In this document: in pieces, positions 1 through 64,000 of the stretch
Layout of the letters: each line of letters begins with the position of its first letter
Position numbering within the stretch: the first letter of the stretch is position 1
Assembly: GCA_030538275.1 (NCBI GenBank)
Contig: JAUNUH010000007.1
Location: forward strand, 62,001 to 126,000
Origin: Flavobacteriaceae bacterium
Lineage (GTDB): Bacteria; Bacteroidota; Bacteroidia; Flavobacteriales; Weeksellaceae
DNA: 64,000 nucleotides
Direction of reading: 5' to 3'
Program-made: the position numbers and the translations under genes
The notes under the pieces: generated by a model
Databases searched by the model: none
What the model saw: the letters and a program-made list of their open reading frames with translations, nothing else
Told to the model about the DNA's origin: nothing

Positions 1-801
1 ATGCATTACTTTCAAATCCGAGCTCATGCCAGCGTAGTTCATAAGTTTACAAATCTCTCGTTCATTTAATCCATTGCTGGTACAAATTACAGAGGATTTG
101 AATGAGGAATACTGCATTACGTTCATATCTACAGACAACAATTGCAAATCACGAATCAGAGGCTCGGCTTTCTTGAAGTCTTCTTGAAATTTACCTAATC
201 GCAAGTCCTCAAAATTCAATTGCTCCAATATATCATATTCTTCCTTGGCTACATAGGGCAATTGACTTCCTATACTTTTAAATTCTAATAGACGCTGATC
301 TTCGTCCAAAATCATTTTTGTAATATGATTTTCTGCGTTCAATCCTTCAAAAGCTGCGTCAATATCTATTTTGATGTCAATGCTCCCTACTCTCAACAAA
401 TCTTTTTGAATGGCCTTATACAGAATATAATGCAAAGCTTGCGTTCCGCCACATAACAATAATGTAGCCCCTTTAGAGTGAATTTTTCTGATTATTTGAT
501 GTAAGGCAAAACAAGAATCCTCGAAAGTGGCACCTCGGTAAATGGTTCCTAAATCATAAATTTTCTTATACCAATTGCTATGAGATAGATGATATAAATG
601 CCTTCTTACAGGATCCAGATCAAAATCTTCTTCTTCCAAATGGTTAAATTGCTGCAATTCGTTGGTTGCTATCAATACAATAGAATCCTCATCAATTTCT
701 TCGTCTGCCTCGAATCTTATTTTCCCGCCAATTTGAAAGCGTGAGTAATTTTCCATTCTTAAATCGATGGATACCGGAACCAAAAACTCTGAAAAGTCCA
801 T
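1..801 (-). CDS. Formimidoylglutamase / arginase-family protein (partial, C-terminus beyond window)
   Basis: I translated the minus strand from ATG at 801 and it stays open to the left edge, about 267 residues beginning MDFSEFLVPVSIDLRMENYS. The fold is the ureohydrolase (arginase/agmatinase/formimidoylglutamase) type: a central segment reads LLLCGGTQALHYILYKA where canonical enzymes have GGDHS, and SIDIKIDID where they have DAHxDxR. These manganese-ligand positions are therefore non-canonical, as is usual for the flavobacterial protein annotated formimidoylglutamase next to topA, so activity should not be assumed. Its ATG overlaps the topA stop by one base (TAATG), so the two are co-transcribed and probably translationally coupled. 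The C-terminal part is missing only because the window ends. Confidence 0.72.
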   Translation of the reverse strand, partial: MDFSEFLVPVSIDLRMENYSRFQIGGKIRFEADEEIDEDSIVLIATNELQQFNHLEEEDFDLDPVRRHLYHLSHSNWYKKIYDLGTIYRGATFEDSCFALHQIIRKIHSKGATLLLCGGTQALHYILYKAIQKDLLRVGSIDIKIDIDAAFEGLNAENHITKMILDEDQRLLEFKSIGSQLPYVAKEEYDILEQLNFEDLRLGKFQEDFKKAEPLIRDLQLLSVDMNVMQYSSFKSSVICTSNGLNEREICKLMNYAGMSSDLKVMH

Positions 802-3326
802 TATTTTTTAGCTGTCTTTTTGGGCTGATTGGTTTTTGCCGTTGATTTCTTTTTAGTTGAAGTTGCAGGCTTTTTCGCCTTGGTTTCAATGATTTTCTGC
901 GCTTCGGCTGCTGTCATTTTTGACACATCAGAATCCTTGGAAATCTCTACTTTTATTTTGCCTTGAATTACATTAAACCTTCCCCATCTTGCCTTTTCGA
1001 CGCGGATTCCTTCTTTGTCAAAAACCTTTACGACCTTTTCTTTTTCTTTTCTTTTCTTGTCTTCGATAAGTTCTTTGACATCGGCTTGAGTCAAATGGTC
1101 AAAATCATATTTTTTCCCAACGTTTATAAAGACGTCATTCCATTTGATAAAAGGCCCAAAACGACCTTTGCCTTTGGTAACGGGCGCATCCTCATATATT
1201 GCGATAGGTGCATCTGCTTTTTGGCGTTCTTGAATCAGCTCAACAGCTCTTTCCATGGTAACCTCATGCGGATCTTCTCCTTTTGCCAGAGAGATAAAAC
1301 TGTCTCCGAATCGTACATACGGACCATATCTTCCCACACTTACAGCTATTTCTTTCTCTTCAAATTCACCAAGAACCTTGGGTAGCTCAAACAGTTTCAT
1401 TGCCTCTTCAAATTCGATGGTAAGAATATTTTGGTTGGGATTGAGTCCTGCAAATCTTGGCTTTTCTTCATCATCGGCTTCACCAATTTGAATCATAGGT
1501 CCGTAGCGTCCAATTCGAGCATATACATTTTTACCTGATTTGGGATCTACTCCCAATATTCTTTCTCCCGTAGCACGTTCTGCATGTTCTTCTACTTCTT
1601 CTACATTTTTTCTAAAAGGAAAATAAAAATTCTCCAATACTTTATACCAATCTTTTTTACCTTCTGCTATTTCGTCAAAATCCTCTTCTACATTGGCGGT
1701 GAACTGATAATCCATTATGTTTTTGAAATAATCTACGAGGAAATCATTTACCACGATTCCTACATCTGTAGGTCTCAATTTTTTCTTATCAGCTCCAAAG
1801 GTTTCTACTTCTTTACGCTGCTCTACTTGGCCGTTTTTCAACTCTAGAACACGAATTTCTCGTTGTTCACCTGGCAAATTAATAATTTCTACGTACTCTC
1901 TACGCTGTATGGTAGAAATTGTAGGTGCATAGGTAGAAGGTCTTCCAATTCCTAATTCTTCTAATTTTTGCACCAGTGCTGCCTCTGTATATCGAGGGGC
2001 ATGTCGCGTAAATTTTTCTGTTCCTTTAATGTTTTCTGCCTCCAATGCGTCATTGGCTTGAACTTTTGGTAAGAGGGATAAATCTTTTTCAAGGTTTTCT
2101 TCGTCATCATTACCCTCTTGATAAACTTTCAAAAAGCCATCAAACAATATGACTTCGCCTTTTGCTTTATACAAATGGACATTGTCTTTGTTATTTTCAA
2201 CGGTTATGGTTGTTCTTTCCAATTGTGCTTCTGCCATTTGACTTGCCAGGGTTCTTTTCCAAATGAGATCATACAATCTTTTCATGCTATAATCTCCATT
2301 AAATTCCTGCAAACTCAGATTTGTAGGTCGAATAGCTTCGTGCGCCTCTTGTGCACCTTTAGATTTTGTAGTGAATTGCCTGGTTTTGGCATATTTTTCA
2401 CCATAATTTTCTTTAATTACGTTATTCGCTGCGGCTAGAGCCTCATTTGATAGGAATACGCTATCTGTTCTCATATAGGTTATGAGTCCTTGTTCGTATA
2501 GTTGTTGGGCAACACGCATGGTACGTGCCACAGGAAAGCCTAATTTGCGTGATGCCTCTTGTTGTAGCGTAGATGTAGTAAATGGTGCTGCTGGACTTCT
2601 TTTTCCGGGTTTTGTTTCAACATTGGCAACTTTGAATTCTGCCGTTGCCATGAGAGAAAGATGATTGATAGCTTCTTCCAGATTTTTGAATTCGTGTGAT
2701 AATACTGCTTCAAAAGATTTTTTTTCTTGCGTTTTGAAAACGGCAACGAATCTGAAGCTATTTTCGGGAATGAATTCTAGAATTTCTTTTTCTCTTTCAA
2801 CCAATAATCTTACTGCTACAGATTGCACTCTTCCTGCAGAAAGTCCAGGCTTTACTTTTTTCCAAAGGATTGGAGACATTTCAAAGCCCACTAAACGGTC
2901 TAGAATACGTCTTGCCTGTTGTGCATTCACCAAGTCCTGGTCTATATCACGTGGATTTTTCACGGCATTGAGTATGGCCTTTTGGGTAATTTCATTGAAA
3001 ACAATTCTTCTGGTATTTTCTTTTTTCAGATTTAGCGTATTGAATAAATGCCAGGCGATGGCCTCCCCTTCTCTATCCTCATCAGATGCCAGCCATACGG
3101 TTTCGGCTTTAGAAGACAAATCTTTTAATTTTTTTACAACTTCTTTTTTATCTGCTGAAACCTCATATTTAGGTTTGAAATTATCCTCGATATCAATCCC
3201 CATATTTTTCTTGGGTAAATCGACTATATGGCCAAAACTTGATTCTACTTTGAAATCATTTCCTAAATATTTTTGAATGGTTTTTGCTTTGGCCGGCGAT
3301 TCTACTATAACAAGATTTTTAGACAT
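801..3326 (-). CDS. topA: DNA topoisomerase I (type IA)
   Basis: 841-residue type IA topoisomerase that relaxes negative supercoils through a 5'-phosphotyrosine intermediate. The N-terminus is a TOPRIM domain (VIVESPAKAKTIQKYLG, then the acidic DEDREGEAIAWH around residue 80). The catalytic tyrosine lies in GLITYMRTDS near residue 285, and GRVQSVAVRL lies just before it. Instead of zinc-finger cysteines, the C-terminal third has several topoisomerase C-terminal repeats (GRYGPMIQIG, GRYGPYVRFG, GRFGPFIKW and relatives), then a lysine-rich tail ending near KKTAKK, as in other Bacteroidetes enzymes. A TACTTTTG -7 box lies at 3347-3354 on the minus strand, 21 bases before the ATG. It is divergent from the cation transporter and is followed by the arginase-family gene. 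Confidence 0.97.
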   Translation of the reverse strand: MSKNLVIVESPAKAKTIQKYLGNDFKVESSFGHIVDLPKKNMGIDIEDNFKPKYEVSADKKEVVKKLKDLSSKAETVWLASDEDREGEAIAWHLFNTLNLKKENTRRIVFNEITQKAILNAVKNPRDIDQDLVNAQQARRILDRLVGFEMSPILWKKVKPGLSAGRVQSVAVRLLVEREKEILEFIPENSFRFVAVFKTQEKKSFEAVLSHEFKNLEEAINHLSLMATAEFKVANVETKPGKRSPAAPFTTSTLQQEASRKLGFPVARTMRVAQQLYEQGLITYMRTDSVFLSNEALAAANNVIKENYGEKYAKTRQFTTKSKGAQEAHEAIRPTNLSLQEFNGDYSMKRLYDLIWKRTLASQMAEAQLERTTITVENNKDNVHLYKAKGEVILFDGFLKVYQEGNDDEENLEKDLSLLPKVQANDALEAENIKGTEKFTRHAPRYTEAALVQKLEELGIGRPSTYAPTISTIQRREYVEIINLPGEQREIRVLELKNGQVEQRKEVETFGADKKKLRPTDVGIVVNDFLVDYFKNIMDYQFTANVEEDFDEIAEGKKDWYKVLENFYFPFRKNVEEVEEHAERATGERILGVDPKSGKNVYARIGRYGPMIQIGEADDEEKPRFAGLNPNQNILTIEFEEAMKLFELPKVLGEFEEKEIAVSVGRYGPYVRFGDSFISLAKGEDPHEVTMERAVELIQERQKADAPIAIYEDAPVTKGKGRFGPFIKWNDVFINVGKKYDFDHLTQADVKELIEDKKRKEKEKVVKVFDKEGIRVEKARWGRFNVIQGKIKVEISKDSDVSKMTAAEAQKIIETKAKKPATSTKKKSTAKTNQPKKTAKK

Positions 3327-3346
3327 AAAAAAAGACTATTGGGCTG

Positions 3347-3354
3347 CAAAAGTA
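3347..3354 (-). promoter_or_regulatory. topA -7 promoter box
   Basis: TACTTTTG on the minus strand matches the Bacteroidetes sigma-A -7 consensus TAnnTTTG apart from one spacer base, about 20 bases before the topA ATG. No clear -33 TTTG was found at the best spacing, so this is a moderate call. Confidence 0.45.
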
Positions 3355-3491
3355 AATAAAATACTTGATTCAGATGGAATTTCCTACTCATGCATATATT
3401 TTAATTCCATGTTTTTTCTAAAAAATAGTCTAAATTTGGGTCTTAAATTTGCTGAAACTCGTTTTTTTAATTATACATATTATTATATTTT

Positions 3492-4373
3492 ATGAATGCA
3501 GCAAGCAAAGCCTTAAAAACCATCACCTTCAGCATTTTTGGTAATGTGGGTCTTGCTGTCATCAAAATAATAGCTGGAATTCTGGGAAATTCTTTTGCCT
3601 TAATAGCCGACGGAATTGAATCTGTAACTGATGTTTTTTCTTCGTTGATGGTCTGGCTGGGCATAAGATATGCCAATCGTCCGGCAGATGAAAATCATCC
3701 TTATGGTCATGGCAAAGCAGAGCCATTAATCACATTTGGCGTTGTGCTTTTACTTTTTGTTGCTGCATTGATTATAGGTCATCAAGCTATACAAAATATC
3801 AAAACACCGCATTCTGCTCCCAAGACGTTTACCTTGTATATTTTGGGTGGAATCATAATTATAAAGGAATATTTTTATCGTCGGGTATCCAAATCTGGCA
3901 AAGAAACGCATAGTACAGCCTTGGAAGCCGATGCCTGGCATCATAGATCTGACGCCATTACATCTTTGGCGGCATTTATCGGGATTTTGATTGCTGTAAT
4001 CATGGGAGAAGGATGGGAATCTGCCGATGATTGGGCTGCCATTGTGGCCAGCGGTTTTATTATGTTTAATGCTTATTTGATCTTCAGGCCTGCATTGGGT
4101 GAAATAATGGATGAACATGTGTATGATGATTTTATTGAAGAAATTGTGGCCGAAGCTAAAAAGGTAGAAGGTGTTGTGAATACAGAAAAATGTTTTGTAA
4201 GAAAACATGGTATGCAATATATCGTTGATTTGCATTTGATTGTTTCGGGAAAAATCACTGTACAAGAAGGTCATGATATTGCACATTCGGTAAAGGATCA
4301 TCTACTTTTACGTTTTCCAGAAATTCAAGATGTATTAATACATGTTGAGCCAGATATGTGTAGAATTAGATGA
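3492..4373 (+). CDS. Cation diffusion facilitator family transporter
   Basis: 293-residue inner-membrane metal/H+ antiporter of the CDF family (Zn, Fe, Mn or Cd efflux; the metal cannot be told from sequence). The N-terminal half holds the transmembrane bundle (hydrophobic stretches near residues 10-28, 80-100, 108-125, 150-170, 175-190). Family metal-site motifs are visible: ALIADGIESVTD in TM2 and ADAWHHRSDAITS in TM5 (HxxxD). The C-terminal 90 residues form the cytoplasmic ferredoxin-like regulatory domain, with histidines in VDLHLIVSG and HDIAHSVKDHL. It stands alone, divergent from topA, and is followed by a 458-base gap before dnaK. Confidence 0.93.
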   Translation: MNAASKALKTITFSIFGNVGLAVIKIIAGILGNSFALIADGIESVTDVFSSLMVWLGIRYANRPADENHPYGHGKAEPLITFGVVLLLFVAALIIGHQAIQNIKTPHSAPKTFTLYILGGIIIIKEYFYRRVSKSGKETHSTALEADAWHHRSDAITSLAAFIGILIAVIMGEGWESADDWAAIVASGFIMFNAYLIFRPALGEIMDEHVYDDFIEEIVAEAKKVEGVVNTEKCFVRKHGMQYIVDLHLIVSGKITVQEGHDIAHSVKDHLLLRFPEIQDVLIHVEPDMCRIR

Positions 4374-4553
4374 TGTATTATTTATTTTTATTCTGAATGG
4401 TTCGAAATTTAGTTTTGGCTCAATTAAGTCTGAATTTGAATTGAATACGGAGTAGAAAATTACAGTTTTTTATTAAGCTTAAATTTTTTTGGTGGTAGGA
4501 TTTTGAAATAAAATTAATACTTGTCAGTGCGATCGCGACCCCGATAGAAACGG

Positions 4554-4655
4554 CATCTCGACACCTGTATGCGCAAAGAAAATGCGGTGTACAGGATTGG
4601 AATGGAATGGAAATCATGTACACCGACATTTTCTAAGCATACAGGTGTTGAGATA
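4554..4655. repeat. Large imperfect inverted repeat upstream of dnaK
   Basis: Two arms of about 39 bases (4554-4593 and 4617-4655) are near-perfect reverse complements, sharing the core CACCTGTATGC and its complement GCATACAGGTG. They are separated by about 23 bases containing a GGAATGGAATGG run. The pair would fold as a long RNA hairpin or mark a small MITE-like insert. It lies in the 458-base gap between the cation transporter and dnaK, which otherwise shows no gene. A short stretch just before it (ACCCCGATAGAAACGG) resembles the dispersed repeats at 12.04, 38.44 and 42.5 kb. Confidence 0.7.
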
Positions 4656-4831
4656 TAGTGTATAGCGGGATAAGTCGCCCAAAAAAAATGCTATTTCTAT
4701 AATTTGTTGAAGTGAATTGGTGTGAGAATTGCCAAAATGGCAGAATTTATATGACAAAAGCTGATTTTGGATGAATGGTATAAACTTTGACTTTGAAGAG
4801 GCAAAATAATTAAAACATAAAAAATCAAAAT

Positions 4832-6742
4832 ATGAGCAAAATAATTGGTATTGACTTAGGTACGACCAACTCTTGTGTTGCTGTGATGGAAGGGAATGAC
4901 CCAACAGTGATTCCTAATGCTGAGGGCAAGAGAACGACCCCTTCTGTAGTTGCTTTTGTAGAAAACGGCGAAAGAAAAGTAGGTGATCCTGCAAAACGAC
5001 AGGCTGTAACCAATCCAGAAAAAACCATTTTTTCTATTAAAAGATTTATGGGTGACACCTATTCACAAGCGGTGAAAGAGGCAGATCGTGTTCCCTACAA
5101 AATTGTAAAAGGTGCTGCTGATACGGTGCGTGTAAAAATTGATGACAGAGACTATACGCCACAGGAAATTTCTGCAATGATTTTGCAGAAAATGAAAAAA
5201 ACAGCAGAAGATTATTTAGGAACTACTATTGATCGAGCAGTGATTACGGTTCCGGCCTATTTCAACGACTCTCAACGTCAAGCTACCAAAGAAGCTGGTG
5301 AAATTGCAGGTTTGAAGGTAGAAAGAATTATAAACGAGCCTACAGCTGCGGCATTGGCTTATGGTCTGGATAAACAGCATGGTGATCATAAAATCGCAGT
5401 GTATGATTTGGGTGGAGGAACTTTTGACATTTCTATTCTTGAGCTAGGTGATGGTGTGTTTGAAGTGCTTTCTACCAACGGTGATACGCATTTGGGCGGT
5501 GATGATTTTGACAATAAAATCATAGACTGGTTGGCAGATGAGTTCAATGGTGAAGAGGGTGTTGATTTGCGTAAGGATCCTATTGCATTGCAGCGCTTGA
5601 AAGAAGCTGCAGAAAAAGCGAAAATTGAGCTATCGTCTTCTTCTCAGACCGAGATTAATTTACCTTATATTACCGCTACTGCTTCTGGTCCTAAACATAT
5701 GGTAAAAACTTTGACACGAGCCAAATTTGATCAAATGACAGAGGATTTGGTGAAGCGTTCTATGGAGCCATGTAGAAAAGCATTGAGCGACGCAGGTCTT
5801 TCTGCTTCGGATATAAATGAAGTAATTTTGGTGGGTGGATCTACACGTATTCCAAAAATTCAAGAAGAGGTTGAAAAATTCTTTGGTAAAAAACCATCTA
5901 AAGGAGTAAACCCAGACGAAGTTGTTGCCATTGGAGCAGCCATTCAAGGAGGTGTATTGACGGGAGATGTGAAAGATGTATTGCTACTAGACGTTACTCC
6001 GCTTTCACTGGGTATTGAAACGCTTGGTGGTGTTTTCACCAAATTGATTGATGCAAATACCACTATTCCGACCAAAAAATCTGAAACTTTTTCTACCGCA
6101 TCAGACAATCAACCTGCAGTAACGATACGTGTAGGACAAGGTGAGCGCTCTATGTTCAATGATAACAAAGAAATCGGTAGATTTGATTTGGTTGACATTC
6201 CGCCAGCGCCTAGAGGTATGCCTCAAATTGAAGTAACTTTTGATATCGATGCCAACGGAATCATGAACGTTTCTGCAAAAGATAAAGGAACAGGTAAAGA
6301 ACAATCGATTAAAATCGAGGCTTCGTCTGGATTGTCTGATGAGGAAATTAAAAGAATGCGCCGCGAAGCAGAAGAAAATGCCGCAAAAGATGCAGAAGCT
6401 AAAGAGAGAATTGATAAACTAAACGCGGCCGACAGTATGATTTTTCAAACGGAAAAACAATTGAAGGAATTTGGTGAGAAAATCAGTGTAGAAAAAAAGC
6501 AACCTATTGAAGATGCTTTGGGCGAATTAAAATCTGCTCATGAAGCTCAAGATATTACAGCTGTGGACTCTGCCATGGAAAAAATCAACCAAGCCTGGAA
6601 TGATGCTTCTCAAGAATTGTATTCTGCCATGAATGAAAGCACAACTGCTGACGGAAATGCACAAGCAGCCAATGAAGCAACAGGAGATGCCAATCAAGGT
6701 GGAGATAATGTAGAGGATGTTGATTTCGAAGAAGTGAAATAA
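4832..6742 (+). CDS. dnaK: Chaperone DnaK (Hsp70)
   Basis: 636-residue ATP-dependent chaperone of the cytosol. The nucleotide-binding domain begins [18 protein letters not shown] and carries the phosphate and adenosine motifs [16 protein letters not shown] and [14 protein letters not shown]. The interdomain linker is [19 protein letters not shown], followed by the substrate-binding beta domain and helical lid. The C-terminus ends in an acidic EDVDFEEVK motif typical of DnaK. Length is standard. No dnaJ or grpE adjoins it here, so it is a single-gene unit ending in a strong terminator. Confidence 0.98.
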
Positions 6743-6773
6743 GATCGATTAACATCAGACAAAAATTATTATC

Positions 6774-6816
6774 AAATCGCTGTAAATGTAGTGTTTACAG
6801 CGATTTTTATTTTATT
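6774..6816 (+). terminator. dnaK intrinsic terminator
   Basis: Perfect 13-bp stem AAATCGCTGTAAA (6774-6786) with TTTACAGCGATTT (6794-6806), a 7-base loop and a following T-rich run. It lies 31 bases after the dnaK stop. Confidence 0.9.
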
Positions 6817-6990
6817 TCATTCTTATTCTATCTTTCTCCTATAAGAAAATTTTCATCCCTAAAAAATTTAACTTGAAAAAACTACACAGGGAAAACCCTT
6901 AGAAGAAAAAACCACATTTACACTGAAACATTCCGTCGATTCCTAATCTAGTTTTGCTATAAAATTATTCACCCATTAAAATTATGAATT

Positions 6991-8217
6991 ATGATGAAAA
7001 TTTTGAAACAAACCAAAAGAATTGCTACGGTTGTGATTACGGGATTATTACTATTCTCCTGTGATAGTGATGACGCCCAAGAAACCTTTAATTTAGATAA
7101 TTTACAAGGCAAATGGTACAGGGCCAATAGCAACAACCCCAATGCAGACGGAATGGAATTAACTGTTGCGGGAAATAAAGCAATTGTTACAAATCCCGCT
7201 AATTCGGCCTTTCCAATGAATACCATTAAATGGAAAGACATTATAGCCATTGCCCAAAATAAATTTGAATACAATGATTTGAATTCTGATGGGGCATATT
7301 ATGATGCCATGATGGAATTGGGCACAGACGATACTTTGCGTATTTCTATAGGTTATGGAGGCTTAGGGAATCATCAAAAATGGGTGCGAACATTCACAGC
7401 GCCAGAACTAAACGAGTGCACGCCATACGATCCAGAATCGGGTGCTATTGTAATCTCTGATACTTGGTCAGAGCCTAATGAAGTAGATTTTTATCCAGGA
7501 TTCCTACCCGCCATGAGCGATCGTGCCGGTGGGTATTTCATTGTGACTTTATCAAGTTCTGGTTCCTTGCCTTGGATAGATATTAGAAGTCCAGGTACAG
7601 AGATTCCCATTATTAACGGCGCCGGACCATCAGATGAGACTGTAGTTAAAGTAGCTATATCAGCTCAACCAGGCCTGAGTTATGACGTGTTTGTAAAACC
7701 CTTCATTAACGGAGAAAATTTCCCTGAAACTTACACCCTTAGTTGGGAGTATCACGGCATTATGGATTGCTATGAGGCAAACGACACATTCGATCAAGCT
7801 AAATTCATCCCAAAGAATCAGAGTATTGAAGCCATGGCAAATCGAAACAATGAAGGAAGTATAAGTACGCAAGAAAAGTTTAAAGATTTTTATAAAGTTA
7901 TTTTAACAGAACCTGCAAAAATTCAAGTTGAATTAGAAGAAAGTCCATCTGATAATTTTGTAGAACTCAAAATCTACAATCATAATCAAACTCATTTGCC
8001 ATCAAACATTAGCCCGATTAATGGAAATGCCCAAACAGCTGAAGTAGGTTCATTGTACAAAATATCATCTCAGTCGGTTTTAGACCCAGGGATTTATTAT
8101 ATAGAAGCTTATGGATACTGGTCTGCAAATATGACGGCTGTAAAACTTAGCGACGGCTATTCTTTATTAGATACCTGGTTGACTCCTTATAAATTAAAAG
8201 TAACAACGCTTCAGTAA
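6991..8217 (+). CDS. Hypothetical lipoprotein with lipocalin-like and pre-peptidase-like domains
   Basis: 408 residues with a lipoprotein signal (hydrophobic VVITGLLLFSC, Cys near residue 24, then acidic DSDDAQ). It is therefore predicted to be lipidated and may be surface exposed. After the anchor, LQGKWYRAN and the following 90 residues resemble a lipocalin-like fold. The second half has two beta-rich segments: a PPC-like repeat with CYEANDTFDQAKFI and DFYKVILTEP, and an earlier SGAIVISDTWSEPNEVDFYPG region. No catalytic motif is visible. It stands alone between the dnaK terminator and its own strong terminator. The function is not recognisable. Two adjacent ATG codons (6991, 6994) are possible starts. 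Confidence 0.75.
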   Translation: MMKILKQTKRIATVVITGLLLFSCDSDDAQETFNLDNLQGKWYRANSNNPNADGMELTVAGNKAIVTNPANSAFPMNTIKWKDIIAIAQNKFEYNDLNSDGAYYDAMMELGTDDTLRISIGYGGLGNHQKWVRTFTAPELNECTPYDPESGAIVISDTWSEPNEVDFYPGFLPAMSDRAGGYFIVTLSSSGSLPWIDIRSPGTEIPIINGAGPSDETVVKVAISAQPGLSYDVFVKPFINGENFPETYTLSWEYHGIMDCYEANDTFDQAKFIPKNQSIEAMANRNNEGSISTQEKFKDFYKVILTEPAKIQVELEESPSDNFVELKIYNHNQTHLPSNISPINGNAQTAEVGSLYKISSQSVLDPGIYYIEAYGYWSANMTAVKLSDGYSLLDTWLTPYKLKVTTLQ

Positions 8218-8233
8218 TCTATGCAGGTTAATC

Positions 8234-8276
8234 ACAAACAGTCTTTGATTTTTTTTTAAAGACTGTTTGTTTAAAT
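8234..8276. terminator. Intrinsic terminator after the lipoprotein gene
   Basis: 13-bp perfect stem ACAAACAGTCTTT (8234-8246) / AAAGACTGTTTGT (8258-8270) with an A/T-rich loop, 17 bases after the stop. The rest of the gap to 8567 is A/T-rich and shows no supportable gene. Confidence 0.85.
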
Positions 8277-8567
8277 TTTGTTGTCTGGTTCGTAAGCATA
8301 TTAAAATGTAAATAAATTTGAAACAAGAAATTCATGACTATATAGCTGCAGAGCCAATTTAAAAGGAAAATGATTACGGAATAATTATAGAAAGTTTACC
8401 TTCAATAGAAAGAAAATAGGTGATGCAGAATCATCAAGCAAAACTAACATCAAAATCCATCAATTACTTTTTTTGGAAAATACAATGTGTAAAGATTAAA
8501 AAGGAGAATCGGATTTTATCAAAAAATATGATTAATTTTAGAATCTACTTGATTTTAAAGTTAAATA

Positions 8568-9191
8568 ATGATAAAAGTATTACTCGCAGACGATCACTTT
8601 TTGGTTTTGGAAGGATTAGAAGTATTATTATCTACTTTTGACTTTGTAGAAAGTTCCAAAAGTGCTTTGAATTATATAGAATTAAATAAATATCTGAACT
8701 CAGAACAATTTGATATTCTATTATTAGACATACATTTCGGCAACCACGACGGAAGAGAAATTATAAATGAAATAAAACACACAGCACCCGAAATGAAAAT
8801 CATTGCACTGACCAGTCATTCAGACGCTACAACCATAAAATCAACCATAAATGCTGGTTTTGATGGATATTTATTAAAAATTGACAACCGTGAAGAAATT
8901 GAAAAAGCATTAATAGCGGTAACCAAAGGCGAACAATACTTTAGCTCAAAAACGCAAAATGCATTCTTTGAAATGAAGGTAACAAGAAATAAAACTCAAT
9001 TAAGCGCACGGGAAAAGGAAATCCTGCAATTGATTGTATATGAAAAAACAACCAAAGAAATTGCCGATCGACTTTTTCTATCTGAGAAAACGGTAGAAGC
9101 ACACCGTAGTAACATTATGCTAAAACTTGAAGTGAAAAACATGGCTGGAATGGTAAAAAAAGCCATTATGCTAGGACTTGTAAATGCTTAA
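8568..9191 (+). CDS. LuxR/NarL-type response regulator
   Basis: 207-residue two-component DNA-binding regulator. The receiver domain has acidic residues LLADDHF near the start, the phospho-acceptor Asp in DILLLDIHFG (about residue 54) and a conserved T/S-K pair (IALTSHSD, YLLKID). The C-terminal helix-turn-helix is LSAREKEILQLIVYEKTTKEIA followed by FLSEKTVEAHRSNIMLKL. It is 17 bases upstream of a histidine kinase gene in the same direction, so the pair forms a two-component system. The target is unknown; the kinase's TPR periplasmic domain suggests sensing of an extracytoplasmic or protein-protein signal. Confidence 0.93.
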   Translation: MIKVLLADDHFLVLEGLEVLLSTFDFVESSKSALNYIELNKYLNSEQFDILLLDIHFGNHDGREIINEIKHTAPEMKIIALTSHSDATTIKSTINAGFDGYLLKIDNREEIEKALIAVTKGEQYFSSKTQNAFFEMKVTRNKTQLSAREKEILQLIVYEKTTKEIADRLFLSEKTVEAHRSNIMLKLEVKNMAGMVKKAIMLGLVNA

Positions 9192-9208
9192 AAATAGTAA
9201 CCTGAAAT

Positions 9209-11077
9209 ATGAGAAAATTATTATTATTTGCTTTTTTTCTGGTAGGTATGCTTTCCAACGCGCAAAACCCAAATTACAACATCAAATTAACACCTGAATT
9301 TGAAAAGCTTCTGAAAGAACTCGACGACTGTACCCAAGACAGCGAAAAGGATTGTCTAGAATTGACCTATAAAATTATTGAAAAAGGAAAGCAAGAAGAC
9401 GTTCCATTTTTAGATTATTTATTTTTCAAGAAAGCCTTTTACTTTTGGCACCGCATGGAACTCGACTCAGTAATCGTATCTGCTCAATTGGCAATTCAAA
9501 ACCCCAACCCCGACAAGAAACAGAGCGTTGATAGTGAAGCTTACAATATTTTAGGCAACAGTTATTATTATAAAGGTGAACTTGAAACTGCCATCAATTA
9601 CTACCTTAAAAATGCTGCCCTACTAGAAAACCATGGAAATCAGTTGCATTTAGGCTATGTGTATTCCAATGTGGCTACTTTGTTTAGTAATATTAATAAT
9701 AATGCTAAACAATTAGAATATTTACAGAAATCCTTTACATTATTAGAAAAAAACAATGACCAGAAGTTTATAGCTACGGTAGCAAGTAATTTAGGTTTGG
9801 CTTACTATCAGAAACAAGATACTGCCAAAACAATTGAATGGTCTGAAAAAGCCATAGAATTATCCAAACTTTCCCATGATTTGGTGGCAAAGACACAAGC
9901 CTATATTACTTTGTCCATGATTGAAAAAGATTCGTTCAAGGCAGAACAATATGCAGAAAAATCTGTGCAATATGCCGATGAGCTTAATGAAAAATCTCAC
10001 CAAGCCAAGGCTTATTACATATATGCAGCGACTTTATTCCAGGTCGATAAAACAGAAAAGGCAGTAAATTATATTGAAAAAGCTATCAATCTTGCTGAGG
10101 AAATTCACGATAATAACACGCTGAGCAAGGCTTCTAGTATAGCTGCAAAGATATTCTACAAGCTTGGCAATAAAGATAGATCTGCAGAACTCTATTATAC
10201 CTACGAATTTTTGAGAGATTCTATTTATTCTGTAGAAAACACACAGAAAATCAATGAAATTAATGCCAATTATGAATTTGAAAAGAAAGAAAAACAAATT
10301 GCCGAAAACGAATTAAAAATCCAAAAACAACAAACAAACTTGATGATGGCAATTTTGGGCGGAACAATTCTAATCTTAGGTTTGGGAGGATCCATTTTCT
10401 ATAATAAAAGAAAACAACAGCAAAAAATCCAACAAATACAACAGGAAAAAGAAAATGCCATTCTCAATTCTTTTATTTTGGGTGAAGAACGAGAACGAAG
10501 TAGAATTTCCCATGAACTCCATGATGGTGTAGCCTCTTTGATTGGTGCTGCAAAAATGAGCTTGGAATCAATACCACATCTTCCACAAGAAAAAAGACAT
10601 AGACAATTAGAAAAAGTGGTGCAAATATTAGACAACTCACATGCAGATATTCGTCATATAGCGCACAAACTTCTTCCTATAGTTTTGGAAAAAGAAGGAC
10701 TGATTCAGGCAACACAACATTTTGTCAATGAAATCAATGAAACCAATTTGGTTTATATTTCCGTTACAGATTATAATAGCAAGGCAAATGAACATCCAAA
10801 ACAATTGCAATTAATGCTTTTCAGGATTATTCAAGAATTGGTTAATAACATCGTCAAACATTCACAAGCACAAAATGCCGAGATCGTTTTTAATGAATTT
10901 CAAAATAATTTATGCATAGAAATCACAGACGACGGCATAGGTTATGACGAGAAAATTAAACAAGAAAATCAAGGTTTATACAGCATTGCCCAACGCCTGA
11001 AAGCCATGGGAGGAAACTTTAAAATTTCAAAACAAAACAAAGGCGGAACCCAAGCCAAAGTGGAATTATGGGTTTAA
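9209..11077 (+). CDS. TPR-containing sensor histidine kinase (HisKA_3 type)
   Basis: 622 residues. A Sec signal peptide (LLLFAFFLVGMLSNAQ) leads into a periplasmic series of tetratricopeptide repeats from about residue 80 to 330 (AYNILGNSYYYKGELETAI, ATVASNLGLAYYQKQ and similar). These are followed by a short coil, one transmembrane segment near residues 376-398 (MMAILGGTILILGLGGSIFY) and a cytoplasmic coiled coil. The phospho-accepting His is in RISHELHDGVASLIG, about residue 434. The ATPase domain shows QELVNNIVKHS (N box), ITDDGIGYD and GLYSIAQRLKAMGG. This is the architecture of flavobacterial NarX-like kinases paired with LuxR regulators, here the gene just upstream. It ends the core-like left part of the window. 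Confidence 0.94.
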   Translation: MRKLLLFAFFLVGMLSNAQNPNYNIKLTPEFEKLLKELDDCTQDSEKDCLELTYKIIEKGKQEDVPFLDYLFFKKAFYFWHRMELDSVIVSAQLAIQNPNPDKKQSVDSEAYNILGNSYYYKGELETAINYYLKNAALLENHGNQLHLGYVYSNVATLFSNINNNAKQLEYLQKSFTLLEKNNDQKFIATVASNLGLAYYQKQDTAKTIEWSEKAIELSKLSHDLVAKTQAYITLSMIEKDSFKAEQYAEKSVQYADELNEKSHQAKAYYIYAATLFQVDKTEKAVNYIEKAINLAEEIHDNNTLSKASSIAAKIFYKLGNKDRSAELYYTYEFLRDSIYSVENTQKINEINANYEFEKKEKQIAENELKIQKQQTNLMMAILGGTILILGLGGSIFYNKRKQQQKIQQIQQEKENAILNSFILGEERERSRISHELHDGVASLIGAAKMSLESIPHLPQEKRHRQLEKVVQILDNSHADIRHIAHKLLPIVLEKEGLIQATQHFVNEINETNLVYISVTDYNSKANEHPKQLQLMLFRIIQELVNNIVKHSQAQNAEIVFNEFQNNLCIEITDDGIGYDEKIKQENQGLYSIAQRLKAMGGNFKISKQNKGGTQAKVELWV

Positions 11078-11162
11078 ATACTTACATTTAAAAAAAATTA
11101 TTATCAAAAAGCCAAATCGTCCTTCGGTTTTATTATGAATTAATTTTTCGTAATTTAGTCCT

Positions 11163-12038
11163 GTGGCACAGAAAATCTACTACAACGGCGTTTACGAGCA
11201 GCAGAACATCCAGTTGGTGCGCGATGTCATCAATGTCATTCCGCTTGATGGTGTTTTCAGCAAATCGGGATATTCTGTTCGTCCGCACGCACACAGAAAT
11301 CTCTTTCAGATTTTCGTCTTGGAGCGTGGCAAACTGCAACTCATCGCCAACAACGAGCATTTTGAGATCAAAAAACCTTCCATCATCACCATTCCGCAAT
11401 CGGTCGTTCACGGCTTCGAATTCGAGCCGGGTTCCAGCGGTTGGCTCATTTCTTTGGCTTCCAACACGGTCGATCAGATGTTGAAATTCGATGTAGAAAT
11501 CATCTACGAACTCGATTCCATCAGCATTACAGAAATTGAGCAGGACAATAAACTGGTGGAAGACGCTTACACCACCATTCACAAATGCATTTTCGAATAT
11601 AAAAACCAACTTCCCGGCCGCGATCTCGCACTGCAGTATCTCGTCGGGATGTTGTTGCTAAGACTTTACCGTCTAAATTATTCTAGTCAAACCGTCATCC
11701 ACACGCTGAATATTAACGACAGAAACACCTTCAGAAAATTCAAAACCCTCGTTCAGGAAAACCAAAGCATCAAAAAACGCGTCGAAGATTACGCTTCCGA
11801 ACTCGGAATCACCGTTCAGCACCTCAATCAACTCTGCAAAACAATGTCCGGAAAATCCCCAAAAGAAGTCATCCTCGATTTCCTGATTCTCAACATCAAA
11901 AGCACCCTCAAAAACCCGGAATTCTCCATTTCAGAGGTTTCCTACCAGTTCGATATCGACGATCCGAGTTATTTCGCGCGGCTTTTCAAACAAAAAACCG
12001 GACTCACTCCAAAAGAATACAGACTGTCGGTTAATTAA
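11163..12038 (+). CDS. AraC-family transcriptional regulator of the catechol cluster
   Basis: 291 residues starting at GTG (11163, MAQKIYYNGV). The N-terminal half is a cupin-like ligand-binding domain (YSVRPHAHRNLFQIFVLERGKL, then PQSVVHGFEF). The C-terminal 100 residues form the double helix-turn-helix, with VEDYASELGITVQHLNQLCK and SISEVSYQFDIDDPSYFARLFK ending in GLTPKEYR. It resembles PobR-like AraC regulators of aromatic catabolism. It is the first gene of the catabolic block and lies in the same direction, so I infer it activates the cat/pca genes downstream, probably with an aromatic effector. By eye, G/C at third codon positions is higher from this gene through pcaF than in the flanking core. 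Confidence 0.85.
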   Translation: MAQKIYYNGVYEQQNIQLVRDVINVIPLDGVFSKSGYSVRPHAHRNLFQIFVLERGKLQLIANNEHFEIKKPSIITIPQSVVHGFEFEPGSSGWLISLASNTVDQMLKFDVEIIYELDSISITEIEQDNKLVEDAYTTIHKCIFEYKNQLPGRDLALQYLVGMLLLRLYRLNYSSQTVIHTLNINDRNTFRKFKTLVQENQSIKKRVEDYASELGITVQHLNQLCKTMSGKSPKEVILDFLILNIKSTLKNPEFSISEVSYQFDIDDPSYFARLFKQKTGLTPKEYRLSVN

Positions 12039-12040
12039 TT

Positions 12041-12132
12041 TTTTAGGAGCCGGGAACCTGCCTTTCACTGCAATCTTTTGCTTTTCCTTATATGGAAGAA
12101 AAGCAAAAGGATTTCCGTTACAGTCAGGGCTA
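12041..12132. repeat. Dispersed flavobacterial intergenic repeat (palindromic)
   Basis: Starts TTTTAGGAGCCGGGAACCTG and ends AGTCAGGGCTAG. In the middle is a 12-bp hairpin, CTTTTGCTTTTC with GAAAAGCAAAAG. Related sequence occurs on the minus strand at 42500-42665 (TTTAGGAGCCGGGAA ... GCATCGGGGCTGGG) and partly at 38441-38500. Elements of this type recur between genes in Flavobacteriia. The rest of the gap to 12503 is A/T-rich and contains no gene I can support. Confidence 0.6.
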
Positions 12133-12503
12133 GTTACAATTCGGATTTTACAAAATAGTTTCAACACATAAAGCACATCAGTTGAGTCTCTCTGCGTGAA
12201 AATAATAGTTCACTTTAGTTTTTCATCTTTGATGAAAATTGATGTGCACTTATGAAAACGCATGATATGCAACTTGCCCTCATGTGCTTTTTGTGTAAAA
12301 AACAGCAAAACCGAGCTTCAAAAAAACTTTTATTGCGCCAGTTTTATAGGTTTTTACGGGCGCTTCACGCTGCGAGGAATGCGAATATCAAAAAATCCCA
12401 GTTTTTTTCAAAAAAGTCCTATTTTCTGATTTATATCATCTATAGTTTTGTCTAACTGATTTATTAATACCTAATTAATGAATTATTTATTCAAAAAGAA
12501 TTG

Positions 12504-13628
12504 ATGAAAAAAAATCCTAAAATCATCTCGGTAGAAGTTTCAATTCTCGATTTGCCAACGATTCGTCCGCATAAACTGTCGATGGCAACGATGATGAATC
12601 AAACGATGGTGATTACCAGAATTACCTCCGAAGACGGCATCACAGGTTGGGGAGAAAGCACCACGATTGGCGGAATGACCTACGGACCGGAATCTCCGGA
12701 AGGAATGAAACTGACCATTGATCAATATATCGCACCGCTGCTTATCGGTCAGGAATCCTGCAATGTGAATGCCTTGATGCATAAAATAGAGAAAAACGTA
12801 AAAGGAAACACTTTTGCAAAAGCAGGAATCGAAACTGCTCTGCTCGATGCACAGGGAAAACGGCTTGGCGTAACCGTTTCCGAACTTTTAGGCGGTTCCA
12901 TTAATAATAAATTAGGTGTTCTTTGGACTTTAGCGAGCGGAAATACGGATAAAGACATCGAAGAAGCCAAACATCTGATTTCTATAAAAAGACACGACAC
13001 CTTCAAACTGAAAATCGGAAGCAACGAACCGAAAAAAGATGTTGCACACGTGGTTGCCATCAAAAAAGCGTTGGGCGAAGACATCAGAATAACCGTAGAT
13101 ATCAATCAAGCATGGGATGAATATACCGCAAAAACGTGGATTAAAGTCCTTCAGGACAACGGCATCGATTTAATCGAACAGCCCATCATTAAAACCAATT
13201 TTGATGGTTTGGCTCGACTTACAGAATATTTTCACGTTCCGGTGATGGCAGATGAAGCCGTTGCAACTCCAGAAGATGCGATGAAATTAGCAAAAATCCG
13301 TGGAGGAAGTGTATTCGCAGTAAAAATAATGAAAACAGGCGGACTTTACAATGCCAAAAAAGTTGCAGCCATAGCCGAAGCAAGCGATATCGGACTTTAC
13401 GGAGGAACGATGCTCGAAGGAACAATCGGAAGTGTGGCATCGGCACACGCTTTCAGCACCTTCAATAATTTGAGTTGGGGAACTGAACTTTTCGGACCGC
13501 TTTTACTCACCGATGATATTGTCACCAATCCGATGACCTTCCGCGACTGCAAATTGGAACTCCCAACAAAACCGGGACTCGGCCTCGAAATCGATGAAGA
13601 TAAATTTAAGTTTTACAAACGAAAATAG
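12504..13628 (+). CDS. catB: Muconate cycloisomerase
   Basis: 374 residues of the enolase superfamily, converting cis,cis-muconate to muconolactone, the second step of catechol ortho-cleavage. Visible family landmarks are an N-terminal capping domain, the catalytic KxK segment in DTFKLKIGSN, the metal ligands in VDINQAW and LIEQPI, then MADEAV, and the second-side lysine in FAVKIMKTGG. The C-terminal GTMLEGTIGSVAS loop is also typical of this subgroup. I chose ATG 12504 over the TTG at 12501. It is followed by catC and catA, so its role in the catechol branch is well supported. Confidence 0.92.
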   Translation: MKKNPKIISVEVSILDLPTIRPHKLSMATMMNQTMVITRITSEDGITGWGESTTIGGMTYGPESPEGMKLTIDQYIAPLLIGQESCNVNALMHKIEKNVKGNTFAKAGIETALLDAQGKRLGVTVSELLGGSINNKLGVLWTLASGNTDKDIEEAKHLISIKRHDTFKLKIGSNEPKKDVAHVVAIKKALGEDIRITVDINQAWDEYTAKTWIKVLQDNGIDLIEQPIIKTNFDGLARLTEYFHVPVMADEAVATPEDAMKLAKIRGGSVFAVKIMKTGGLYNAKKVAAIAEASDIGLYGGTMLEGTIGSVASAHAFSTFNNLSWGTELFGPLLLTDDIVTNPMTFRDCKLELPTKPGLGLEIDEDKFKFYKRK

Positions 13629-13633
13629 GTAGA

Positions 13634-13703
13634 ACAAGAAACTAGCAACTAGCAACTAGTAACCAGAAACCAGAAACAAGCAACCAGAAACTAGAAACAA
13701 GAA
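13634..13703. repeat. Low-complexity AACTAGCAACCAG repeat
   Basis: A run of about ten imperfect 7-base units (variants of CAACTAG, CAACCAG and GAAACCA) fills the catB-catC gap. The same unit recurs at 14023-14059 and 15127-15168. Confidence 0.7.
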
Positions 13704-13708
13704 ATAAA

Positions 13709-13999
13709 ATGGTATACGTAATAGAAATGGATGTAAAAATCCCCGAAACCTGGAGCGAAGAAAAACTTCAGGATTATATCACCCGAGAAAAAGAAACTTC
13801 ACAGAAGTGGCAGAAATCCGGGAAATGGAAATACCTGTGGCGCGTTGCCGGAAAATATTCCAACATCAGTGTCATCGAAGCAGAAAGTCCGGACGAACTG
13901 CACCAAATCATCAGTTCTCTCCCACTTTTTCCTTATATGAACATCAAAGTAACCAGCGTTTGCAAACACCCGAACGCAATTAGGGAAACAATGCTGTAA
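13709..13999 (+). CDS. catC: Muconolactone delta-isomerase
   Basis: 96-residue small protein of the muconolactone isomerase family (usual length about 95), which converts muconolactone to 3-oxoadipate enol-lactone. The start MVYVIEMDVKIPETW, the central EKETSQKWQKSGKW helix and the SLPLFPYMNIKVTSV end fit the family closely. The enzyme normally assembles as a decamer in the cytosol. It sits between catB and catA in the same direction, as expected for successive steps. Confidence 0.93.
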   Translation: MVYVIEMDVKIPETWSEEKLQDYITREKETSQKWQKSGKWKYLWRVAGKYSNISVIEAESPDELHQIISSLPLFPYMNIKVTSVCKHPNAIRETML

Positions 14000-14022
14000 G
14001 ACGGAAGGACAAATAAATTAAC

Positions 14023-14059
14023 AAGTAACTAGCAACCAGCAACCAGCAACTAGCAACAA
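14023..14059. repeat. Low-complexity AACTAGCAACCAG repeat, second copy
   Basis: Short run of CAACCAG/CAACTAG units between catC and catA, the same repeat as at 13634-13703 and 15127-15168. Confidence 0.65.
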
Positions 14060-14085
14060 AATATTAATCAATAAAACAAAAATTT

Positions 14086-15015
14086 ATGTTAACAAGACCA
14101 CAAATTGACGAGGTATTAGCAATGATTACCTCCAAAGAAAAACAAGGAGAAGGAAACGAAAGAGTAAAAGAAGTTGTAAACCGTCTGTTGAAAGACCTTT
14201 TCTACGCAATGGTAGATTTGGACATCACTTCAGAAGAAATGTGGCACGCCGCAGATTACCTGAAAGAAGTGGGACAGAATAATGAATGGGGACTGCTTTT
14301 CGCAGGTTTGGGAATCGAGAAGTTCATGGATGTAATGATGGATCACGAAGACGAACAGGCCGGACTGAACAATGTAACACCAAGAACCATCGAAGGACCG
14401 CTTTACGTAGCAGGAGCACCTGAAACGACTTCATACGCCGAGTTGGAAAACAATCCGGAAGAAAACAAACATCAGGAAAGATACTATATGGAAGGAACTG
14501 TGAAAGATGTGGACGGAAATCCGGTAGAAGGCGCATTGCTCGAGGTTTGGCACTGCAACGACAAAGGACTTTATTCTTATTTTGATAAAGGACAGAGCGA
14601 ATATAATTTCAGAAGAGCCATCAGAATTGGTGCAGACGGAAAATATAAATTCAAAACCGTTATTCCTCCGGGATATTCTTGTCCTCCGGGAAGTGCGACG
14701 AACAATATGATGACTTGGTTGGGAAGACACGGAAGCAGACCTGCACACATCCATTTCTTCGTTACAGCGCCTGGTTACAGAAAACTGACCACACAAATCA
14801 ATATCGAAGATGATCCACTAGCATACGACGATTTCGCATTCGCAACCAAAGACGAATTAATGCCGAAAATCACAAGACACACTGCTGAAGAAGCCGCAGC
14901 AAACGGATTCGGAAACGAACCTTATGCACATTCTGAATTCAACTTCACCGTAGTGAAAGACGAAAAAGCAAGCGACAACGGGGAAAATCACAGAACCCGC
15001 GTAATGTCTTACTAA
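14086..15015 (+). CDS. catA: Catechol 1,2-dioxygenase (intradiol)
   Basis: 309-residue non-haem Fe(III) intradiol dioxygenase that opens catechol to cis,cis-muconate. The N-terminal helical dimerisation domain (about residues 1-100) is followed by the beta-sandwich catalytic core with GPLYVAGAP, the MEGTVKDVDGNPVEGALLEVW segment (shortened here as EGTVKDVDGNPVEGA) and GYSCPPGS. The family has two tyrosine and two histidine iron ligands; the histidines are in SRPAHIHFFVTAPG, and a candidate tyrosine lies in the GLYSYFDKG region. Aromatic-pathway neighbours on both sides support catechol rather than protocatechuate as substrate. A hydroxyquinol substrate cannot be excluded from sequence alone. 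Confidence 0.93.
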   Translation: MLTRPQIDEVLAMITSKEKQGEGNERVKEVVNRLLKDLFYAMVDLDITSEEMWHAADYLKEVGQNNEWGLLFAGLGIEKFMDVMMDHEDEQAGLNNVTPRTIEGPLYVAGAPETTSYAELENNPEENKHQERYYMEGTVKDVDGNPVEGALLEVWHCNDKGLYSYFDKGQSEYNFRRAIRIGADGKYKFKTVIPPGYSCPPGSATNNMMTWLGRHGSRPAHIHFFVTAPGYRKLTTQINIEDDPLAYDDFAFATKDELMPKITRHTAEEAAANGFGNEPYAHSEFNFTVVKDEKASDNGENHRTRVMSY

Positions 15016-15030
15016 GCACAAATCATTAAT

Positions 15031-15067
15031 AAACCACACTCTGTAGCAATGCGGGGTGTGGTTTTAG
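15031..15067 (+). terminator. Weak intrinsic terminator after catA
   Basis: 9-bp stem AAACCACAC (15031-15039) with GTGTGGTTT (15056-15064), then a short T run. It may reduce read-through into pcaD rather than fully stop it. Confidence 0.55.
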
Positions 15068-15126
15068 AAAAAAGAGAAAAGAGCAAAGAAAAAAGACTAA
15101 AAAACTAATGTGACTCATGTGTCAAA

Positions 15127-15168
15127 CAAGCAACTAGCAACCAGTAACCAGCAACTAGCAACCAGCAA
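15127..15168. repeat. Low-complexity AACTAGCAACCAG repeat, third copy
   Basis: Run of CAACTAG/CAACCAG units ending two bases before the pcaD ATG. Just before it is a copy of the TAATGTGACTCATGTG motif that also builds the 17.5 kb tandem array. Confidence 0.65.
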
Positions 15169-15170
15169 CA

Positions 15171-15947
15171 ATGAAAATCCAAGCCAACAACATCCAAATT
15201 CATTATCAGTTTATTGATAACCAAAAACCTGAAACCTTGGTTTTCTCCAATTCATTGGGAACCAATTTCACGATGTGGAATAAGCAGATTGAAGCACTCA
15301 GTCAGTATTTCAACATCCTGTTAAGCGACACCCGCGGTCACGGCGAAACTGAAGTTACCGAAGGAGAATATTCCGCTGAACTTTTAGGAAATGATGTTTT
15401 GGAACTTACCAAAAATTTAGGAATTGAATCATTCCATTTCTGTGGGCTTTCAATGGGGGGACTGATTGGACAATGGCTCGCTATCAACGGTGGCGAAAGA
15501 GTAAAAAAAGTTGTTTTATGTAATACCGCCGCAAAAATCGGAAATGATGATGGTTGGAATGACCGAATTAATTTAGTTAAAAAAGAAGGCCTCGAACCTG
15601 TTGCCGCAGGAACTCCCGAAAAATGGTTCACCGATGATTTCATTGAGAACGAAAAAGAACAGGTTGAAGAAATCATCAAAAATTTCAAGAAAAATTCACC
15701 TGAAGGATACGCTGCAAACTGTGCGATGGTGCGTGATGCAGACTTCCGAAATGAATTAAAAAACATTGACAAACCAGTTCTGATCATCGCAGGAAGTCAA
15801 GATCCCGTAACAACAGTTGAAGACGGACAATGGATGCAGAACGAAATCAAAAACTCAGAATTAGTAAGCATAGATGCACGTCATCTCTCAGCATTTGAAA
15901 AACCAACTGAATTCAATCAGGCATTGATTCAGTTTTTAAATAGATAG
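15171..15947 (+). CDS. pcaD: 3-oxoadipate enol-lactonase
   Basis: 258-residue alpha/beta hydrolase that hydrolyses the enol-lactone made by CatC to 3-oxoadipate. The nucleophile elbow is FCGLSMGGLIG (Ser near residue 92), the oxyanion region is SNSLGTNFTMW, the acid is the Asp in IIAGSQDPVT, and the His is in DARHLSAFEKP near the C-terminus. The SNSLGT and GLSMGG motifs are characteristic of PcaD within the hydrolase superfamily. Its position between catA and the CoA-transferase fits the pathway order. Confidence 0.9.
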   Translation: MKIQANNIQIHYQFIDNQKPETLVFSNSLGTNFTMWNKQIEALSQYFNILLSDTRGHGETEVTEGEYSAELLGNDVLELTKNLGIESFHFCGLSMGGLIGQWLAINGGERVKKVVLCNTAAKIGNDDGWNDRINLVKKEGLEPVAAGTPEKWFTDDFIENEKEQVEEIIKNFKKNSPEGYAANCAMVRDADFRNELKNIDKPVLIIAGSQDPVTTVEDGQWMQNEIKNSELVSIDARHLSAFEKPTEFNQALIQFLNR

Positions 15948-16077
15948 AATACAACCACAAAGACACAAAGAATTTCACAATGGACACTAAAAAGTTAAAC
16001 TTGTGTCCTAATATTCTAAAGTTGTGAACTTTGTGACTATCCTTGTGTCATAGTGGTAAAACAATAAAAATTAAGTA

Positions 16078-17427
16078 ATGAAAACAGTTCCAATTATCAC
16101 AGCCAAAGAAGCCGCAGCAATGGTAAAAGACGGCGATACACTTCTACAGGGAGGTTTCGGGATGACCGGAAATCCCGTTCACCTGATGCACGCATTGGCA
16201 GAAACCGAAACCAAAAACTTAACTTTCATCGGAAATAATGTAGGTGAAGCCGGACTTGGCGGCGGAAGACTTTTAAGAAACGGGCAAATCAAAAAAATGA
16301 TTGGTTCCTTCTTTACCTCCAATCCTGAAGCCGTAAAAGCAGCGCAGGACGGCGTTGTGGATTACGAACTGATTCCACAAGGAACTTTGGCAGAAGCCGT
16401 TCGTGCAGGAGGTGCAGGAATCGGTGGATTTTATACCGTAACTGCAGCAGGAACCGATATCGCAGCAGGAAAAGAAACCAAAATCATCAACGGAAAAGAG
16501 ATGGTTTTTGTTCCGGGAATCCGTGGAAATGTGGCTTTTGTTCGTGCGTGGAAAGCCGATACTGCAGGAAATCTGCAATACAGAATGACCGAGCAAAACT
16601 TTAACAAAGCATTCGCAACCGCCGCTGATTTGGTCATTGCTGAAGCAGAACATATTGTGGAAGTTGGTGAAATAGAACCTGAAAACATCCATACACAAGG
16701 ATGTTTCGTAGATTATTTGGTTCACGAACATACCACGATTGAGGAATTGGGAAGTTCAGGTTCGGTTAGCAAATCGAAAGTTGTTTCCGAGAAGCGTATG
16801 AATATGGCAAAACGTGCTTTGGCAGAACTTCAAAAAGGTGAAGTGGTGAATTTAGGCATCGGAATTCCGACTTTGGTTGCCGATTTAATCACTCCTGAAC
16901 ACGGCATTATTCTTCACACCGAAAACGGAATGTTAGGCGTAGGTCCCGTTCCTGAAGATGGTGGCGGTGCATTAGAATATCCGGTAAATGCAGGGAAAAT
17001 TCCGGTAACGGCACTTCCGGGAACTTCGTATTTTGACAGTGTGGATTCGTTTGCGATGATTCGCGGCGGACATATCGATACAGCAGTAATGGGCGGACTT
17101 CAGGTGGATGAAAATGCCAATCTCGCAAATTGGGCAGTTCCGGGAGAACCACTTCTCGGAGTTGGAGGTGCAATGGATTTGGCTTCAGGTGCTAAAAAAC
17201 TGATTATCACGATGATGCACACCGAAAGAGACGGCTCACCGAAAATCGTTCCGACCTGCGATTTACCATTAACCACAAAAGGAGCGGTTGATATGCTGAT
17301 TACCGATTTGGCAGTTTTCAGATTTATCGACGGAAAACTGACACTCACAGAACTGCTTCCGGGAGCAACCTTGGAAGAAGTGAGAGCGAAAACTTCGGCG
17401 CATTTTGTTGAAAAAATTGAAAAATAG
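16078..17427 (+). CDS. 3-oxoadipate:succinyl-CoA transferase, alpha and beta subunits fused
   Basis: 449 residues combining both class I CoA-transferase subunits, which are separate PcaI and PcaJ proteins in most bacteria. The alpha part (about 1-235) has [16 protein letters not shown] and the glycine-rich [11 protein letters not shown]. The beta part (about 240-449) has [16 protein letters not shown] and the catalytic Glu in [10 protein letters not shown]. The junction runs through [20 protein letters not shown] with no stop. It activates 3-oxoadipate to its CoA ester for cleavage by the thiolase downstream. A fused 3-oxoacid transferase (SCOT-like, acetoacetate) is the alternative, but the neighbours favour 3-oxoadipate. 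In pathway terms this is pcaIJ. Confidence 0.88.
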
Positions 17428-17855
17428 ATTTCAACACATTAGTCACATTAGAAAAATTATTCTGTTTGAAAACACTAAGGTCACAGCAGTTTTCATCAAA
17501 GATGAAAAAACTTAAGTGAACTAAATTTTCAGGAAAAATAGAAACTAAAGCCTTATGTGACTAATGTGTTAAAAAATAAATAGGATAAACACATGAGCCA
17601 CACTAGAAAAATTTTAAGTGATTAAAAACTCAGAAAAAATAGAAATTAATACCTTATGTGACTAATGTGTTAAAAAATAAATAGGATAAACACATGAGTC
17701 ACATTAGAAAAATTTTAAGTGATTAAAAACTCAGAAAAAATAGAAATTAATACCTTATGTGACTAATGTGTTAAAAAATAAATAGGATAAACACATGAGT
17801 CACATTAGAAAAATTTTAAGTGATTAAAAACTCAGAAAAAATAGAATTTAAAACC
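17428..17855. repeat. 101-bp tandem repeat, three exact-length units plus a degenerate leading copy
   Basis: Units start at 17553, 17654 and 17755 and a truncated one starts at 17856, giving a constant period of 101 bases with only a few substitutions. Each contains an inverted repeat (TGTGACTAATGTGTT with AACACATGAGTCACA, one mismatch) that can fold as a stem of about 15 bp. 17428-17552 is a diverged copy of the same theme. The array fills the gap between pcaIJ and the FUSC gene, and the last partial unit runs into that gene's start. Confidence 0.9.
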
Positions 17856-17880
17856 TTATGTGACTAATGTGTTAAAAAAA

Positions 17881-18411
17881 ATGAAAGCAATAACCGATTT
17901 CAGAACATTCATCTTCTCCCCGATTGTGATTTACATCTTTCGGTGTGTGATTGGTTTTAGCATTGGTTATGCACTGATGCAGGCCATTCCTGAGTTTGAT
18001 TTGTTCTGGGCTTTACTATCCATCATGCTGGTCATTTCACCGGAAGGAAAAGATGCACCACGACTGACGACAGAACGTGTAAAAGCCAATCTGGTTGGTG
18101 CACTTTCAGGATTTGTGGTGGTTTTTCTTCCCATTCCGATCTATTTCAAAATTGTGGTGGGAATCATTTTAGCCGCAATTCTCTGCAAAGTTTTCAATCT
18201 GTTGAGCGTGGCGCGAACCGCCGTTGTTGCGATCATTATTATCCTCATCGAAAAAGGAAGCACCGATTATTTAGCCTCTGTCGAAAGATTTGTTTCCGTT
18301 TTGGTCGGCTGTCTGATCGGGTTGATGGTGGTAGTCAGCAGCGGATACTTAATCCGATTCCTGCATAAAAAATTTCTGAAAGTTGAATACAAACTGAAAG
18401 ATTTGAAGTAA
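17881..18411 (+). CDS. FUSC-like membrane protein (possible aromatic acid exporter module)
   Basis: 176 residues with five or six hydrophobic segments (IVIYIFRCVIGFSIGYALM, ALLSIMLVISP, LVGALSGFVVVFLPIPI, IVVGIILAAILC, TAVVAIIIILIE, FVSVLVGCLIGLMVVVS). The PEGKD..RLTTERVKANLVGA stretch resembles the FUSC/aromatic acid exporter family membrane module. It is a single short half rather than the usual longer exporter. I chose ATG 17881 because the upstream GTG at 17860 lies inside the tandem repeat. Lying within the cat/pca block, it may protect against or move pathway intermediates; that is inference. After it, 18412-18733 is A/T-rich with no gene seen. Confidence 0.72.
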   Translation: MKAITDFRTFIFSPIVIYIFRCVIGFSIGYALMQAIPEFDLFWALLSIMLVISPEGKDAPRLTTERVKANLVGALSGFVVVFLPIPIYFKIVVGIILAAILCKVFNLLSVARTAVVAIIIILIEKGSTDYLASVERFVSVLVGCLIGLMVVVSSGYLIRFLHKKFLKVEYKLKDLK

Positions 18412-18733
18412 TATTAGAATTGAGAAAAAGTGAAACGAAAAATGACATAGGAGTTATTTGCGTTAAGAAAATTTGGAAAAGTTCCGTTAAAAAATTTCTT
18501 CTGTTTGAGTGGCGGCAATCAATATGTTCAACAACCAAATTTTGTTTCCGCCCGAGTTTAGAAATTTTAGGAAGTTTTCACAATTTTTAGCAAATAAATC
18601 CAAGTCTTGAATTTTTGATTCTTTTGTTTCAAGACAAAAGAACTAAAATAAATCAATAAATTAGAAATTCAAACCAGCAATAAATTAAAATATAAAAACC
18701 GTATCTTTTTACACTAAAAAATAAAATAAAATT

Positions 18734-19954
18734 ATGGGCAAAAATGCATATATCATAGACGGCACGAGGTCTGCAATCGGCAATTTCAAAGGGCAACTGG
18801 CACCGGTAAGAACCGATGATTTACTGGCTTCCGTCATTAAAAGTCTGATTGAAAAAAATCCGGATTTACCATTGGATAAAATTGATGACGTGATTATCGG
18901 CTGCGCAAACCAAGCCGGTGAAGACAACCGAAATGTTGCGAGAATGTCACTTTTGCTTGCCGGACTTCCGGTAACTGTACCTGGAGAAACCGTGAATAGA
19001 CTGTGTGCTTCGGGAATGAGTGCCATTGCACAGGCATCAAGAGCGATTAAATCCAATGAAGGTGACTTGTTTATCGCTGGTGGTGTTGAAGGAATGACGC
19101 GTGGTCCTTACGCCATTTCGAAAGCGGAAAACGGTTTTGACACAACTCAGAAAATGTATGATTCAAGTTTTGGATGGCGTTTCATTAATCCCGAAATGGA
19201 AAAAATGTATGGCACCGAAGCGATGGGAAAAACTGCTGAAAACCTTGCCGAAATCTATAAAATTTCAAGAGAAGAACAGGACGAATTTGCCCTCAATTCT
19301 CAAATGAAAGCCAAAAAAGCACAGGAAAGAGGAAGACTGGCTGAAGAAATTTCTGATATTGTGATTCCACAAAGAAAAGGTGAACCGATTGTGGTGAATC
19401 AGGATGAATTCATCAAACCGAATTCTACAATGGAAGTTTTGGGAAAATTGCGGGCTGCTTTTGTGAAAGAAAACGGAACGGTAACTGCAGGAAACGCATC
19501 CGGACTGAATGACGGTGCTGCCGCTGTAATCATCGCTTCCGACGAAGCCGTGAAAGAATACAACCTGAAACCTTTAGCAAGAATCGTTACTTCTGCTGTT
19601 ACCGGAACCGAACCGAGAATTATGGGAATCGGACCAGTAGAAGCCACAAAATTAGCCATGAAAAGAGCGAATTTAACGCTTGAAGATATCGACATTATCG
19701 AACTAAACGAAGCATTTGCTGCGCAATCCATCGCTTGTTTGAAAGAATTGGGAATTGCTAATGATGATCCACGAGTAAATATCAACGGTGGTGCGATTGC
19801 ATTAGGACATCCGCTTGGAATGAGCGGAACGAGAATTACGTATTCTGCTGCTTTGGAACTTCAGAAGACCGGTAAGAAATATGCACTTTGCACCATGTGT
19901 ATCGGTGTTGGGCAAGGATATGCGGTGATTTTGGAAAACGCTTCTACAAAATAA
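18734..19954 (+). CDS. pcaF: 3-oxoadipyl-CoA thiolase
   Basis: 406-residue thiolase, the last step of the pathway (3-oxoadipyl-CoA plus CoA to succinyl-CoA and acetyl-CoA). The acylated cysteine is in VNRLCASGMSAIAQA (about residue 95), the acid/base His in NGGAIALGHPLGMSG, and the second cysteine in CTMCIGVGQG near the C-terminus. The ELNEAFAAQ motif is present. A general acetyl-CoA C-acyltransferase would look similar. The assignment to 3-oxoadipyl-CoA rests on the neighbours and completes the catechol route in this window. Confidence 0.88.
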   Translation: MGKNAYIIDGTRSAIGNFKGQLAPVRTDDLLASVIKSLIEKNPDLPLDKIDDVIIGCANQAGEDNRNVARMSLLLAGLPVTVPGETVNRLCASGMSAIAQASRAIKSNEGDLFIAGGVEGMTRGPYAISKAENGFDTTQKMYDSSFGWRFINPEMEKMYGTEAMGKTAENLAEIYKISREEQDEFALNSQMKAKKAQERGRLAEEISDIVIPQRKGEPIVVNQDEFIKPNSTMEVLGKLRAAFVKENGTVTAGNASGLNDGAAAVIIASDEAVKEYNLKPLARIVTSAVTGTEPRIMGIGPVEATKLAMKRANLTLEDIDIIELNEAFAAQSIACLKELGIANDDPRVNINGGAIALGHPLGMSGTRITYSAALELQKTGKKYALCTMCIGVGQGYAVILENASTK

Positions 19955-20056
19955 CTAATTCTTATTATGGCGGATTTGTGTAGAACTTGTTGAATTAGGT
20001 TCATTCATTGTTTTTCTACATATTTTCGTAAATTCGTATTGTTTATATAAAAAATT

Positions 20057-20374
20057 ATGAAACCAGAATTTGAAATTATTCCATTAGTCAACAACGAAGA
20101 AAAACGTCGTTTCGAACTTGCGTATAACGGACACACGGCGTTCATTAATTATGGCGTATATGGTGACAAAATTGCATTGGTGCATACCGAGGCTCCGAAG
20201 GAACTTCAGGGAACCGGTGCTGCGCAGGCTTTGGTAGAAAAAACGCTGATGTACATTGAAGAAAACAACCAAACTGTTCTTCCTTATTGTCCGTATGTTT
20301 TTGGCTTTATCAAAAAAAATCCAGAATGGAAACGCGTTGTGAATGAGCGCTTTATGGGGTTCGATCAATTGTAA
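20057..20374 (+). CDS. Small GNAT-type N-acetyltransferase (YjdJ-like)
   Basis: 105-residue minimal GNAT domain. The acetyl-CoA binding signature is PKELQGTGAAQALVEKTL, followed by the characteristic PYCPYVFGFIKKNPEW end of the YjdJ/Gtn10-like subgroup. The substrate is unknown. The next gene carries a second copy of the same domain fused to a ferredoxin-like module, so the two are likely related by duplication. It begins 103 bases after pcaF and is probably not part of the catabolic pathway. Confidence 0.8.
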   Translation: MKPEFEIIPLVNNEEKRRFELAYNGHTAFINYGVYGDKIALVHTEAPKELQGTGAAQALVEKTLMYIEENNQTVLPYCPYVFGFIKKNPEWKRVVNERFMGFDQL

Positions 20375-20535
20375 GTTAGCTTTTACACCTTTTATCAAGC
20401 GGAAATTGAGCTGATTTTGTCATAATTTTATGTTTTATTAAATTAAAAAAATTCCGGTACAACTTCGATTTTGAACGACTAAAAAAAAGGAATATTTCTT
20501 GCGACATAATCCAAAAACGAATTAAAAAAATTGAT

Positions 20536-21051
20536 ATGGAAACACACGAATATCCTCACCCAAGCGGTGAATTAACTGTGATTTGGCAGCCCAAAAAATG
20601 CATACATTCAGGAATTTGCGTCAAGACGTTGCCGCAAGTTTACAACCCCAAAGCTCGACCATGGATTAAGGCTGAAAACGCATCTGTTGAGGAATTGATA
20701 TTGCAGATTGACCAATGTCCATCGGGTGCATTATCGTATAAAATCAATAACGAAAAATCAAAAGAAATGACTGATATTAAACATAATAACAACGAAAAAA
20801 ACGGTGTTTTTGAAATATATCACGAAGGCGAAAAAGCCGGCGAAATGACCTATACTTGGGCAGGCGACGATAAATTCATCATCGATCATACCGAGGTGGA
20901 TCCGAAATTTGGCGGAAAAGGATTGGCAAAACAATTGGTGTTGGCCGGAGCAGCTTATGCCAAAGAAAACGGCAAAAAAGTAATGCCGCTTTGTCCGTAT
21001 GCCAAATCCGTTTTTGACAAAAATCAAGAGATTCAGGAAGTCCTTTTTTAG
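20536..21051 (+). CDS. YjdI-type [4Fe-4S] mono-cluster domain fused to a GNAT acetyltransferase
   Basis: 171 residues. Residues 1-75 are a YjdI-like divergent ferredoxin domain with cysteines in KKCIHSGICV and DQCPSGALSYKI, the spacing expected for one iron-sulfur cluster. Residues 80-171 are a YjdJ-like GNAT domain (VDPKFGGKGLAKQLVLAG, then MPLCPYAKSVFDKN). In Escherichia coli the two domains are neighbouring genes; here they are one protein. The function of the pair is not established. It lies downstream of a stand-alone GNAT gene in the same direction. Confidence 0.8.
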   Translation: METHEYPHPSGELTVIWQPKKCIHSGICVKTLPQVYNPKARPWIKAENASVEELILQIDQCPSGALSYKINNEKSKEMTDIKHNNNEKNGVFEIYHEGEKAGEMTYTWAGDDKFIIDHTEVDPKFGGKGLAKQLVLAGAAYAKENGKKVMPLCPYAKSVFDKNQEIQEVLF

Positions 21052-21123
21052 TGTTGAATTTCAGCTATAGAATTCGTTATAAGATATTGAATATCTAATG
21101 CTTAGAATTCGTTTTTTTCTAAT

Positions 21124-21420
21124 TTAGATTTCAGTTTTAACTTGAAATTTTTTTGGATAAATTACTTCCACGCGTTCGTTGTAGGAAAGTATTTCACTTT
21201 CAAAATCAGAGGTAGGAATCAGGTACAATTCAAATACAATTTCGGTTTGCGTTTCGGTAACAATTTTTTGCGACTGATGCAGTGGAAGTTCTTTCACGTA
21301 GTTTCACTTCATGCAATCAAATTTTAGAATAATTTCTTGTGGTTTCTTCCCATTGGGTGCAATAATTCCGAAAGAATGCTTGAAATCTTCATTAGGATCA
21401 AAATATTCCTTTGTGAATAA
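21124..21420 (-). pseudogene. C-terminal fragment of a WYL-domain regulator (decayed)
   Basis: The minus strand reads YFDPNEDFKHSFGIIAPNGK, then an in-frame TGA after CMK, then YVKELPLHQSQKIV, ELYLIPTSDFESEILSY and a stop at 21126-21124. This is the conserved C-terminal part of WYL-domain transcriptional regulators. The N-terminal HTH and WYL core are gone and the remaining frame is interrupted, so it is non-functional. From 21421 to about 21900 the sequence stays A/T-rich, with short protein-like stretches in changing frames that I cannot assign; it looks like further decayed coding DNA. Confidence 0.65.
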
Positions 21421-21902
21421 TGGCGTGAATCAATCCGTGTAACAAATCTTCAATATATTTCAATCGGAGCATTTATTCATTTTTTGCCATTGATTTTATT
21501 TTTATTCAAATTTAAAGAAGTAAACGGACAAAATATGACCGAATGAAGCAGAATTCTGTTTGATATTGAAAAGTAAAATTCTAAAAAATATGGATTACAA
21601 TAGTCTTTCTTTCTGATCTGCGTCATACTTTTAATCTCCGATTTAGTCTCCGAAAATACGAGTTATACATTCTGATTTGAAATTTGCCCTGCTCAAAATC
21701 TTTGGTGTCGATGCAGCGTGCAAGTTCGCATATTTCATAAATCTCTGAATGAAGGAAATAAGTGTGTTTTTACGAATATCCTTAACGAATTTTTCTGTTG
21801 TTTTTTCTTAGGTGTTTACATAATTAAATCTAATTCTTTTTTTTGAAAACACTCCTTAAGTTTTTAGTATATTGTGTCTACTTTTTGCTGACGATTTACA
21901 AT

Positions 21903-21938
21903 TGTAAATGTAATGTTTACAGTGATTTTTATTTTTTT
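21903..21938 (+). terminator. Terminator-like hairpin resembling the dnaK terminator
   Basis: TGTAAA / TTTACA stem with the same 7-base loop layout as the dnaK terminator at 6774 (GTAAATGTAATGTTTACAG against GTAAATGTAGTGTTTACAG), followed by a T-rich tail. No intact gene now precedes it on the plus strand. The rest of the gap to 22064 shows nothing else. Confidence 0.5.
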
Positions 21939-22064
21939 GAAAGTTTTGAAAAAATATTCAGCATCATTCTTTTTTGGTGAGCTTTCAAAAAAAACATTAT
22001 ATCCAAACTTTTCCCAATTCAAAAAAATATCTTAAATTCAAGAAATTTTCTTTTAACAAAAACT

Positions 22065-25000
22065 ATGACTCAAATCAGCATCAGAAAAGAAGTTTTTCCT
22101 TTTCTCAACATTTCTTTATATCTCAATCAAATTAAGCCGATTCGGTCTATTTATTTACTAAATGAATCCGACGAACCAAAGGAGAATTTAGAGCTTATAC
22201 TGACTTCCGATTTGCCTATAATTCAGAGATTTTGTTATAAAGTTGGAGAAATTCCTGCACATTCAGAATTAAAAATTCCAATGGAACAATTGGTTGTGAA
22301 CAGGGATTTCTTTAATTCAATTTCTGAAACAGAGACGGCGGTTCTGAAAATTGAGGTGATCCAAAACGAGGAAATTATTTATGCTGATCATTGGAATATC
22401 GACGTTCATCCCATCGAATATTTTGGTGGATTTGAAATTTTGCCGGAACTTATAGCATCATATATTACTCCGAATCATCCCTATGTTTATAAAATTAAGC
22501 GGAAGGCAATCGATATTCTTGAGAAAGAAAATCTGCCGACTGCTTTTGAGGGCTATCAGAGTAACGACCCGGAACGAGTTCTGCAGATTATTTCTGCAAT
22601 TTATTCTGCGATTCAAAGCGAGCAGATTGTTTACAGTTCACTCCCTCCTGGTTATGAAGTTACAGGTCAAAGATTAAGACTGCTCAATACCCTACAAAAT
22701 GAAAAATTTGGAAACTGTATTGATCTGAGTTTGCTGTTTGCTGCTTGTCTGGAAGCCGTTGATCTAAATCCTGTTTTAATTATCGTTCGTGGACATGCAT
22801 TTGTCGGGTGTTGGCTGAACGACGACCGGTTTTCAGAGACCATTAACGATGATAAAACTGCAATTACAAAAAGACTTTCAAAAGGTATTCGGGAGATTGC
22901 CGCATGGGAAGCAACGAGTATCTGTAAAGGATCTGATATTGCATTTGGCGATGCACTAAATTTAGGTGAATCGCAGTTGGTTGAAAAGGAGGATTTCCTC
23001 GTGTCCATCGATATAAAAAGAGCCAGAACTTTTAGAATTCGGCCGTTGCCGCTCAATCACGAATCAAGCAAAACGGAACTTGATGAAAAGAAAATCGAAG
23101 AAATGGAAGAAGAGCGGATGCAGACCAATTTTGATCTTGGGATAATTTATTCGGATGAATTACAAAATGGTGTTGCAGTAACTTCTAAGCAAAAAATTTG
23201 GGAAAGAAAACTTCTAGATTTGTCTCTACGAAATAATTTGCTCAACCTGCGCATCACAAGAAACATGCTTCAATTGGTGGACATCAACATTAATGACTTG
23301 GAGGATATATTGTGGGAAGGAAAAACCTTTAGCATTCAACCAAATCCTAACGCGGAAATATTAAGAAAATACAATCTTTTTACTCAGCCACTGCATCATT
23401 CATCACCGTTATATCAGTTGGCGAATGAGGAGTTGAAATACTACCGGCTATTAACACATTATCACAAGCAGGACTTAGATAATATCTTATCCTATATCCA
23501 TAAAAACGCAAAACAGGCCATTGAAGAAAACGGATCCAGTACATTGTACCTTGCTGTAGGTTTGCTCAAATGGTTTGACAGAAAAACACCAACGCAACCC
23601 AGATATGCACCGATTCTTTTGATGCCTGTTGAAATCAGCAGAAGGTCGGTCAACAGTAATTTTACGCTCAGAAGCCGGGAAGAGGAAACGATGATTAATA
23701 TTACTTTGTTAGAGTTTCTGAGACAGGAATATGAACTTAATCTTCAATCGCTGGAAAACCTGCCTTATGATGAAAAAGGTGTGGATGTAGCCAAAGTAAT
23801 GGGAATCCTGCGGCGAGCGATTATGCAGATGGAAGGTTGGGATGTTGAAGAGCAGGTAATTTTGGGGAATTTTTCTTTCAGCAAACTCATTCTTTGGAAA
23901 GATATTGTATCCAATCAGGAGCAACTGCTGAAAAGTGAGATGGTGAAAAGTTTGGTTGAAGGAAAACTTGCCTTTACACCCAATTTGGAAAATGAAGATC
24001 AAGTATATGATGAGATTCCGTCAGATTCCATCACTTTGCCAATTCCAACCGATGTTTCACAAATGGAAGCCGTTCTGTCCGCGCAAAAAGGAAATACATT
24101 TATCCTGCACGGTCCTCCCGGAACCGGAAAATCGCAAACGATTACCAATATTATTGCGGATGCATTGCACCGTGGAAAACGCGTGTTGTTTGTTGCTGCC
24201 AAAAAAGCCGCACTGGATGTGGTTCACCGGCGATTAGAGCAAATTGGACTTGGAAATTTCACGCTGGAACTACATTCCAACAAAGCCAAAAAATCTGATA
24301 TTCTGGCGCAACTGGAACGCTCTCTACAAGCGCAAAGAACTCTGTCAAACAGCCAATTTTCCAGAGAGTCTTTGCGGTTGGATGTGGCGAAAAAAGACCT
24401 GAACGGTTATGTCTCGATTTTGCATCATAAGCAGAAAATTGGTTGGTCATTGTATGACAGCATTGTATATATAGAACTTTTAGAAGATAAAAATCTTTCC
24501 AAAGATGCTGTCCCTGAAGAGGTATTAAGAACGGTTGATGAAGAAAAATGGGTACAGTGGAAAGACTGGCTGCATCAGTTTCATTCCATCATCAATATTT
24601 TAATTCACCCTAACGAAAATCCGCTTCGAAATCTGGGAATAAAAGATTTTTCTTATGATCTTACAGAAAAAATTACTGCAGAATCTGCAAATTTAGATAA
24701 GGTTCTTTCCCAATTAAGAAATGAAACAAGTGGGGCGGTTTCGGAAAGTTTTTTCCCTGGCTCAGTTTCAGAAAAAGAAAGTTGGACACATTTTGCAGCA
24801 ATTGTTGATGAAATTACTCAGGTTGAAAATATTCCGTTGGAATTGCTGCAGTTTCTTTCAAAAAAAGAAAATTCTGAGGTATTTGAGGAGTGGATAAAAG
24901 TTTTTGAAGAATATCAGAATTCGCTAAAAACAATCCTGAATGATTTTCAGCGAAATGTATTGGATCAAAATATTTTTGAATGGGAAATACAGTGGAAAAA

Positions 25001-27875
25001 GGCAGAACAAACCTGGTTTCTTCCAAAATGGCTTCAGAAAAACAAACTCAAGAAAACTTTATCTCTTTACCGAAAAAATCCGGTAAAGGACGATCGGGAG
25101 GTATTGAGCCTTTTTGGCAACTATCATCAATATTCAGATCATCTACGGTTGGTTCAGCAGGAAAGATTTTCCATTGTGAAATCATCACTGAAAAATCTGT
25201 ATAAAGACGAAGATACAGATGTTAACCAAATTCGAAAAATAAATAATCAGGCAGAAAGTATCATAAAACACTGCAATTATTGGGGTGTTAACTTGATTCA
25301 CGACTGGATTAAATTGCTTTCTGAGAATCAGATTAATAATTTATCTGACTTAAAAAATAAGAACACCGAAGTTTATCGTTCATTCAGAAAAGCCGTCGGC
25401 GATTATGAAAATGCCGAAAACAAGTTATCTGCGGTTTCGAAAATTACTTATTTGGAAAGCGAAAACTGGATGGAGGGAGTTCAGAAACAACTCAACGAAA
25501 TCAATTTGCATCTACCCAATTTAAAAGACTGGATTTTATATGTGCAGTTGGTAGAAACTGGTAATCAACTCGATCTAAAATGGTTTACAGATGCCTATCT
25601 TCAGAATAAATTCACCAAAGAAAACTGTGTGGATTACTTCCATTATACCGTCAACCGTTCGGTTGCGCGACAAGTGATTTCCAGTCATGAATCTTTGAAT
25701 TTGTTTAATGTATCACTTTTCAACTCAAAAATTGAGCAGTATAAAAAAATTGCCGCAAATTATCGTGAACTTTCATTGAATGAACTAAAAGCCAATCTAT
25801 CATCTCGACTTCCAAATCCAACAATTGAGGCGATGCAAAGTTCCGAAATAGGAATTCTGCAGCGAAATATCAAAAACAGAGGCAGAGGTACGAGTATCAG
25901 GAAACTTTTTGACCAAATTCCAACTCTTTTACCAAGACTTGCGCCGTGTATGCTGATGAGTCCGATTTCGGTTGCACAGTATTTTGATATGAATCACGAA
26001 CTTTTCGATTTGCTCATTTTTGATGAAGCATCGCAATTACCAACTTTCGAAGCAGTAAGTTCATTAGCCAGAGCAAAACAGGCAATTATTGTAGGAGATC
26101 CGAAGCAAATGCCACCAACTTCGTTCTTCAGCACCATAAAAATTGATGAAGAAAATATGGACATTGAGGATTTGGAGAGTATTCTCGACGACTGTCTTTC
26201 ACTTTCAATTCCTTCAAAATATCTGTTGAGACATTACCGAAGCAAGCACGAAAGTCTGATTGCTTTCAGTAATTCAAATTATTACGAGAATAAGTTACTC
26301 ACTTTTCCGTCGCACGACGATTTGGATAAACAGGTGAAATATCATGCCATTAGCGGATTTTACGATAAAGGCAAAAGCAGAACCAACCGTTACGAAGCAG
26401 ATGCGATTGTAAAATTTGTAGAATCTCATTTTACAGATGCTGAAAAGAGGAAAAGAAGTATCGGAATTGTAACATTCAGCCAAACTCAGCAGAATTTGAT
26501 TGAAGAAAAGTTGCAGGAGATTTACTCAAAAAACACGGAACTGGAAAGATGGGCAACTGAATCCGAAGAGCCGCTTTTTGTAAAAAACCTGGAAAATGTG
26601 CAGGGTGATGAACGGGATTTTATTCTGTTCTCGATTGGATATGGTCCCGATGAACATGGAAAAATAAGTATGAATTTCGGGCCGCTCAACAGAAATGGAG
26701 GTTGGCGCAGGCTGAATGTTGCAGTCACGCGTTCACGCTACGAAATGCATGTTTTTTCAACCTTAAAATCAGAACAAATTGATTTGTCAAGGACTTCTGC
26801 CGAAGGAGTTGCAGGATTAAAAGCCTTCCTGAACTTTGCAGAAAAAGGCTATTTACCGATTAATGCAGAAAGTCAGGCTGGTTCAAATAAAATTTCATTA
26901 GCCGAAAGTATTGCATCAAAACTCAATACGATGGGATTAAATGCCAAAACAAATATTGGCACATCAGATTTCAAGGTCGATATCGGTATTGTAAATCCTA
27001 AAAATCCGGCACAGTATATTCTCGGGATTTTGCTTGACGGGCATTATTATCAGGAAGCAAAAACCACGAATGACCGGGAAATGGTGATGCCTTCTGTTTT
27101 GTCAGCATTGGGCTGGAAAATTCATAGAATATGGACGATGGATTGGTTTGAAAATGATGAGAAAATATTGAACGAAATCAATGAGAAAGTCACTTCGATT
27201 CTTGAAAATAACTATCAGGAAAATCATTCGGAAGTAGACGATATTGTGCATTATGAAATTGAGGAAAGTGAAATTCAAAGTGAATCCAGTGTAGTTGAAA
27301 CCGTTATTGAAGGCCAAAAACAAGATTATATTGCCACCGTTTTGGATTTTGTTCCTAACGCAAACAGTGAAACTATTTATGATTTTACAAACCGAAACCT
27401 CATTCGCTCCCAAATCATCCAAATTGTACAGAATGAATCTCCGATAAGTAAAAATCTGCTTTACAGAAGGTTATTAAATATTTGGAATACAAGCAGAGTT
27501 GGTGCAAAATTAGACCGCCATTTGCAGGAAATCATTACAGAAACCCATGTGAAAAAAAGCAGCCACCATCAGGATTTCTATTGGACTGAAGATGCTGATT
27601 TTACCTGTGCATTTTACCGAAATAATGATGTCGAAAAACGCTCAATTGAAGATATTGCACCGGAGGAAATTTTGGTGGCATTAAAGGAAGTATTAAATAA
27701 TAATTTAAGTATTGAAAAAAATGATTTGATGCGTTATCTCACCCGTACATTTGGTTATTCCAAAATGGGAATGCAGATTGAGAACTTAATGGATTATGCG
27801 ATAAAATTTGCAGTAGAACAAGAAGTTGCTGAACTGGATGGAAATAGGGTGAAAATTGTGGAGAAATCGATTTGA
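22065..27875 (+). CDS. Giant SF1 helicase with DUF4011/DUF3320-type architecture and nuclease-like domain
   Basis: 1936 residues. In order I see: a beta-rich N-terminus; a transglutaminase-like segment (GNCIDLSLLFAACLEA then VRGHAFVGCW, residues about 215-250, with Cys and His in protease-like positions); the DUF4011 entry motif WERKLLDLSLRNNLLNLR near 378; a helicase Walker A, LHGPPGTGKSQTITN, near 680; Walker B LLIFDEASQLP near 1315 with GDPKQMPPTSFF; C-terminal helicase motifs VQGDERDFILFSIGYG and RRLNVAVTRSR near 1510-1560; a Vsr/restriction-like segment FKVDIGIVNP with ILLDGHYY near 1630-1660; and a DUF3320-like tail. Such fusions are frequent in bacterial defence islands. Adjacent sbcDC suggests work on DNA ends. 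The antiviral role is inferred, not shown. Confidence 0.82.
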   Translation: MTQISIRKEVFPFLNISLYLNQIKPIRSIYLLNESDEPKENLELILTSDLPIIQRFCYKVGEIPAHSELKIPMEQLVVNRDFFNSISETETAVLKIEVIQNEEIIYADHWNIDVHPIEYFGGFEILPELIASYITPNHPYVYKIKRKAIDILEKENLPTAFEGYQSNDPERVLQIISAIYSAIQSEQIVYSSLPPGYEVTGQRLRLLNTLQNEKFGNCIDLSLLFAACLEAVDLNPVLIIVRGHAFVGCWLNDDRFSETINDDKTAITKRLSKGIREIAAWEATSICKGSDIAFGDALNLGESQLVEKEDFLVSIDIKRARTFRIRPLPLNHESSKTELDEKKIEEMEEERMQTNFDLGIIYSDELQNGVAVTSKQKIWERKLLDLSLRNNLLNLRITRNMLQLVDININDLEDILWEGKTFSIQPNPNAEILRKYNLFTQPLHHSSPLYQLANEELKYYRLLTHYHKQDLDNILSYIHKNAKQAIEENGSSTLYLAVGLLKWFDRKTPTQPRYAPILLMPVEISRRSVNSNFTLRSREEETMINITLLEFLRQEYELNLQSLENLPYDEKGVDVAKVMGILRRAIMQMEGWDVEEQVILGNFSFSKLILWKDIVSNQEQLLKSEMVKSLVEGKLAFTPNLENEDQVYDEIPSDSITLPIPTDVSQMEAVLSAQKGNTFILHGPPGTGKSQTITNIIADALHRGKRVLFVAAKKAALDVVHRRLEQIGLGNFTLELHSNKAKKSDILAQLERSLQAQRTLSNSQFSRESLRLDVAKKDLNGYVSILHHKQKIGWSLYDSIVYIELLEDKNLSKDAVPEEVLRTVDEEKWVQWKDWLHQFHSIINILIHPNENPLRNLGIKDFSYDLTEKITAESANLDKVLSQLRNETSGAVSESFFPGSVSEKESWTHFAAIVDEITQVENIPLELLQFLSKKENSEVFEEWIKVFEEYQNSLKTILNDFQRNVLDQNIFEWEIQWKKAEQTWFLPKWLQKNKLKKTLSLYRKNPVKDDREVLSLFGNYHQYSDHLRLVQQERFSIVKSSLKNLYKDEDTDVNQIRKINNQAESIIKHCNYWGVNLIHDWIKLLSENQINNLSDLKNKNTEVYRSFRKAVGDYENAENKLSAVSKITYLESENWMEGVQKQLNEINLHLPNLKDWILYVQLVETGNQLDLKWFTDAYLQNKFTKENCVDYFHYTVNRSVARQVISSHESLNLFNVSLFNSKIEQYKKIAANYRELSLNELKANLSSRLPNPTIEAMQSSEIGILQRNIKNRGRGTSIRKLFDQIPTLLPRLAPCMLMSPISVAQYFDMNHELFDLLIFDEASQLPTFEAVSSLARAKQAIIVGDPKQMPPTSFFSTIKIDEENMDIEDLESILDDCLSLSIPSKYLLRHYRSKHESLIAFSNSNYYENKLLTFPSHDDLDKQVKYHAISGFYDKGKSRTNRYEADAIVKFVESHFTDAEKRKRSIGIVTFSQTQQNLIEEKLQEIYSKNTELERWATESEEPLFVKNLENVQGDERDFILFSIGYGPDEHGKISMNFGPLNRNGGWRRLNVAVTRSRYEMHVFSTLKSEQIDLSRTSAEGVAGLKAFLNFAEKGYLPINAESQAGSNKISLAESIASKLNTMGLNAKTNIGTSDFKVDIGIVNPKNPAQYILGILLDGHYYQEAKTTNDREMVMPSVLSALGWKIHRIWTMDWFENDEKILNEINEKVTSILENNYQENHSEVDDIVHYEIEESEIQSESSVVETVIEGQKQDYIATVLDFVPNANSETIYDFTNRNLIRSQIIQIVQNESPISKNLLYRRLLNIWNTSRVGAKLDRHLQEIITETHVKKSSHHQDFYWTEDADFTCAFYRNNDVEKRSIEDIAPEEILVALKEVLNNNLSIEKNDLMRYLTRTFGYSKMGMQIENLMDYAIKFAVEQEVAELDGNRVKIVEKSI

Positions 27876-27967
27876 GTTTACAAGTAAGATGCACTTTACA
27901 AGTTGATATTACGCTAAATCTATTAATAAATCATTTTTAAATTACTTAAGTAAACAACAATAAAAAA

Positions 27968-29176
27968 ATGAAAATTCTTCATACCGCCGATTGGCATTTA
28001 GGAAAAAAACTGGACAGGTTCTCCAGAATGGACGAACAAATTGAACTGATGAATGAGATTGTTGAAATTGCCGAATCGGAGAATGTTGATTTGGTACTGA
28101 TTGCCGGTGATCTTTTTGATACTTTTCATCCTCCTACTGAAGCGGTAGATTTATTTTATAAGACATTGAAACGTCTTTCACTAAACGGAAAGCGACCTGT
28201 GATTGCGATTGCAGGAAATCACGATTCTCCGGCGATGATTGATGCACCGGATCCATTGGCAAGAGAATGTGGAATCATCTTAATCGGACAGCCAAAAGCC
28301 ATTGTATCTCCTCTGATTTTAGAAGATTTCAAAATTTCGAAAACAGATCAGGGTTTTATCGAATTAGAACTAAATGACTACCATTATCCTGTAAGATTAC
28401 TTCACACAGCATTTGCAAACGAAGTTCGGCTGAAGGAATTTTTTGGAGAAAACAAAGAGGATGAACTGAATTTATCGCTCAAAAATAGTTGGAAAAGTCT
28501 TGCAGACAAATATTGTGATCAAAAAGGTGTAAATCTGCTGATGACACATCTCTATATGAACAAACGCGGTACAGTACCTCTGGATGAGCCTGATGGAGAA
28601 AAACCCATCAAAATTGGTAATGCAGACATGATTTACTCGGACGCTGTTCCTCCTCAGATTCAGTATGTTGCATTGGGTCATCTTCACGGTCATATCAATA
28701 TCGGAACGGAGCATTGTCCAGTAATTTATTCTTCATCTCCCGTGGCATACAGTTTTAGCGAAAGTGGTCAACAGAAATCCGTCACGATTATTGAAGCGTT
28801 TCCCGATGAAAAAGTGAGTTATAGAAATATTAATCTTAAAAAAGGAAAACAACTTTTCCGCAAAACTTTTACATCCATAGACGAAGCAGAAACCTGGCTG
28901 ATTGCAAATCCCGAAACCTTGGTAGAAGTTACGATAGAAAGCGATACCTATTTAAAAGCTGAAGATAACAAAAGAATTTTTCAGGCGCATAACGGCATAG
29001 TTTATCTTATTCCGAAAATAAAATCTCAAGCTACAAGCGAAACTTCCTCTACAAAATCAATTGATGTGACCGCTGATATTCAGGAACTTTTTTTTGATTA
29101 TTTCAAAGCAAAAAATGCAGGACAGGAACCCAACGAGGAGATCATCACTTTATTCGACGAAATCCTAAAAAGTTAA
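27968..29176 (+). CDS. sbcD: Exonuclease subunit SbcD (Mre11-like)
   Basis: 402-residue calcineurin-like phosphoesterase with all Mre11 nuclease motifs in order: ADWHLGKKL, IAGDLFDTFHP, IAGNHDSP, LMTHLYMN and LGHLHGHINI. The C-terminal part after about residue 280 holds the capping and SbcC-binding segments. With SbcC it forms an ATP-dependent nuclease that opens hairpins and trims blocked DNA ends. It is followed three bases later by sbcC, a clear operon, and begins 92 bases after the giant helicase gene, so the three are probably transcribed together. Confidence 0.95.
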   Translation: MKILHTADWHLGKKLDRFSRMDEQIELMNEIVEIAESENVDLVLIAGDLFDTFHPPTEAVDLFYKTLKRLSLNGKRPVIAIAGNHDSPAMIDAPDPLARECGIILIGQPKAIVSPLILEDFKISKTDQGFIELELNDYHYPVRLLHTAFANEVRLKEFFGENKEDELNLSLKNSWKSLADKYCDQKGVNLLMTHLYMNKRGTVPLDEPDGEKPIKIGNADMIYSDAVPPQIQYVALGHLHGHINIGTEHCPVIYSSSPVAYSFSESGQQKSVTIIEAFPDEKVSYRNINLKKGKQLFRKTFTSIDEAETWLIANPETLVEVTIESDTYLKAEDNKRIFQAHNGIVYLIPKIKSQATSETSSTKSIDVTADIQELFFDYFKAKNAGQEPNEEIITLFDEILKS

Positions 29177-29179
29177 TAT

Positions 29180-32100
29180 ATGATTCCATTAAAACTAACG
29201 ATAGAAGGACTTTATTCCTACCAGGAAAGACAGACCATTGATTTCACTCAACTGACAGATGCAGGACTTTTTGGTGTTTTCGGTGCAGTTGGTTCGGGTA
29301 AATCTTCAATTTTGGAGGCGATTACTTTTGCGCTTTTCGGCGAAACGGAACGGATGAACAATAGGGACAAACGATCTTACAATATGATGAACTTGAAATC
29401 CTCAAAATCGTCCATTGAATTCGATTTCGTCAATTTTGAAAACAGAACTTTCAGGATCATCAGAGATTTTAGAAGAAACCGTAATAAGTTTGAAGATGTA
29501 AAACCGCAGACATCCACTTTTTATGAAAATATCAATGGGAATTTTATTCCTTTGGATCATACGGATGCAGCGAAAATCATCAATTTAAGTTATACCAATT
29601 TCAAACGAACCATCATAATTCCGCAAGGACAGTTCAAGGAATTTATTGAGTTGGGTGCAACCGACCGAACACGGATGATGAAGGAAATTTATCCTGAATT
29701 GGGAAAATTTGATCTATATGATAAAACAAGCAAACTTTACAATAAAAATAAATCTGAACTGGATGTTTTGGCGGGAACACTTGCGAGTTTTGAAGGAATT
29801 GATCAGGAAAATATAAAAATCTTAGAATATGATTTAGTTGAAGAACAAAAAAGTTTGAAAACACTTGAAGATATTCTAAAGCCAATTGCCGAACAATTTA
29901 ACAAGTTAAAAACACTGAAAACCGATTTTGAAGATTTAGAAAAGAAAAAAGAGGAGTTTAATTCCAAACAAGATCAGAAAAAAGAAATAGATTATTTGGC
30001 GAAAGAAGTCCAGGAATATGAAAGAATTTATCAGTTATTTTTTCAAAAATTTGTGGATAGAAAAAGGATTGGCAAGGATTTGAAAGACCTAACCGAAAAG
30101 CATAAAGTTGAGGTTGAAAAATTCCAGAATTTGAAAGCCAAACTTGATTCAATAAATAAAAAATCCGACGAATTAAAAGACCGCTTTGAAAATCTGCCTG
30201 CAAAACGAAAAGAAGAATCTGATATACAGCAAATCATCGCTATTAAAAATTTACAGGAAGAGGAAAAATCACTGAATTCCAAAAAGGAAGAAATATTGAA
30301 GAAAAAGCCATCTCTTTCGGTGAAAAAGGGAGAACTAGAAAGAGCAGTCAAAACTCTGTCAGATGAAATCGATGTCTTAAATAAGAAAATTCTCGATCCC
30401 GAACTCTTGCAAAAAGTCAGCGATTGGTATTCAGATAAAGAAAAATTTCAAGGTAATCTCCAAAAGGAAAAAGAGGCAAAAGAATCTCACACTAAGGAAA
30501 TAAATAGGCAAAACCGCGAACTTGAATTGCTTGGCATAGAACCTTTCGTTGAGGAAATCAATTTTGATGGCGAGAAAGAAAAACTGCAAACCCGAAGAAC
30601 AACATTGGAGCTTAAAAAATCCAATCTTGATTTGCGGAAACAACTTTCGAAGTATGCGGAACATCTACACAATGGAGAAGCCTGTCCGCTTTGCGGTTCC
30701 GAAGAACATCCGAAAATAATCGAAATCGAAGATTTGACCGAAGAATCAAAGTCTTTGGATTCAGAATTTAATAATTTAAAAAATGATGAGGAAAAACTCG
30801 CTGCATTAGAAAAGAAAACTGTACAAATTTTTCGTGAAAGAAAGTTTTTTCAGGAGCAACTGAAAATTGCCAATGAAAAATATAACAGCATTAACACAGA
30901 TCTTGTAAATCACAACAAAACCTTCATCTGGAAAGGGTTTGACGCAACAGACAAAGCATCATTTTTTACTGCAAGAGACTTGTCGAACAAAAATCAAAAG
31001 GAAATTACTGACCGTCGGGAAATAATTAGAAAGAATGAAGATGAGATAAAAGAGATTGACATAAAACTGAACGCAATTAAAAATGAAATCCAGAATATTG
31101 ATGTAGAACTTGCACGAAAAAATGGACAAATTGTTCAAAATCGACAGGAAATCAAATTGCTGAATTTTGATGATTTTGAATTAATTCAAAACGAACTATT
31201 ACAAGAAAGTTTAAACTTGCTAAAATCCGAAAACGACCAACTGGATAAGGATTGGAATGAATTGGTAACTTCAAAAAACGATATTCAACCCAAAATTTCG
31301 GCTTCCAACGCAAAGAAAGAATCTTTAAAAGCGGATCTGGAGAAATCAGAAGGAGAAATTGATTCCGTTCAGAAGAGCATCAATCAATTGATTTCTGAAA
31401 ATCAGATTGAGAATGAAGACTTTATTGTAGCGATTTTAACAAAAAATCTGAATGTTTTTTCCATAAATGAGAAAATTCAGAATTTCAACCTTGCTTACAG
31501 TGTTTTGAAATCCTCCATCGAAAGTTTGGAAATCAAATTAAAAGGTTTGTCATTCAAAGAAGAAGATTTTTCTGATACTGAGGCAAAATTTGGAATGGCA
31601 AATCAAAATGTAGAGGATAAAAAAACTGCTGTGATTCAAAAAGAATCCGAATTAAACCGACAGAAAGGCGAACTCGAAAAAATGAAAGTACACCTGGAAA
31701 AGAAAAAAGCCTTGGAAACGCGGGCAGAAAATTTATCGAAAATGCTCAATCTATTTAAGGGAGCAGGATTTGTAGAATATGTTTCTTCCATCTATTTGGG
31801 AAATCTTTGCGACAATGCGAACGAACGTTTTCATAAAATGACCCGAAATCAGCTCAGTTTGCGTGTAAATGAAAACAATGATTTCGAAATTGTAGATTAC
31901 TTAAATGACGGCCGATCGAGAAGCGTGAAAACCCTTTCAGGAGGACAGTCTTTCCAGGTTTCACTGTCACTTGCTTTGGCGTTAGCCGAAAGTGTGCAGA
32001 GTCATGCAAAAGCAGACAGAAATTTCTTCTTTATCGACGAGGGTTTCGGAACGCAGGATCAAGAATCCGTGAATATTGTTTTTGAAACATTAATGAATCT

Positions 32101-32221
32101 TCAAAAAGAAAACCGTATTGTCGGCATTATTTCTCACGTTGAAGAACTAAAAGAAAAAATTCCTGTATCACTTTCCGTTACAAAAGATACTGAAAGAGGC
32201 AGTTTGATTGAGATGAATTAG
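29180..32221 (+). CDS. sbcC: Exonuclease subunit SbcC (Rad50-like ATPase)
   Basis: 1013-residue SMC-like ATPase. Walker A is FGAVGSGKSSILEA near residue 38, the Q-loop region is IIIPQGQFKEFI, and long coiled coils (about 180-490 and 530-800) flank the zinc hook CPLCGSEEHP near residue 501. The ABC signature is KTLSGGQSFQVSLSLALALAE and Walker B is FFFIDEGFGTQD near the C-terminus. It pairs with SbcD in processing hairpins and double-strand ends. Length and motif order are normal. The 290 bases after it are A/T-rich. Confidence 0.95.
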   Translation: MIPLKLTIEGLYSYQERQTIDFTQLTDAGLFGVFGAVGSGKSSILEAITFALFGETERMNNRDKRSYNMMNLKSSKSSIEFDFVNFENRTFRIIRDFRRNRNKFEDVKPQTSTFYENINGNFIPLDHTDAAKIINLSYTNFKRTIIIPQGQFKEFIELGATDRTRMMKEIYPELGKFDLYDKTSKLYNKNKSELDVLAGTLASFEGIDQENIKILEYDLVEEQKSLKTLEDILKPIAEQFNKLKTLKTDFEDLEKKKEEFNSKQDQKKEIDYLAKEVQEYERIYQLFFQKFVDRKRIGKDLKDLTEKHKVEVEKFQNLKAKLDSINKKSDELKDRFENLPAKRKEESDIQQIIAIKNLQEEEKSLNSKKEEILKKKPSLSVKKGELERAVKTLSDEIDVLNKKILDPELLQKVSDWYSDKEKFQGNLQKEKEAKESHTKEINRQNRELELLGIEPFVEEINFDGEKEKLQTRRTTLELKKSNLDLRKQLSKYAEHLHNGEACPLCGSEEHPKIIEIEDLTEESKSLDSEFNNLKNDEEKLAALEKKTVQIFRERKFFQEQLKIANEKYNSINTDLVNHNKTFIWKGFDATDKASFFTARDLSNKNQKEITDRREIIRKNEDEIKEIDIKLNAIKNEIQNIDVELARKNGQIVQNRQEIKLLNFDDFELIQNELLQESLNLLKSENDQLDKDWNELVTSKNDIQPKISASNAKKESLKADLEKSEGEIDSVQKSINQLISENQIENEDFIVAILTKNLNVFSINEKIQNFNLAYSVLKSSIESLEIKLKGLSFKEEDFSDTEAKFGMANQNVEDKKTAVIQKESELNRQKGELEKMKVHLEKKKALETRAENLSKMLNLFKGAGFVEYVSSIYLGNLCDNANERFHKMTRNQLSLRVNENNDFEIVDYLNDGRSRSVKTLSGGQSFQVSLSLALALAESVQSHAKADRNFFFIDEGFGTQDQESVNIVFETLMNLQKENRIVGIISHVEELKEKIPVSLSVTKDTERGSLIEMN

Positions 32222-32283
32222 TGAATATTTTTAATCAAGTAAACCATATTTTTTATGGAAATACATTCTTTTGAAAAATTCAA

Positions 32284-32370
32284 ATAGTGTACTTTAATGC
32301 ACTTTATCCTAAAAATGAATAATAATATTGAAGAATAATTCAAAAAGAGCAGTTTAATGCACTTTTTATA
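32284..32370. repeat. Short duplicated motif CTTTAATGCACTTT
   Basis: Two near-copies (GTACTTTAATGCACTTTAT and AGTTTAATGCACTTTTTAT) lie about 70 bases apart in the non-coding stretch after sbcC. A related ATGCACTTTACAAGTTGATATT occurs before sbcD (27889-27910), and ACAAGTTGATATT recurs at 32444. The purpose is unknown. No gene is supportable between 32222 and 32535. Confidence 0.45.
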
Positions 32371-32535
32371 TTCAAATTAAAAAACAAATCACTAAATTTG
32401 AGCTGACTAAAAAGAAGAACTCAAAATCGTAACTATTTGATTACAAGTTGATATTGTAAAAGAAAGTCAGAATAACGCCAAAACGCTGTTGAAACTTGCA
32501 CGAAATGATTTTTGTACAAATTAAAATACATAAAT

Positions 32536-32790
32536 ATGTTAGTAGCAAGCGTTTCAGATTTCAGAAAAGACCTTAAGTCTTACCTTGATAGAGTTACCAA
32601 AAACTTTGAAACATTAATTATCAACCGTGGAAAAGATTCAGCGATTGTTATAATGTCTTTAACTGAGTACAATTCATTGGTTGCGACAAATCACGAATTG
32701 TCTTCTCGTACAAATGAGATGAGATTGGATTCTGCGTTTGAAAAACTGAAAAACGAAAATTCCTTTGAAAAGAACCTAATCGAAAATTGA
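32536..32790 (+). CDS. Type II antitoxin, YefM/Phd family
   Basis: 84 residues from ATG 32536 (MLVASVSDFRKDLKSYLDRV). I preferred this start to the ATG 24 bases upstream because it matches the family N-terminus. The YefM/Phd fold is recognisable by the DNA-binding N-terminal half and the IINRGKDSAIVIMSLTEYNSL strand-turn. The C-terminal helix (DSAFEKLKNE) would wrap the toxin. One base after its stop begins a gene whose first 48 residues are YoeB-like, the normal partner arrangement, but that toxin is truncated. The antitoxin may now only repress its own promoter. Confidence 0.87.
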   Translation: MLVASVSDFRKDLKSYLDRVTKNFETLIINRGKDSAIVIMSLTEYNSLVATNHELSSRTNEMRLDSAFEKLKNENSFEKNLIEN

Positions 32791-32791
32791 T

Positions 32792-35700
32792 ATGAAATAT
32801 TTTTTCGCTGACGAATCTTGGGATGATTATTTGTATTGGCAGAAAACCGACAAGAAAAAATTGAAAAGAATTAATGATTTATTGAAAGATATTGCAAGAA
32901 ATCCTTTCGACGGAATTGGAAAGCCAGTACCTTTTAAACCAATTCTCAGTTTTTCAGCTTCTCTGATTTTACTTTTGTTATCGATCCATTCAATGGCACA
33001 GCCTGGTAATTATTACAATTATTCTACCGGTATAGACAGTATTTTCTCGAAAAATCAGTTAATTGTGAGAAATTCTTCTAAGGATACTTTAGAAATTGCG
33101 AATTTAAAAAATGGTAAAAAACACGGTAAACAAACTTTGTATTACAACAATGGCGAGCTAAAGCAAATTTCAAATTTCAAAAATGGATTGCTCAACGGAA
33201 AAGTCGAATATTATTCACAAGGAAACAAAAGCCTATACCTAATTGAACATTTTAAGGCATTTCCAAAAGAAGAAACTTCTCGTTTGCACGGTGTTTACAA
33301 AAGATTTGATTCCAATGGCCATTTGGCAGAATTAATGCATTATAATAATGGCTCAAAAAACGGTAAATACGAATTGTACCACAACAACGGCAAACTAAGA
33401 GAAAAAGGTAATTTTGAAGAAAATCTGATTATTGGTAATAAACAATCTTTTACTACTGAAGGAATTTTGATTCTAGATGAAAATTATATTATCATCGACA
33501 ATCCCAATTATTTGGAACCTTTCAAAGCAAAAGGAGTTATAAACCAAGACATGAAAAGTTTGCCAAAGGAACCTAAGAAACTTTCTGTACTTCATGGCAA
33601 GGCAAAATACTATCATTCCAATGGAAATCTTATGGCAGATTTTACTTTCAAAAATGGAAAAAAAGAGGGTTTAAATAAAGAATATCACCAAGATAAAAAT
33701 AATACATTGAAATCGGAAGTGGTTTTTAAAGACGGTTTGGAGCACGGAGCTTTTGTTTATTATCGTCCAAATGGTAATTTAGACAGAAAAGGAATTTATT
33801 ATCGTGAGATTGCAGTGGGAGATTCTATTCTGAAAAACGTGTATGATGGTACCATTGAAGTTTATCAAGAAAATGGTAAAAAACAACGTATAGAAAATTG
33901 GAAAAATTTTAAAAAGAACGGCTTTCAAGAGAATTTTTATTACCAAACCGGTGAATTATCTGAGCGTTCTTTTGTTACCGATAATCTCTTGAACGGAATG
34001 GTAGAGCGGTTTGACAAAGACGGAAACAAAACTTACGAAGCTTTTCACGAAATTGTAGAAAAGGACGGAAAGCTTGTTTCACAGCAAATTGGCACAGAAA
34101 CTTATTGGGAAAAAAACAATATTAGAACAACTGTTGAATGGAAAGGCGGCGTGCAAAACGGAGCAACAAAGTCCTATTATCCCAATGGACAGTTGGAAAA
34201 AATAATGAATTTTGAAAACGGAAAATTGCGTGGTTCTTACCAAACATTTTATGAAAACGGACAGCTCAAAGAGGATTTCAATAAAATTATTTGGGTTGGA
34301 ACTGGAAATTCTGAAAATGTAGGTTGGAATACGGTTTATGATGAAACTGGAAAAATTACACGAAAGTTTTTTGCAGATGACACCGGAAAAACGCTCATCG
34401 AACACCATTTTGAAAACGGCAAACGGAGAGAATTAAGTGTCAATAAAATTTTCAATTTAACTTTTTCCGATACGCAGCAATTAAATTCTATACAATGGCT
34501 CAATTGGGTCGGGTCATCTTTGGGTTTTGATTTATTCAGCAACCAAAACGTGCGAAGAGTCCAATTTTCTATGACAAATTTTCCTGCGCTCACTGCAAAT
34601 TTCGCCTCAACGGGAGAAGTAATTCAAGTAATGGACGCCACTGGAAAGCAAGTTGAAGACAAATCCGTGATTGAAACTGCTCAAAAAATTGCTCAAAAGT
34701 TCAATCCCAAATGGAAAGATGAGAATTTGGCATCCGATGATTTTCCCGATGGAAAATACCAATGGAAATATGCAAATGGTTTTCCTTTTTTTGACTTGGA
34801 ATTTAGAGAAAATTTAGCGTATGGTCAATGGATTTTGCACAATCCGATGCTGAATGACACGCTTTTTTATGGCGAATTTAAATCAGGATTTCCCGTTGGA
34901 GAATTAGTTAGAAAAAAAATAGACGGAACACTTGATTTACGTCAAAAATACTACGCCAACCACCAATTAAAAGAAAGTTACCAATATGATAATGACGGAA
35001 AGATAAGTAATATTACAAAAAACGATAGTCTAGGAAATCGGACTTTTTCTGAAGAATATTATCCTGGAGGAATTTTGAAAAACAGAAATTTCCATACATC
35101 GAGTAGTTATATTCACTTTTCGGTAAAGGGCGACACCTTGGCGTATCGTTTGTTGGCTCCAAGTCAAGATTCCATCATCATTTGGCGACAGTTTTTTGAT
35201 AAAAATAAATTAAAATCCGACCGTCAATACAATTTGACAACAGGCTTAGGATTTGTAAAAACCTATTTTGAAAACGGACAGATTCAGACTTCGCACCAAT
35301 TAAATCATGATAAACCACACGGAATTTATCAAAAATTCAGCGAAAACGGAACTTTACTTACTATAGGTAATTTTAAAGAGGGAGAACGCCACGGAAAATG
35401 GATAAATTATAAAGAAAACGGAAAAGAAGAAATCTCATATTTCAAAGAAGGTGAAATTTCTATTGAAGATATTGCTGAAAATGAAAATGATAAAAACAAT
35501 TGTAGATGTTATGATACTTCTTTGCCAGGTGGTAAAATAGGATTCGCCAATTTATTATCCTATTTCGCTGAATACAAGTCGATTAAACCTTATATTCCAA
35601 AGAATATTGTACCCATAAATGATTGGAATTACGACAAAATTTTCTACGTCAATCTTATTACCAATAACGACAGGAGAAGCGGTTCTACCCATTTTAAACT

Positions 35701-36406
35701 ATTGTTATTTCATGATTTTTCTTTTCATTATCCGACAAAAAACCATTTAAATATCAACTTGAATCCTTGTAAAACAGAAGGATATATTGGTAATTTAGAT
35801 GCGAATGTGAGTTACAATTTTGAAAGTAAAGAAGTGATGTACGCTCAATTAAGCCCCAAAAGAATTTCAGTAGGATTGGAAAATAATCCGCTGGTAGATG
35901 CCAAAGATAAAAGTGTTTTCACAGCCTATTTTGACACCGAATATTTGAATTTTAACACAAATGGAATAGAATCTATACATTTCTCAAAAGAAAAAAACGA
36001 CTGTTATCCACTTGGAATCATCAACGATTTTATGGAAATTCAGATTGAAACGGCCAATTTAGAGATTAATCCAACCCATAGATTGGCTCATTCTGGTGTT
36101 CCGCTTATAGCAAATGAAATCAAGCAATTTTATGGATTGGAAATTAGTTCGGCCAACATCAATTTTATGGTTGAAAATGTAAAAATTGAAGCCACTTGTG
36201 ACAAAATACTTGCCGGAGCAAATTTTGTTGCAGGAAGAATTTTAATGGATGGAAATTTAATAAATGAAGACCAATTTGCTTTTGGCAATGGAAAAACGGT
36301 AAACATGAAAAGCCTTCAAAAATCATTCGAACAAAATGGTTTTTACCGGGTAAAAACAGAAGTAATTGAAAATCAATTAATGATAGAATTTTATGTGGAA
36401 AAATAA
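32792..36406 (+). CDS. Chimera: truncated YoeB toxin N-terminus fused to a MORN-repeat secreted protein
   Basis: 1204 residues. Residues 1-48 (ESWDDYLYWQKTDKKKLKRI, then NPFDGIGKPVPF) match the first half of YoeB endoribonuclease. The sequence then switches in frame to ILSFSASLILLLLSIHSMAQ, a Sec signal peptide, and a long protein with many MORN-2/YwqK-type repeats (NGKKHGKQTLYYNNGELKQI, NGSKNGKYELYHNNGKLREK and others, about residues 100-900) and a C-terminal beta-rich region. YoeB's catalytic Arg and C-terminal His-Tyr are absent, so the toxin should be dead. No start codon lies between the two parts, so the signal peptide is buried behind 48 residues unless a non-standard start is used. 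Deletion between two genes, or an assembly chimera, would explain it. Confidence 0.8.
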   Translation: MKYFFADESWDDYLYWQKTDKKKLKRINDLLKDIARNPFDGIGKPVPFKPILSFSASLILLLLSIHSMAQPGNYYNYSTGIDSIFSKNQLIVRNSSKDTLEIANLKNGKKHGKQTLYYNNGELKQISNFKNGLLNGKVEYYSQGNKSLYLIEHFKAFPKEETSRLHGVYKRFDSNGHLAELMHYNNGSKNGKYELYHNNGKLREKGNFEENLIIGNKQSFTTEGILILDENYIIIDNPNYLEPFKAKGVINQDMKSLPKEPKKLSVLHGKAKYYHSNGNLMADFTFKNGKKEGLNKEYHQDKNNTLKSEVVFKDGLEHGAFVYYRPNGNLDRKGIYYREIAVGDSILKNVYDGTIEVYQENGKKQRIENWKNFKKNGFQENFYYQTGELSERSFVTDNLLNGMVERFDKDGNKTYEAFHEIVEKDGKLVSQQIGTETYWEKNNIRTTVEWKGGVQNGATKSYYPNGQLEKIMNFENGKLRGSYQTFYENGQLKEDFNKIIWVGTGNSENVGWNTVYDETGKITRKFFADDTGKTLIEHHFENGKRRELSVNKIFNLTFSDTQQLNSIQWLNWVGSSLGFDLFSNQNVRRVQFSMTNFPALTANFASTGEVIQVMDATGKQVEDKSVIETAQKIAQKFNPKWKDENLASDDFPDGKYQWKYANGFPFFDLEFRENLAYGQWILHNPMLNDTLFYGEFKSGFPVGELVRKKIDGTLDLRQKYYANHQLKESYQYDNDGKISNITKNDSLGNRTFSEEYYPGGILKNRNFHTSSSYIHFSVKGDTLAYRLLAPSQDSIIIWRQFFDKNKLKSDRQYNLTTGLGFVKTYFENGQIQTSHQLNHDKPHGIYQKFSENGTLLTIGNFKEGERHGKWINYKENGKEEISYFKEGEISIEDIAENENDKNNCRCYDTSLPGGKIGFANLLSYFAEYKSIKPYIPKNIVPINDWNYDKIFYVNLITNNDRRSGSTHFKLLLFHDFSFHYPTKNHLNINLNPCKTEGYIGNLDANVSYNFESKEVMYAQLSPKRISVGLENNPLVDAKDKSVFTAYFDTEYLNFNTNGIESIHFSKEKNDCYPLGIINDFMEIQIETANLEINPTHRLAHSGVPLIANEIKQFYGLEISSANINFMVENVKIEATCDKILAGANFVAGRILMDGNLINEDQFAFGNGKTVNMKSLQKSFEQNGFYRVKTEVIENQLMIEFYVEK

Positions 36407-36407
36407 T

Positions 36408-38138
36408 ATGAAAAATTTCTTGTATTTTCTGCTTATTGTATATTTTTCTCCCATGTTTGGAAATGCACAAATTATGGACATTTTTCAAAACAAAGAATAC
36501 GAGTATGCGACTTATATTGTTGAAGCTAAATCAGATAAAGAATATGCCCCTTCTAAATTTGAAATATATCAAGACAAGAACAAAGAAGAGAACAAAAATT
36601 GGCAAAACATAGAAAATCAATTAGAAAAAGTTGCTTCACAACAGATTGAAAATGAAGTTTCATTTTTTCAACTGCATACCAAGGCTGTAAATTATTTAAA
36701 ACAATTGGATGCGTTAAAAAGACTTGAAAATCCATATCACGAAGAATCCAATTTCCATCCTGGATTGAAGGGAATTGAAATAAAACTGGTAAGTGTTGTG
36801 AATAATCGTGGTGTTTATTACATTCAATATAATTTTGATAATGTAAACGTTAAATATTATTATCTAGCTGATTTTCAACAAAATAAAGTAACAGAATTAA
36901 ACAAAATTCCCAATTTAAATCAACAAGAAAGATTAAGAAAACTTACGCTGTCCAGACTGACGGCGCTTTATCTTTTGCAAACTAAAAAATTGGAAGTCAA
37001 TCATGTAGAAAGAATAAGAGCGACACAATCTGGTGAGGAAAATCTTCCGGATTTTTCTAATCGAGTGGATTATTCCGAAGCAATGGTGTATCCCTATTTT
37101 TCGGGGTTAATGATAGAATTCCCTGCCCAATCCAAATCATCAGGAATTTTTGAAAACAAAGCTTTCAGAGTATTAGTAACCGGAATGGAACGTAACGAAT
37201 TATTGGATGTTTTCCCCGAATTTAAACCCATTTTCAAACAAAATATTCAGGAACCTGCTCAGGCTATCATCAAGCTGTTAAACGATGATGCAAACTATGA
37301 TTTGTCAAGATTTAGCAATGCACCCAAAGAATTACAATTATTAGAAAGTTTGTCGTTTTCTCCAACCGACAGAAAGATTTTTTCTTTAACAATTATTAAT
37401 TATCAAAAAAGTGATACCATAAAATCCTTCCTAGGAGCAAAAAAATTTTTCTTTGATAAAAATGCGAATATTTTGAGAATTGAAGAACGAAACGACAGAA
37501 ATGAAATAGCACGAGAAGAAAAATATGCTTACAACGAAAAAAATCAATTGACAGACATCAGATTTTTAGGTTTTGGTAACAAACTTCAAATCCAAAATTA
37601 TGATAATGACCTTTTGAGTTATGTTGAAACGATTGAAGTCAACGACTATCGCACAGCTTATGGTACAGAGTTTCGCGACTTAAAAATTTACGAACAACAT
37701 TTTGCTTTTAATAGTAATTATCGTTACGCATTAGAATTTAATGTGGTTGGAGATTTTGACCGAAACAGGACGATTCAAAGCAGGTATTTTGAAAAAAATA
37801 AATACTGCACTTACCATTTTTGTTTGCTTACCCATGATAACGGACAGGTATTTGCCGTAAAGAAAAAGATAGGTTCTCCCATCGATATTTTACTCAATGC
37901 GAATAACCAACCTATTGAAAGCTATGTAGATAACAATAGATACCATTACAAATTTACGTATGATGATAATGATAGAATAAAGTCGTTTACTTCAATTTCG
38001 GATGGTAAAAACGCCAATTTCGTCGAATATGAATATCATAACAATCTTCAAAAACCATTAACCATCACAGATACCAAAACATCTCATTCGACCACGATAA
38101 TGATTCAAGAATACGAAATATCATTTTGGGATGATTGA
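36408..38138 (+). CDS. Hypothetical secreted protein, partner of the MORN-repeat gene
   Basis: 576 residues from ATG 36408, chosen because it begins directly with a signal peptide (MKNFLYFLLIVYFSPMFGNA) and follows the MORN gene stop by one base. An upstream ATG at 36393 would overlap that gene. The mature protein is rich in Asn, Lys and Asp. Its C-terminal third has YD/RHS-like spacing (EEKYAYNEKNQLTDIRF, YHYKFTYDDNDRIKSF, FVEYEYHNNLQKPLTI), which suggests beta-strand repeats. There is no recognised family and no catalytic motif. It is tightly coupled to the MORN protein, so both may be envelope or surface components. Confidence 0.7.
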   Translation: MKNFLYFLLIVYFSPMFGNAQIMDIFQNKEYEYATYIVEAKSDKEYAPSKFEIYQDKNKEENKNWQNIENQLEKVASQQIENEVSFFQLHTKAVNYLKQLDALKRLENPYHEESNFHPGLKGIEIKLVSVVNNRGVYYIQYNFDNVNVKYYYLADFQQNKVTELNKIPNLNQQERLRKLTLSRLTALYLLQTKKLEVNHVERIRATQSGEENLPDFSNRVDYSEAMVYPYFSGLMIEFPAQSKSSGIFENKAFRVLVTGMERNELLDVFPEFKPIFKQNIQEPAQAIIKLLNDDANYDLSRFSNAPKELQLLESLSFSPTDRKIFSLTIINYQKSDTIKSFLGAKKFFFDKNANILRIEERNDRNEIAREEKYAYNEKNQLTDIRFLGFGNKLQIQNYDNDLLSYVETIEVNDYRTAYGTEFRDLKIYEQHFAFNSNYRYALEFNVVGDFDRNRTIQSRYFEKNKYCTYHFCLLTHDNGQVFAVKKKIGSPIDILLNANNQPIESYVDNNRYHYKFTYDDNDRIKSFTSISDGKNANFVEYEYHNNLQKPLTITDTKTSHSTTIMIQEYEISFWDD

Positions 38139-38229
38139 ATAGAATAACGCTCTAGATCAAGCCATATTTACTTGTGTTCCATTTTCTTTGAAATGAAAAC
38201 AATTTGAATTAAAAAGGATTCACAAAACT

Positions 38230-38261
38230 TAAAAAAATCCCCGAACCTACGCCCGGGGATT
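38230..38261 (-). terminator. Intrinsic terminator after the slipin fragment
   Basis: On the minus strand, AATCCCCG pairs with CGGGGATT (8 bp), followed by a T7 run. It is the same terminator sequence that follows the full slipin gene at 42680-42711. Confidence 0.8.
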
Positions 38262-38263
38262 GT

Positions 38264-38425
38264 CTATTTCGCAAAAATTTCCTTCAATTGGGAAACGATG
38301 CTGCTGTTTCCGGAAACGGTGATGTCACCGATTTTGTCAGCAATTTTTTCCATGTATTCCATTTCCTTCAACTTCCACAAAGTGTTGTATTCTTCCATCA
38401 ATTTGGCGGTGTTCAACAAAATTCT
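38264..38425 (-). pseudogene. Slipin 3'-end fragment (second copy)
   Basis: The minus strand encodes ARILLNTAKLMEEYNTLWKL, then KEMEYMEKIADKIGDITVSG and QLKEIFAK stop. This nearly matches the last ~53 residues of the full slipin at 42714-43811 (which has MLNTAKLMEENTTLWKL). At DNA level about 190 bases, including the terminator, are repeated with roughly one change in ten or fewer. Upstream of the homology the frame runs into the dispersed intergenic repeat, so the rest of the gene is missing. It is the remnant of a second slipin, or one end of a duplication that brackets the 38.7-42.4 kb cassette. Confidence 0.85.
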
Positions 38426-38440
38426 GGCTTCGCGGACTGG

Positions 38441-38600
38441 TTTACCCCGATGCGAGCGGAAATCCTTGTAAGTCGGGCAGCTATACGAATCTTTTAACCT
38501 GATGCTTCCACTCCGCACAGCTACGTCCTCATTCGTAATTCGTAATTATTTGGGCGTGCCCCTCATATTTCTGCCCACTCCGCGGCGTCCGGCAATGGCA
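38441..38600 (-). repeat. Dispersed flavobacterial repeat sequences flanking the slipin fragment
   Basis: Minus-strand GATTCGTATAGCTGCCC ... AAGGATTTCCGCTCGCATCGGGG matches the repeat at 42500-42665 (GATTCGTAGAGCTGCCC ... AAGGATTTTCGATTGCATCGGGG). Next to it lies another G/C-rich palindromic patch (GAGGGGCACGCCCAAATAAT) of a type common between genes in Weeksellaceae. No gene is in 38426-38686. Confidence 0.6.
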
Positions 38601-38686
38601 GAGCGCAAAAATTTATAATCACAAGCTTAAGCCAAATGAACTTTTCAATACCCATTTGCAGCAGCATCGCCAAAAACCCTTGAGCA

Positions 38687-41329
38687 TCAGAAGCGAAAGC
38701 TATACCTGAGCATTACAAATCCGGGGTTGAGACTTTGGCGCATTTCTGAACGGTAAAAATCTGAAACAAATATTTGCTTAAAATCTTTGTGATTGGTCAA
38801 ATTACTGGCTTCTAAGACTATAGACCAAGACTTATTTAGCGGACGATATGATATTTGAGCATCCAAGAAGCCTATTGCATTGGGCATATCCAAATCAGGG
38901 TTGAAATACTGATAACCTATTAAAGCAAACCAAGCTCTCTTGTATCTAAAATTTACAGAAAACTGATTTTGCAAAGAAGTATTGGAAAAAGCTGGCGCAT
39001 GCACAGAGCTATTTTGAAAATAGTTGAGCTGCACCTTGTTTTGAAAATTGATAGGCATAGCAAAACCAGTTCGCCAAGTGAATTCCGTCAATAGATTATT
39101 CCCCATGTTTTCTCTCAGATCAGAATCATTGACCATATTGAAGTATTTTATCCTAGAAATGGTAGTGTTGGCTTTGATGGAAGATTTCAGTATATCTACA
39201 AATTTTTCTACATGTGCCGTGGCAGAGAATTGATTTAAACTTCTGGGTAGTACCCAAGCTCTGAGATTGGACAAACTTTGTGTGATATGATTTTGGTAAA
39301 TGATGGTGTTTTGCCTTTGCTGCCAATCCAGATGTACATTGAATAAAAATTGATTGAAAAGATCATTGTGATTGAAGCCCACACGTGCCAGCAGAGTTTT
39401 CTGGAGTGCGAGAGAAGGATCATTGAAATGCAGAGACCTAAATGAGGTCAAAATAGGATTGATAAAAAGATTGTTGGGTTGCTGCTGTTGCTGTTTATGA
39501 CTGATTTCTGCTTGTATATGCTTGATATCACTGATTTTGTAGAGCAATTTCAAATCAGAATTGAGATACAACTGGCGGTCTAATGTTTCTTTGGCTTGTT
39601 GCATCAAATTTGTTTTCAAGGCTTGCAGATTTATTTGCGGTTTTATACTAAATTTTTGTGCTTTCCACATGTAATCTGCTTGTAGTGAAGACTGCCAAAC
39701 GTGCAAATTGAGGTGGTTGGTAATGTCTTCTACATAATTTGATTGCAAAAGAGAAGACAAGTGATCTGACCGGAAATAGGTTTGAATCGCTAGTCTATAT
39801 TTGTTATCTTTTTGGTGATTGCCAAGTAATTCGGTTAGAAAAAAGGTATAATTGCGTTGCGTATTTGCATACTGATGATTTTGATGTTGGGTTGTAAAAT
39901 CACCTGTGTGGATGTTGATGCCTGGTGTGAGTACAAAATCTTGTGGGCTAGAGTTTTGTGAGAGCAATAAATTGGCTCGTAGTACCTGAGAAGCGTTGAG
40001 TTTGTGGGTATATTGCAAATCATTGTAAAGAAAATGTCTTCGAGAATTAAGATTACTTACCAATCGATCTTGGTAATTTTGGAGCAGATGATTGGAGGTA
40101 TGTATTTTTTCATCCATCCATTTGGTATCCATCTCTAGCCTGCTATTCGAGCCTATATCCCAAGTAATTTTTGAGTCTAGAAAAAACAATATAGGATTTT
40201 TCTTGATATACTGATCTGCAGAAATATCCAAGCTTGTGCCAGTATCAAAAGAATAATGCGTAGAGCTATGATTTTCCATGTCCAATTGGTCTTTGAAATA
40301 GAAAAAATTGACTCTTGCATTGATATTTTTGCTCAATTTGTATAGCTCGTTTACATTGGCCTGATAGGTTTGGTTGATTTTGGCTTTTTGGTTTTCAATT
40401 TCACCAGAAAAAGATGTTTCACTTATCAATTTTGGAGACAAAAAGCCTTGGATTTCTCGTTGCTCTTTGGAGTTTGAAATGAAAAAATAGTCCCACGGTG
40501 ATCTATTTACGCCTACATTATTGAAAGAAAAATTACTAAAATTTTTATGAATAGCGGATATCAGAAGCACATTTGCATTGACGTCAAGACGGTTGGCAAT
40601 ACCTACTCCCAAATCTGCTTGTCCAGAGAGGTCTGAAACGCCTTTTTTCAATTTGATGTTTATGGCCACTTCGTCTGTATCTGCTACGCCTTTTAGCAGT
40701 GGATTGAAACTGTAATTTTCCACTGCCTGCACTTCGTCTATGATGTTGGAAGAAATGTTTTTGGAACCCAGTGCATAATTGTGGTTAAATAAATCATCTC
40801 CTTCTAGCAGTAATTTGCTGATTTCTCTCCCTTTGAATTTGATGGTACCATTGGGATCTACATCAAATCCCGGTAGTTTTTTTAGAATATCCTCTATCAC
40901 CCTTTCTGTACCGTCTGCAAATGCCTCTGGTCTGAAACTGATGGTATCGCCAAGCTGCTTGATGGGTATACGTCGCGCTTGAAAAATGGCGTCGTCTAAT
41001 TGTAGAATCTTTGTTTCTAGCTCAAAGTCGATTTCCCTGCTTGTCAACGGTATTTGCAGGACCAGGGTTGCCTCTATATACCCATATTTAGAAACAGTCA
41101 ATTGGTAAGATGCATCTGGCAGTGATTGCAATTCTATACTATATTTACCACCTTCATTTGATAGGGTGTATAGTAATGTATTGTTTTCTAAATCTTTGAT
41201 AGTAACGATGGCTGCTGACAGCGTTTCTCCTGTATCTAGACCTTTTATGGTTCCAGAAATAGTTTGGGCTTTCGCTACATGAGCCAACAGACCCAAAAAT
41301 GATATAACAAAGAAAAAGTAGGTAGACAA
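38687..41329 (-). CDS. TonB-dependent receptor-like outer membrane protein with carboxypeptidase-like regulatory domain
   Basis: 880 residues. A signal peptide (ending near HVAKA) leads to an N-terminal beta-sandwich carboxypeptidase-like domain (SGTIKGLDTGETLSAAIVTI, residues 22-105). A plug-like region follows (LKKLPGFDVDPNGTIKFKG, LLLEGDDLFNHNYALGSKNI, VAINIKLKKGVSDLSGQ, about 140-235) and then a long beta-barrel ending FVMLRYSFRF, with a terminal Phe typical of outer-membrane insertion. No TonB box is obvious. It follows a GLPGLI-family gene by nine bases on the same strand, a pairing common in Flavobacteriia. The substrate is unknown; the small Cys-containing secreted peptide upstream is one candidate. 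Confidence 0.85.
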   Translation of the reverse strand: MSTYFFFVISFLGLLAHVAKAQTISGTIKGLDTGETLSAAIVTIKDLENNTLLYTLSNEGGKYSIELQSLPDASYQLTVSKYGYIEATLVLQIPLTSREIDFELETKILQLDDAIFQARRIPIKQLGDTISFRPEAFADGTERVIEDILKKLPGFDVDPNGTIKFKGREISKLLLEGDDLFNHNYALGSKNISSNIIDEVQAVENYSFNPLLKGVADTDEVAINIKLKKGVSDLSGQADLGVGIANRLDVNANVLLISAIHKNFSNFSFNNVGVNRSPWDYFFISNSKEQREIQGFLSPKLISETSFSGEIENQKAKINQTYQANVNELYKLSKNINARVNFFYFKDQLDMENHSSTHYSFDTGTSLDISADQYIKKNPILFFLDSKITWDIGSNSRLEMDTKWMDEKIHTSNHLLQNYQDRLVSNLNSRRHFLYNDLQYTHKLNASQVLRANLLLSQNSSPQDFVLTPGINIHTGDFTTQHQNHQYANTQRNYTFFLTELLGNHQKDNKYRLAIQTYFRSDHLSSLLQSNYVEDITNHLNLHVWQSSLQADYMWKAQKFSIKPQINLQALKTNLMQQAKETLDRQLYLNSDLKLLYKISDIKHIQAEISHKQQQQQPNNLFINPILTSFRSLHFNDPSLALQKTLLARVGFNHNDLFNQFLFNVHLDWQQRQNTIIYQNHITQSLSNLRAWVLPRSLNQFSATAHVEKFVDILKSSIKANTTISRIKYFNMVNDSDLRENMGNNLLTEFTWRTGFAMPINFQNKVQLNYFQNSSVHAPAFSNTSLQNQFSVNFRYKRAWFALIGYQYFNPDLDMPNAIGFLDAQISYRPLNKSWSIVLEASNLTNHKDFKQIFVSDFYRSEMRQSLNPGFVMLRYSFRF

Positions 41330-41338
41330 TGAATGTAA

Positions 41339-42106
41339 TTACAGTTCTACTCCCAATCCGGTGGACAATGCTGGATATATGACTTCTATGGTCTCTATAC
41401 GCAAATGTTCAGATCCTTGATTGTCTATATTTTCGGCTCTTAGTTGGCTGATTCTTCTATCCCAAACACGTATGAAGAGCTCTTCAAACTCACCAAATTC
41501 TCTGAAATTTTGGTCTGCATACTTTGCAGCGCTTTCTACCCAATCTTGATTTGCATTTGGTTCTATTTGCACCAAAGTATATTGCACATAATGATCCAAA
41601 GATTTTACTTGCACTATGAGACCTGGTAAACCTTGAAATTTCCATGGGCCTTCTGATACCGGAATCTCCCAACTAAAACAAGCCTCATAATCTCGCCCTC
41701 TGAAATGGGTAGTGGCCCACTGACATGCAAAACCGTTGATGGTGTCTTGTTTTGCTTGCAGTTGCCAGTCAAAAAAGGGTTGATCATACACATCTATCAA
41801 TCGCCCAAATAAGTTTTCTTGATAGTAAACAGAGGTTGCTTTTTTGTAAAAATTTCTCTTTTTACCGCTTGTTCTTAAGATTACTGCGTTATCTTCTTCA
41901 TCATCAATTACAGCCTTTTCTTGTCCTATAAATTTCCACTCACTCCAATTGTCTGCCATCTGCAATTGATGATAGACACCTGTGGCGCTCTGATTGAATT
42001 GTGTTTTGTAGTTTAGAGTAATATCTTGCGCTGATAGAAATCCGAGGAATAACAAAAAGATTAAAAAAACAGCCTGTCTGAAGAAAAGTTGATTAATCCA
42101 AATCAT
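41339..42106 (-). CDS. GLPGLI family protein
   Basis: 255 residues with an N-terminal hydrophobic signal (VFLIFLLFLGFLSAQ) and the defining motif FQGLPGLIVQVKS near residue 155. Preceding it are FACQWATTHFRGRDYEACFS and AWYS-like positions typical of the family. GLPGLI proteins are secreted Bacteroidetes proteins of unknown function, often next to outer-membrane receptors, as here. The start overlaps the upstream small gene by 14 bases, so the three genes form one operon. Confidence 0.9.
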   Translation of the reverse strand: MIWINQLFFRQAVFLIFLLFLGFLSAQDITLNYKTQFNQSATGVYHQLQMADNWSEWKFIGQEKAVIDDEEDNAVILRTSGKKRNFYKKATSVYYQENLFGRLIDVYDQPFFDWQLQAKQDTINGFACQWATTHFRGRDYEACFSWEIPVSEGPWKFQGLPGLIVQVKSLDHYVQYTLVQIEPNANQDWVESAAKYADQNFREFGEFEELFIRVWDRRISQLRAENIDNQGSEHLRIETIEVIYPALSTGLGVEL

Positions 42107-42359
42107 ATTGTTGAGATTCTGCTTCTAGCTCAAGTAACCTAGCGTTTGCTCTTTTTAATGCCTCAATGCATGAATCTTTTCTATAAGTCAAACATACAGT
42201 ACTAGACGCAGATAAACCGTCTTCATTGGTTACTGTTCTTGTACAACAAGAAGTTGTGATGGCAACATCCTCGGATCTTTCAACTAAAACTACCTCATTA
42301 GTCTTTGCATAGACAAGAGCAAAAGATGTCATGCAAAAAGCAAAAAGTAAATTTTTCAT
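42093..42359 (-). CDS. Small secreted peptide with paired cysteines
   Basis: 88 residues. A signal peptide (LLFAFCMTSFALVYA) is followed by a short mature part with a vicinal cysteine pair and two more cysteines (TTSCCTRTVTNEDG, STVCLTYRKDSCIEALKRA), and an acidic C-terminus ending QQYDLD. No family is recognised. It is the first gene of the operon with the GLPGLI protein and the TonB-type receptor, overlapping the former. A secreted, disulphide-containing or modified peptide handled by its neighbours is an attractive but unproven idea. Confidence 0.68.
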   Translation of the reverse strand: MKNLLFAFCMTSFALVYAKTNEVVLVERSEDVAITTSCCTRTVTNEDGLSASSTVCLTYRKDSCIEALKRANARLLELEAESQQYDLD

Positions 42360-42429
42360 ATCAATATTTTGTTGAGAGCAAATCTATTTACAAATTTTGG
42401 AATACACAACTAGTTAAAAAATCTATCAA

Positions 42430-42459
42430 TTCTGCCAAAGTTTTCAACTTTGGCAGAAA
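42430..42459. terminator. Strong symmetric hairpin
   Basis: TTCTGCCAAAGTT (42430-42442) pairs perfectly with AACTTTGGCAGAA (about 42446-42458) around a 3-base loop. It lies about 70 bases upstream of the small-peptide gene. On the minus strand a T6 run follows about a dozen bases later, so it may be an imperfect terminator or a 5'-leader structure. Confidence 0.55.
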
Positions 42460-42499
42460 TGCAAGGCCTTACCCGCCTGTCCTGAGCGCAGTCGTAGGA

Positions 42500-42665
42500 C
42501 TGGCCCAGCCCCGATGCAATCGAAAATCCTTGTGCGCTGGGCAGCTCTACGAATCTGTGGCTCTCTGGTACTGGGCCGTACCAAGAGTGTGCCAGAAGCC
42601 ACTAGATGAGTAGCTGCAGGGGAACAATATTGAAGCGGGCAGCGAGTTCCCGGCTCCTAAATATC
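42500..42665 (-). repeat. Dispersed flavobacterial repeat between slipin and the GLPGLI operon
   Basis: The minus strand begins TTTAGGAGCCGGGAACTCGC and ends GCATCGGGGCTGGGCC. Related copies are at 12041 (plus) and, truncated, at 38441-38500 (minus). With the repeated slipin 3' end it makes the two flanks of the 38.7-42.4 kb cassette similar to one another. Confidence 0.65.
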
Positions 42666-42679
42666 TTCTACCTATGATG

Positions 42680-42711
42680 CTAAAAAATCCCCGAACCTAC
42701 GCCCGGGGAAT
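42680..42711 (-). terminator. Slipin operon intrinsic terminator
   Basis: Minus strand: a CCCCG / CGGGG core stem with flanking A/T pairs and a T6 tail, ending transcription right after the slipin stop. The same hairpin follows the slipin fragment at 38230. Confidence 0.8.
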
Positions 42712-42713
42712 CA

Positions 42714-43811
42714 TTATTTCGCAAAAATTTCCTTTAATTGGGAAACGATGTTGCTGTTTCCGGAAACGGTGATGTCGCCGATTTTGTCAGCAATTTTCTC
42801 CATGTATTCCATTTCCTTCAACTTCCACAAAGTGGTGTTTTCTTCCATCAATTTTGCGGTGTTCAACATACTTCTGGTGGAAGCGGTTTCTTCCCGTCGC
42901 ATGATGGAGTTGGCCTGTGCTTTTTTCTCGGCAATCAAAACCTGGTTCATGATTTCCTTCATTTCACCGGTTAAAATTACGTCCCGAATTCCGGCATCGG
43001 CAACTTTCAAACCTAGATCTTCGGCGCGGTTTCCGAAATTGGCTAAGATTTCGGCTCCTACATTGTCTTTTTTAATCAACAATTCATCCAAAGTTAAGCA
43101 ACCCACAAATTCCCGCAACGCCAACTGCATCAAGATATACAACTGTTTGTCGTAGTCTTTGTTTTCGGTTACGGCTTTCAAAACGTCGGAAATTTGGTAT
43201 CGCACGTAGAAATTAATCCGCAAATTCGCTTTGTCTTTGGTCAGTAATTCCTGTCCGGCAATTTCCATTTGCTGCATTCTCACGTCGATGGACTTCATTT
43301 CCACAGAAATTTCGTTGTTCCAGAAGTAGTAGGTTCCGGCTTCCAAAACGCTGATGAATTTTCCGTTCACAAACAGTAAACCTTTGTTCTGATTCGCAAC
43401 AATGAACTTCCGAACGAAGTTTCGCAAACGCATATCTTCCAAAATGTTGGTGGAAATATTTTCGGTGATTTTCACTTTCTTCAAGTCGATTTTTTGAAAA
43501 GTTCTGTCGATAATTCCTTTCCAGAAAGCGTATTGCCCAACTCCGAAAACTTCTTTAAAGATGCCGTTTTCATAGATTAAAACCAATTCACCATCTTTCA
43601 CGTCCACGATTTCTAACATAGAAGCCAAAACCTCGTTTTTCAACAAAATGTTGAGGTCTTCATCGGGTTTGAACTGTTCTTTCATTTCGAAAATCTTTAC
43701 GGATTTGTTACCAAAAATCCAGTTATTACCTTCTTTCAAAATCTCAATCAAGTTCCGGTTTTTGAAAACCAATGCGACTTGATATGCTTTAATCTGTAAA
43801 TTTTTAATCAT
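42714..43811 (-). CDS. Slipin / SPFH (band-7) family protein
   Basis: 365 residues. The central SPFH domain runs about 130-270 (NKGLLFVNGKFISVLEAGTYYFW, MQQMEIAGQELLTKDKANLRI, VRYQISDVLKAVTENKDY, LALREFVGCLTLDELL, GLKVADAGIRDVILTGEMKE). It is followed by a coiled-coil tail (AEKKAQANSIMRREETA, LMEENTTLWKLKEMEYMEKI). The N-terminal 100 residues look like a second, degenerate barrel-like unit (GELVLIYENGIFKEVFGVGQYAFW repeats the later pattern), and no transmembrane hairpin is obvious. Band-7/slipin genes occur beside RNA-ligase repair genes in several bacteria. Here it is last in the row after the tRNA-like array, HIRAN, RNA ligase and RNase H-like genes, so a scaffold role for RNA repair is inferred. 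Confidence 0.85.
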   Translation of the reverse strand: MIKNLQIKAYQVALVFKNRNLIEILKEGNNWIFGNKSVKIFEMKEQFKPDEDLNILLKNEVLASMLEIVDVKDGELVLIYENGIFKEVFGVGQYAFWKGIIDRTFQKIDLKKVKITENISTNILEDMRLRNFVRKFIVANQNKGLLFVNGKFISVLEAGTYYFWNNEISVEMKSIDVRMQQMEIAGQELLTKDKANLRINFYVRYQISDVLKAVTENKDYDKQLYILMQLALREFVGCLTLDELLIKKDNVGAEILANFGNRAEDLGLKVADAGIRDVILTGEMKEIMNQVLIAEKKAQANSIMRREETASTRSMLNTAKLMEENTTLWKLKEMEYMEKIADKIGDITVSGNSNIVSQLKEIFAK

Positions 43812-43873
43812 TTTATTTAATTTTTAAGGTTAATATTAAAAGGAAAAAGCGGGTTTCATCTTTCGAATACGGC

Positions 43874-43950
43874 GGAAAGAAAATGTTTTTGAACATTTTC
43901 GATTTCTTTGAAAGTGATGTTTCTGAATTTTTATACATTGAACTCTTTCC
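43874..43950 (-). ncRNA. Possible degenerate tRNA-like segment in the slipin leader
   Basis: Minus strand: GGAAAGA (43950-43944) can pair with TCTTTCC (43880-43874), the same acceptor pair as the Phe-like tRNA at 46458. Just before the 3' strand is a T-arm-like hairpin with a TTCAAAA loop. D- and anticodon arms are not convincing. It lies about 60 bases before the slipin start, in a leader with no other gene. Confidence 0.3.
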
Positions 43951-44135
43951 TTTCGAAATGAACCAATGGTACATTCCTACGTTCAAATTAATTCCTTTCG
44001 TCTTTATTATTTCAAAATTCTCAATCTCGCCAAAATCTTAAATACTTAAAAAATCAACTTCTTTACTGGCTTTTTCGAAAATTCTGATTGAACAGCCGAT
44101 AAAAGCCCGCGTTTTTCCAACAGATATTTATTTTT

Positions 44136-44178
44136 AGAAGGAATATCAAAAACCTTCTCCTACGGTTTTCAAGACCGT
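44136..44178 (-). ncRNA. Degenerate third tRNA-like module
   Basis: Two consecutive hairpins on the minus strand: ACGGT-CTTGAAA-ACCGT (44178-44162), which looks like a Ser(UGA) anticodon arm or a decayed T-arm, and AGAAGG / CCTTCT (44158-44136) with an 11-base loop, which could be a closed acceptor stem. No D-arm follows, so it is incomplete compared with the two modules upstream. Confidence 0.4.
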
Positions 44179-44179
44179 T

Positions 44180-44256
44180 CTTCTCTATGTTATGAACATA
44201 GTGAGCTACCAATTGCTCCATACCAAACAGAATTTGGTAGCGGGATTCGAACCCGC
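44180..44256 (-). ncRNA. Permuted tRNA-like RNA, module B (CAU anticodon loop)
   Basis: Read 5' to 3' on the minus strand: T-arm GCGGG-TTCGAAT-CCCGC (44256-44240); 3' acceptor strand TACCAAA (44239-44233); 5-base linker TTCTG; 5' acceptor strand TTTGGTA (44227-44221), a perfect 7-bp match; TG; D-arm GAGC-AATTGGTA-GCTC (44218-44203); A; anticodon arm CTATG-TTCATAA-CATAG (44201-44185, loop with CAU); AGAAG as variable loop. All tRNA parts are present, but the T-arm and 3' acceptor strand come first. In normal order the acceptor strands of neighbouring units do not pair. The closed acceptor hairpin means it cannot be charged without processing. The layout is that of the tRNA-mimic domain of YrlA RNAs. 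Confidence 0.75.
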
Positions 44257-44263
44257 ACTCTTT

Positions 44264-44338
44264 GCTATTACTCTAACCAACTGAGTTATCGTTCAAATTG
44301 TTGCTGAACAAACAGGATTCGAACCTGTGACCGATAGC
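44264..44338 (-). ncRNA. Permuted tRNA-like RNA, module A (YrlA-like)
   Basis: Minus strand, 5' to 3': anticodon-stem 3' strand GCTAT (44338-44334); variable loop CGGTC; T-arm ACAGG-TTCGAAT-CCTGT (44328-44312); 3' acceptor TTGTTCA (44311-44305); linker GCAACAATT; 5' acceptor TGAACGA (44295-44289; six Watson-Crick pairs and one G-T); TA; D-arm ACTC-AGTTGGTTA-GAGT (44286-44270); A; anticodon-stem 5' strand ATAGC (44268-44264), which pairs perfectly with GCTAT. Every spacing (2-base connector, 1-base junction, 5-base variable loop) equals that of a real tRNA, but the ends lie at the anticodon stem. A decayed copy of the acceptor hairpin (TGTTCAGC..TTTGAA) lies just upstream at 44388-44372. Confidence 0.78.
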
Positions 44339-44474
44339 GTGGCAGAAATTATATGGTCAATTTCTAAAACCTTCAAATCAAGCTGAACAGAAATATATAA
44401 TGCATTTTTCGGCAAAATTTTCTGCAATGGTGCCATGCAGAAGCACTCAACAAGACTTGTCTGATATCATTATT

Positions 44475-44528
44475 AATTCAAGATTCCAAATTTCGGATTT
44501 CGAATTCCGGATTTGAAATTCTTGAATT
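44475..44528. repeat. A/T-rich imperfect palindrome after the HIRAN gene
   Basis: AATTCAAGA ... TCTTGAATT arms with CGGATTTCGAATTCCGG in the centre form a palindrome of about 54 bases ending in the HIRAN stop codon. A related AATTCCGAATTC patch lies between the ligase and the RNase H-like gene (45890-45916). These are low-complexity intergenic repeats of a kind common in Flavobacteriia. Confidence 0.55.
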
Positions 44529-44838
44529 ACTTTCCAATCAAATGTGCAACAACACGAATCTGATGTTCGGGATGTGCAGTGGCATCTCTGGTTTGAACCA
44601 GGATCCGGATATTTTTTTCTAGACCTACTTTCAGCATTTTGTAGAAAATTCTGTTTTCGGTTCGGGGAATAAATCCGATTTTGTGATCCTTAAAATAGAT
44701 CGCAACTGCGCGTGCATCGTATCTGTTATTTTCTTCAAGCTGCAGTTTGAGTTTCTGACCGATTTTCAGTTTTTCAAAAACCAAAGCACCGTCATAGTAA
44801 GTAAATCCTGCGATATTGAAGTTGGCTAAATGTTCCAT
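44527..44838 (-). CDS. Stand-alone HIRAN domain protein
   Basis: 103 residues that are almost entirely one HIRAN domain: NIAGFTYYDGALVFEKLKIG, LKLQLEENNRYDARAVAIYF, KIGFIPRTENRIFYKML and the final VVAHLIGK. HIRAN domains of eukaryotic Rad5/HLTF bind nucleic-acid 3' ends; stand-alone bacterial versions are of unknown function. It is seven bases downstream of the RNA ligase gene in the same operon, so I infer that it helps recognise damaged RNA or DNA ends for the ligase. Confidence 0.85.
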   Translation of the reverse strand: MEHLANFNIAGFTYYDGALVFEKLKIGQKLKLQLEENNRYDARAVAIYFKDHKIGFIPRTENRIFYKMLKVGLEKNIRILVQTRDATAHPEHQIRVVAHLIGK

Positions 44839-44845
44839 TTTGTAG

Positions 44846-45847
44846 TTATTTTTTAATTAAAAATTCATTCTTTATCAGGTTCAGCGAAAAACTGTTGACC
44901 CGCTTGTTCACTTTCTTTTGTTCCTCTTTTTCGAGCGATTCATAATCAGCGGAAAATTCGTTTTTGAAGTCTTCCAAAGCATCCTGAACTAACAATCCGT
45001 TTATTTTTCCGATTAATTTGGGTTCAAACCGACCAATTTTACTCATCAAATTATTCAACCTGTTGAGATTGATGAAGGATAGGATTTCAGTCAGAACTTT
45101 TTCTGCAGATTCTGAAAGAGGAGTTGCCTCAATTTCTTTCCGTTCCACCTTTACCTTTTCGCTCCACTTTTCATTTTTGTTTTTCAGAATAATTCTGGCA
45201 CCGTTCCCGAAGAAAGCGGGTTTCAAGGGCTTTATAATGACACCTTCACATTCATTGTCTTCAATTTCAGGAAGATTCAACCATTCCGGAATTTTGGAAT
45301 TAAATTCTTTTGGGAATTTCAGAGCTTCTTCTAAATCTCCCTCAAACAAAGTTCTAGCATAGAAAAATCCATGTTTTTCAAAGTATTGGTTTGCAGTTTC
45401 CACATCTAGGAATTCAGTATCATCAATCATAATATCGAATGCATAAAATTCATTGAAAGGCGCATAATCAATGCCTTTTTGAACTTTGATGGCATCATTA
45501 ATCCTCTTTACATCGGGATGTTTGTAGGCACCACCAAATATTTCTCCGAAAACCGCAATTTTTGCTACCGAAGGAATTAAATTCTTTAAATCCTCAAATA
45601 ATTGAAAGACATTGCTCCTGTATTTTTCTAAAATCTGCTGACCGTTGAAAAAAACTTCGTCCGGAAGGATAAAATCAGTTCTTTTCGCAATTTTTATTTC
45701 ATTTCCGTTGGTTTGGAAAGAAAAGTTTGCACCGTGAACTTTCTCCTGAACAATAAATTTTTCTTTGTTCAGTCCAAGAAATCTGATTCTGTCCAGAACC
45801 TTTTCCTGATAAGAGTTTTCTATTGAGTTGTATTTCTTAAGATTCAT
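44846..45847 (-). CDS. T4 Rnl2-type RNA ligase
   Basis: 333 residues, matching T4 RNA ligase 2 (334) in length. Nucleotidyltransferase motifs are in order: motif I EKVHGANFSF with the adenylated Lys near residue 36, IKIAKRTDFI, motif III VFGEIFGGAYKH, motif IIIa FYAFDIMIDD, motif IV CEGVIIKPL and motif V ARIILKNKN. A helical C-terminal Rnl2 domain follows (about 250-333). Such enzymes seal nicks (3'-OH/5'-phosphate) in double-stranded RNA, including broken tRNA stems or loops held together. No partner kinase/phosphatase (Pnkp-like) is in the window, so 2',3'-cyclic ends would need outside help. It is flanked by HIRAN and RNase H-like genes, with tRNA-like RNA arrays on both sides. Confidence 0.92.
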   Translation of the reverse strand: MNLKKYNSIENSYQEKVLDRIRFLGLNKEKFIVQEKVHGANFSFQTNGNEIKIAKRTDFILPDEVFFNGQQILEKYRSNVFQLFEDLKNLIPSVAKIAVFGEIFGGAYKHPDVKRINDAIKVQKGIDYAPFNEFYAFDIMIDDTEFLDVETANQYFEKHGFFYARTLFEGDLEEALKFPKEFNSKIPEWLNLPEIEDNECEGVIIKPLKPAFFGNGARIILKNKNEKWSEKVKVERKEIEATPLSESAEKVLTEILSFINLNRLNNLMSKIGRFEPKLIGKINGLLVQDALEDFKNEFSADYESLEKEEQKKVNKRVNSFSLNLIKNEFLIKK

Positions 45848-45916
45848 TTTTTTAATTTTATATTGTTAAATTTTATGTTTTGAATCCGAAATCTTGAATT
45901 TAGAATTCGGAATTTC

Positions 45917-46402
45917 TCACACCATCAAATCCGCACAGTTGGAACTCGCAAACGCATAAGGTTTTGCCTTAAAAACATAACCCATTCCCAAAATGTAGCC
46001 CATTGCATCGCGTAAAGCGATATTGGATTTGAATTCTGCATCGGTGTTGATGTCGGCGTGAACTTCCATTTCTACATTGAATTCGTCCAAGATTTCAAAA
46101 ATTCTGTAGGCGATTTCCACGGATCTGTTCACCTCGTTCAACATCCTTTCTTTGATGCTGATGTTCTGAAATTCCTTCTGTTTTCGGATAAATGTAAACG
46201 CACCTTTTCCTTTTCGTACGAACACAACCGCCGTTGCATAATGAATTTCGTTGCCGTAAACATGAGAATCCGAACCAATGCAGACCTTCAAAGTATGCCC
46301 CAAATTCTGTTCGCGGATGATGGCTTCTCTCACCAATAATTCAATCGGATCGGTGAAGAATTTTCCACTCATATTCTGCCAAATTTCCTGTTGTGTTTTC
46401 AT
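45917..46402 (-). CDS. RNase H-fold protein, YkuK (DUF458) family
   Basis: 161 residues. The strand-acidic motif CIGSDSHVYGNEIHYATAVV (about 40-60) and the later MEVHADINTDAEFKSN (about 112-127) are the expected acidic positions of the RNase H-like fold in the YkuK/DUF458 family. TPFTDPIELLV-like N-terminal and YVFKAKPYAFASSNCAD C-terminal segments complete the match. A predicted RNase H-like nuclease of unknown substrate. It is the first protein gene after the tRNA run and is followed 69 bases later by the RNA ligase, so it could trim damaged RNA ends before sealing (inference). Confidence 0.82.
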   Translation of the reverse strand: MKTQQEIWQNMSGKFFTDPIELLVREAIIREQNLGHTLKVCIGSDSHVYGNEIHYATAVVFVRKGKGAFTFIRKQKEFQNISIKERMLNEVNRSVEIAYRIFEILDEFNVEMEVHADINTDAEFKSNIALRDAMGYILGMGYVFKAKPYAFASSNCADLMV

Positions 46403-46457
46403 TTTTTGTACGTTTAAGTTGTTCTACGTCATTTTTTAATTGTTTAATAAATTGTTG

Positions 46458-46530
46458 TGGAAAGAAAAAGAATTGAACTTTTACCTCAACATTTTCAGTG
46501 TTGCGTGCGTACCAATTACACCATCTTTCC
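46458..46530 (-). tRNA. Atypical tRNA-Phe (GAA)
   Basis: Canonical order on the minus strand: acceptor GGAAAGA (46530-46524) with TCTTTCC (46465-46459), perfect 7 bp; TG; D-arm GTGT-AATTGGTAC-GCAC; G; anticodon arm CAACA-CTGAAAA-TGTTG (anticodon GAA); 4-base variable loop AGGT; T-arm AAAAG-TTCAATT-CTTTT; discriminator A. CCA is not encoded (ACA follows). The A/T-rich T-stem and 4-base variable loop are unusual for a chromosomal bacterial tRNA-Phe and look more like phage or mobile-element tRNAs. Confidence 0.7.
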
Positions 46531-46599
46531 GGTTTTAGACCTTCATGGATTTTACATCTATGAAGGTTTTGGATTTCCGAGAGACAGTCGGAAAACCTT
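46531..46599 (-). ncRNA. Degenerate tRNA-sized unit between tRNA-Asn and tRNA-Phe
   Basis: 69 bases exactly filling the space between two tRNAs. Outer GGTTTT (46597-46592) pairs with AAAACC (46536-46531). Inside are CCGA-CTGTCTC-TCGG (an anticodon-arm look-alike with GUC) and a perfect 8-bp stem ACCTTCAT / ATGAAGGT (46567-46560 with 46546-46539) whose 13-base loop contains TGTAAA. An alternative 8-bp stem AAGGTTTT / AAAACCTT competes with these. No normal D- or T-arm is present, so it is either a decayed tRNA or a structured mimic. Confidence 0.5.
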
Positions 46600-46675
46600 T
46601 GGTAATTTCGGAAGGACTTGAACCTTCAACATTCGGCTTAACAGGCCGGAGTTCTACCCATTGAACTACAAAATC
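46600..46675 (-). tRNA. tRNA-Asn (GUU), CCA encoded
   Basis: Minus strand, 76 bases: acceptor GATTTTG (46675-46669) with CGAAATT (two G-T pairs), TA, D-arm GTTC-AATGGGTA-GAAC, T, anticodon arm CCGGC-CTGTTAA-GCCGA (one terminal mismatch; anticodon GUU), variable loop ATGTT, T-arm GAAGG-TTCAAGT-CCTTC, discriminator A and encoded CCA. Two wobble pairs and a mismatch make it weaker than a housekeeping tRNA. It lies about 50 bases after the attenuator-like terminator and heads the tRNA/RNA-ligase row. Confidence 0.72.
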
Positions 46676-46726
46676 CTATAATGAACAAGACTGAACTTGT
46701 AAATCTGTTTTTGAAATATTAAGAGC

Positions 46727-46756
46727 AAAAAAAAGCACCTCTTTTGGGGAGGTGCT
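46727..46756 (-). terminator. Strong intrinsic terminator in the leader of the RNA-repair locus (candidate attenuator)
   Basis: Perfect 8-bp stem AGCACCTC (46756-46749) / GAGGTGCT (46741-46734), 7-base loop, then T8 on the minus strand. No long gene ends here on that strand, only the 39-codon ORF 25 bases upstream. GAGGTG at 46809-46804, inside that ORF, can pair with the terminator's CACCTC (46754-46749) and would then prevent its formation. Confidence 0.85.
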
Positions 46757-46781
46757 GCAGTTTTTTTCCATCTCAGTTTCA

Positions 46782-46901
46782 TCAACTGAATGCCAGGTAC
46801 AGCCACCTCTGAAAGTTTTTACGTCCATAAAAATTTGCCTCTAAACACTGCGGATCTTGCATCCATTCCGTTTTGCTTGATATATGTCGTGTATTTTGCA
46901 T
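46782..46901 (-). CDS. 39-codon ORF, possible leader peptide
   Basis: Starts ATG at 46901 about 70 bases after a predicted promoter and ends 25 bases before the strong terminator. The peptide starts MQNTRHISSKTEWMQDPQCL and continues EANFYGRKNFQRWLYLAFS. The second half is dense in Asn, Phe, Tyr, Trp and Leu (N23-F24-Y25, N29-F30, W33-L34-Y35). Codons 31-33 overlap the GAGGTG segment able to pair with the terminator. The position and composition fit a translation-coupled attenuator sensing Asn/Phe/Tyr tRNAs. It may instead be a chance ORF on an sRNA. Confidence 0.4.
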   Translation of the reverse strand: MQNTRHISSKTEWMQDPQCLEANFYGRKNFQRWLYLAFS

Positions 46902-46975
46902 TTTTTGAATTTTATTATTTGTTATTATCGAATCAGCATGCGATGGCAAACTTTTTTCGGTATCAATTTCGGTGG

Positions 46976-47007
46976 CAAAGTAAAAACGAATTTTTCAATC
47001 TAACAAA
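46976..47007 (-). promoter_or_regulatory. Promoter of the RNA-repair locus leader
   Basis: TACTTTG (46982-46976) matches the Bacteroidetes -7 box with a TTTG (47007-47004) 21 bases upstream as -33. Predicted transcription on the minus strand starts near 46970. Confidence 0.55.
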
Positions 47008-47231
47008 TAAAATTTTAATTTAATTAACTGATAATCAAATGATTATGTGTAATTTTTAAAATAAGAAATCCCTGTCCGCAATGGTTCGCAGATGCTCAAA
47101 TTATCTAAATGACTGTCTCTCACCAGATTAATTTTCATTTAATATTTTACTTAAGTGTCAATTTTTTTGGTAAATATTTTTTAAAATTTTGCTTATTTTT
47201 TATCATTCTAAATAATTTTCTCTTATAAAAC

Positions 47232-47265
47232 ACAAAAACGCCCCAATTTCTTGAGGCGTTTTTGT
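47232..47265. terminator. Bidirectional intrinsic terminator
   Basis: 11-bp stem ACAAAAACGCC (47232-47242) / GGCGTTTTTGT (47255-47265), with T-rich sequence inside each arm and beyond. It closes the small minus-strand transcript unit from 47426. Confidence 0.8.
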
Positions 47266-47290
47266 ATTTTTTTGTTCTGATTTCAGTAAT

Positions 47291-47419
47291 TTATTCCATA
47301 AAATATCTAAAAAAAATACAAATTGCCTCGTGAGAAAGTATCACGTCAAAGCGTAAACTCCCCACTGTTGACGGACTTTCCCATTGATTTCCTGCGATAT
47401 GTATTCTTTGAAGTTTCAT
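47291..47419 (-). CDS. 42-codon ORF with its own promoter and terminator (small protein or sRNA)
   Basis: The peptide starts MKLQRIHIAGNQWESPSTVG and ends CIFFRYFME. The ATG is 14 bases after a perfect -7 box and the stop is 26 bases before an intrinsic terminator, so a transcript of about 190 bases is well supported even if translation is not. No family is recognised. The RNA itself has several short complementary stretches (GGGAAAGTCC, CAACAGTGGGGAG, CTTTGACGTG). It is upstream of, and on the same strand as, the RNA-repair leader. Confidence 0.42.
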   Translation of the reverse strand: MKLQRIHIAGNQWESPSTVGSLRFDVILSHEAICIFFRYFME

Positions 47420-47432
47420 AAAATTTTCGGTG

Positions 47433-47440
47433 CAAAGATA
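47433..47440 (-). promoter_or_regulatory. -7 promoter box of the 42-codon ORF
   Basis: TATCTTTG on the minus strand, a perfect TAnnTTTG, 14 bases before the ATG at 47419. The -33 position has only TTTC. Confidence 0.6.
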
Positions 47441-47640
47441 AAGTTTCGTTTGGGTATTGAAAGAATTAGTAAGAAATTTCTTGAGTTGGATCAATTAAAA
47501 AAGTAAAAAAATCATCAATTCATAATCAAAATCCTGACATCGAGATTTGTGTTGTAATAAAAAGGCAAATATGACCTACAAAATCCCCAAATTATTGTTA
47601 AATACTATTTAGAATTTTGAAATCGTCTTACTTTTGTCGG

Positions 47641-49269
47641 ATGAATTTTTTTCGCTTACTGATTTCAATTTTCATTGGATTTATTTTTATTTCTTGTTCT
47701 TCAACAAAACCCAAGAGCACTACTCCTATTCCGCCCAAGCCGGTTTCTGTAGTCGTACAAGCTGAGGAAAAAACTGAACCCATACCAATGGTTCCAGCAA
47801 AAATTTCTTTACCTGAAATCAAAAGAGAATTTCGAGCGGCATGGATTGCAACAGTGGCTAATTTGAACTGGCCTTCACGCAACGATCTTAGTTCGTATGA
47901 ACAACAAGAAGAAGCCATACAAATATTGGACGCATTACAGAATGCCAAATTCAATGCAGTTATTTTTCAAGCTAGAACTGCTTCTGACGCTTTATATAAC
48001 AGTAGTTTAGAACCATGGTCTTATTATCTTACCGGCAAGCTGGGCCAAGCACCAGAGCCTTATTATGACCCTTTGGAATTTTGGATTACAGAAGCGCATA
48101 AACGCGGAATGGAGCTTCATGTTTGGATAAATCCTTTTCGAGCTCACCATACCACAGGTGGGAAAATCACATCCAACAGCATAGCGCACAAAATGTCACA
48201 GCACAGTTATCAATTGAGAAACGGAATGTATTGGTTGGATCCATCGGCTACAGAAGTTCAAGATTGGGTGTCGAAGGTAATACAAGATATTTTGATTCGA
48301 TATGATTTGGATGCGCTTCATATGGACGATTATTTTTATCCATACAGAGAATATCACGGTGGTAGAGATTTTCCAGATCATAAAACATGGAATGATTATT
48401 TGAAACAAGGCGGACAATTGTCCCGTGCCGATTGGCGTCGAGACAATATTAATAAATTTGTACATCGGATACATCAAGAGATAAAAAGAGAAAAGCCCCA
48501 CGTTAAATTCGGAATTTCACCTTTTGGTATTTGGAAACCTGGATTTCCTGCTGGTACAACAGGCTTGTCACAGTATGATGAATTATATGCAGATGCCAAG
48601 CTATGGTTGAATGAAGGCTGGCTTGATTATTTCTCACCTCAACTTTATTGGAAAATTGGTGGTGCACAGGATTTCAATACATTATTGCAATGGTGGGAAA
48701 ATGAAAATACCATGAAACGGCATTTATGGCCAGGTTTGAACACAATTGGAGTGAAAAATGTAAGCAACCGAACGGATGAAATTTCTCAACAAATTCAAGC
48801 AACAAGAAGAATTATTCCGCAAAGTACTGGCGTTATACATTATAGCGTAAACGGAATTACCAAAAATACGCAGATGTTGGAGATGCTTACTGAAATGTAT
48901 AAAGAAGAGGCGCTAATTCCGGCAACACCATGGCTGAAGGCTAATTTGATGAAAACGCCACATCTTCAATTGGATAATGCAGGCGATTATTGGCATATAG
49001 ATTGGCAAAACAGTGATATGACAGGTGTCCGGCAATGGGTAATTTATCTAAAATATGGCACAGAATGGAAATCGACCCTACATGATTTTGAAACAACAAA
49101 CAAACTCATTCCCAAATCTTTAATTCAAAACAACAAAGAACATTTGCTAGAACTTGTTGCCATAAAGGCCATTGATAGAAATGGAAATGAGAGCGAAGAT
49201 TTGCAGCTGATAAAAGTCGGCGATACATTTTTGCAAGCTGTCGAAAAACCACTGCAAGCAAAAAATTGA
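47641..49269 (+). CDS. Glycoside hydrolase-like lipoprotein (GHL10 / YngK family)
   Basis: 542 residues from ATG 47641, which starts directly with a lipoprotein signal (LLISIFIGFIFISC, Cys then SSTKPK). The in-frame upstream ATG gives a longer, less typical N-terminus. The TIM-barrel GHL10 domain begins REFRAAWIATVANLNWPS and continues FNAVIFQARTASDALY, ELHVWINPFRAHHT, DALHMDDYFYPY and FGISPFGIWKPG, with acidic residues in DALHMDDY. The C-terminal part (after about 420) is a fibronectin-like beta domain. The family acts on cell-wall or extracellular glycans; the substrate is unknown. A TACTTTTG box four bases before this ATG suggests a leaderless or nearly leaderless mRNA. Confidence 0.88.
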   Translation: MNFFRLLISIFIGFIFISCSSTKPKSTTPIPPKPVSVVVQAEEKTEPIPMVPAKISLPEIKREFRAAWIATVANLNWPSRNDLSSYEQQEEAIQILDALQNAKFNAVIFQARTASDALYNSSLEPWSYYLTGKLGQAPEPYYDPLEFWITEAHKRGMELHVWINPFRAHHTTGGKITSNSIAHKMSQHSYQLRNGMYWLDPSATEVQDWVSKVIQDILIRYDLDALHMDDYFYPYREYHGGRDFPDHKTWNDYLKQGGQLSRADWRRDNINKFVHRIHQEIKREKPHVKFGISPFGIWKPGFPAGTTGLSQYDELYADAKLWLNEGWLDYFSPQLYWKIGGAQDFNTLLQWWENENTMKRHLWPGLNTIGVKNVSNRTDEISQQIQATRRIIPQSTGVIHYSVNGITKNTQMLEMLTEMYKEEALIPATPWLKANLMKTPHLQLDNAGDYWHIDWQNSDMTGVRQWVIYLKYGTEWKSTLHDFETTNKLIPKSLIQNNKEHLLELVAIKAIDRNGNESEDLQLIKVGDTFLQAVEKPLQAKN

Positions 49270-49378
49270 AATAATTAACTAAGATAACTTTGAAAATAAA
49301 ATGTATTAAAAAGCATTTTTAGAAATATAAGTAGCGATTTTGTAACACACTTTGTTATCTTGCAACTAATCTGATAGT

Positions 49379-50461
49379 ATGAACGAAAAAATGAATAAAA
49401 TTATATTAGCTTCAGCTTTGGTGTTGAGCATTATGGCTTGTAAAAAAGATGAAAAACCCGCAATTGTGGGCACCAATAACGAAGGCAAAGAACTGGTAAT
49501 CAATGCAGAAGGAGATACGGTGATTTACGAAGCTCCGCCAAGAGAAGAAGCAGAAATCATCAAAGAAAAAGAAAACTTGGATGGAATAAAAGCAGCCAAT
49601 GACGGTAGTTACAAATTTGGTTTGAACCTGAAAAAAGGATCTACCTACCCATTCAAAATATTCACAAAATCTACCAGTACAGAATCTGATGGTAAGCAAA
49701 GCGCAACAATGACGCAGGAATCCACAACTACCTTGGAATATATGGTAAAAGAAGTAAAAGACAGTACTTTTGTTTTGGATGTAACTTACAAACAATTTGC
49801 AGAGAAATATTCTGATGGAAAAGAAAGCTTTTCTTTTGACACCAACAGCCCTACAGCACCAACAAATGAATTTTTGAAATTGCGATACGATTTCAACAAA
49901 GCTGTGGTAGGAAACACATTCCAAATGGAAGTTTCTACACGAGGAAAAGTAAAATCAATAAATAATCTATGGAATGTTCGAGAAAAGGTGAAAAATAAAT
50001 TAAAAGATAATTTGTCACCCGAAGAAATAAAAGCCTTGGATGAAATTATTAATATGGCCATCAACGACGAGGCTATGCAACATATGTTTGAAGAATCGAT
50101 GGCGTATTATCCCAAAAAAGATGTGAAATTGGGAGACACCTGGAACCGTACCGAGTCTGCTGGAAGTGCAAATTCAAAAATGACTTATACTTTTGAAAGT
50201 ATTGAAAACAATATTGCTACCATCAAATTATCGGGTACAAGCACAGGTTCTGAAACTAAAAATATGCCCGATGGAAGCGGAATGAAATTACACCAAAGTC
50301 TGGATGGAAAAGTGAACGGCACAGTGAATATAAATGTAAACAGTGGCTGGATACAGAATGCGGTGATGGACAAGGACGAAACTATGCGTATGACACAAGA
50401 ATTTCAAGGTCAAAAGGCAAATTACTCTTCCAAAGTAAAATCAAATACAAAAATAAACTGA
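49379..50461 (+). CDS. DUF6263-like lipoprotein
   Basis: 360 residues with a lipobox (ALVLSIMAC, Cys near residue 21; ATG 49391 is an alternative start). The mature protein begins KKDEKPAIVGTNNEGKELVI, a lysine/glutamate-rich linker, then a beta-rich domain (LNLKKGSTYPFKIFTKSTST, FVLDVTYKQFAEKYS, GDTWNRTESAGS, GWIQNAVMDKDETMRMTQ). This pattern is the DUF6263 type seen in Bacteroidetes; its function is unknown. The next small gene starts two bases after its stop, so they share a transcript. Confidence 0.78.
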   Translation: MNEKMNKIILASALVLSIMACKKDEKPAIVGTNNEGKELVINAEGDTVIYEAPPREEAEIIKEKENLDGIKAANDGSYKFGLNLKKGSTYPFKIFTKSTSTESDGKQSATMTQESTTTLEYMVKEVKDSTFVLDVTYKQFAEKYSDGKESFSFDTNSPTAPTNEFLKLRYDFNKAVVGNTFQMEVSTRGKVKSINNLWNVREKVKNKLKDNLSPEEIKALDEIINMAINDEAMQHMFEESMAYYPKKDVKLGDTWNRTESAGSANSKMTYTFESIENNIATIKLSGTSTGSETKNMPDGSGMKLHQSLDGKVNGTVNINVNSGWIQNAVMDKDETMRMTQEFQGQKANYSSKVKSNTKIN

Positions 50462-50462
50462 G

Positions 50463-50678
50463 GTGGGACAATTAATTGAAATTATTCTAATCGCGATTAT
50501 CGCCTATTTCATTTTCAATTGGATCAGAAAAATTTTTATGCTGAGTAACCCAAGAAATCAAAGGCAACCTGGTGTAAGAATTTTCAAAAAAGGTGAAATA
50601 GAAAAATCCACAGTTGATGTTTCTGATGCAGAAACTGTTGAATACGAAGAAATCAAAAAAACGGATTTCAAAGATTAG
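50463..50678 (+). CDS. DUF4834-type small membrane protein
   Basis: 71 residues from GTG at 50463, one base after the preceding stop. A single transmembrane segment (IEIILIAIIAYFIFNWIRKIF) is followed by a polar tail with QPGVRIFKKGEIE and an acidic end. This is the DUF4834 layout common in Flavobacteriia, of unknown role. It is translationally coupled to the DUF6263 lipoprotein and lies just before yfhO. Confidence 0.8.
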   Translation: MGQLIEIILIAIIAYFIFNWIRKIFMLSNPRNQRQPGVRIFKKGEIEKSTVDVSDAETVEYEEIKKTDFKD

Positions 50679-50767
50679 ATTTTTATTTAAAACCAGTTTT
50701 ACAAAACTTTACATTCGTTTGATAGCTTAAAAACGAATGCTATCACAAAGTTTTATATTTTTACCAA

Positions 50768-53311
50768 ATGAATACATTTACCCGAAGTTCACTGTTTATT
50801 TTGGCAGCTTTGATGGTTTTTGCCGCAATTGCTCTACTTTATAATTCGCCAGTCATCTCTGGACAAAAAGCTGTATCACAACCAGACATCATCAATTACA
50901 AAGGTAGTGCACAAGAAATGTATGATTACCGACAACAAACAGGCGAGGAAACCTATTGGTCCAATGCCATGTTCGGGGGAATGCCTACCTATCAAACAGG
51001 TGCAAAATACAGCGGTCATTGGATAAAAAAACTCGATGAAACTTTAAGATTTCTACCAAGGCCGGCAGATTATATGTTTTTGATGTTTTCGGGCTTTTTC
51101 ATGCTTGGTCTTGTACTTTTCCGAAATTGGAAATATGCATTTTTAGGTGCTTGCTTGTTTGCTATGTGTTCCTACTTTTTTCAATTATATGAAGCAGGAC
51201 ATAATTCCAAGGTACACGCAATTGCCTACTTTGCTCCTCTCACAGCGGGTGTGATTCTCATTTACCGCAAAAAATACATTCTAGGCTTTATACTTACAGC
51301 ACTTTTTATGGCATTGCAACTCGTGGCCAACCATCCTCAAATGACCTATTATTTAGGATTGGCGCTTGTGATTTATGTTGTTTTACAGGCGATTGAAAGT
51401 GTAAAAACCAAACAAACCAAATCTTTTGTAATTTCATCTGCAGTTGCACTATTCGCCGTGATTTTGGGCTTGGGAATGAACGCATCCAGCGCATTGGCCA
51501 CCTACCAATATGGGCAATCGTCTACAAGAGGCAACAATGATATTAGTTTATTTCAAAATCAGAATCAAACAGGCCTCAACAAAGATTACATCACACATTG
51601 GAGTTATGGTAAACTCGAAACCCTGAATCTTTTTATTCCCAATTTTATGGGGGGTTCCAGTGTTTCACCGCCTGAATATAAGCAGCATACACAAGCTTCT
51701 CTTTCTCGCGCTCAGAGCCCAGAAGAGTATGAGTATTTTGCGGGAATTGTAGATTACCTGCCTACGTATTGGGGGCAACAACCCTTTACAGGTGGGCCAG
51801 CATATCAAGGCGCAGTGGTAATATTGCTGTTTATTCTGGGTATGTTCCTTGTCAAAGGTAAAATGAAATGGTGGCTAGTTTTAGCAACTATTTTAAGTAT
51901 TTTTCTGGCTTGGGGCAAAAATATGATGTGGTTGACAGATATTTTTATTGATTATTTTCCTATGTATGATAAATTCAGGGCGGTATCATCGATTTTGGTC
52001 ATCGCAGAATTTACCATGCCATTACTTGCCGTTTGGGCGGTTTATGCATTTTTTACAGATTCTAGCCTGAATGTAGAATACAAAAAGAAAGTCTTGATAT
52101 ATGCCGGTGGCGGAACAGTAGTATTGTTATTGATTTTTTGGATGTTTGGTAAGAGTCTATTTGGATTCAGTAATGATTTTGACCAGCAACTTCCACCCTA
52201 TTTACGGGAAGGATTGATAAAAGACCGCTGGGAATTATTTCAAAAAGATAGTTTACGCAGTTTGATGTTTGTTATCCTGGCGCTTGGACTTTTATTCGCA
52301 TTTATTTTTAATAAAATTAAACAAAAAGAAATCGTGATTTTTGGCTTGGCATTGCTTACGATAATCGACTTATGGGGTGTTGGAAAAAGATATTTTAATG
52401 ATGAAAATTATATTTCAAAACAATATGTTGATAATCCCTTCCCTACAGAACTTGGTGAAAGATTGCACACAGAGGCACAGGCCAATCCTATATTAATGCC
52501 TATTGCATATCGCGTACAAAAGAATAAATTGTTGTCTGACCTCAAAAAAGAAGATCCAAGCTACTATCGTGTTTTTGATTTTGCCGGTAACCCGTTCAAT
52601 GATGCATCTACATCCTACTTCTTACCAAGTATTGGAGGATATCATGGAGCTAAGCTTCAGAATTATCAAAATATAATTGATATATATCTTGCACAAGATA
52701 CGGTTTTACAAAAAAGTTTGGGCATTGCACGCAAAGAGCAGCAGATTCTAGCCATGCTCAACACCAAATATTATATTGTAAACGGCCAAAGAGGAGAAGA
52801 ATTGATACCCAATCCTACTGCCATGGGTAATGCGTGGTTTGTGAAAGATATGGTTTCGGTAGCAGATGCCAACGAGGCCATTGTAAGTATAGGAAAGGTA
52901 AATCTGCAAAATGAAGCTGTTGTATTGCAGAAAGATGGATTCAAAACGCAATTCCATAAAGATTCTTTATCAAATATTGAATTGGTTTCTTATGCGCCCA
53001 ACAGATTGGAGTACAAAAGTCAAAATTCGGGTGAAGGCTTTGCGGTTTTTTCAGAAATTTATTACAAAGACGGGTGGAATGCCTATATCGATGGTCAACC
53101 TGCAGAAATTTTCCAAACCAATTATGTTTTGAGAGGATTAAAAATTCCAGCAGGTAATCATCAAATTGTTTTTGAATTTAAACCTCAAATTATAGAAACA
53201 GGCAAAATGTTGACATTGGGCTCTAATCTTATTTTTATTTTGATTTGCTTGGGTGGATTATTCGCACTGTGGAAGAATAATCCCAATATTTCTCCGAAAA
53301 AAACGTTGTAG
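50768..53311 (+). CDS. YfhO-family membrane protein
   Basis: 847 residues with about a dozen transmembrane segments (first at 10-28, then a cluster at 95-250, 340-450 and 495-540, and a last one near 815). It has the YfhO landmarks: an extracytoplasmic loop after TM1 with NAMFGGMPTYQ, a long periplasmic C-terminal domain (FKTQFHKDSLSNIELVSYAPN, GFAVFSEIYYKDGWNAYIDG) and a final membrane anchor. In Gram-positives YfhO helps glycosylate lipoteichoic acid. In Bacteroidetes the family is of unknown substrate, likely a GT-C-type glycosyltransferase. It is followed 22 bases later by a small lipoprotein gene. Confidence 0.87.
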   Translation: MNTFTRSSLFILAALMVFAAIALLYNSPVISGQKAVSQPDIINYKGSAQEMYDYRQQTGEETYWSNAMFGGMPTYQTGAKYSGHWIKKLDETLRFLPRPADYMFLMFSGFFMLGLVLFRNWKYAFLGACLFAMCSYFFQLYEAGHNSKVHAIAYFAPLTAGVILIYRKKYILGFILTALFMALQLVANHPQMTYYLGLALVIYVVLQAIESVKTKQTKSFVISSAVALFAVILGLGMNASSALATYQYGQSSTRGNNDISLFQNQNQTGLNKDYITHWSYGKLETLNLFIPNFMGGSSVSPPEYKQHTQASLSRAQSPEEYEYFAGIVDYLPTYWGQQPFTGGPAYQGAVVILLFILGMFLVKGKMKWWLVLATILSIFLAWGKNMMWLTDIFIDYFPMYDKFRAVSSILVIAEFTMPLLAVWAVYAFFTDSSLNVEYKKKVLIYAGGGTVVLLLIFWMFGKSLFGFSNDFDQQLPPYLREGLIKDRWELFQKDSLRSLMFVILALGLLFAFIFNKIKQKEIVIFGLALLTIIDLWGVGKRYFNDENYISKQYVDNPFPTELGERLHTEAQANPILMPIAYRVQKNKLLSDLKKEDPSYYRVFDFAGNPFNDASTSYFLPSIGGYHGAKLQNYQNIIDIYLAQDTVLQKSLGIARKEQQILAMLNTKYYIVNGQRGEELIPNPTAMGNAWFVKDMVSVADANEAIVSIGKVNLQNEAVVLQKDGFKTQFHKDSLSNIELVSYAPNRLEYKSQNSGEGFAVFSEIYYKDGWNAYIDGQPAEIFQTNYVLRGLKIPAGNHQIVFEFKPQIIETGKMLTLGSNLIFILICLGGLFALWKNNPNISPKKTL

Positions 53312-53333
53312 GAAATAGTGGAATTATAAATTT

Positions 53334-53891
53334 ATGAAATATTTTATACTCATCTTGATAACAGGATTCTCTTTGATTTCTTGTAAAGATTCGGACCAAC
53401 TAAGCTCGCGTGATGCTTCTAAACTGGTGGAAGAATATATTTCAAAAAATCCATTATATGAAACAGGCGATTTCAGCACTTCCCAAATGCGGTTGAGAAG
53501 TGAAAAAGATGCAGACCTCATCACTGAAATAAGAAATCTTGAAAGTGAAAACTATATTGAAATTGTTGATTCAAAATCTCGTAAAAAATGGTTTTCCAAA
53601 GATAGCGTAATGGTAATAACGCCAGTATTGACAACCAAATCAACTCCATTTGTCGTGAAACAAGCGAATAAAAAAACAGAAGTAAAAACACTCGATTACC
53701 GATTGGAACCAAAGCAAAATATTAATTTTGAAAGAAAATCAAAGAATTCTGCCGTTTTTAATGTTGTATTGCTTAAAGAGAAAACTCCTTTTTATTCATT
53801 TGGTAAAGACAAACACCCTAATTCTGAATTTATTACCAAAAAATTCAAAGCCCGATATTCCAAAGAAAATGGATGGGAATTGACGGAATAA
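53334..53891 (+). CDS. Small hypothetical lipoprotein
   Basis: 185 residues with a lipoprotein signal (YFILILITGFSLISC, Cys near residue 17, then KDSDQLSS). The mature part is lysine-rich with no recognised family (DASKLVEEYISKNPLYETGD, then FERKSKNSAVFNVVLLKEKT). It is probably co-transcribed with yfhO and converges on glyS, with 36 bases between the stops. Confidence 0.7.
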   Translation: MKYFILILITGFSLISCKDSDQLSSRDASKLVEEYISKNPLYETGDFSTSQMRLRSEKDADLITEIRNLESENYIEIVDSKSRKKWFSKDSVMVITPVLTTKSTPFVVKQANKKTEVKTLDYRLEPKQNINFERKSKNSAVFNVVLLKEKTPFYSFGKDKHPNSEFITKKFKARYSKENGWELTE

Positions 53892-53927
53892 GCTCCAAAA
53901 CGAATATTATTTATATTTCTTTTGGTA

Positions 53928-55466
53928 TTACAAAAGATTTTTCAACAAAGAAGTCATGCTCACTTCTTTACTCATAATGCTGTGAATTTCTGTAATTTTC
54001 ACTCTTTTCTGCTCCATAGAATCTCTTTCTCGAATGGTCACCGAATCGTCTGCTAATGTATCGTGGTCGATGGTGATACAAAACGGGGTTCCTATGGCAT
54101 CGTGTCGTCGATAACGCTTACCAATGGAATCCTTTTCATCATATTCTACAAGAAAATCCAATTTGAGATCATCAAAGATTTTTTCTGCAATTTCTGGCAA
54201 GCCATCTTTTTTTATCAAAGGTAGAATGGCTGCTTTTACAGGAGCAAGAGCCGGGGTAATTTTCAACACCGTGCGTTCGGTACCATCGGGTAATTGCTCT
54301 TCTTTCAAACCTTTGGATAACAGAGCCAAAAACATTCTATCTAGACCAATGGAAGTTTCTACTACATACGGAATATAACTTTCATTTCTTTCTGAATCAA
54401 AATACTGCAACTTTTTACCCGAAAATTCCTGATGTTGCTTCAAATCAAAATCTGTCCTAGAATGTATTCCTTCCAATTCTTTGAATCCGAATGGGAAATT
54501 AAATTCAATATCGGCAGCAGCATTGGCATAATGCGCTAATTTTTCGTGGTCATGAAAACGGTAATTTTCTTCGCCCATACCCAAATTCAGATGCCATTGC
54601 AATCTAGTTTGTTTCCATTTTTCATAAAACTCCATTTCGGTATTCGGAGCAACAAAAAACTGTAATTCCATTTGCTCGAATTCACGCATTCTAAAAATAA
54701 ATTGTCTTGCTACAATTTCGTTTCTGAACGCTTTCCCAATTTGTGCAATCCCAAAAGGAATTTTCATTCTACCCGTACGTTGTACGTTCAAAAAATTCAC
54801 AAAAATTCCCTGCGCAGTTTCTGGCCTCAAGTATAGATCTGTTGCAGTATCTGCTGTAGATCCCAGCTTGGTTCCAAACATCAAATTAAACTGGCGCACA
54901 TCTGTCCAATTGCGTGAACCAGATATAGGATCTGCAATTCCCAACTCTTCAATCAATTTCTTTACGTCCTCTAAATCATTGTCTGTGAGAGATTTAGCAA
55001 GTCTAGACAATGCCGTTTCTATTTCTTTTTGGTATTCTAGAACACGAGGATTGGTTTTGAGGAACATTTCTTTATCAAATGAATCTCCAAACCTTTTAGC
55101 TGCTTTTTCAACTTCTTTGTCAATTTTTGTTTCGATTTTGGCACAATAATCCTCCACCAGAACATCAGCGCGATAGCGTTTTTTACTGTCTTTGTTGTCG
55201 ATAAGTGGATCATTAAACGCATCCACATGACCCGATGCCTTCCATGTAGTTGGATGCATAAAAATAGCGGCATCTATTCCCACAATATTTTCATGCAACT
55301 GCACCATAGATTTCCACCAATATTCTTTGATATTATTTTTGAGCGCAATTCCGTTTTGACCATAGTCATAGGTAGCGGACAAGCCATCGTAAATTTCGCT
55401 GGATTGAAAAATAAATCCATATTCTTTGGCATGAGAAATCACCTTTTTCAATACATCTTCAGACAT
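53928..55466 (-). CDS. glyS: Glycyl-tRNA synthetase (class II, dimeric type)
   Basis: 512 residues of the alpha2-type glycyl-tRNA synthetase used by Bacteroidetes, which charges tRNA-Gly. Class II motifs are visible: motif 1 around LYLRPETAQGIFVNFL, motif 2 QIGKAFRNEIVARQFIFRMREFEQME and motif 3 YVVETSIGLDRMFLALLSK. The C-terminal anticodon-binding domain follows (ALAPVKAAILPL, SIGKRYRRHDAIGTPFCIT, TIRERDSMEQKRV). The N-terminus starts with VLKKVISHAKEYGFIFQSSE, as in the family. Confidence 0.96.
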   Translation of the reverse strand: MSEDVLKKVISHAKEYGFIFQSSEIYDGLSATYDYGQNGIALKNNIKEYWWKSMVQLHENIVGIDAAIFMHPTTWKASGHVDAFNDPLIDNKDSKKRYRADVLVEDYCAKIETKIDKEVEKAAKRFGDSFDKEMFLKTNPRVLEYQKEIETALSRLAKSLTDNDLEDVKKLIEELGIADPISGSRNWTDVRQFNLMFGTKLGSTADTATDLYLRPETAQGIFVNFLNVQRTGRMKIPFGIAQIGKAFRNEIVARQFIFRMREFEQMELQFFVAPNTEMEFYEKWKQTRLQWHLNLGMGEENYRFHDHEKLAHYANAAADIEFNFPFGFKELEGIHSRTDFDLKQHQEFSGKKLQYFDSERNESYIPYVVETSIGLDRMFLALLSKGLKEEQLPDGTERTVLKITPALAPVKAAILPLIKKDGLPEIAEKIFDDLKLDFLVEYDEKDSIGKRYRRHDAIGTPFCITIDHDTLADDSVTIRERDSMEQKRVKITEIHSIMSKEVSMTSLLKNLL

Positions 55467-55648
55467 AATTATTTCCTATCAAATTTGAGCAGCGCAAGAT
55501 ACGCAAAACAAATTTTAGTTCAAATTATTATAGCTTTTGATAAAAAATACTTACTTTTATGCATGTAAAATCAATTTTGACTTTTTAGTCTTAATTCTAT
55601 GAATTCTTAAGCAATTTTATTTAATTAATTATAAATACTCAACTCATT

Positions 55649-56260
55649 ATGAACAAAAAAGAAAAACATTTAGAACGAATAATTAGCTTATTCAATCAAC
55701 ATGGTTATTGGAAAATTCGGGTAGATGATATAGCCCGTGAATTGAAAATTTCGAAAAAAACCTTGTACATTGAATTCGAGAACAAGAAAGACATTATTCG
55801 ACAAAGCATTCTGCATCGAATCGAGAAAATTACTGATTCATCCAAAAAAGCAGAAGCGGAAAGTGACAATGCGATTATTGCATTTTTCAAAATTCTTACC
55901 GAATTTTATAATATTGTAGATATAGAACAAGATCGCGAAAACTTCCAAGCCCTGCAAAAATATTACATGGAATTATTTGAATTTCAAATAGACCAGATTT
56001 ATTCTGTAATCAAAAATGTAATTAGCAACAATTATATTCGTGGTATAGAAGAAGGACTCTACAGCCAGGAGTTTGATGCCGATTTTATAGGCAGATATTA
56101 TGCACTGTCGTACCTCACAAATCGATTGAGCAAATATACCAACTTGAGTCCCAAAGTGTTGAAACAGCAAAAAGATAATACCATCAAACTAATTCTGAAT
56201 GGAATGACTACCGAAAAAGGCAAAATGGCTATGGCAAATTATTATCAAATTAACCCATAA
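55649..56260 (+). CDS. TetR/AcrR-family transcriptional regulator
   Basis: 203 residues. The N-terminal helix-turn-helix (residues 8-55: IISLFNQHGYWKIRVDDIAR then LKISKKTLYIEFENKKDI) is typical TetR, and the helical C-terminal part is the ligand domain. Its 3' end overlaps the desaturase gene on the opposite strand by 11 bases. This arrangement makes control of the desaturase or lipid genes a reasonable guess, but no operator could be identified. Confidence 0.88.
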   Translation: MNKKEKHLERIISLFNQHGYWKIRVDDIARELKISKKTLYIEFENKKDIIRQSILHRIEKITDSSKKAEAESDNAIIAFFKILTEFYNIVDIEQDRENFQALQKYYMELFEFQIDQIYSVIKNVISNNYIRGIEEGLYSQEFDADFIGRYYALSYLTNRLSKYTNLSPKVLKQQKDNTIKLILNGMTTEKGKMAMANYYQINP

Positions 56261-57002
56261 AATCTTCGGGATGTTTTCTTTTAAGTTTAATCATCCCCAC
56301 TTTGTCAAATAACCAGATAAAAGGATAAACAGGATCGATTTCCCACCAACGATGTCCAAAATTGGGTCTTCCGCCAAATTTGTGGTGATTGTTGTGAAAG
56401 CCTTCACCCAGCATAAAAACATCTACCGGCATTAAATTCATAGAAGTGTCTTTTACTTCAAAATTACGGTAACCATATTTATGTGCAAACCAATTGATGA
56501 TTACCCCGTGGAACGGCCCCATTATGGCATGAATAGGAATTAAAATATATAACCACCATTTATCTGCAAAGAAATAATACAAAGCCACATACAGTACTAC
56601 CCAAAGGGTACGCACGATTTTGGCTTCGGCAAAACGGTCAAAGGCTCTCCATTTGGGAACTCCTTTTACAAATTTGTCTTCTACAGTGGCTTTACCATCG
56701 TCTATGGCCATATAAATTCCACGAGTTCGCCACATCATGGTGAATAAATTCTTGTCATATTTGGGTGAATGTGGATCTTTTTCTGTATCTGCATATGCGT
56801 GATGCAATCGATGCATAACCCCGTAAGCATACGGGCTAAGATAGCTTGAACCTTGAGTTACAAATGAAAATATATGCCAAAATTTTTCCCAAAAGCGCGA
56901 CATGGTAAACATACCATGGGCTGCATATCTATGATGAAAAAAAGTTTGTGAGAAAAGTGACAAATACCAGTGTGCTACAAAAAAGGAAATCGCAAAAACC
57001 AT
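56250..57002 (-). CDS. Acyl-CoA/fatty acid desaturase (delta-9 type)
   Basis: 250-residue membrane di-iron desaturase with the three histidine boxes: HRYAAH near residue 24, HRLHHAYADTEKDPHSP near 65 and HNNHHKF near 203. Hydrophobic segments occur at the N-terminus and near 135-165. It introduces a double bond into saturated acyl chains for membrane fluidity. The compact length is typical of Bacteroidetes members. A perfect TATCTTTG box is 21 bases upstream of the ATG. Confidence 0.92.
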   Translation of the reverse strand: MVFAISFFVAHWYLSLFSQTFFHHRYAAHGMFTMSRFWEKFWHIFSFVTQGSSYLSPYAYGVMHRLHHAYADTEKDPHSPKYDKNLFTMMWRTRGIYMAIDDGKATVEDKFVKGVPKWRAFDRFAEAKIVRTLWVVLYVALYYFFADKWWLYILIPIHAIMGPFHGVIINWFAHKYGYRNFEVKDTSMNLMPVDVFMLGEGFHNNHHKFGGRPNFGHRWWEIDPVYPFIWLFDKVGMIKLKRKHPEDFMG

Positions 57003-57022
57003 TGAATTTTATTAAATCTAGG

Positions 57023-57081
57023 CAAAGATAATTATTTATATCTATTAAAAATAGCTCAACGCATGATTTATACTATATTTG
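57023..57081. promoter_or_regulatory. Divergent promoters between desaturase and DUF4442 genes
   Basis: Minus-strand TATCTTTG (57030-57023) serves the desaturase and plus-strand TATATTTG (57074-57081) serves the DUF4442 gene. Both are perfect TAnnTTTG boxes within 60 bases. Confidence 0.65.
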
Positions 57082-57095
57082 AAATAAAATTTACT

Positions 57096-57545
57096 ATGAA
57101 TGCACAGCAGTTCAGAAAGCTTTTATTTTTTAAAATCCCCATTGCCTGGGTAGCAGGATTGCGTTTAAAATCTTTTGCACAAAACACATGTGAAATAACC
57201 GTGAAGCTAAGCAGATGGTCACAAAACCCGTTCAATAGTATGTTTTGGGCGGTGCAGGGCATGGCAGCAGAATTCACTACCGGTTTTATGTGTATGTCTA
57301 AAATTCAGAAATCACAAGAAAAAATTTCTATGTTGGTACTGGAACAAAACGGAAAGTTTACCAAAAAAGCGGTAGGCAAAATTACCTTTGTATGTGATGA
57401 CGGGGCAAAAATTGATGAAATAATTCAAAAAGCGGTGGAAACCGGTGAAGGACAAACGCTCAAATTATTTTCCAGAGGATATGACGAAAAAGGAGATCAA
57501 GTGGCAGAATTCTGGTTTTTGTGGACGTTTAAAAAGAAGAATTGA
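57096..57545 (+). CDS. DUF4442 (hot-dog-fold, thioesterase-like) protein
   Basis: 149 residues from ATG 57096. I rejected the ATG at 57063 because the -7 box (57074-57081) lies between the two. The hot-dog fold is suggested by the pattern IPIAWVAGLRLKSF, WSQNPFNSMFWAVQGMAAEF and the following beta strands (ISMLVLEQNGKF, GKITFVCDDGAKI, FWFLWTFKKK). DUF4442 proteins are predicted acyl-CoA thioesterase relatives; catalysis is not established. Its neighbour across the promoter is a desaturase, so a lipid role is plausible. Confidence 0.8.
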   Translation: MNAQQFRKLLFFKIPIAWVAGLRLKSFAQNTCEITVKLSRWSQNPFNSMFWAVQGMAAEFTTGFMCMSKIQKSQEKISMLVLEQNGKFTKKAVGKITFVCDDGAKIDEIIQKAVETGEGQTLKLFSRGYDEKGDQVAEFWFLWTFKKKN

Positions 57546-58463
57546 TTAATTTTCCCGAATCAACGGCATCGTAGAACAACGCAACAATCCTCCCATTTTG
57601 GATACTTCACGATAAGGAACTTCTTCTACTGTTAGGCCCCATTCATCGCGCATATGCTGGTTTAATCTCGTAAAATTCTGTTCAGAAACGACCACATCGG
57701 GTGAAATAGAAAAAACATTCGGATTCATCCAATACATTTCTTCACGCGTAACTTCAAAAACATTTTTACGCCCAAATAAATCCAAAAGAACTTGATAATG
57801 TCTTTCGTTCAAAAAGCCATTTTTATAAATAATTGCCTTGTCTTTTCCAACCGGCTGAAAAGTGCAATCCAAATGTAGGATTCCCTTGAATGGATCGTGA
57901 TCATCTTTTACCAGTTCCATATCGATTACCCATTTATTGGGAAAATGATCTTTTAAAAATTCAATTGCTCTGGCATTGGTTCGTGCCGTCTTGAAATTAG
58001 AATAATCTGGCTGTTTGTAACAACCCACAAACATAAAATCATTCCATAAAATCACGTCACCGCCCTCTACATGCACCTCTTCTGGAGTTCTAATAATGCT
58101 GTTTTGTGAAAGAGAATCAATAATTCTTTCGTATGCTTCTTGTTCTTCGCGCCTATCTTCGATCAAGTTGGCAATAATAAATTTATCATCAATTACAAAC
58201 CCAACGTCGCGTGCAAAGACCTGGTTCAAATCTGGAATCATCCATGGTCTGAAAACCTGCACGTCATACTTTTTGAGCACGTTTTCAAAGGCTTGCATTT
58301 CTTGTACAACATCTACTTCTTCGGGATATATTCCACGTTTTACACTTTCTCTTGATTTGGAATCAAAAGTGTCATATAATTTGGGCTCTGCTCCCATTCC
58401 TTTGCCCTGCCCCAGCACTACTGCACGCAATCTATCGGTCTCGTTTGTAACATGTAAAATCAT
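57546..58463 (-). CDS. Arginine deiminase / amidinotransferase-family protein
   Basis: 305 residues of the guanidine-modifying enzyme superfamily. The start TDRLRAVVLGQGKGMG, the acidic RDVGFVIDDKFIIANLIEDRR, VHVEGGDVILW (Glu/Asp), the catalytic His in ILHLDCTFQPVG and the catalytic Cys in LLRCSTMPLIREN at the very C-terminus all fit the DDAH/arginine deiminase branch. The exact substrate (arginine, methylarginine or another guanidine) cannot be fixed from sequence. Its stop abuts the DUF4442 stop on the other strand. Confidence 0.82.
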   Translation of the reverse strand: MILHVTNETDRLRAVVLGQGKGMGAEPKLYDTFDSKSRESVKRGIYPEEVDVVQEMQAFENVLKKYDVQVFRPWMIPDLNQVFARDVGFVIDDKFIIANLIEDRREEQEAYERIIDSLSQNSIIRTPEEVHVEGGDVILWNDFMFVGCYKQPDYSNFKTARTNARAIEFLKDHFPNKWVIDMELVKDDHDPFKGILHLDCTFQPVGKDKAIIYKNGFLNERHYQVLLDLFGRKNVFEVTREEMYWMNPNVFSISPDVVVSEQNFTRLNQHMRDEWGLTVEEVPYREVSKMGGLLRCSTMPLIREN

Positions 58464-58558
58464 AGCAAGTTTGGCTTTTACTAATCAGGGCAATTTATAA
58501 ATACCTTTTAAATAATACAACTTTTTAAAATAGCTGAAAATAAATTTGAACTAAATCC

Positions 58559-59089
58559 TTAAGATGAATAAGAAATGAGCGAAAAAATCTCTGATGTATT
58601 TGAAATATTGCTGCGGCCATTCAAAAATTCTAATTCAATCAAAAAAGAATAATACAAAGGTTTTGCACCAACGGCTTTCACCAATTGACTACAAGCCGCA
58701 GCCGTGCCACCTGTAGCCAACACATCATCATGAATCAATACCCGAGCGTCTTTGGGAATCTGCCCTTCTACAATTTCCAAGGTTGCCTCACCATATTCTA
58801 GTTGATACGTAGCCGAAACTACCGGTGGTGGTAATTTCCCTTTTTTTCTCACCATAACAAAAGGCACATTAAGCTCCAGAGCTAATGGAAATCCAAAGAT
58901 AAATCCCCTGCTTTCTATGCCGCATACCAAATCTACTTTGCCGTCGAAATGTGACGCAAATTCAGAAATGATTTCACGAGACAAGCCAGGATTCTGAAAA
59001 ATTCCGCTGAAATCTTTGAAAGAAATTCCTTTTTGCGGAAAATCCTCAATAATTCGAATATGGGAGTCGAGTTTTTGTTGTAGCATCAT
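58559..59089 (-). CDS. apt: Adenine phosphoribosyltransferase
   Basis: 176-residue purine-salvage enzyme making AMP from adenine and PRPP. The PRPP-binding loop is VLIHDDVLATGGTAAACS. Other family features are FPQKGISFKDFSGIFQNP near the N-terminus, VCGIESRGFIFG and VRKKGKLPPPVVSATYQLEYG. A second Met follows directly after the first, so the start could shift by one codon. It is divergent from the ABC transporter gene. Confidence 0.95.
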   Translation of the reverse strand: MMLQQKLDSHIRIIEDFPQKGISFKDFSGIFQNPGLSREIISEFASHFDGKVDLVCGIESRGFIFGFPLALELNVPFVMVRKKGKLPPPVVSATYQLEYGEATLEIVEGQIPKDARVLIHDDVLATGGTAAACSQLVKAVGAKPLYYSFLIELEFLNGRSNISNTSEIFSLISYSS

Positions 59090-59105
59090 TCATTGATTTC
59101 TTGGC

Positions 59106-59158
59106 CAAATATATTGAAAATATCTGCTTTTTCGAATTTTACAATTTGTTTACCTTTG
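59106..59158. promoter_or_regulatory. Divergent promoters between apt and the ABC transporter
   Basis: Minus-strand TATATTTG (about 59113-59106) lies upstream of apt. Plus-strand TACCTTTG (59151-59158) lies 16 bases before the transporter ATG. Both match TAnnTTTG. Confidence 0.6.
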
Positions 59159-59174
59159 CAGGATTATTTTTTCT

Positions 59175-61010
59175 ATGAGTCCATTCAGGCGCATATTACA
59201 ATTTGCACAGCCTTACAAATCTTATTTTGTTCTGAGTATTGTTTTCAACATACTCTATTCGCTGATGGCCATTGTTTCTGTAACATCGATTTTACCTATT
59301 CTCAAAATTCTTTTTGAAAATGTAAAACCACAGGAACTCGAGGATAAAGTACAACAAGGAGAGAGTTTTTTTTCTTTTGATCATGTTCAATATCAGGTTA
59401 CTCAATGGATGTATGAGAAAATCATAGATTATGGGCAATTAACCGTATTGGCTTGGCTTTGTGGCATCACTGTACTTTTGTTTTTTTTCAGAAATCTTTT
59501 CAGATATCTGGCTATGTATTTCATGATTGGGTTACGCTCTGGTACCTCACGTGATTTGCGCAACACTTTGTACAATAAAATATTGGATTTGCCTGTCTCC
59601 TACTTCACAGAAAAGCGAAAAGGTGACGTTATGACACGCATTTCCAGTGATGTGGACAATGTTCAGCGATTTACACTATTGCCAGTAATCGAGCTTTTCA
59701 GATCGCCGTTTATGATCATTGCTACTCTTGTGATGTTGATTTATATCAATTGGCAATTAACGCTTGCGGCTTTTGTGATTTTACCGATAATGGGTTTTGT
59801 CATTTCAACCATAAGTAAAAGTTTAAAAAATGATACAAAAGAAGCTCAAACCATACTGGGAAGACTGATTTCTGGGGTTGAAGAAACGCTTGGAGCTGCT
59901 AAAATCATTAAAATATTCAATGCAGAAAAAGTTCTTTCAAATAGATTTTATGATACCAGTACACATTGGCGTTCTGTAACCAATCGTTTGGAGCGTAAAT
60001 ATGAATTAGCCTCTCCAATGAGTGAATTATTAGGCTCGCTTACTTTGATTCTGCTGGTTTGGTTTGGTGGCAAACTTATCATTCAAGGAGATATGGCTGC
60101 CGATGAATTTTTTGTTTTTTTAGGATTATTTTTTCAATTGCTGGATCCAGCCAAGGCTCTATCTCGTGCCTACTCCGACATAGCCCGTGGGAACGCCTCT
60201 GCCGAGCGAGTTCTGGAAATTCTAGATGCCGAAGTGGTTGTAAACGAAATTGAAAATCCTCTATCTATAGGTGAATTCAAAGATAAAATTGAATTCAAAA
60301 ATGTAGATTTTGCTTATCCGAATGGGCCAACGGTTCTCAAAAACTTTAACCTTGACATTCAAAAAGGTGAAACTGTAGCGCTGGTAGGGCAATCGGGCAG
60401 TGGTAAAACAACTGTGGCTAATTTACTTTCACGTTTCTATGATGTTACTAGAGGTGAAATTCTAATTGACGGAATTCCTATTCAAAATTTAAAATTGAAA
60501 GAATATCGAGCATTGCTCGGTACAGTAACACAGGAATCTATATTGTTTAATGATTCCATTTTGAACAATATTGCATTGGGGAAGGAAAACGCAAATTTGG
60601 AAGAGATTCAAAATGCCTCTTCTATTGCCAATGCAGTTGAATTTATTGTCAAAATGCCTTTACAATATGATGAAATGATAGGTGAAAGCGGCAGCAAATT
60701 ATCTGGAGGTCAAAAACAACGCATTTCTATAGCACGCGCTATACTCAAAAATCCGCCCATCATGATTTTGGATGAGGCTACATCTGCATTGGATACTCGC
60801 TCTGAAAGACTAGTACAAGAAGCTCTGGAGCAAATGATGGCTACGCGTACTTCTTTGGTGATTGCACACAGATTGTCAACCATTCAAAATGCCGATAAAA
60901 TCGTAGTTATGGACCAAGGAGAAATCAAAGAAACAGGAAAACATATAGAATTATTACAGCATCAAGGGATTTATTCGAAATTGATTGAAATGCAAAATTT
61001 TTCTAAATAA
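59175..61010 (+). CDS. MsbA-like ABC transporter (fused permease and ATPase)
   Basis: 611 residues. The six-helix exporter domain spans about residues 15-330 (PVSYFTEKRKGDVMTRISSD is the conserved coupling segment). The ATPase follows with Walker A LVGQSGSGKTTVANLLSRF near 390, Q-loop LLGTVTQESILFN, signature GSKLSGGQKQRISIARAIL near 500 and Walker B PPIMILDEATSALD, then H-loop IAHRLSTI. It is most like lipid A/lipid flippases of the MsbA group; other exporter substrates are possible. The next gene, a porin, begins 14 bases after its stop. Confidence 0.92.
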   Translation: MSPFRRILQFAQPYKSYFVLSIVFNILYSLMAIVSVTSILPILKILFENVKPQELEDKVQQGESFFSFDHVQYQVTQWMYEKIIDYGQLTVLAWLCGITVLLFFFRNLFRYLAMYFMIGLRSGTSRDLRNTLYNKILDLPVSYFTEKRKGDVMTRISSDVDNVQRFTLLPVIELFRSPFMIIATLVMLIYINWQLTLAAFVILPIMGFVISTISKSLKNDTKEAQTILGRLISGVEETLGAAKIIKIFNAEKVLSNRFYDTSTHWRSVTNRLERKYELASPMSELLGSLTLILLVWFGGKLIIQGDMAADEFFVFLGLFFQLLDPAKALSRAYSDIARGNASAERVLEILDAEVVVNEIENPLSIGEFKDKIEFKNVDFAYPNGPTVLKNFNLDIQKGETVALVGQSGSGKTTVANLLSRFYDVTRGEILIDGIPIQNLKLKEYRALLGTVTQESILFNDSILNNIALGKENANLEEIQNASSIANAVEFIVKMPLQYDEMIGESGSKLSGGQKQRISIARAILKNPPIMILDEATSALDTRSERLVQEALEQMMATRTSLVIAHRLSTIQNADKIVVMDQGEIKETGKHIELLQHQGIYSKLIEMQNFSK

Positions 61011-61024
61011 ATATTCATTTTTCC

Positions 61025-62245
61025 ATGAAGAAATTTAAGCTATTTTTATACATCAGCTTGTTGGCAATAGGTGTATTTGCGCAGGAAAATGACAGTATTC
61101 AAATTGATGAATTTGAAGATAGATTAGCCGCAATGCCCTATTATTCCTACGGTAAAGGAATTGGAATTACCTCTCCAGACAGTTTGTACCAAATGAATAT
61201 TCGATTCCGAATGCAAAACCGCATTTCATTTAATCAATATGAAAATGAATCTGATGTAGAGGCGATGGTAAGAAGGCTACGTTTGCGATTTGACGGATTT
61301 GTAGGTGATCCCAGGTTTCAATATGCCATTCAACTTTCATTTTCGCCAGAAGATGTGGGCGAAATCAAAGATGACAGTGATTTGAACATCATACGAGACG
61401 CCATGTTTTTTTATGTTCCAGATAAACACTGGCAGTTGGGTTTTGGTCAAACTAAATTACCCGGAAACAGGCAGCGCATCAACTCGTCTGGCGCTTTACA
61501 ACTTACAGACAGGAGTATCAACAATTCAAAATTCAATATAGACAGGGATTTTGGAATTCAAATTTATTATTTAGCACAAAAAAAATCGGGATTTGATTTT
61601 AATATTAAAACGGCAATTTCTACTGGTGAAGGGCGTAATTGGCTACGCGATTTTGACAACGGATTGGCATATACCGGTAGATTAGAGTTGTTTCCGATGG
61701 GCGCTTTTTCTAAAGGTGGAGCCTTTTTCGAAGGAGATATAGCCAGAGAAACCCAACCCAAGCTCATGTTGTCTACTGGTTACCAATTCAACAATAACGC
61801 ATTGAGAAACAATGGACAACGCGGAGAAAGATTGTATGAAGCTCGTGATATTCATAGCTTTTTTGCAGATGCTATAGCCAAATATGACGGCTGGGCTCTA
61901 ATGCTGGCATATATGGCTAAAAACACAAATAACCACATCACAATAAATCCAGAAAATCCAGAAGAAAAAAGCTATATCTACGAAGGAAAAGGTTATGATG
62001 CGCAGTTGAGTTATCTCTTCAGAAATAATTATGAAATAATAGGTCGATTTTCACATCAATTGCCTAATGACGAGTCATTTATGCTTTCTCCTAGACACAA
62101 TCAAATGAGTTTAGGAGTTACAAAATATATCTGGGAACATACCTTCAAAATTCAAGCAGAATTAAGCAAAAATGATTATAAATTCTTTGATGGAAGCCAG
62201 GAAGATGATTGGTATATTCGTTTTCAGGTAGAAATCGGAATTTAA
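61025..62245 (+). CDS. Phosphate-selective porin (OprP/OprO)-type outer membrane protein
   Basis: 406 residues with a signal peptide (LFLYISLLAIGVFA, then QENDS) and a beta-barrel pattern of alternating strands: MNIRFRMQNRISFNQYEN, EAMVRRLRLRFDGFVGDPRF, WQLGFGQTKLPGNRQRINSS and a C-terminal WYIRFQVEIGI. The R-rich early strands and QLGFGQTKLPGNRQ segment are typical of the porin_O_P family. The true substrate is unknown. It is probably co-transcribed with the ABC exporter, and its stop is two bases from the opposite-strand regulator gene's end. Confidence 0.85.
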   Translation: MKKFKLFLYISLLAIGVFAQENDSIQIDEFEDRLAAMPYYSYGKGIGITSPDSLYQMNIRFRMQNRISFNQYENESDVEAMVRRLRLRFDGFVGDPRFQYAIQLSFSPEDVGEIKDDSDLNIIRDAMFFYVPDKHWQLGFGQTKLPGNRQRINSSGALQLTDRSINNSKFNIDRDFGIQIYYLAQKKSGFDFNIKTAISTGEGRNWLRDFDNGLAYTGRLELFPMGAFSKGGAFFEGDIARETQPKLMLSTGYQFNNNALRNNGQRGERLYEARDIHSFFADAIAKYDGWALMLAYMAKNTNNHITINPENPEEKSYIYEGKGYDAQLSYLFRNNYEIIGRFSHQLPNDESFMLSPRHNQMSLGVTKYIWEHTFKIQAELSKNDYKFFDGSQEDDWYIRFQVEIGI

Positions 62246-62246
62246 T

Positions 62247-62942
62247 TTATTGGGCCAGCCAATTTTTGAAATCCTGTACTTTTTCTCTGCTCACAAGCCA
62301 CTTTTTATCGCTTCCCTCCAAGGTCAAAAGCAATCTACTGCCCGAATGTGAAATAATTTCATTAATAAATGGCAAATGTACCAAAGCTTGACGGCTGATT
62401 CGGAAAAAGCGTTCGGGATTTACTTGCTCTTCTATTTCTTCTATTGAATGGTCTATCAGGTAATTTCTGAATTCTGTTTGAATGTAAGTTCCTTTATTTT
62501 CAGAATAAAAAAGTGCAATTTTATCCGTTTCAATACGCTTAAATTTTTGACCGATTTTCACCAAAAATCTTTCTCTAAATTTATTTTCAAAATTAGCCTC
62601 CAACAATTCGCGAATTTGCAGAGGTGTAAACACAATCGATTGTAATTTTGTAGATTTAAATTTTTCGATGGCCCTTTGTAACTCCATTTCCTGAATGGGT
62701 TTCAACAAATAATCAATGCTGTTGAGTTTGAAAGCGCGCAAGGCATACTGGTCATAAGCTGTGGTGAAAATAATGAAACTTTTGGGTTGAATTTCTTCAA
62801 AAATTTCAAAACTGATTCCATCACCCAATTGAATGTCCAAAAAAATAACATCTGGCTCTGCATTTTGTTTAAACCATGAGAAAACCAACACAAAAAGTGC
62901 CAATCCAGAGGCAATCAAAAAATGTTTAAGATGTTTGTTCAT
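62247..62942 (-). CDS. LytTR response regulator with receiver N-terminus replaced by a membrane segment
   Basis: 231 residues. The first ~22 form a hydrophobic membrane or signal anchor (HFLIASGLALFVLVF), then the sequence enters the middle of a receiver domain at WFKQNAEPDVIFLDIQLGDG. The phospho-acceptor Asp (about 36) and the later T and K sites (FIIFTTAYDQ, YLLKPI) remain, but the first ~45 residues of a normal receiver, with its acidic pair, are missing. The C-terminal LytTR DNA-binding domain (about 125-230) is intact (FLVKIGQKFKRIETDKIALF, FFRISRQALVHLPFI). It looks like a deletion fusing the start of a membrane-protein gene to a truncated regulator. No partner kinase remains beside it. 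Confidence 0.85.
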   Translation of the reverse strand: MNKHLKHFLIASGLALFVLVFSWFKQNAEPDVIFLDIQLGDGISFEIFEEIQPKSFIIFTTAYDQYALRAFKLNSIDYLLKPIQEMELQRAIEKFKSTKLQSIVFTPLQIRELLEANFENKFRERFLVKIGQKFKRIETDKIALFYSENKGTYIQTEFRNYLIDHSIEEIEEQVNPERFFRISRQALVHLPFINEIISHSGSRLLLTLEGSDKKWLVSREKVQDFKNWLAQ

Positions 62943-63053
62943 GACTTTTAATTTTATGAAACAAATATCTATGGGTTCTAGTGCATTTAAAATTTTATAT
63001 CACCCAATTGTTGATTTTGATGGATGAACTGTAAATTTTCCTACCAAGAACAC

Positions 63054-64000
63054 CTATAATAACTCATTTGCCAAATTTGCCAATTCGCTGCGCTCGCCTT
63101 TAATTAATTGAATATGGGCAAAAAGATTTTTACCTTGTACGCGATCCACGAGATATGACAAACCATTGGAGAGCTCATCTAGATATGGGGTGTCGATTTG
63201 CTTGACATCACCTGTAAAAACAAATTTTGAGTTCACTCCAGCTCGGGTAATGATGGTTTTGATTTCGTGCGGCGTAAGATTTTGCGCTTCGTCCACAATA
63301 AAAATCACATCCGACAAACTACGTCCGCGAATATATGCTAAAGGCGTAACCACCAACTTTTCCTGGTCGAGCATTTGGGTAATTTGTTTGTATTCTTTAT
63401 CCGATTCTTCAAATTGATTTTGAATAAATTTCAAATTATCCCAAAGCGGTTGCATATATGGGTCGATTTTGGACTTAATATCACCCGGCAAATATCCGAT
63501 ATCCTTGTTGCTGAGTGGCACAATAGGCCTGGCCAGATACACCTGTTTGAACTGGCGACGCTGCTCCAAAGCGGCAGCAAGGGCAATCAACGTTTTTCCT
63601 GTTCCGGCAACACCATGCAGAGCTACCAACTTGATATCGGGTTGCATAATGGCGTGCATGGCAAATGCCTGCTCTGCATTACGAGGTTTAATATTGAAAC
63701 AAGTATATTTATTTACCCGTTCCAATTGTTGCAAAAACGGGTTGTAATAGGCCAATGCAGAAGATTTATCTCCTTGTAAAATATAATACTGATTGGGAGA
63801 AACCGGCATTTGCTGAACGATGTCTTCTAGTGCAATATGGTGATCACTGTACAGCCGGTCAATAATTTCTTGATTGAAATCATTGAGGTGAAGAATTCCA
63901 GATTGCAAATTATCTATATTGGCAACTTTTCCTGTCTCATAATCTTCTGCCCGCAATCCCAATGCTTTGGCTTTGAGCCTAAGGTTCACATCCTTGGTAA
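63054..64000 (-). CDS. PhoH-family ATPase with PIN domain (partial, N-terminus beyond window)
   Basis: The frame is open to the right edge (minus strand TKDVNLRLKAKALGLRAEDY), which is the end of an N-terminal PIN nuclease domain. A linker region (about residues 25-90 of the visible part) is followed by the PhoH/SF1-like ATPase: Walker A LVALHGVAGTGKTLIALAA, ARPIVPLSNKDIGYLPGD, Walker B VIFIVDEAQNLTPHE and SKFVFTGDVKQIDTPYLD. PIN-PhoH (PhoH2/YlaK) proteins couple an RNase-like domain to an RNA helicase-like motor. Only the N-terminal PIN part is cut off by the window edge. Confidence 0.9.
   Translation of the reverse strand, partial: TKDVNLRLKAKALGLRAEDYETGKVANIDNLQSGILHLNDFNQEIIDRLYSDHHIALEDIVQQMPVSPNQYYILQGDKSSALAYYNPFLQQLERVNKYTCFNIKPRNAEQAFAMHAIMQPDIKLVALHGVAGTGKTLIALAAALEQRRQFKQVYLARPIVPLSNKDIGYLPGDIKSKIDPYMQPLWDNLKFIQNQFEESDKEYKQITQMLDQEKLVVTPLAYIRGRSLSDVIFIVDEAQNLTPHEIKTIITRAGVNSKFVFTGDVKQIDTPYLDELSNGLSYLVDRVQGKNLFAHIQLIKGERSELANLANELL

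What the first reader, a model, noticed from the sequence alone, without database searches (positions are those of the whole stretch)
44180..44338. Two tandem circularly permuted tRNA-like modules
In each module the T-arm and 3' acceptor strand precede the 5' acceptor strand and D-arm, joined by 9- and 5-base linkers. Acceptor pairing is 7/7 (TACCAAA/TTTGGTA) in B and 6 plus one G-T in A, while pairing in the normal tRNA order fails. In A the two ends also form the anticodon stem (GCTAT/ATAGC) with a 1-base junction and 5-base variable loop, exactly tRNA spacing. B carries a complete CAU anticodon arm and breaks at the variable loop. YrlA RNAs are known to have a tRNA-mimic domain in this order, but they attach to a Ro-binding stem, which is not evident here. 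Permuted tRNA genes are known from some algae and archaea; a bacterial pair inside a ligase operon would be new.
Basis: partly seen in the sequence, partly recalled or inferred. Interest (0 to 1): 0.88.

Follow-up and report, generated by a model that had tools for sequence, protein, structure and literature searches.

The report
tRNA-mimic RNA upstream of SPFH gene
Two stretches that fold like tRNAs with their halves in swapped order are real and are part of a longer conserved non-coding RNA that sits upstream of an RNA-repair-linked membrane-scaffold (SPFH) gene across Bacteroidota; they are almost certainly mimics of tRNA rather than tRNA genes.

Summary
On the minus strand, 44338-44264 (A) and 44256-44185 (B) fold as tRNA-like modules in permuted order (T-arm, 3' acceptor, short linker, 5' acceptor, D-arm). 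The modules are conserved and covary: in 99 loci upstream of homologous SPFH/Band-7 genes across Bacteroidota, 105 modules picked without looking at acceptor pairing average 6.29 of 7 acceptor pairs, against 3.49 when shuffled between modules; normal-order pairing is at chance. They belong to a longer RNA: a covarying 5' domain, one or more modules, anticodon-arm hairpins and an H-type pseudoknot, about 300-600 nt upstream of SPFH and among RNA-repair genes (RtcB, Rnl2, RlaP, RNase T). They do not look like tRNA genes: linkers are 3-13 nt and never hold CCA, module A has no anticodon, B's anticodon triplet varies between congeners on a fixed stem, and ordinary tRNAs are plentiful. Rfam YrlA matches only its tRNA-like centre (30.4 bits, cut-off 69) and the genome lacks Ro60. 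Closest known: YrlA's tRNA-mimic module, and the SPFH-linked tRNA-like RNA that I recall from Burroughs & Aravind 2016 (not readable here). Best reading: a tRNA-mimic partner RNA of an SPFH RNA-repair system, perhaps anticodon-nuclease bait. New variant of a known kind; partner and function are inferred.

The parts
44339..44474 (-). 5' domain of the RNA: closing helix (CAAGUC/GAUUUG type, GUUG/CAGC), two hairpins, then a further hairpin before module A
   Evidence: Alignment A4 of 30 loci; RNAalifold structure with 9 of 23 pairs doubly changed; with the last hairpin added by hand 92.5% of cells paired, 14 of 30 pairs doubly changed, covariation 0.376 vs 0.05-0.13 for slid controls
44264..44338 (-). 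Module A, permuted tRNA-like: T-arm 44312-44328, 3' acceptor 44305-44311, linker 44296-44304, 5' acceptor 44289-44295, D-arm 44270-44286; ends 44334-44338 and 44264-44268 pair as the anticodon stem
   Evidence: 73.6 bits; A3 covariation 17 of 21 pairs doubly changed; Rfam YrlA positions 23-85, 30.4 bits
44185..44256 (-). Module B, permuted tRNA-like: T-arm 44240-44256, 3' acceptor 44233-44239, linker 44228-44232, 5' acceptor 44221-44227, D-arm 44203-44218, anticodon-arm hairpin 44185-44201 (loop TTCATAA)
   Evidence: R1 match 44198-44261, 40.3 bits; unbiased pairing test; hypervariable anticodon triplet on a constant stem in relatives
44162..44178 (-). Extra anticodon-arm-like hairpin ACGGT-CTTGAAA-ACCGT; 16 nt identical to the anticodon arm of the organism's own tRNA-Ser(UGA)
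   Evidence: equivalents in relatives carry CTCAAAA or CTGAAAA loops
44123..44158 (-). H-type pseudoknot: S1 AGAAGG/CCTTCT, S2 GATATT/AATATC, A-rich loop 3
   Evidence: Recurs with different paired sequences: 75 of 99 loci vs 9 of 99 shuffled; S2 tested with anchors that ignore it, 33 of 48 fully paired vs 11.8 expected, maximum 21 in 2000 shuffles
42714..43811 (-). SPFH/Band-7 (slipin-like) gene, constant downstream neighbour of the RNA
   Evidence: Pfam Band_7 E 3.5e-26; a T-arm lies upstream of 97 of 99 homologues
44527..44838 (-). HIRAN-domain gene upstream of the RNA
   Evidence: Pfam HIRAN E 8.7e-15
44846..45847 (-). Rnl2-type ATP-dependent RNA ligase
   Evidence: Pfam RNA_ligase and T4_Rnl2_C
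45917..46402 (-). RNaseH_like (PF04308) gene next to the ligase
   Evidence: E 7.1e-32; conserved upstream of Rnl2 in the 30 loci examined

Best explanation
The two modules are part of one operon-embedded structured non-coding RNA, the partner RNA of an SPFH/Band-7 RNA-repair system. Shown by sequence: each module keeps the tRNA elbow and acceptor stack (T-arm, D-arm, TTCRA and GG loops, acceptor helix), but the acceptor end is closed by a short loop and the chain enters and leaves at the anticodon side, as in the tRNA-mimic domain of YrlA. Shown: the modules, in varying number, lie between a 5' domain and a pseudoknot, upstream of an SPFH gene and among RNA ligases and RNA-end processing genes. 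Inferred: the modules dock proteins that recognise the tRNA elbow (a repair ligase, a nuclease, or an exonuclease such as PNPase in the YrlA case) and bring them to the SPFH scaffold. Inferred more weakly: the anticodon hairpins, whose triplet varies between species on a constant stem, are exposed as bait for anticodon nucleases, so that cutting and re-ligation happen on the mimic rather than on working tRNAs.
For: Compensatory change in every helix of module A; acceptor pairing in a sample not selected for it; strand- and place-specific occurrence; all 20 SPFH homologues of a phylum sample have a T-arm upstream and 97 of 99 loci in the larger set; neighbours RtcB 14 of 50 downstream proteins scanned, RNase_T, RNA_ligase, T4_Rnl2_C, RLIG1, RlaP, RF-1, PNKP phosphatase, TROVE; YrlA model matches the tRNA-like centre only; anticodon-loop identity in 19 related modules 0.72, 0.89, 0.33, 0.44, 0.22 for positions 32-36 with the anticodon stem at 0.96; extra hairpin identical over 16 nt to the tRNA-Ser(UGA) arm. 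In a Citrobacter record a T-arm with an acceptor hairpin lies between rtcR and a slipin gene. Literature: the YrlA tRNA-like domain binds PNPase and is modified like tRNA (PMC8394870); it has been proposed as a competitive inhibitor of an anticodon nuclease (PMC7790460).
Against: No expression, binding or cleavage data. No protein of this locus is known here to bind the RNA. The bait idea needs the anticodon loop to be cut; YrlA itself was not a substrate of the nuclease tested in Salmonella (PMC7790460). A leader function for SPFH is not excluded. Variable anticodon triplets could also mean relaxed constraint.
Confidence: 0.6

Rival explanations
1. Cis-acting leader: the tRNA-mimic modules and the pseudoknot form an operator in the SPFH mRNA, bound by a tRNA-recognising protein (ligase, synthetase or nuclease) to control SPFH expression, like the thrS operator.
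For: The RNA lies on the coding strand upstream of SPFH and is probably cotranscribed; sequence just before the SPFH start also looks conserved by eye. In proteobacterial records the tRNA-like parts lie between a sigma-54-like element (my reading) and the slipin gene.
Against: The pseudoknot ends about 310 nt before the SPFH start in the window and the distance varies, so no contact with the start site is evident. The number of modules varies. The scan found no terminator-like site on the minus strand between the pseudoknot and the SPFH start. The same module is used in a trans-acting RNA (YrlA).
Confidence: 0.2
2. [quoted passage not shown]
For: Order 3' half, intervening sequence, 5' half, with a ligase gene nearby; algal and archaeal permuted genes have intervening sequences of 1-74 bp (PMC3978253).
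Against: Module A has no anticodon; B's triplet is not conserved between congeners and 5 of 43 arms lack U33; no CCA in 105 linkers, many of 3 nt; the genome has 34 ordinary tRNA genes; the anticodon arm is complete in B, so nothing needs joining there; most SPFH-neighbour proteins scanned include RtcB rather than Rnl2.
Confidence: 0.04
3. Decayed tandem ordinary tRNA genes, whose neighbouring halves pair because both copies were the same tRNA.
For: Tandem duplicate tRNAs do give this signature and are picked up by the covariance model.
Against: Compensatory changes in all helices; normal-order pairing at chance, 3.32 of 7, against 6.86 permuted; conserved place upstream of SPFH and conserved flanking structure.
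Confidence: 0.01
4. A Ro60-bound Y RNA (YrlA proper) with a divergent basal stem.
For: Same permuted module; YrlA-like RNAs lie next to TROVE genes in related genomes.
Against: No TROVE gene in this genome; the YrlA match stops at positions 23-85 of 114, whereas some TROVE-linked copies match 1-114.
Confidence: 0.05

Closest known systems
YrlA / bacterial Y RNA tRNA-mimic module (Rfam RF02553)
   Same: T-arm, acceptor hairpin and D-arm in permuted order, entered and left through the anticodon side; linked to RNA-repair genes
   Different: No basal Ro-binding stem match, no Ro60 gene in the genome, often several modules in tandem, added anticodon-arm hairpins, own 5' domain, H-type pseudoknot, SPFH instead of Ro60 as constant neighbour
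SPFH/Band-7-linked 'novel tRNA-like molecule' of RNA-repair systems (Burroughs & Aravind 2016, NAR 44:8525; recalled from the abstract, text not held here)
   Same: tRNA-like RNA upstream of an SPFH gene in an RNA-repair neighbourhood; probably the same broad family
   Different: I could not check whether permuted order, tandem modules, hypervariable anticodon arms or the pseudoknot were described. Three proteobacterial SPFH loci checked here carry tRNA-like parts in normal order
Circularly permuted tRNA genes of algae and an archaeon
   Same: 3' half before 5' half with a short intervening sequence
   Different: Those have conserved features of working tRNAs, a BHB splice site and mature CCA-ended products (PMC3978253); here no anticodon in A, variable triplet in B and closed acceptor loops often of 3 nt
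tmRNA tRNA-like domain and pseudoknots
   Same: tRNA-like part joined to a pseudoknot in one RNA
   Different: No tmRNA found by ARAGORN in the window; full D-arm and anticodon arm, no 3'-terminal acceptor end, several modules

Membership tests
YrlA (RF02553) | Permuted tRNA-like module with T, acceptor and D arms | tested here: met
   Module A matches model positions 23-85 of 114, 30.4 bits, E 1.7e-4 in 751 nt; below the gathering score of 69
YrlA (RF02553) | Basal stem that binds Ro60/Rsr (model ends) | tested here: not met
   Matches of SPFH-linked modules lie within about 23-87, while some TROVE-linked copies match 1-114
YrlA (RF02553) | Ro60/TROVE partner encoded in the genome | tested here: not met
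   No PF05731 match in the genome, which is 95% complete
SPFH-linked tRNA-like RNA of RNA-repair systems | tRNA-like RNA directly upstream of an SPFH/Band-7 gene | tested here: met
   Band_7; a T-arm upstream of 97 of 99 homologues
SPFH-linked tRNA-like RNA of RNA-repair systems | RNA-repair gene neighbourhood | tested here: met
   Rnl2 and RNaseH_like here; RtcB, RlaP, RLIG1, RNase_T, RF-1, PNKP phosphatase in homologous loci
SPFH-linked tRNA-like RNA of RNA-repair systems | Same RNA structure as originally described | not testable with these tools
   The paper (PMC5062991) is not held
Circularly permuted tRNA gene | 3' half, intervening sequence, 5' half | tested here: met
Circularly permuted tRNA gene | Functional conserved anticodon in each product | tested here: not met
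   None in module A; hypervariable in B
Circularly permuted tRNA gene | BHB junction and splicing endonuclease | not tested
   No bacterial tRNA-splicing endonuclease of this type is known to me; not searched
Circularly permuted tRNA gene | Processed, CCA-ended product | not testable with these tools
   Needs RNA data; no CCA is encoded in the linkers

The most novel reading that the evidence does not exclude
The RNA is an anticodon bait array: each lineage displays different anticodon loops on constant tRNA-like stems, which attract anticodon nucleases of rivals, phages or the cell's own toxins; the cut RNA is sensed or re-ligated by the neighbouring ligase on an SPFH scaffold. Permutation matters because it closes the acceptor end and makes the mimic unusable for translation.
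Probability: 0.22. Interest if true: 0.87.

Novelty: new variant of a known kind. Interest (0 to 1): 0.66.

Why it matters
It ties an uncharacterised but widespread RNA to SPFH/Band-7 RNA-repair systems and gives its anatomy: tandem permuted tRNA mimics, anticodon arms with a species-variable triplet, and a pseudoknot, none of it covered by an Rfam family at its threshold. The SPFH-linked RNA appears in permuted form in Bacteroidota and in normal order in three proteobacterial loci, which suggests that shape, not decoding, is selected. The set of homologues, a covariance model and a clean bait hypothesis make the role of tRNA mimics in RNA repair directly testable.

Tried and rejected
Decayed tandem tRNAs: rejected by covariation and by the normal-order control. 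Covariance model as sole evidence: rejected, because tandem duplicate tRNAs also score. Linkage to Rnl2 as the defining context: rejected, because in the 30 Rnl2 loci first fetched an SPFH homologue was within reach in only 9, while RNA and SPFH go together. Viral origin: no relative of the SPFH protein in viral contigs or phages. YrlA proper: no TROVE gene. Promoter search: a sigma-70 consensus scan is not informative in Bacteroidota. First anchor for the pseudoknot mixed in anticodon hairpins and was replaced by one that uses S1 and the A-run only. A motif with one letter missing gave no hits and was corrected.

Full report
Observation. The minus strand at 44338-44185 carries two modules with the order T-arm, 3' acceptor strand, short linker, 5' acceptor strand, D-arm. 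Module A also pairs its two ends as an anticodon stem with tRNA spacing; module B carries a full anticodon arm. ARAGORN does not report them; Rfam at its thresholds reports only a marginal tRNA match that bridges A and B (29.3 bits, cut-off 29).

Context in the window. Reading along the minus strand: two tRNA genes (Asn, Phe), RNaseH_like (PF04308), Rnl2 RNA ligase, HIRAN protein, the modules, and an SPFH/Band-7 gene.

Finding the right homologues. Rnl2 relatives were found in 31 of 197 genomes of the family; the tandem modules showed up where an SPFH gene followed. SPFH was therefore used as the handle: 20 of 395 genomes of the phylum and 80 named loci, mostly Chryseobacterium and Flavobacterium, with Winogradskyella, Chitinophaga, Niastella, Tenacibaculum and relatives. 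A T-arm lies upstream in 97 of 99 distinct loci and a full permuted module, picked by sequence motif, in 75.

Statistics. A permuted-module scan gave 89 modules in 62 of 80 upstream regions, 0 on the reverse strand, 1 in a control stretch and 2.7 expected from dinucleotide shuffles. A few of the 89, about 1 kb from SPFH in some Flavobacterium loci, are probably neighbouring ordinary tRNAs. The decisive test selects modules by T-arm and D-arm motif without using the acceptor: 105 modules, 97 of them with 6 or 7 pairs, mean 6.29; among 78 distinct acceptor combinations the mean is 6.14, against 3.49 after shuffling between modules (maximum 3.95 in 5000). In 28 consecutive pairs the normal-order acceptor pairing is 3.32 and the permuted one 6.86. 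In alignment A3 (33 modules of type A) RNAalifold finds the cloverleaf by itself with 17 of 21 pairs doubly changed; counts are 99.1% of cells paired and covariation 0.625, against 0.11-0.13 for slid structures. A3 rows had been chosen with pairing as a criterion, so one search is the unbiased figure. The loci are related, so the shuffles are not probabilities.

The larger RNA. Upstream lies a conserved domain of about 135 nt with its own covarying helices. Downstream of the last module comes an anticodon-arm-like hairpin and then an H-type pseudoknot whose second stem differs between loci but stays paired: 33 of 48 fully paired against 11.8 expected. L072 and L073 carry three permuted modules; some loci appear to carry one.

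Anticodon arms. 43 distinct hairpins of 5 pairs and 7-nt loop were found after D-arms, 38 with U33; a few of the 43 look spurious. In 19 type-B modules of Chryseobacterium and its close relatives the stem identity is 0.96 while positions 34-36 fall to 0.33, 0.44 and 0.22; positions 32 and 33 stay at 0.72 and 0.89. The extra hairpin in the window is identical over 16 nt to the anticodon arm of the organism's own tRNA-Ser(UGA). This pattern suggests either bait under change or a free triplet on a structural arm; I cannot tell these apart.

Not tRNA genes. Linkers are 3-13 nt and none holds CCA; module A has no anticodon; triplets differ between congeners; the genome has 34 ordinary tRNA genes.

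Neighbours. Among 72 upstream and 50 downstream proteins of homologous loci, Pfam finds RtcB (14), RNase_T (7 and 9), RNaseH_like, metallophosphoesterase, RNA_ligase, T4_Rnl2_C, RLIG1, RlaP, RF-1, PNKP phosphatase and TROVE.

Relation to YrlA. A covariance scan of 395 genomes gave strong hits outside SPFH loci; of 20 such hits examined, 13 lie near TROVE genes and the other seven are ordinary tandem tRNAs. Rfam YrlA covers 1-114 in some TROVE-linked copies but only about 23-87 in SPFH-linked ones, and 23-85 in the window. The genome lacks TROVE. So the module is of the YrlA kind, but the RNA is not a YrlA by the tested features.

Outside Bacteroidota. Nine records of the plasmid collection hold SPFH relatives at 33-41% identity; six were scanned for modules. 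Photobacterium and two Burkholderia loci carry tRNA-like parts in normal order (acceptor pairing 7, 7 and 6 in that order; 2 in the permuted order where that could be read); an E. coli, a Citrobacter and a Subdoligranulum record show a T-arm followed by an acceptor hairpin, in Citrobacter between rtcR and a slipin gene. This is a small sample.

Prior art. From memory, the abstract of Burroughs & Aravind 2016 mentions SPFH/Band-7 modules with a cognate novel tRNA-like molecule; the text is not held and my searches of held papers found no description of it. The present RNA is probably within that group; permutation, tandem modules, variable anticodon arms and the pseudoknot may or may not have been described there.

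Verdict. Real and conserved, partly misread as tRNA genes; a new variant of a known kind. Identity as a non-coding tRNA-mimic RNA: high confidence. Role as SPFH partner: inferred. Bait: speculative but testable.

Noticed in passing
46457-46675 in the window; L032-L061 upstream of RNaseH_like: About 30 Weeksellaceae loci carry an array of about 4 to 17 extra tRNA genes in tandem just upstream of RNaseH_like and Rnl2; the Leu copies lack the long variable arm (74-76 nt). The window's tRNA-Phe and tRNA-Asn are closer to these array tRNAs (66-73% mean) than the genome's other Phe and Asn are (50-55%), so the window seems to hold a reduced array.
   Followed up: partly
L200, L202, L205, L206 and others next to TROVE genes: Bacteroidota YrlA-like Y RNAs, several per locus in some, score 28-45 bits against Rfam YrlA, below its cut-off of 69, so annotation at Rfam's threshold would miss them.
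   Followed up: partly
38264-38518 in the window, minus strand: An 84-aa ORF resembles the C-terminal part of the SPFH protein (TAKLMEE...KEIFAK), as if a fragment had been duplicated about 4 kb away.
   Followed up: no
L252, L253, L255 (Burkholderia, Photobacterium): SPFH-linked tRNA-like parts in normal order, unlike the permuted Bacteroidota form; the Burkholderia loci also show a sequence resembling a sigma-54 promoter upstream, by my reading.
   Followed up: partly
12050-12135 in the window, minus strand; also L083 and L205: Flavo-1 RNA (RF01705), a known sRNA family, also occurs within a few kb of the SPFH or TROVE genes in L083 and L205.
   Followed up: no
3' of the pseudoknot in many loci: The motif ACCA often follows the pseudoknot directly (for example GATGACCA, CGGTCACC, GGCATACC); role unknown.
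   Followed up: no

Follow-up and report, generated by a model that had tools for sequence, protein, structure and literature searches.

The short leader ahead of a tRNA and RNA-repair operon in this Flavobacteriaceae genome is probably, to judge from its sequence and modelled folds, a ribosome-mediated transcription attenuator, which would act as a general sensor of stalled ribosomes and control a stress operon encoding backup tRNAs and enzymes of RNA repair. It lies on the (−) strand of the window (the whole stretch of 64,000 nucleotides that was analysed) and occurs once in the source genome. An earlier note had read this DNA as a ribosome-controlled attenuator before a tRNA/ligase operon, tuned to Asn, Phe, and Tyr codons. 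The first part is upheld by 125 leaders, whereas the codon tuning is not, because there is no run of such codons, usage is flat, and the arrays behind these leaders hold up to 18 tRNAs. The leader in the window has the following parts.

47121-47071, (−): conserved element GAGAGACAGTCATTT...TTGCGGACAGG, upstream of the promoter (pattern match, G000:C8:109071-109121)
47007-46976, (−): candidate Bacteroidota-type promoter TTTG-N20-TTACTTTG, read from the sequence and recurring in relatives
46901-46782, (−): leader ORF, 39 codons and a TGA stop, peptide MQNTRHISSKTEWMQDPQCLEANFYGRKNFQRWLYLAFS
46809-46798, (−): R2, 5′ half of the predicted antiterminator, GAGGTGGCTGTA, within the ORF (pairing and folding)
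46792-46769, (−): predicted stop-codon hairpin between R2 and R3, with the TGA at 46784-46782 (folding)
46760-46749, (−): R3, 5′ arm of the terminator and 3′ half of the predicted antiterminator (terminator scan, pairing and folding)
46756-46727, (−): intrinsic terminator (R3:R4), 8-bp stem AGCACCTC-loop-GAGGTGCT and T8 (terminator scan)

Leader layout in the window and its relatives

The ORF agrees in length with the earlier description, which had also placed N23-F24-Y25 correctly, but it is not rich in Asn, Phe, and Tyr, as these residues number 3, 3, and 2 of 39, below Gln with 4. A sigma-70 scan gave no promoter at the leader start, and the good promoter that had been claimed there survives only as the Bacteroidota-type candidate, which was assigned from the Bacteroidota promoter consensus and is shared with relatives. 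The upstream element, situated 5′ of this promoter, is laid out as GAGAGACAG, a hairpin, and GGACAGG, and 123 of 128 loci carry GAGAGACAG at their leader.

Ligase homologues were detected in 31 of 197 genomes of the family, and a further scan provided 80 loci, mostly of Chryseobacterium, with a few from Flavobacterium and unassigned Flavobacteriia. Inspection of 128 loci yielded leaders from 123, to which two Flavobacterium leaders were added (125), and L305 and L307 were included for the analysis of amino-acid usage (127). One locus stands outside the 123 because its GAGAGACAG match lies elsewhere, the leader itself being present (L133). Three were left out because their contigs are cut inside the locus (L146, L159, and L177) and one because it has no leader beside the ligase (L186), and L306 was not counted because its frame changes after KRCLY and the ORF was not recovered. 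Duplicate loci are many; most statistics use unique peptides (98, in later sets 100) or unique segments, and where 113, 125, or 127 leaders are counted, the duplicates are among them.

The 125 leaders, which come from the family of the source genome and from Flavobacterium, share a layout of short ORF, R2, hairpin near the stop, terminator, and tRNAs with RNA-repair genes, and both the ORF and the pairing, whose conservation the earlier note had asked about, recur among them with different sequences. Measured from the last base of the stop codon, R2 starts 18-30 nt upstream (at 27 nt in 92 of the 125) and the R3 segment starts 20-32 nt downstream. The T-run is followed by the first tRNA within 10 nt in 99 of the 125, with a median of 2 nt, which leaves no room for another promoter there. 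Among 113 leaders with AGGTGCTT, the distance from ATG to R2 is a multiple of three in 111 (90, 99, 102, 105, 108, or 111 nt) and 106 nt in two; the presence of the ORF in 125 leaders and these in-frame distances suggest that it is translated. Codon-position variability in the relatives' leaders is nearly flat (0.355, 0.327, and 0.411), suggesting that the reading frame and the length class are kept and that the peptide sequence is hardly conserved. In L113 and L120, R2 lies in another frame and the ORF continues without interruption to a stop close to the normal position, the peptides ending in DKKVLIYVGLS and DEKVLIYVGLS, respectively, rather than in KRCLY... In L050, L051, L053, and other leaders of 38 amino acids, the Trp codon after R2 is replaced by TAG, the ORF is shorter, and R2 and the terminator are kept.

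The predicted antiterminator, the terminator, and the proposed switch

The terminator with T8 was recovered by the scan where it had been reported, as were the complementary segments GAGGTG (46809-46804) and CACCTC (46754-46749). In the window, the R2:R3 pairing extends to ~10-11 bp with one bulged G, GAGGTG(G)CTGTA with TGCAGCACCTC, at −15.5 kcal/mol, and comparison with 1000 dinucleotide shuffles of the ORF tail gives p=0.044 for this duplex. For the R2-R3 segment, the folding energy is −21.2 kcal/mol, with z=−2.9, a value biased by ends that were chosen to match. The inner spacer alone, whose ends were not so chosen, gives z=−1.77 in the window and a mean of −1.95 over 70 unique spacers, and the fold of the whole window leader is ordinary (z=−1.13). 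Among the relatives, each of the 77 unique segments folds into R2:R3 enclosing an inner hairpin close to the stop codon, with a mean z of −3.8 against dinucleotide shuffles that is likewise biased by the choice of complementary ends. Taken singly, the duplexes are weak against shuffled ORF tails (p 0.018-0.15 in 14 leaders). The pairing cores change together between lineages, as AGGTGC/GC[AG]CCT, AGGCGC/GCGCCT (L179), and AAGGAGAT/ATCTCCTT (L107/L108). Enclosure of the stop codon by a hairpin was rejected as evidence, since it occurs in 70 of 70 real cases and also in ~0.90 of shuffles. The R2-R3-R4 pattern was found in 32 of 296 genomes of the order, at one site each, and its reversed control gave 0; the window misses the strict pattern because its R2 reads AGGTGG.

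In 11 leaders, R2:R3 with the inner hairpin has a computed energy of −14.5 to −21.4 kcal/mol, and the terminator one of −12.7 to −16.3 kcal/mol. For modelled transcripts ending at R3, the probability of R2:R3 is 0.82-0.98 in 13 of 14 leaders. Once R4 is made, the terminator dominates at equilibrium in 12 of the 14, so that kinetic control would be needed. This predicted behaviour with and without R4 would be that expected of a kinetically decided attenuator. The exception is L179, in which R2 pairs upstream (P=0.74), and this is also the sole leader with a predicted protector helix sequestering untranslated R2, none being predicted in 13 of 14. An antiterminator and a terminator that exclude each other are thus predicted in silico, both by the 77 segments and by the pair probabilities, and an intrinsic terminator stands between the ORF and the structural genes, as found by the scan in the window and as R3 with a T-run in 125 of 125 leaders.

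In the proposed switch, a ribosome would translate the short ORF at the same time as RNA polymerase transcribes the leader. During smooth translation, the ribosome at the stop codon would melt the stop-codon hairpin and separate R2 from R3, and with R2 kept off R3, the R3:R4 terminator would form and transcription would stop just before the first tRNA. A stall within the first ~26 codons, caused by a cut, uncharged, or depleted tRNA, would leave R2 and the stop-codon hairpin free; R2:R3 would then form before R4 emerges, and the tRNAs, the ligase, and the partner genes would be transcribed. Given the size of the ribosome footprint, a ribosome that has reached the stop codon or its vicinity would occupy the stretch between R2 and R3, and one stalled at least ~13 nt upstream of R2 would leave both free.

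The trp, his, and leu attenuators similarly combine a translated short ORF with an antiterminator and an intrinsic terminator that exclude each other, and they are turned on by a ribosome stall. The present leader differs from them in having no single-codon run and in its output of tRNAs and RNA-repair proteins. Unlike in the trp type, R2 is upstream of the stop codon and the stop-codon hairpin is nested in the antiterminator, and the protector helix of the trp/his type is predicted in only one of the 14 leaders folded. The attenuators described so far each respond, to our knowledge, to one amino acid or drug. Rfam gave no match to a T-box riboswitch in the window at the gathering threshold or in L032:4300-7520 at E<=5, and no family for the leader in either stretch. 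Elsewhere in the window, a Flavo-1 RNA (RF01705) was matched at 12050-12135 (−) with 68 bits.

The downstream operon and its nearest precedents

Behind the terminator, the following features were annotated.

46675-46600, (−): tRNA-Asn(GTT), an extra copy, with a separate housekeeping copy in the genome (tRNA scan)
46587-46579, (−): CTGTCTCTC, which forms the loop of a small hairpin lying between tRNA-Asn and tRNA-Phe and is exactly complementary to GAGAGACAG of the upstream element
46530-46457, (−): tRNA-Phe(GAA), an extra copy, with a separate housekeeping copy in the genome (tRNA scan)
46402-45917, (−): YkuK-like RNase H-fold protein (PF04308)
45847-44846, (−): T4 Rnl2-type RNA ligase (PF09414 and PF18043)
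44838-44527, (−): HIRAN-domain protein (PF08797)
44289-44239, (−): partial tRNA match, probable array remnant (29.3 bits)
43811-42714, (−): SPFH/Band 7 protein, with a homologue near 26 of 125 leaders

The two tRNAs are those that had been named as lying just downstream. Arrays behind the leader comprise 1 to 18 tRNAs of many isotypes, with a peak at 13-16 (ARAGORN, 125 loci), and the array of the window appears to be a reduced one, in which two tRNAs and the partial tRNA remain. The source genome has 32 other tRNAs, including Asn-GTT and Phe-GAA, and a Chryseobacterium genome (G158) has 60 others that cover all anticodons of its array. The array tRNAs are redundant with the housekeeping set in both genomes checked. 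They diverge widely from the housekeeping tRNAs, with several changes in the anticodon loop (Ile, Pro, Glu, Cys, Tyr, Thr, Leu, and Gln). The tRNA-Thr(TGT) in the array of L032 has AA at positions 32-33 rather than the usual U33 and may not be a normal elongator. In many arrays, CTGTCTCTC forms the anticodon loop of tRNA-Asp (with U37) or a small hairpin before tRNA-Pro.

Partner genes near the 125 leaders encode an Rnl2-type ligase (106), cREC (103), an RNase T exonuclease (102), and a metallophosphatase (88), these counts being biased because homology to the ligase or to YkuK was the basis on which most loci were chosen. An RNA ligase together with such predicted end-processing partners would make this an RNA-repair operon. 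In one genome (G360), the leader and the ligase are tens of kilobases apart. In the available part of PMC7824862, cREC and Rnl2 are linked to the repair of cut RNA. The systems described there have the same protein partners, whereas that part of the paper describes no attenuator or leader.

The nearest precedent found for the array is the trn operon of Anabaena PCC 7120, which, according to PMC10272220, is a silent array of 26 redundant tRNAs that is turned on under translational stress. It resembles the present arrays in its redundancy with the housekeeping set, but it is repressed by the RHH repressor TrcR, and the main text mentions no attenuator or leader; the operon in the window also has ligase and YkuK genes. 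A second likeness is to phages, whose extra tRNAs with altered anticodon loops have been proposed to escape anticodon nucleases and to replace the host tRNAs that these cleave (PMC10264068, available part). The changed anticodon loops of the array tRNAs resemble that pattern, and by analogy these tRNAs may be resistant to nucleases, although here they are found in bacterial chromosomes behind a leader that is predicted to sense stalls. A literature search listed no paper on the leader or the array, and the gene neighbourhood may have been published before.

The likely signal and its alternatives

The part of the ORF in which a stall would free R2 is the following.

46898-46821, (−): predicted sensing zone, codons 2-27, with 19 of 20 amino acids (without Val); its edge was set by assuming that the ribosome footprint extends to +13 nt from the A-site codon

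Since the ORF uses nearly all amino acids about evenly, it should respond to the loss of most tRNA species rather than of one, and a stall at nearly any codon is the more likely signal. A stronger version, to which we would give somewhat less than an even chance, is that the ORF has been selected to contain codons of essentially every amino acid, so that the loss of any tRNA would open a spare, possibly nuclease-resistant tRNA set along with the mending enzymes. The 19 amino acids in the 26 codons of the window zone give P=1.5e-4 under a null of proteome composition and 0.0027 under one of uniform composition. Ten lineages jointly gave P=7.5e-5 and 0.22, respectively, and P=0.0038 and 0.60 when the window was left out. 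These tests indicate that usage is flattened and that there is no regulatory run, but that the window alone is extreme. Of 98 unique peptides, 34 contain all 20 amino acids, many of them from Chryseobacterium, and 33, 23, and 8 contain 19, 18, and 17. Nearly all of these leaders include the rare residues Cys (99%) and His (98%), and the common residues Ala and Thr are found in just 76% and 70%. No amino acid is enriched in the window ORF, and the longest homo-run among 127 leaders is 2. At the other extreme, the zone of L190 contains just 13 amino acids, and Trp, which just 5% of 88 RCLY-type leaders have in the zone, is nearly always absent from it except in the window. At L305, the leader covers all 20 amino acids, R2 and the terminator are intact, phosphoesterase and SPFH genes follow, and no tRNA array was detected, which favours a general sensor.

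It is possible, though rather unlikely, that the leader senses slow or absent translation as such, due to ribosome-targeting drugs or poor initiation, and that its amino-acid make-up is irrelevant. An untranslated leader is indeed predicted to antiterminate, as R2 pairs upstream in only one of 14, and the coverage without the window is no better than that of uniform composition. The Anabaena trn operon responds to translation inhibitors (PMC10272220). This explanation is at odds with the flattening of usage relative to proteins over the ten lineages, with the extreme value of the window, and with the near-constant presence of the rare Cys and His.

The switch could also be set through the upstream GAGAGACAG, or through its array complement CTGTCTC, by an RNA or a protein, with the ORF left in a secondary role. 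The recurrence of the element at the leaders and of the complement in many arrays, that of the window included, would fit such a factor, which we nevertheless consider improbable because the element is located before the apparent leader promoter and the leader could be explained by R2:R3 without it.

A classical amino-acid-specific attenuator, in which the ribosome would stall at the Asn, Phe, or Tyr codons matching the two downstream tRNAs, is very improbable. N23-F24-Y25 does fall inside the zone in which a stall would free R2, with tRNA-Asn and tRNA-Phe downstream, and array isotypes are missing from their own leader in only 15 of 1035 cases, compared to 41 when permuted (without Trp, 2 of 982 compared to 25; unique leaders). 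However, N, F, and Y show neither enrichment nor a run, and the same switch is found in relatives with broad arrays and broad leaders, and at L305 with no detected array. The match between array and leader isotypes, strong by permutation, is not established under phylogenetic control with independent pairs and a YkuK tree that held 92 of 100 unique-leader loci; tree pairs gave 0.9 same and 0 opposite of 7 for Met and 1.3 same and 0.2 opposite of 4 for Thr. Within Chryseobacterium, there was no sign of amino-acid compensation (P=0.26). Finally, that the terminator merely closes an unrelated short peptide-encoding transcript, the tRNAs having their own promoter, is hardly credible despite the short ORF with its own apparent promoter, given the ~2 nt between T-run and first tRNA at most loci and the retention of R2:R3 despite changing sequence.

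If the leader is a pan-amino-acid attenuator, a single RNA device would monitor the complete tRNA pool of the cell. By sampling almost the entire code, such a leader would show that damage to any tRNA can be sensed by one RNA switch, and it would explain how silent chromosomal tRNA arrays stay off until they are needed. The role of redundant bacterial tRNA arrays and of Rnl2-type ligases would thereby become testable through single-codon changes in ~120 bases.
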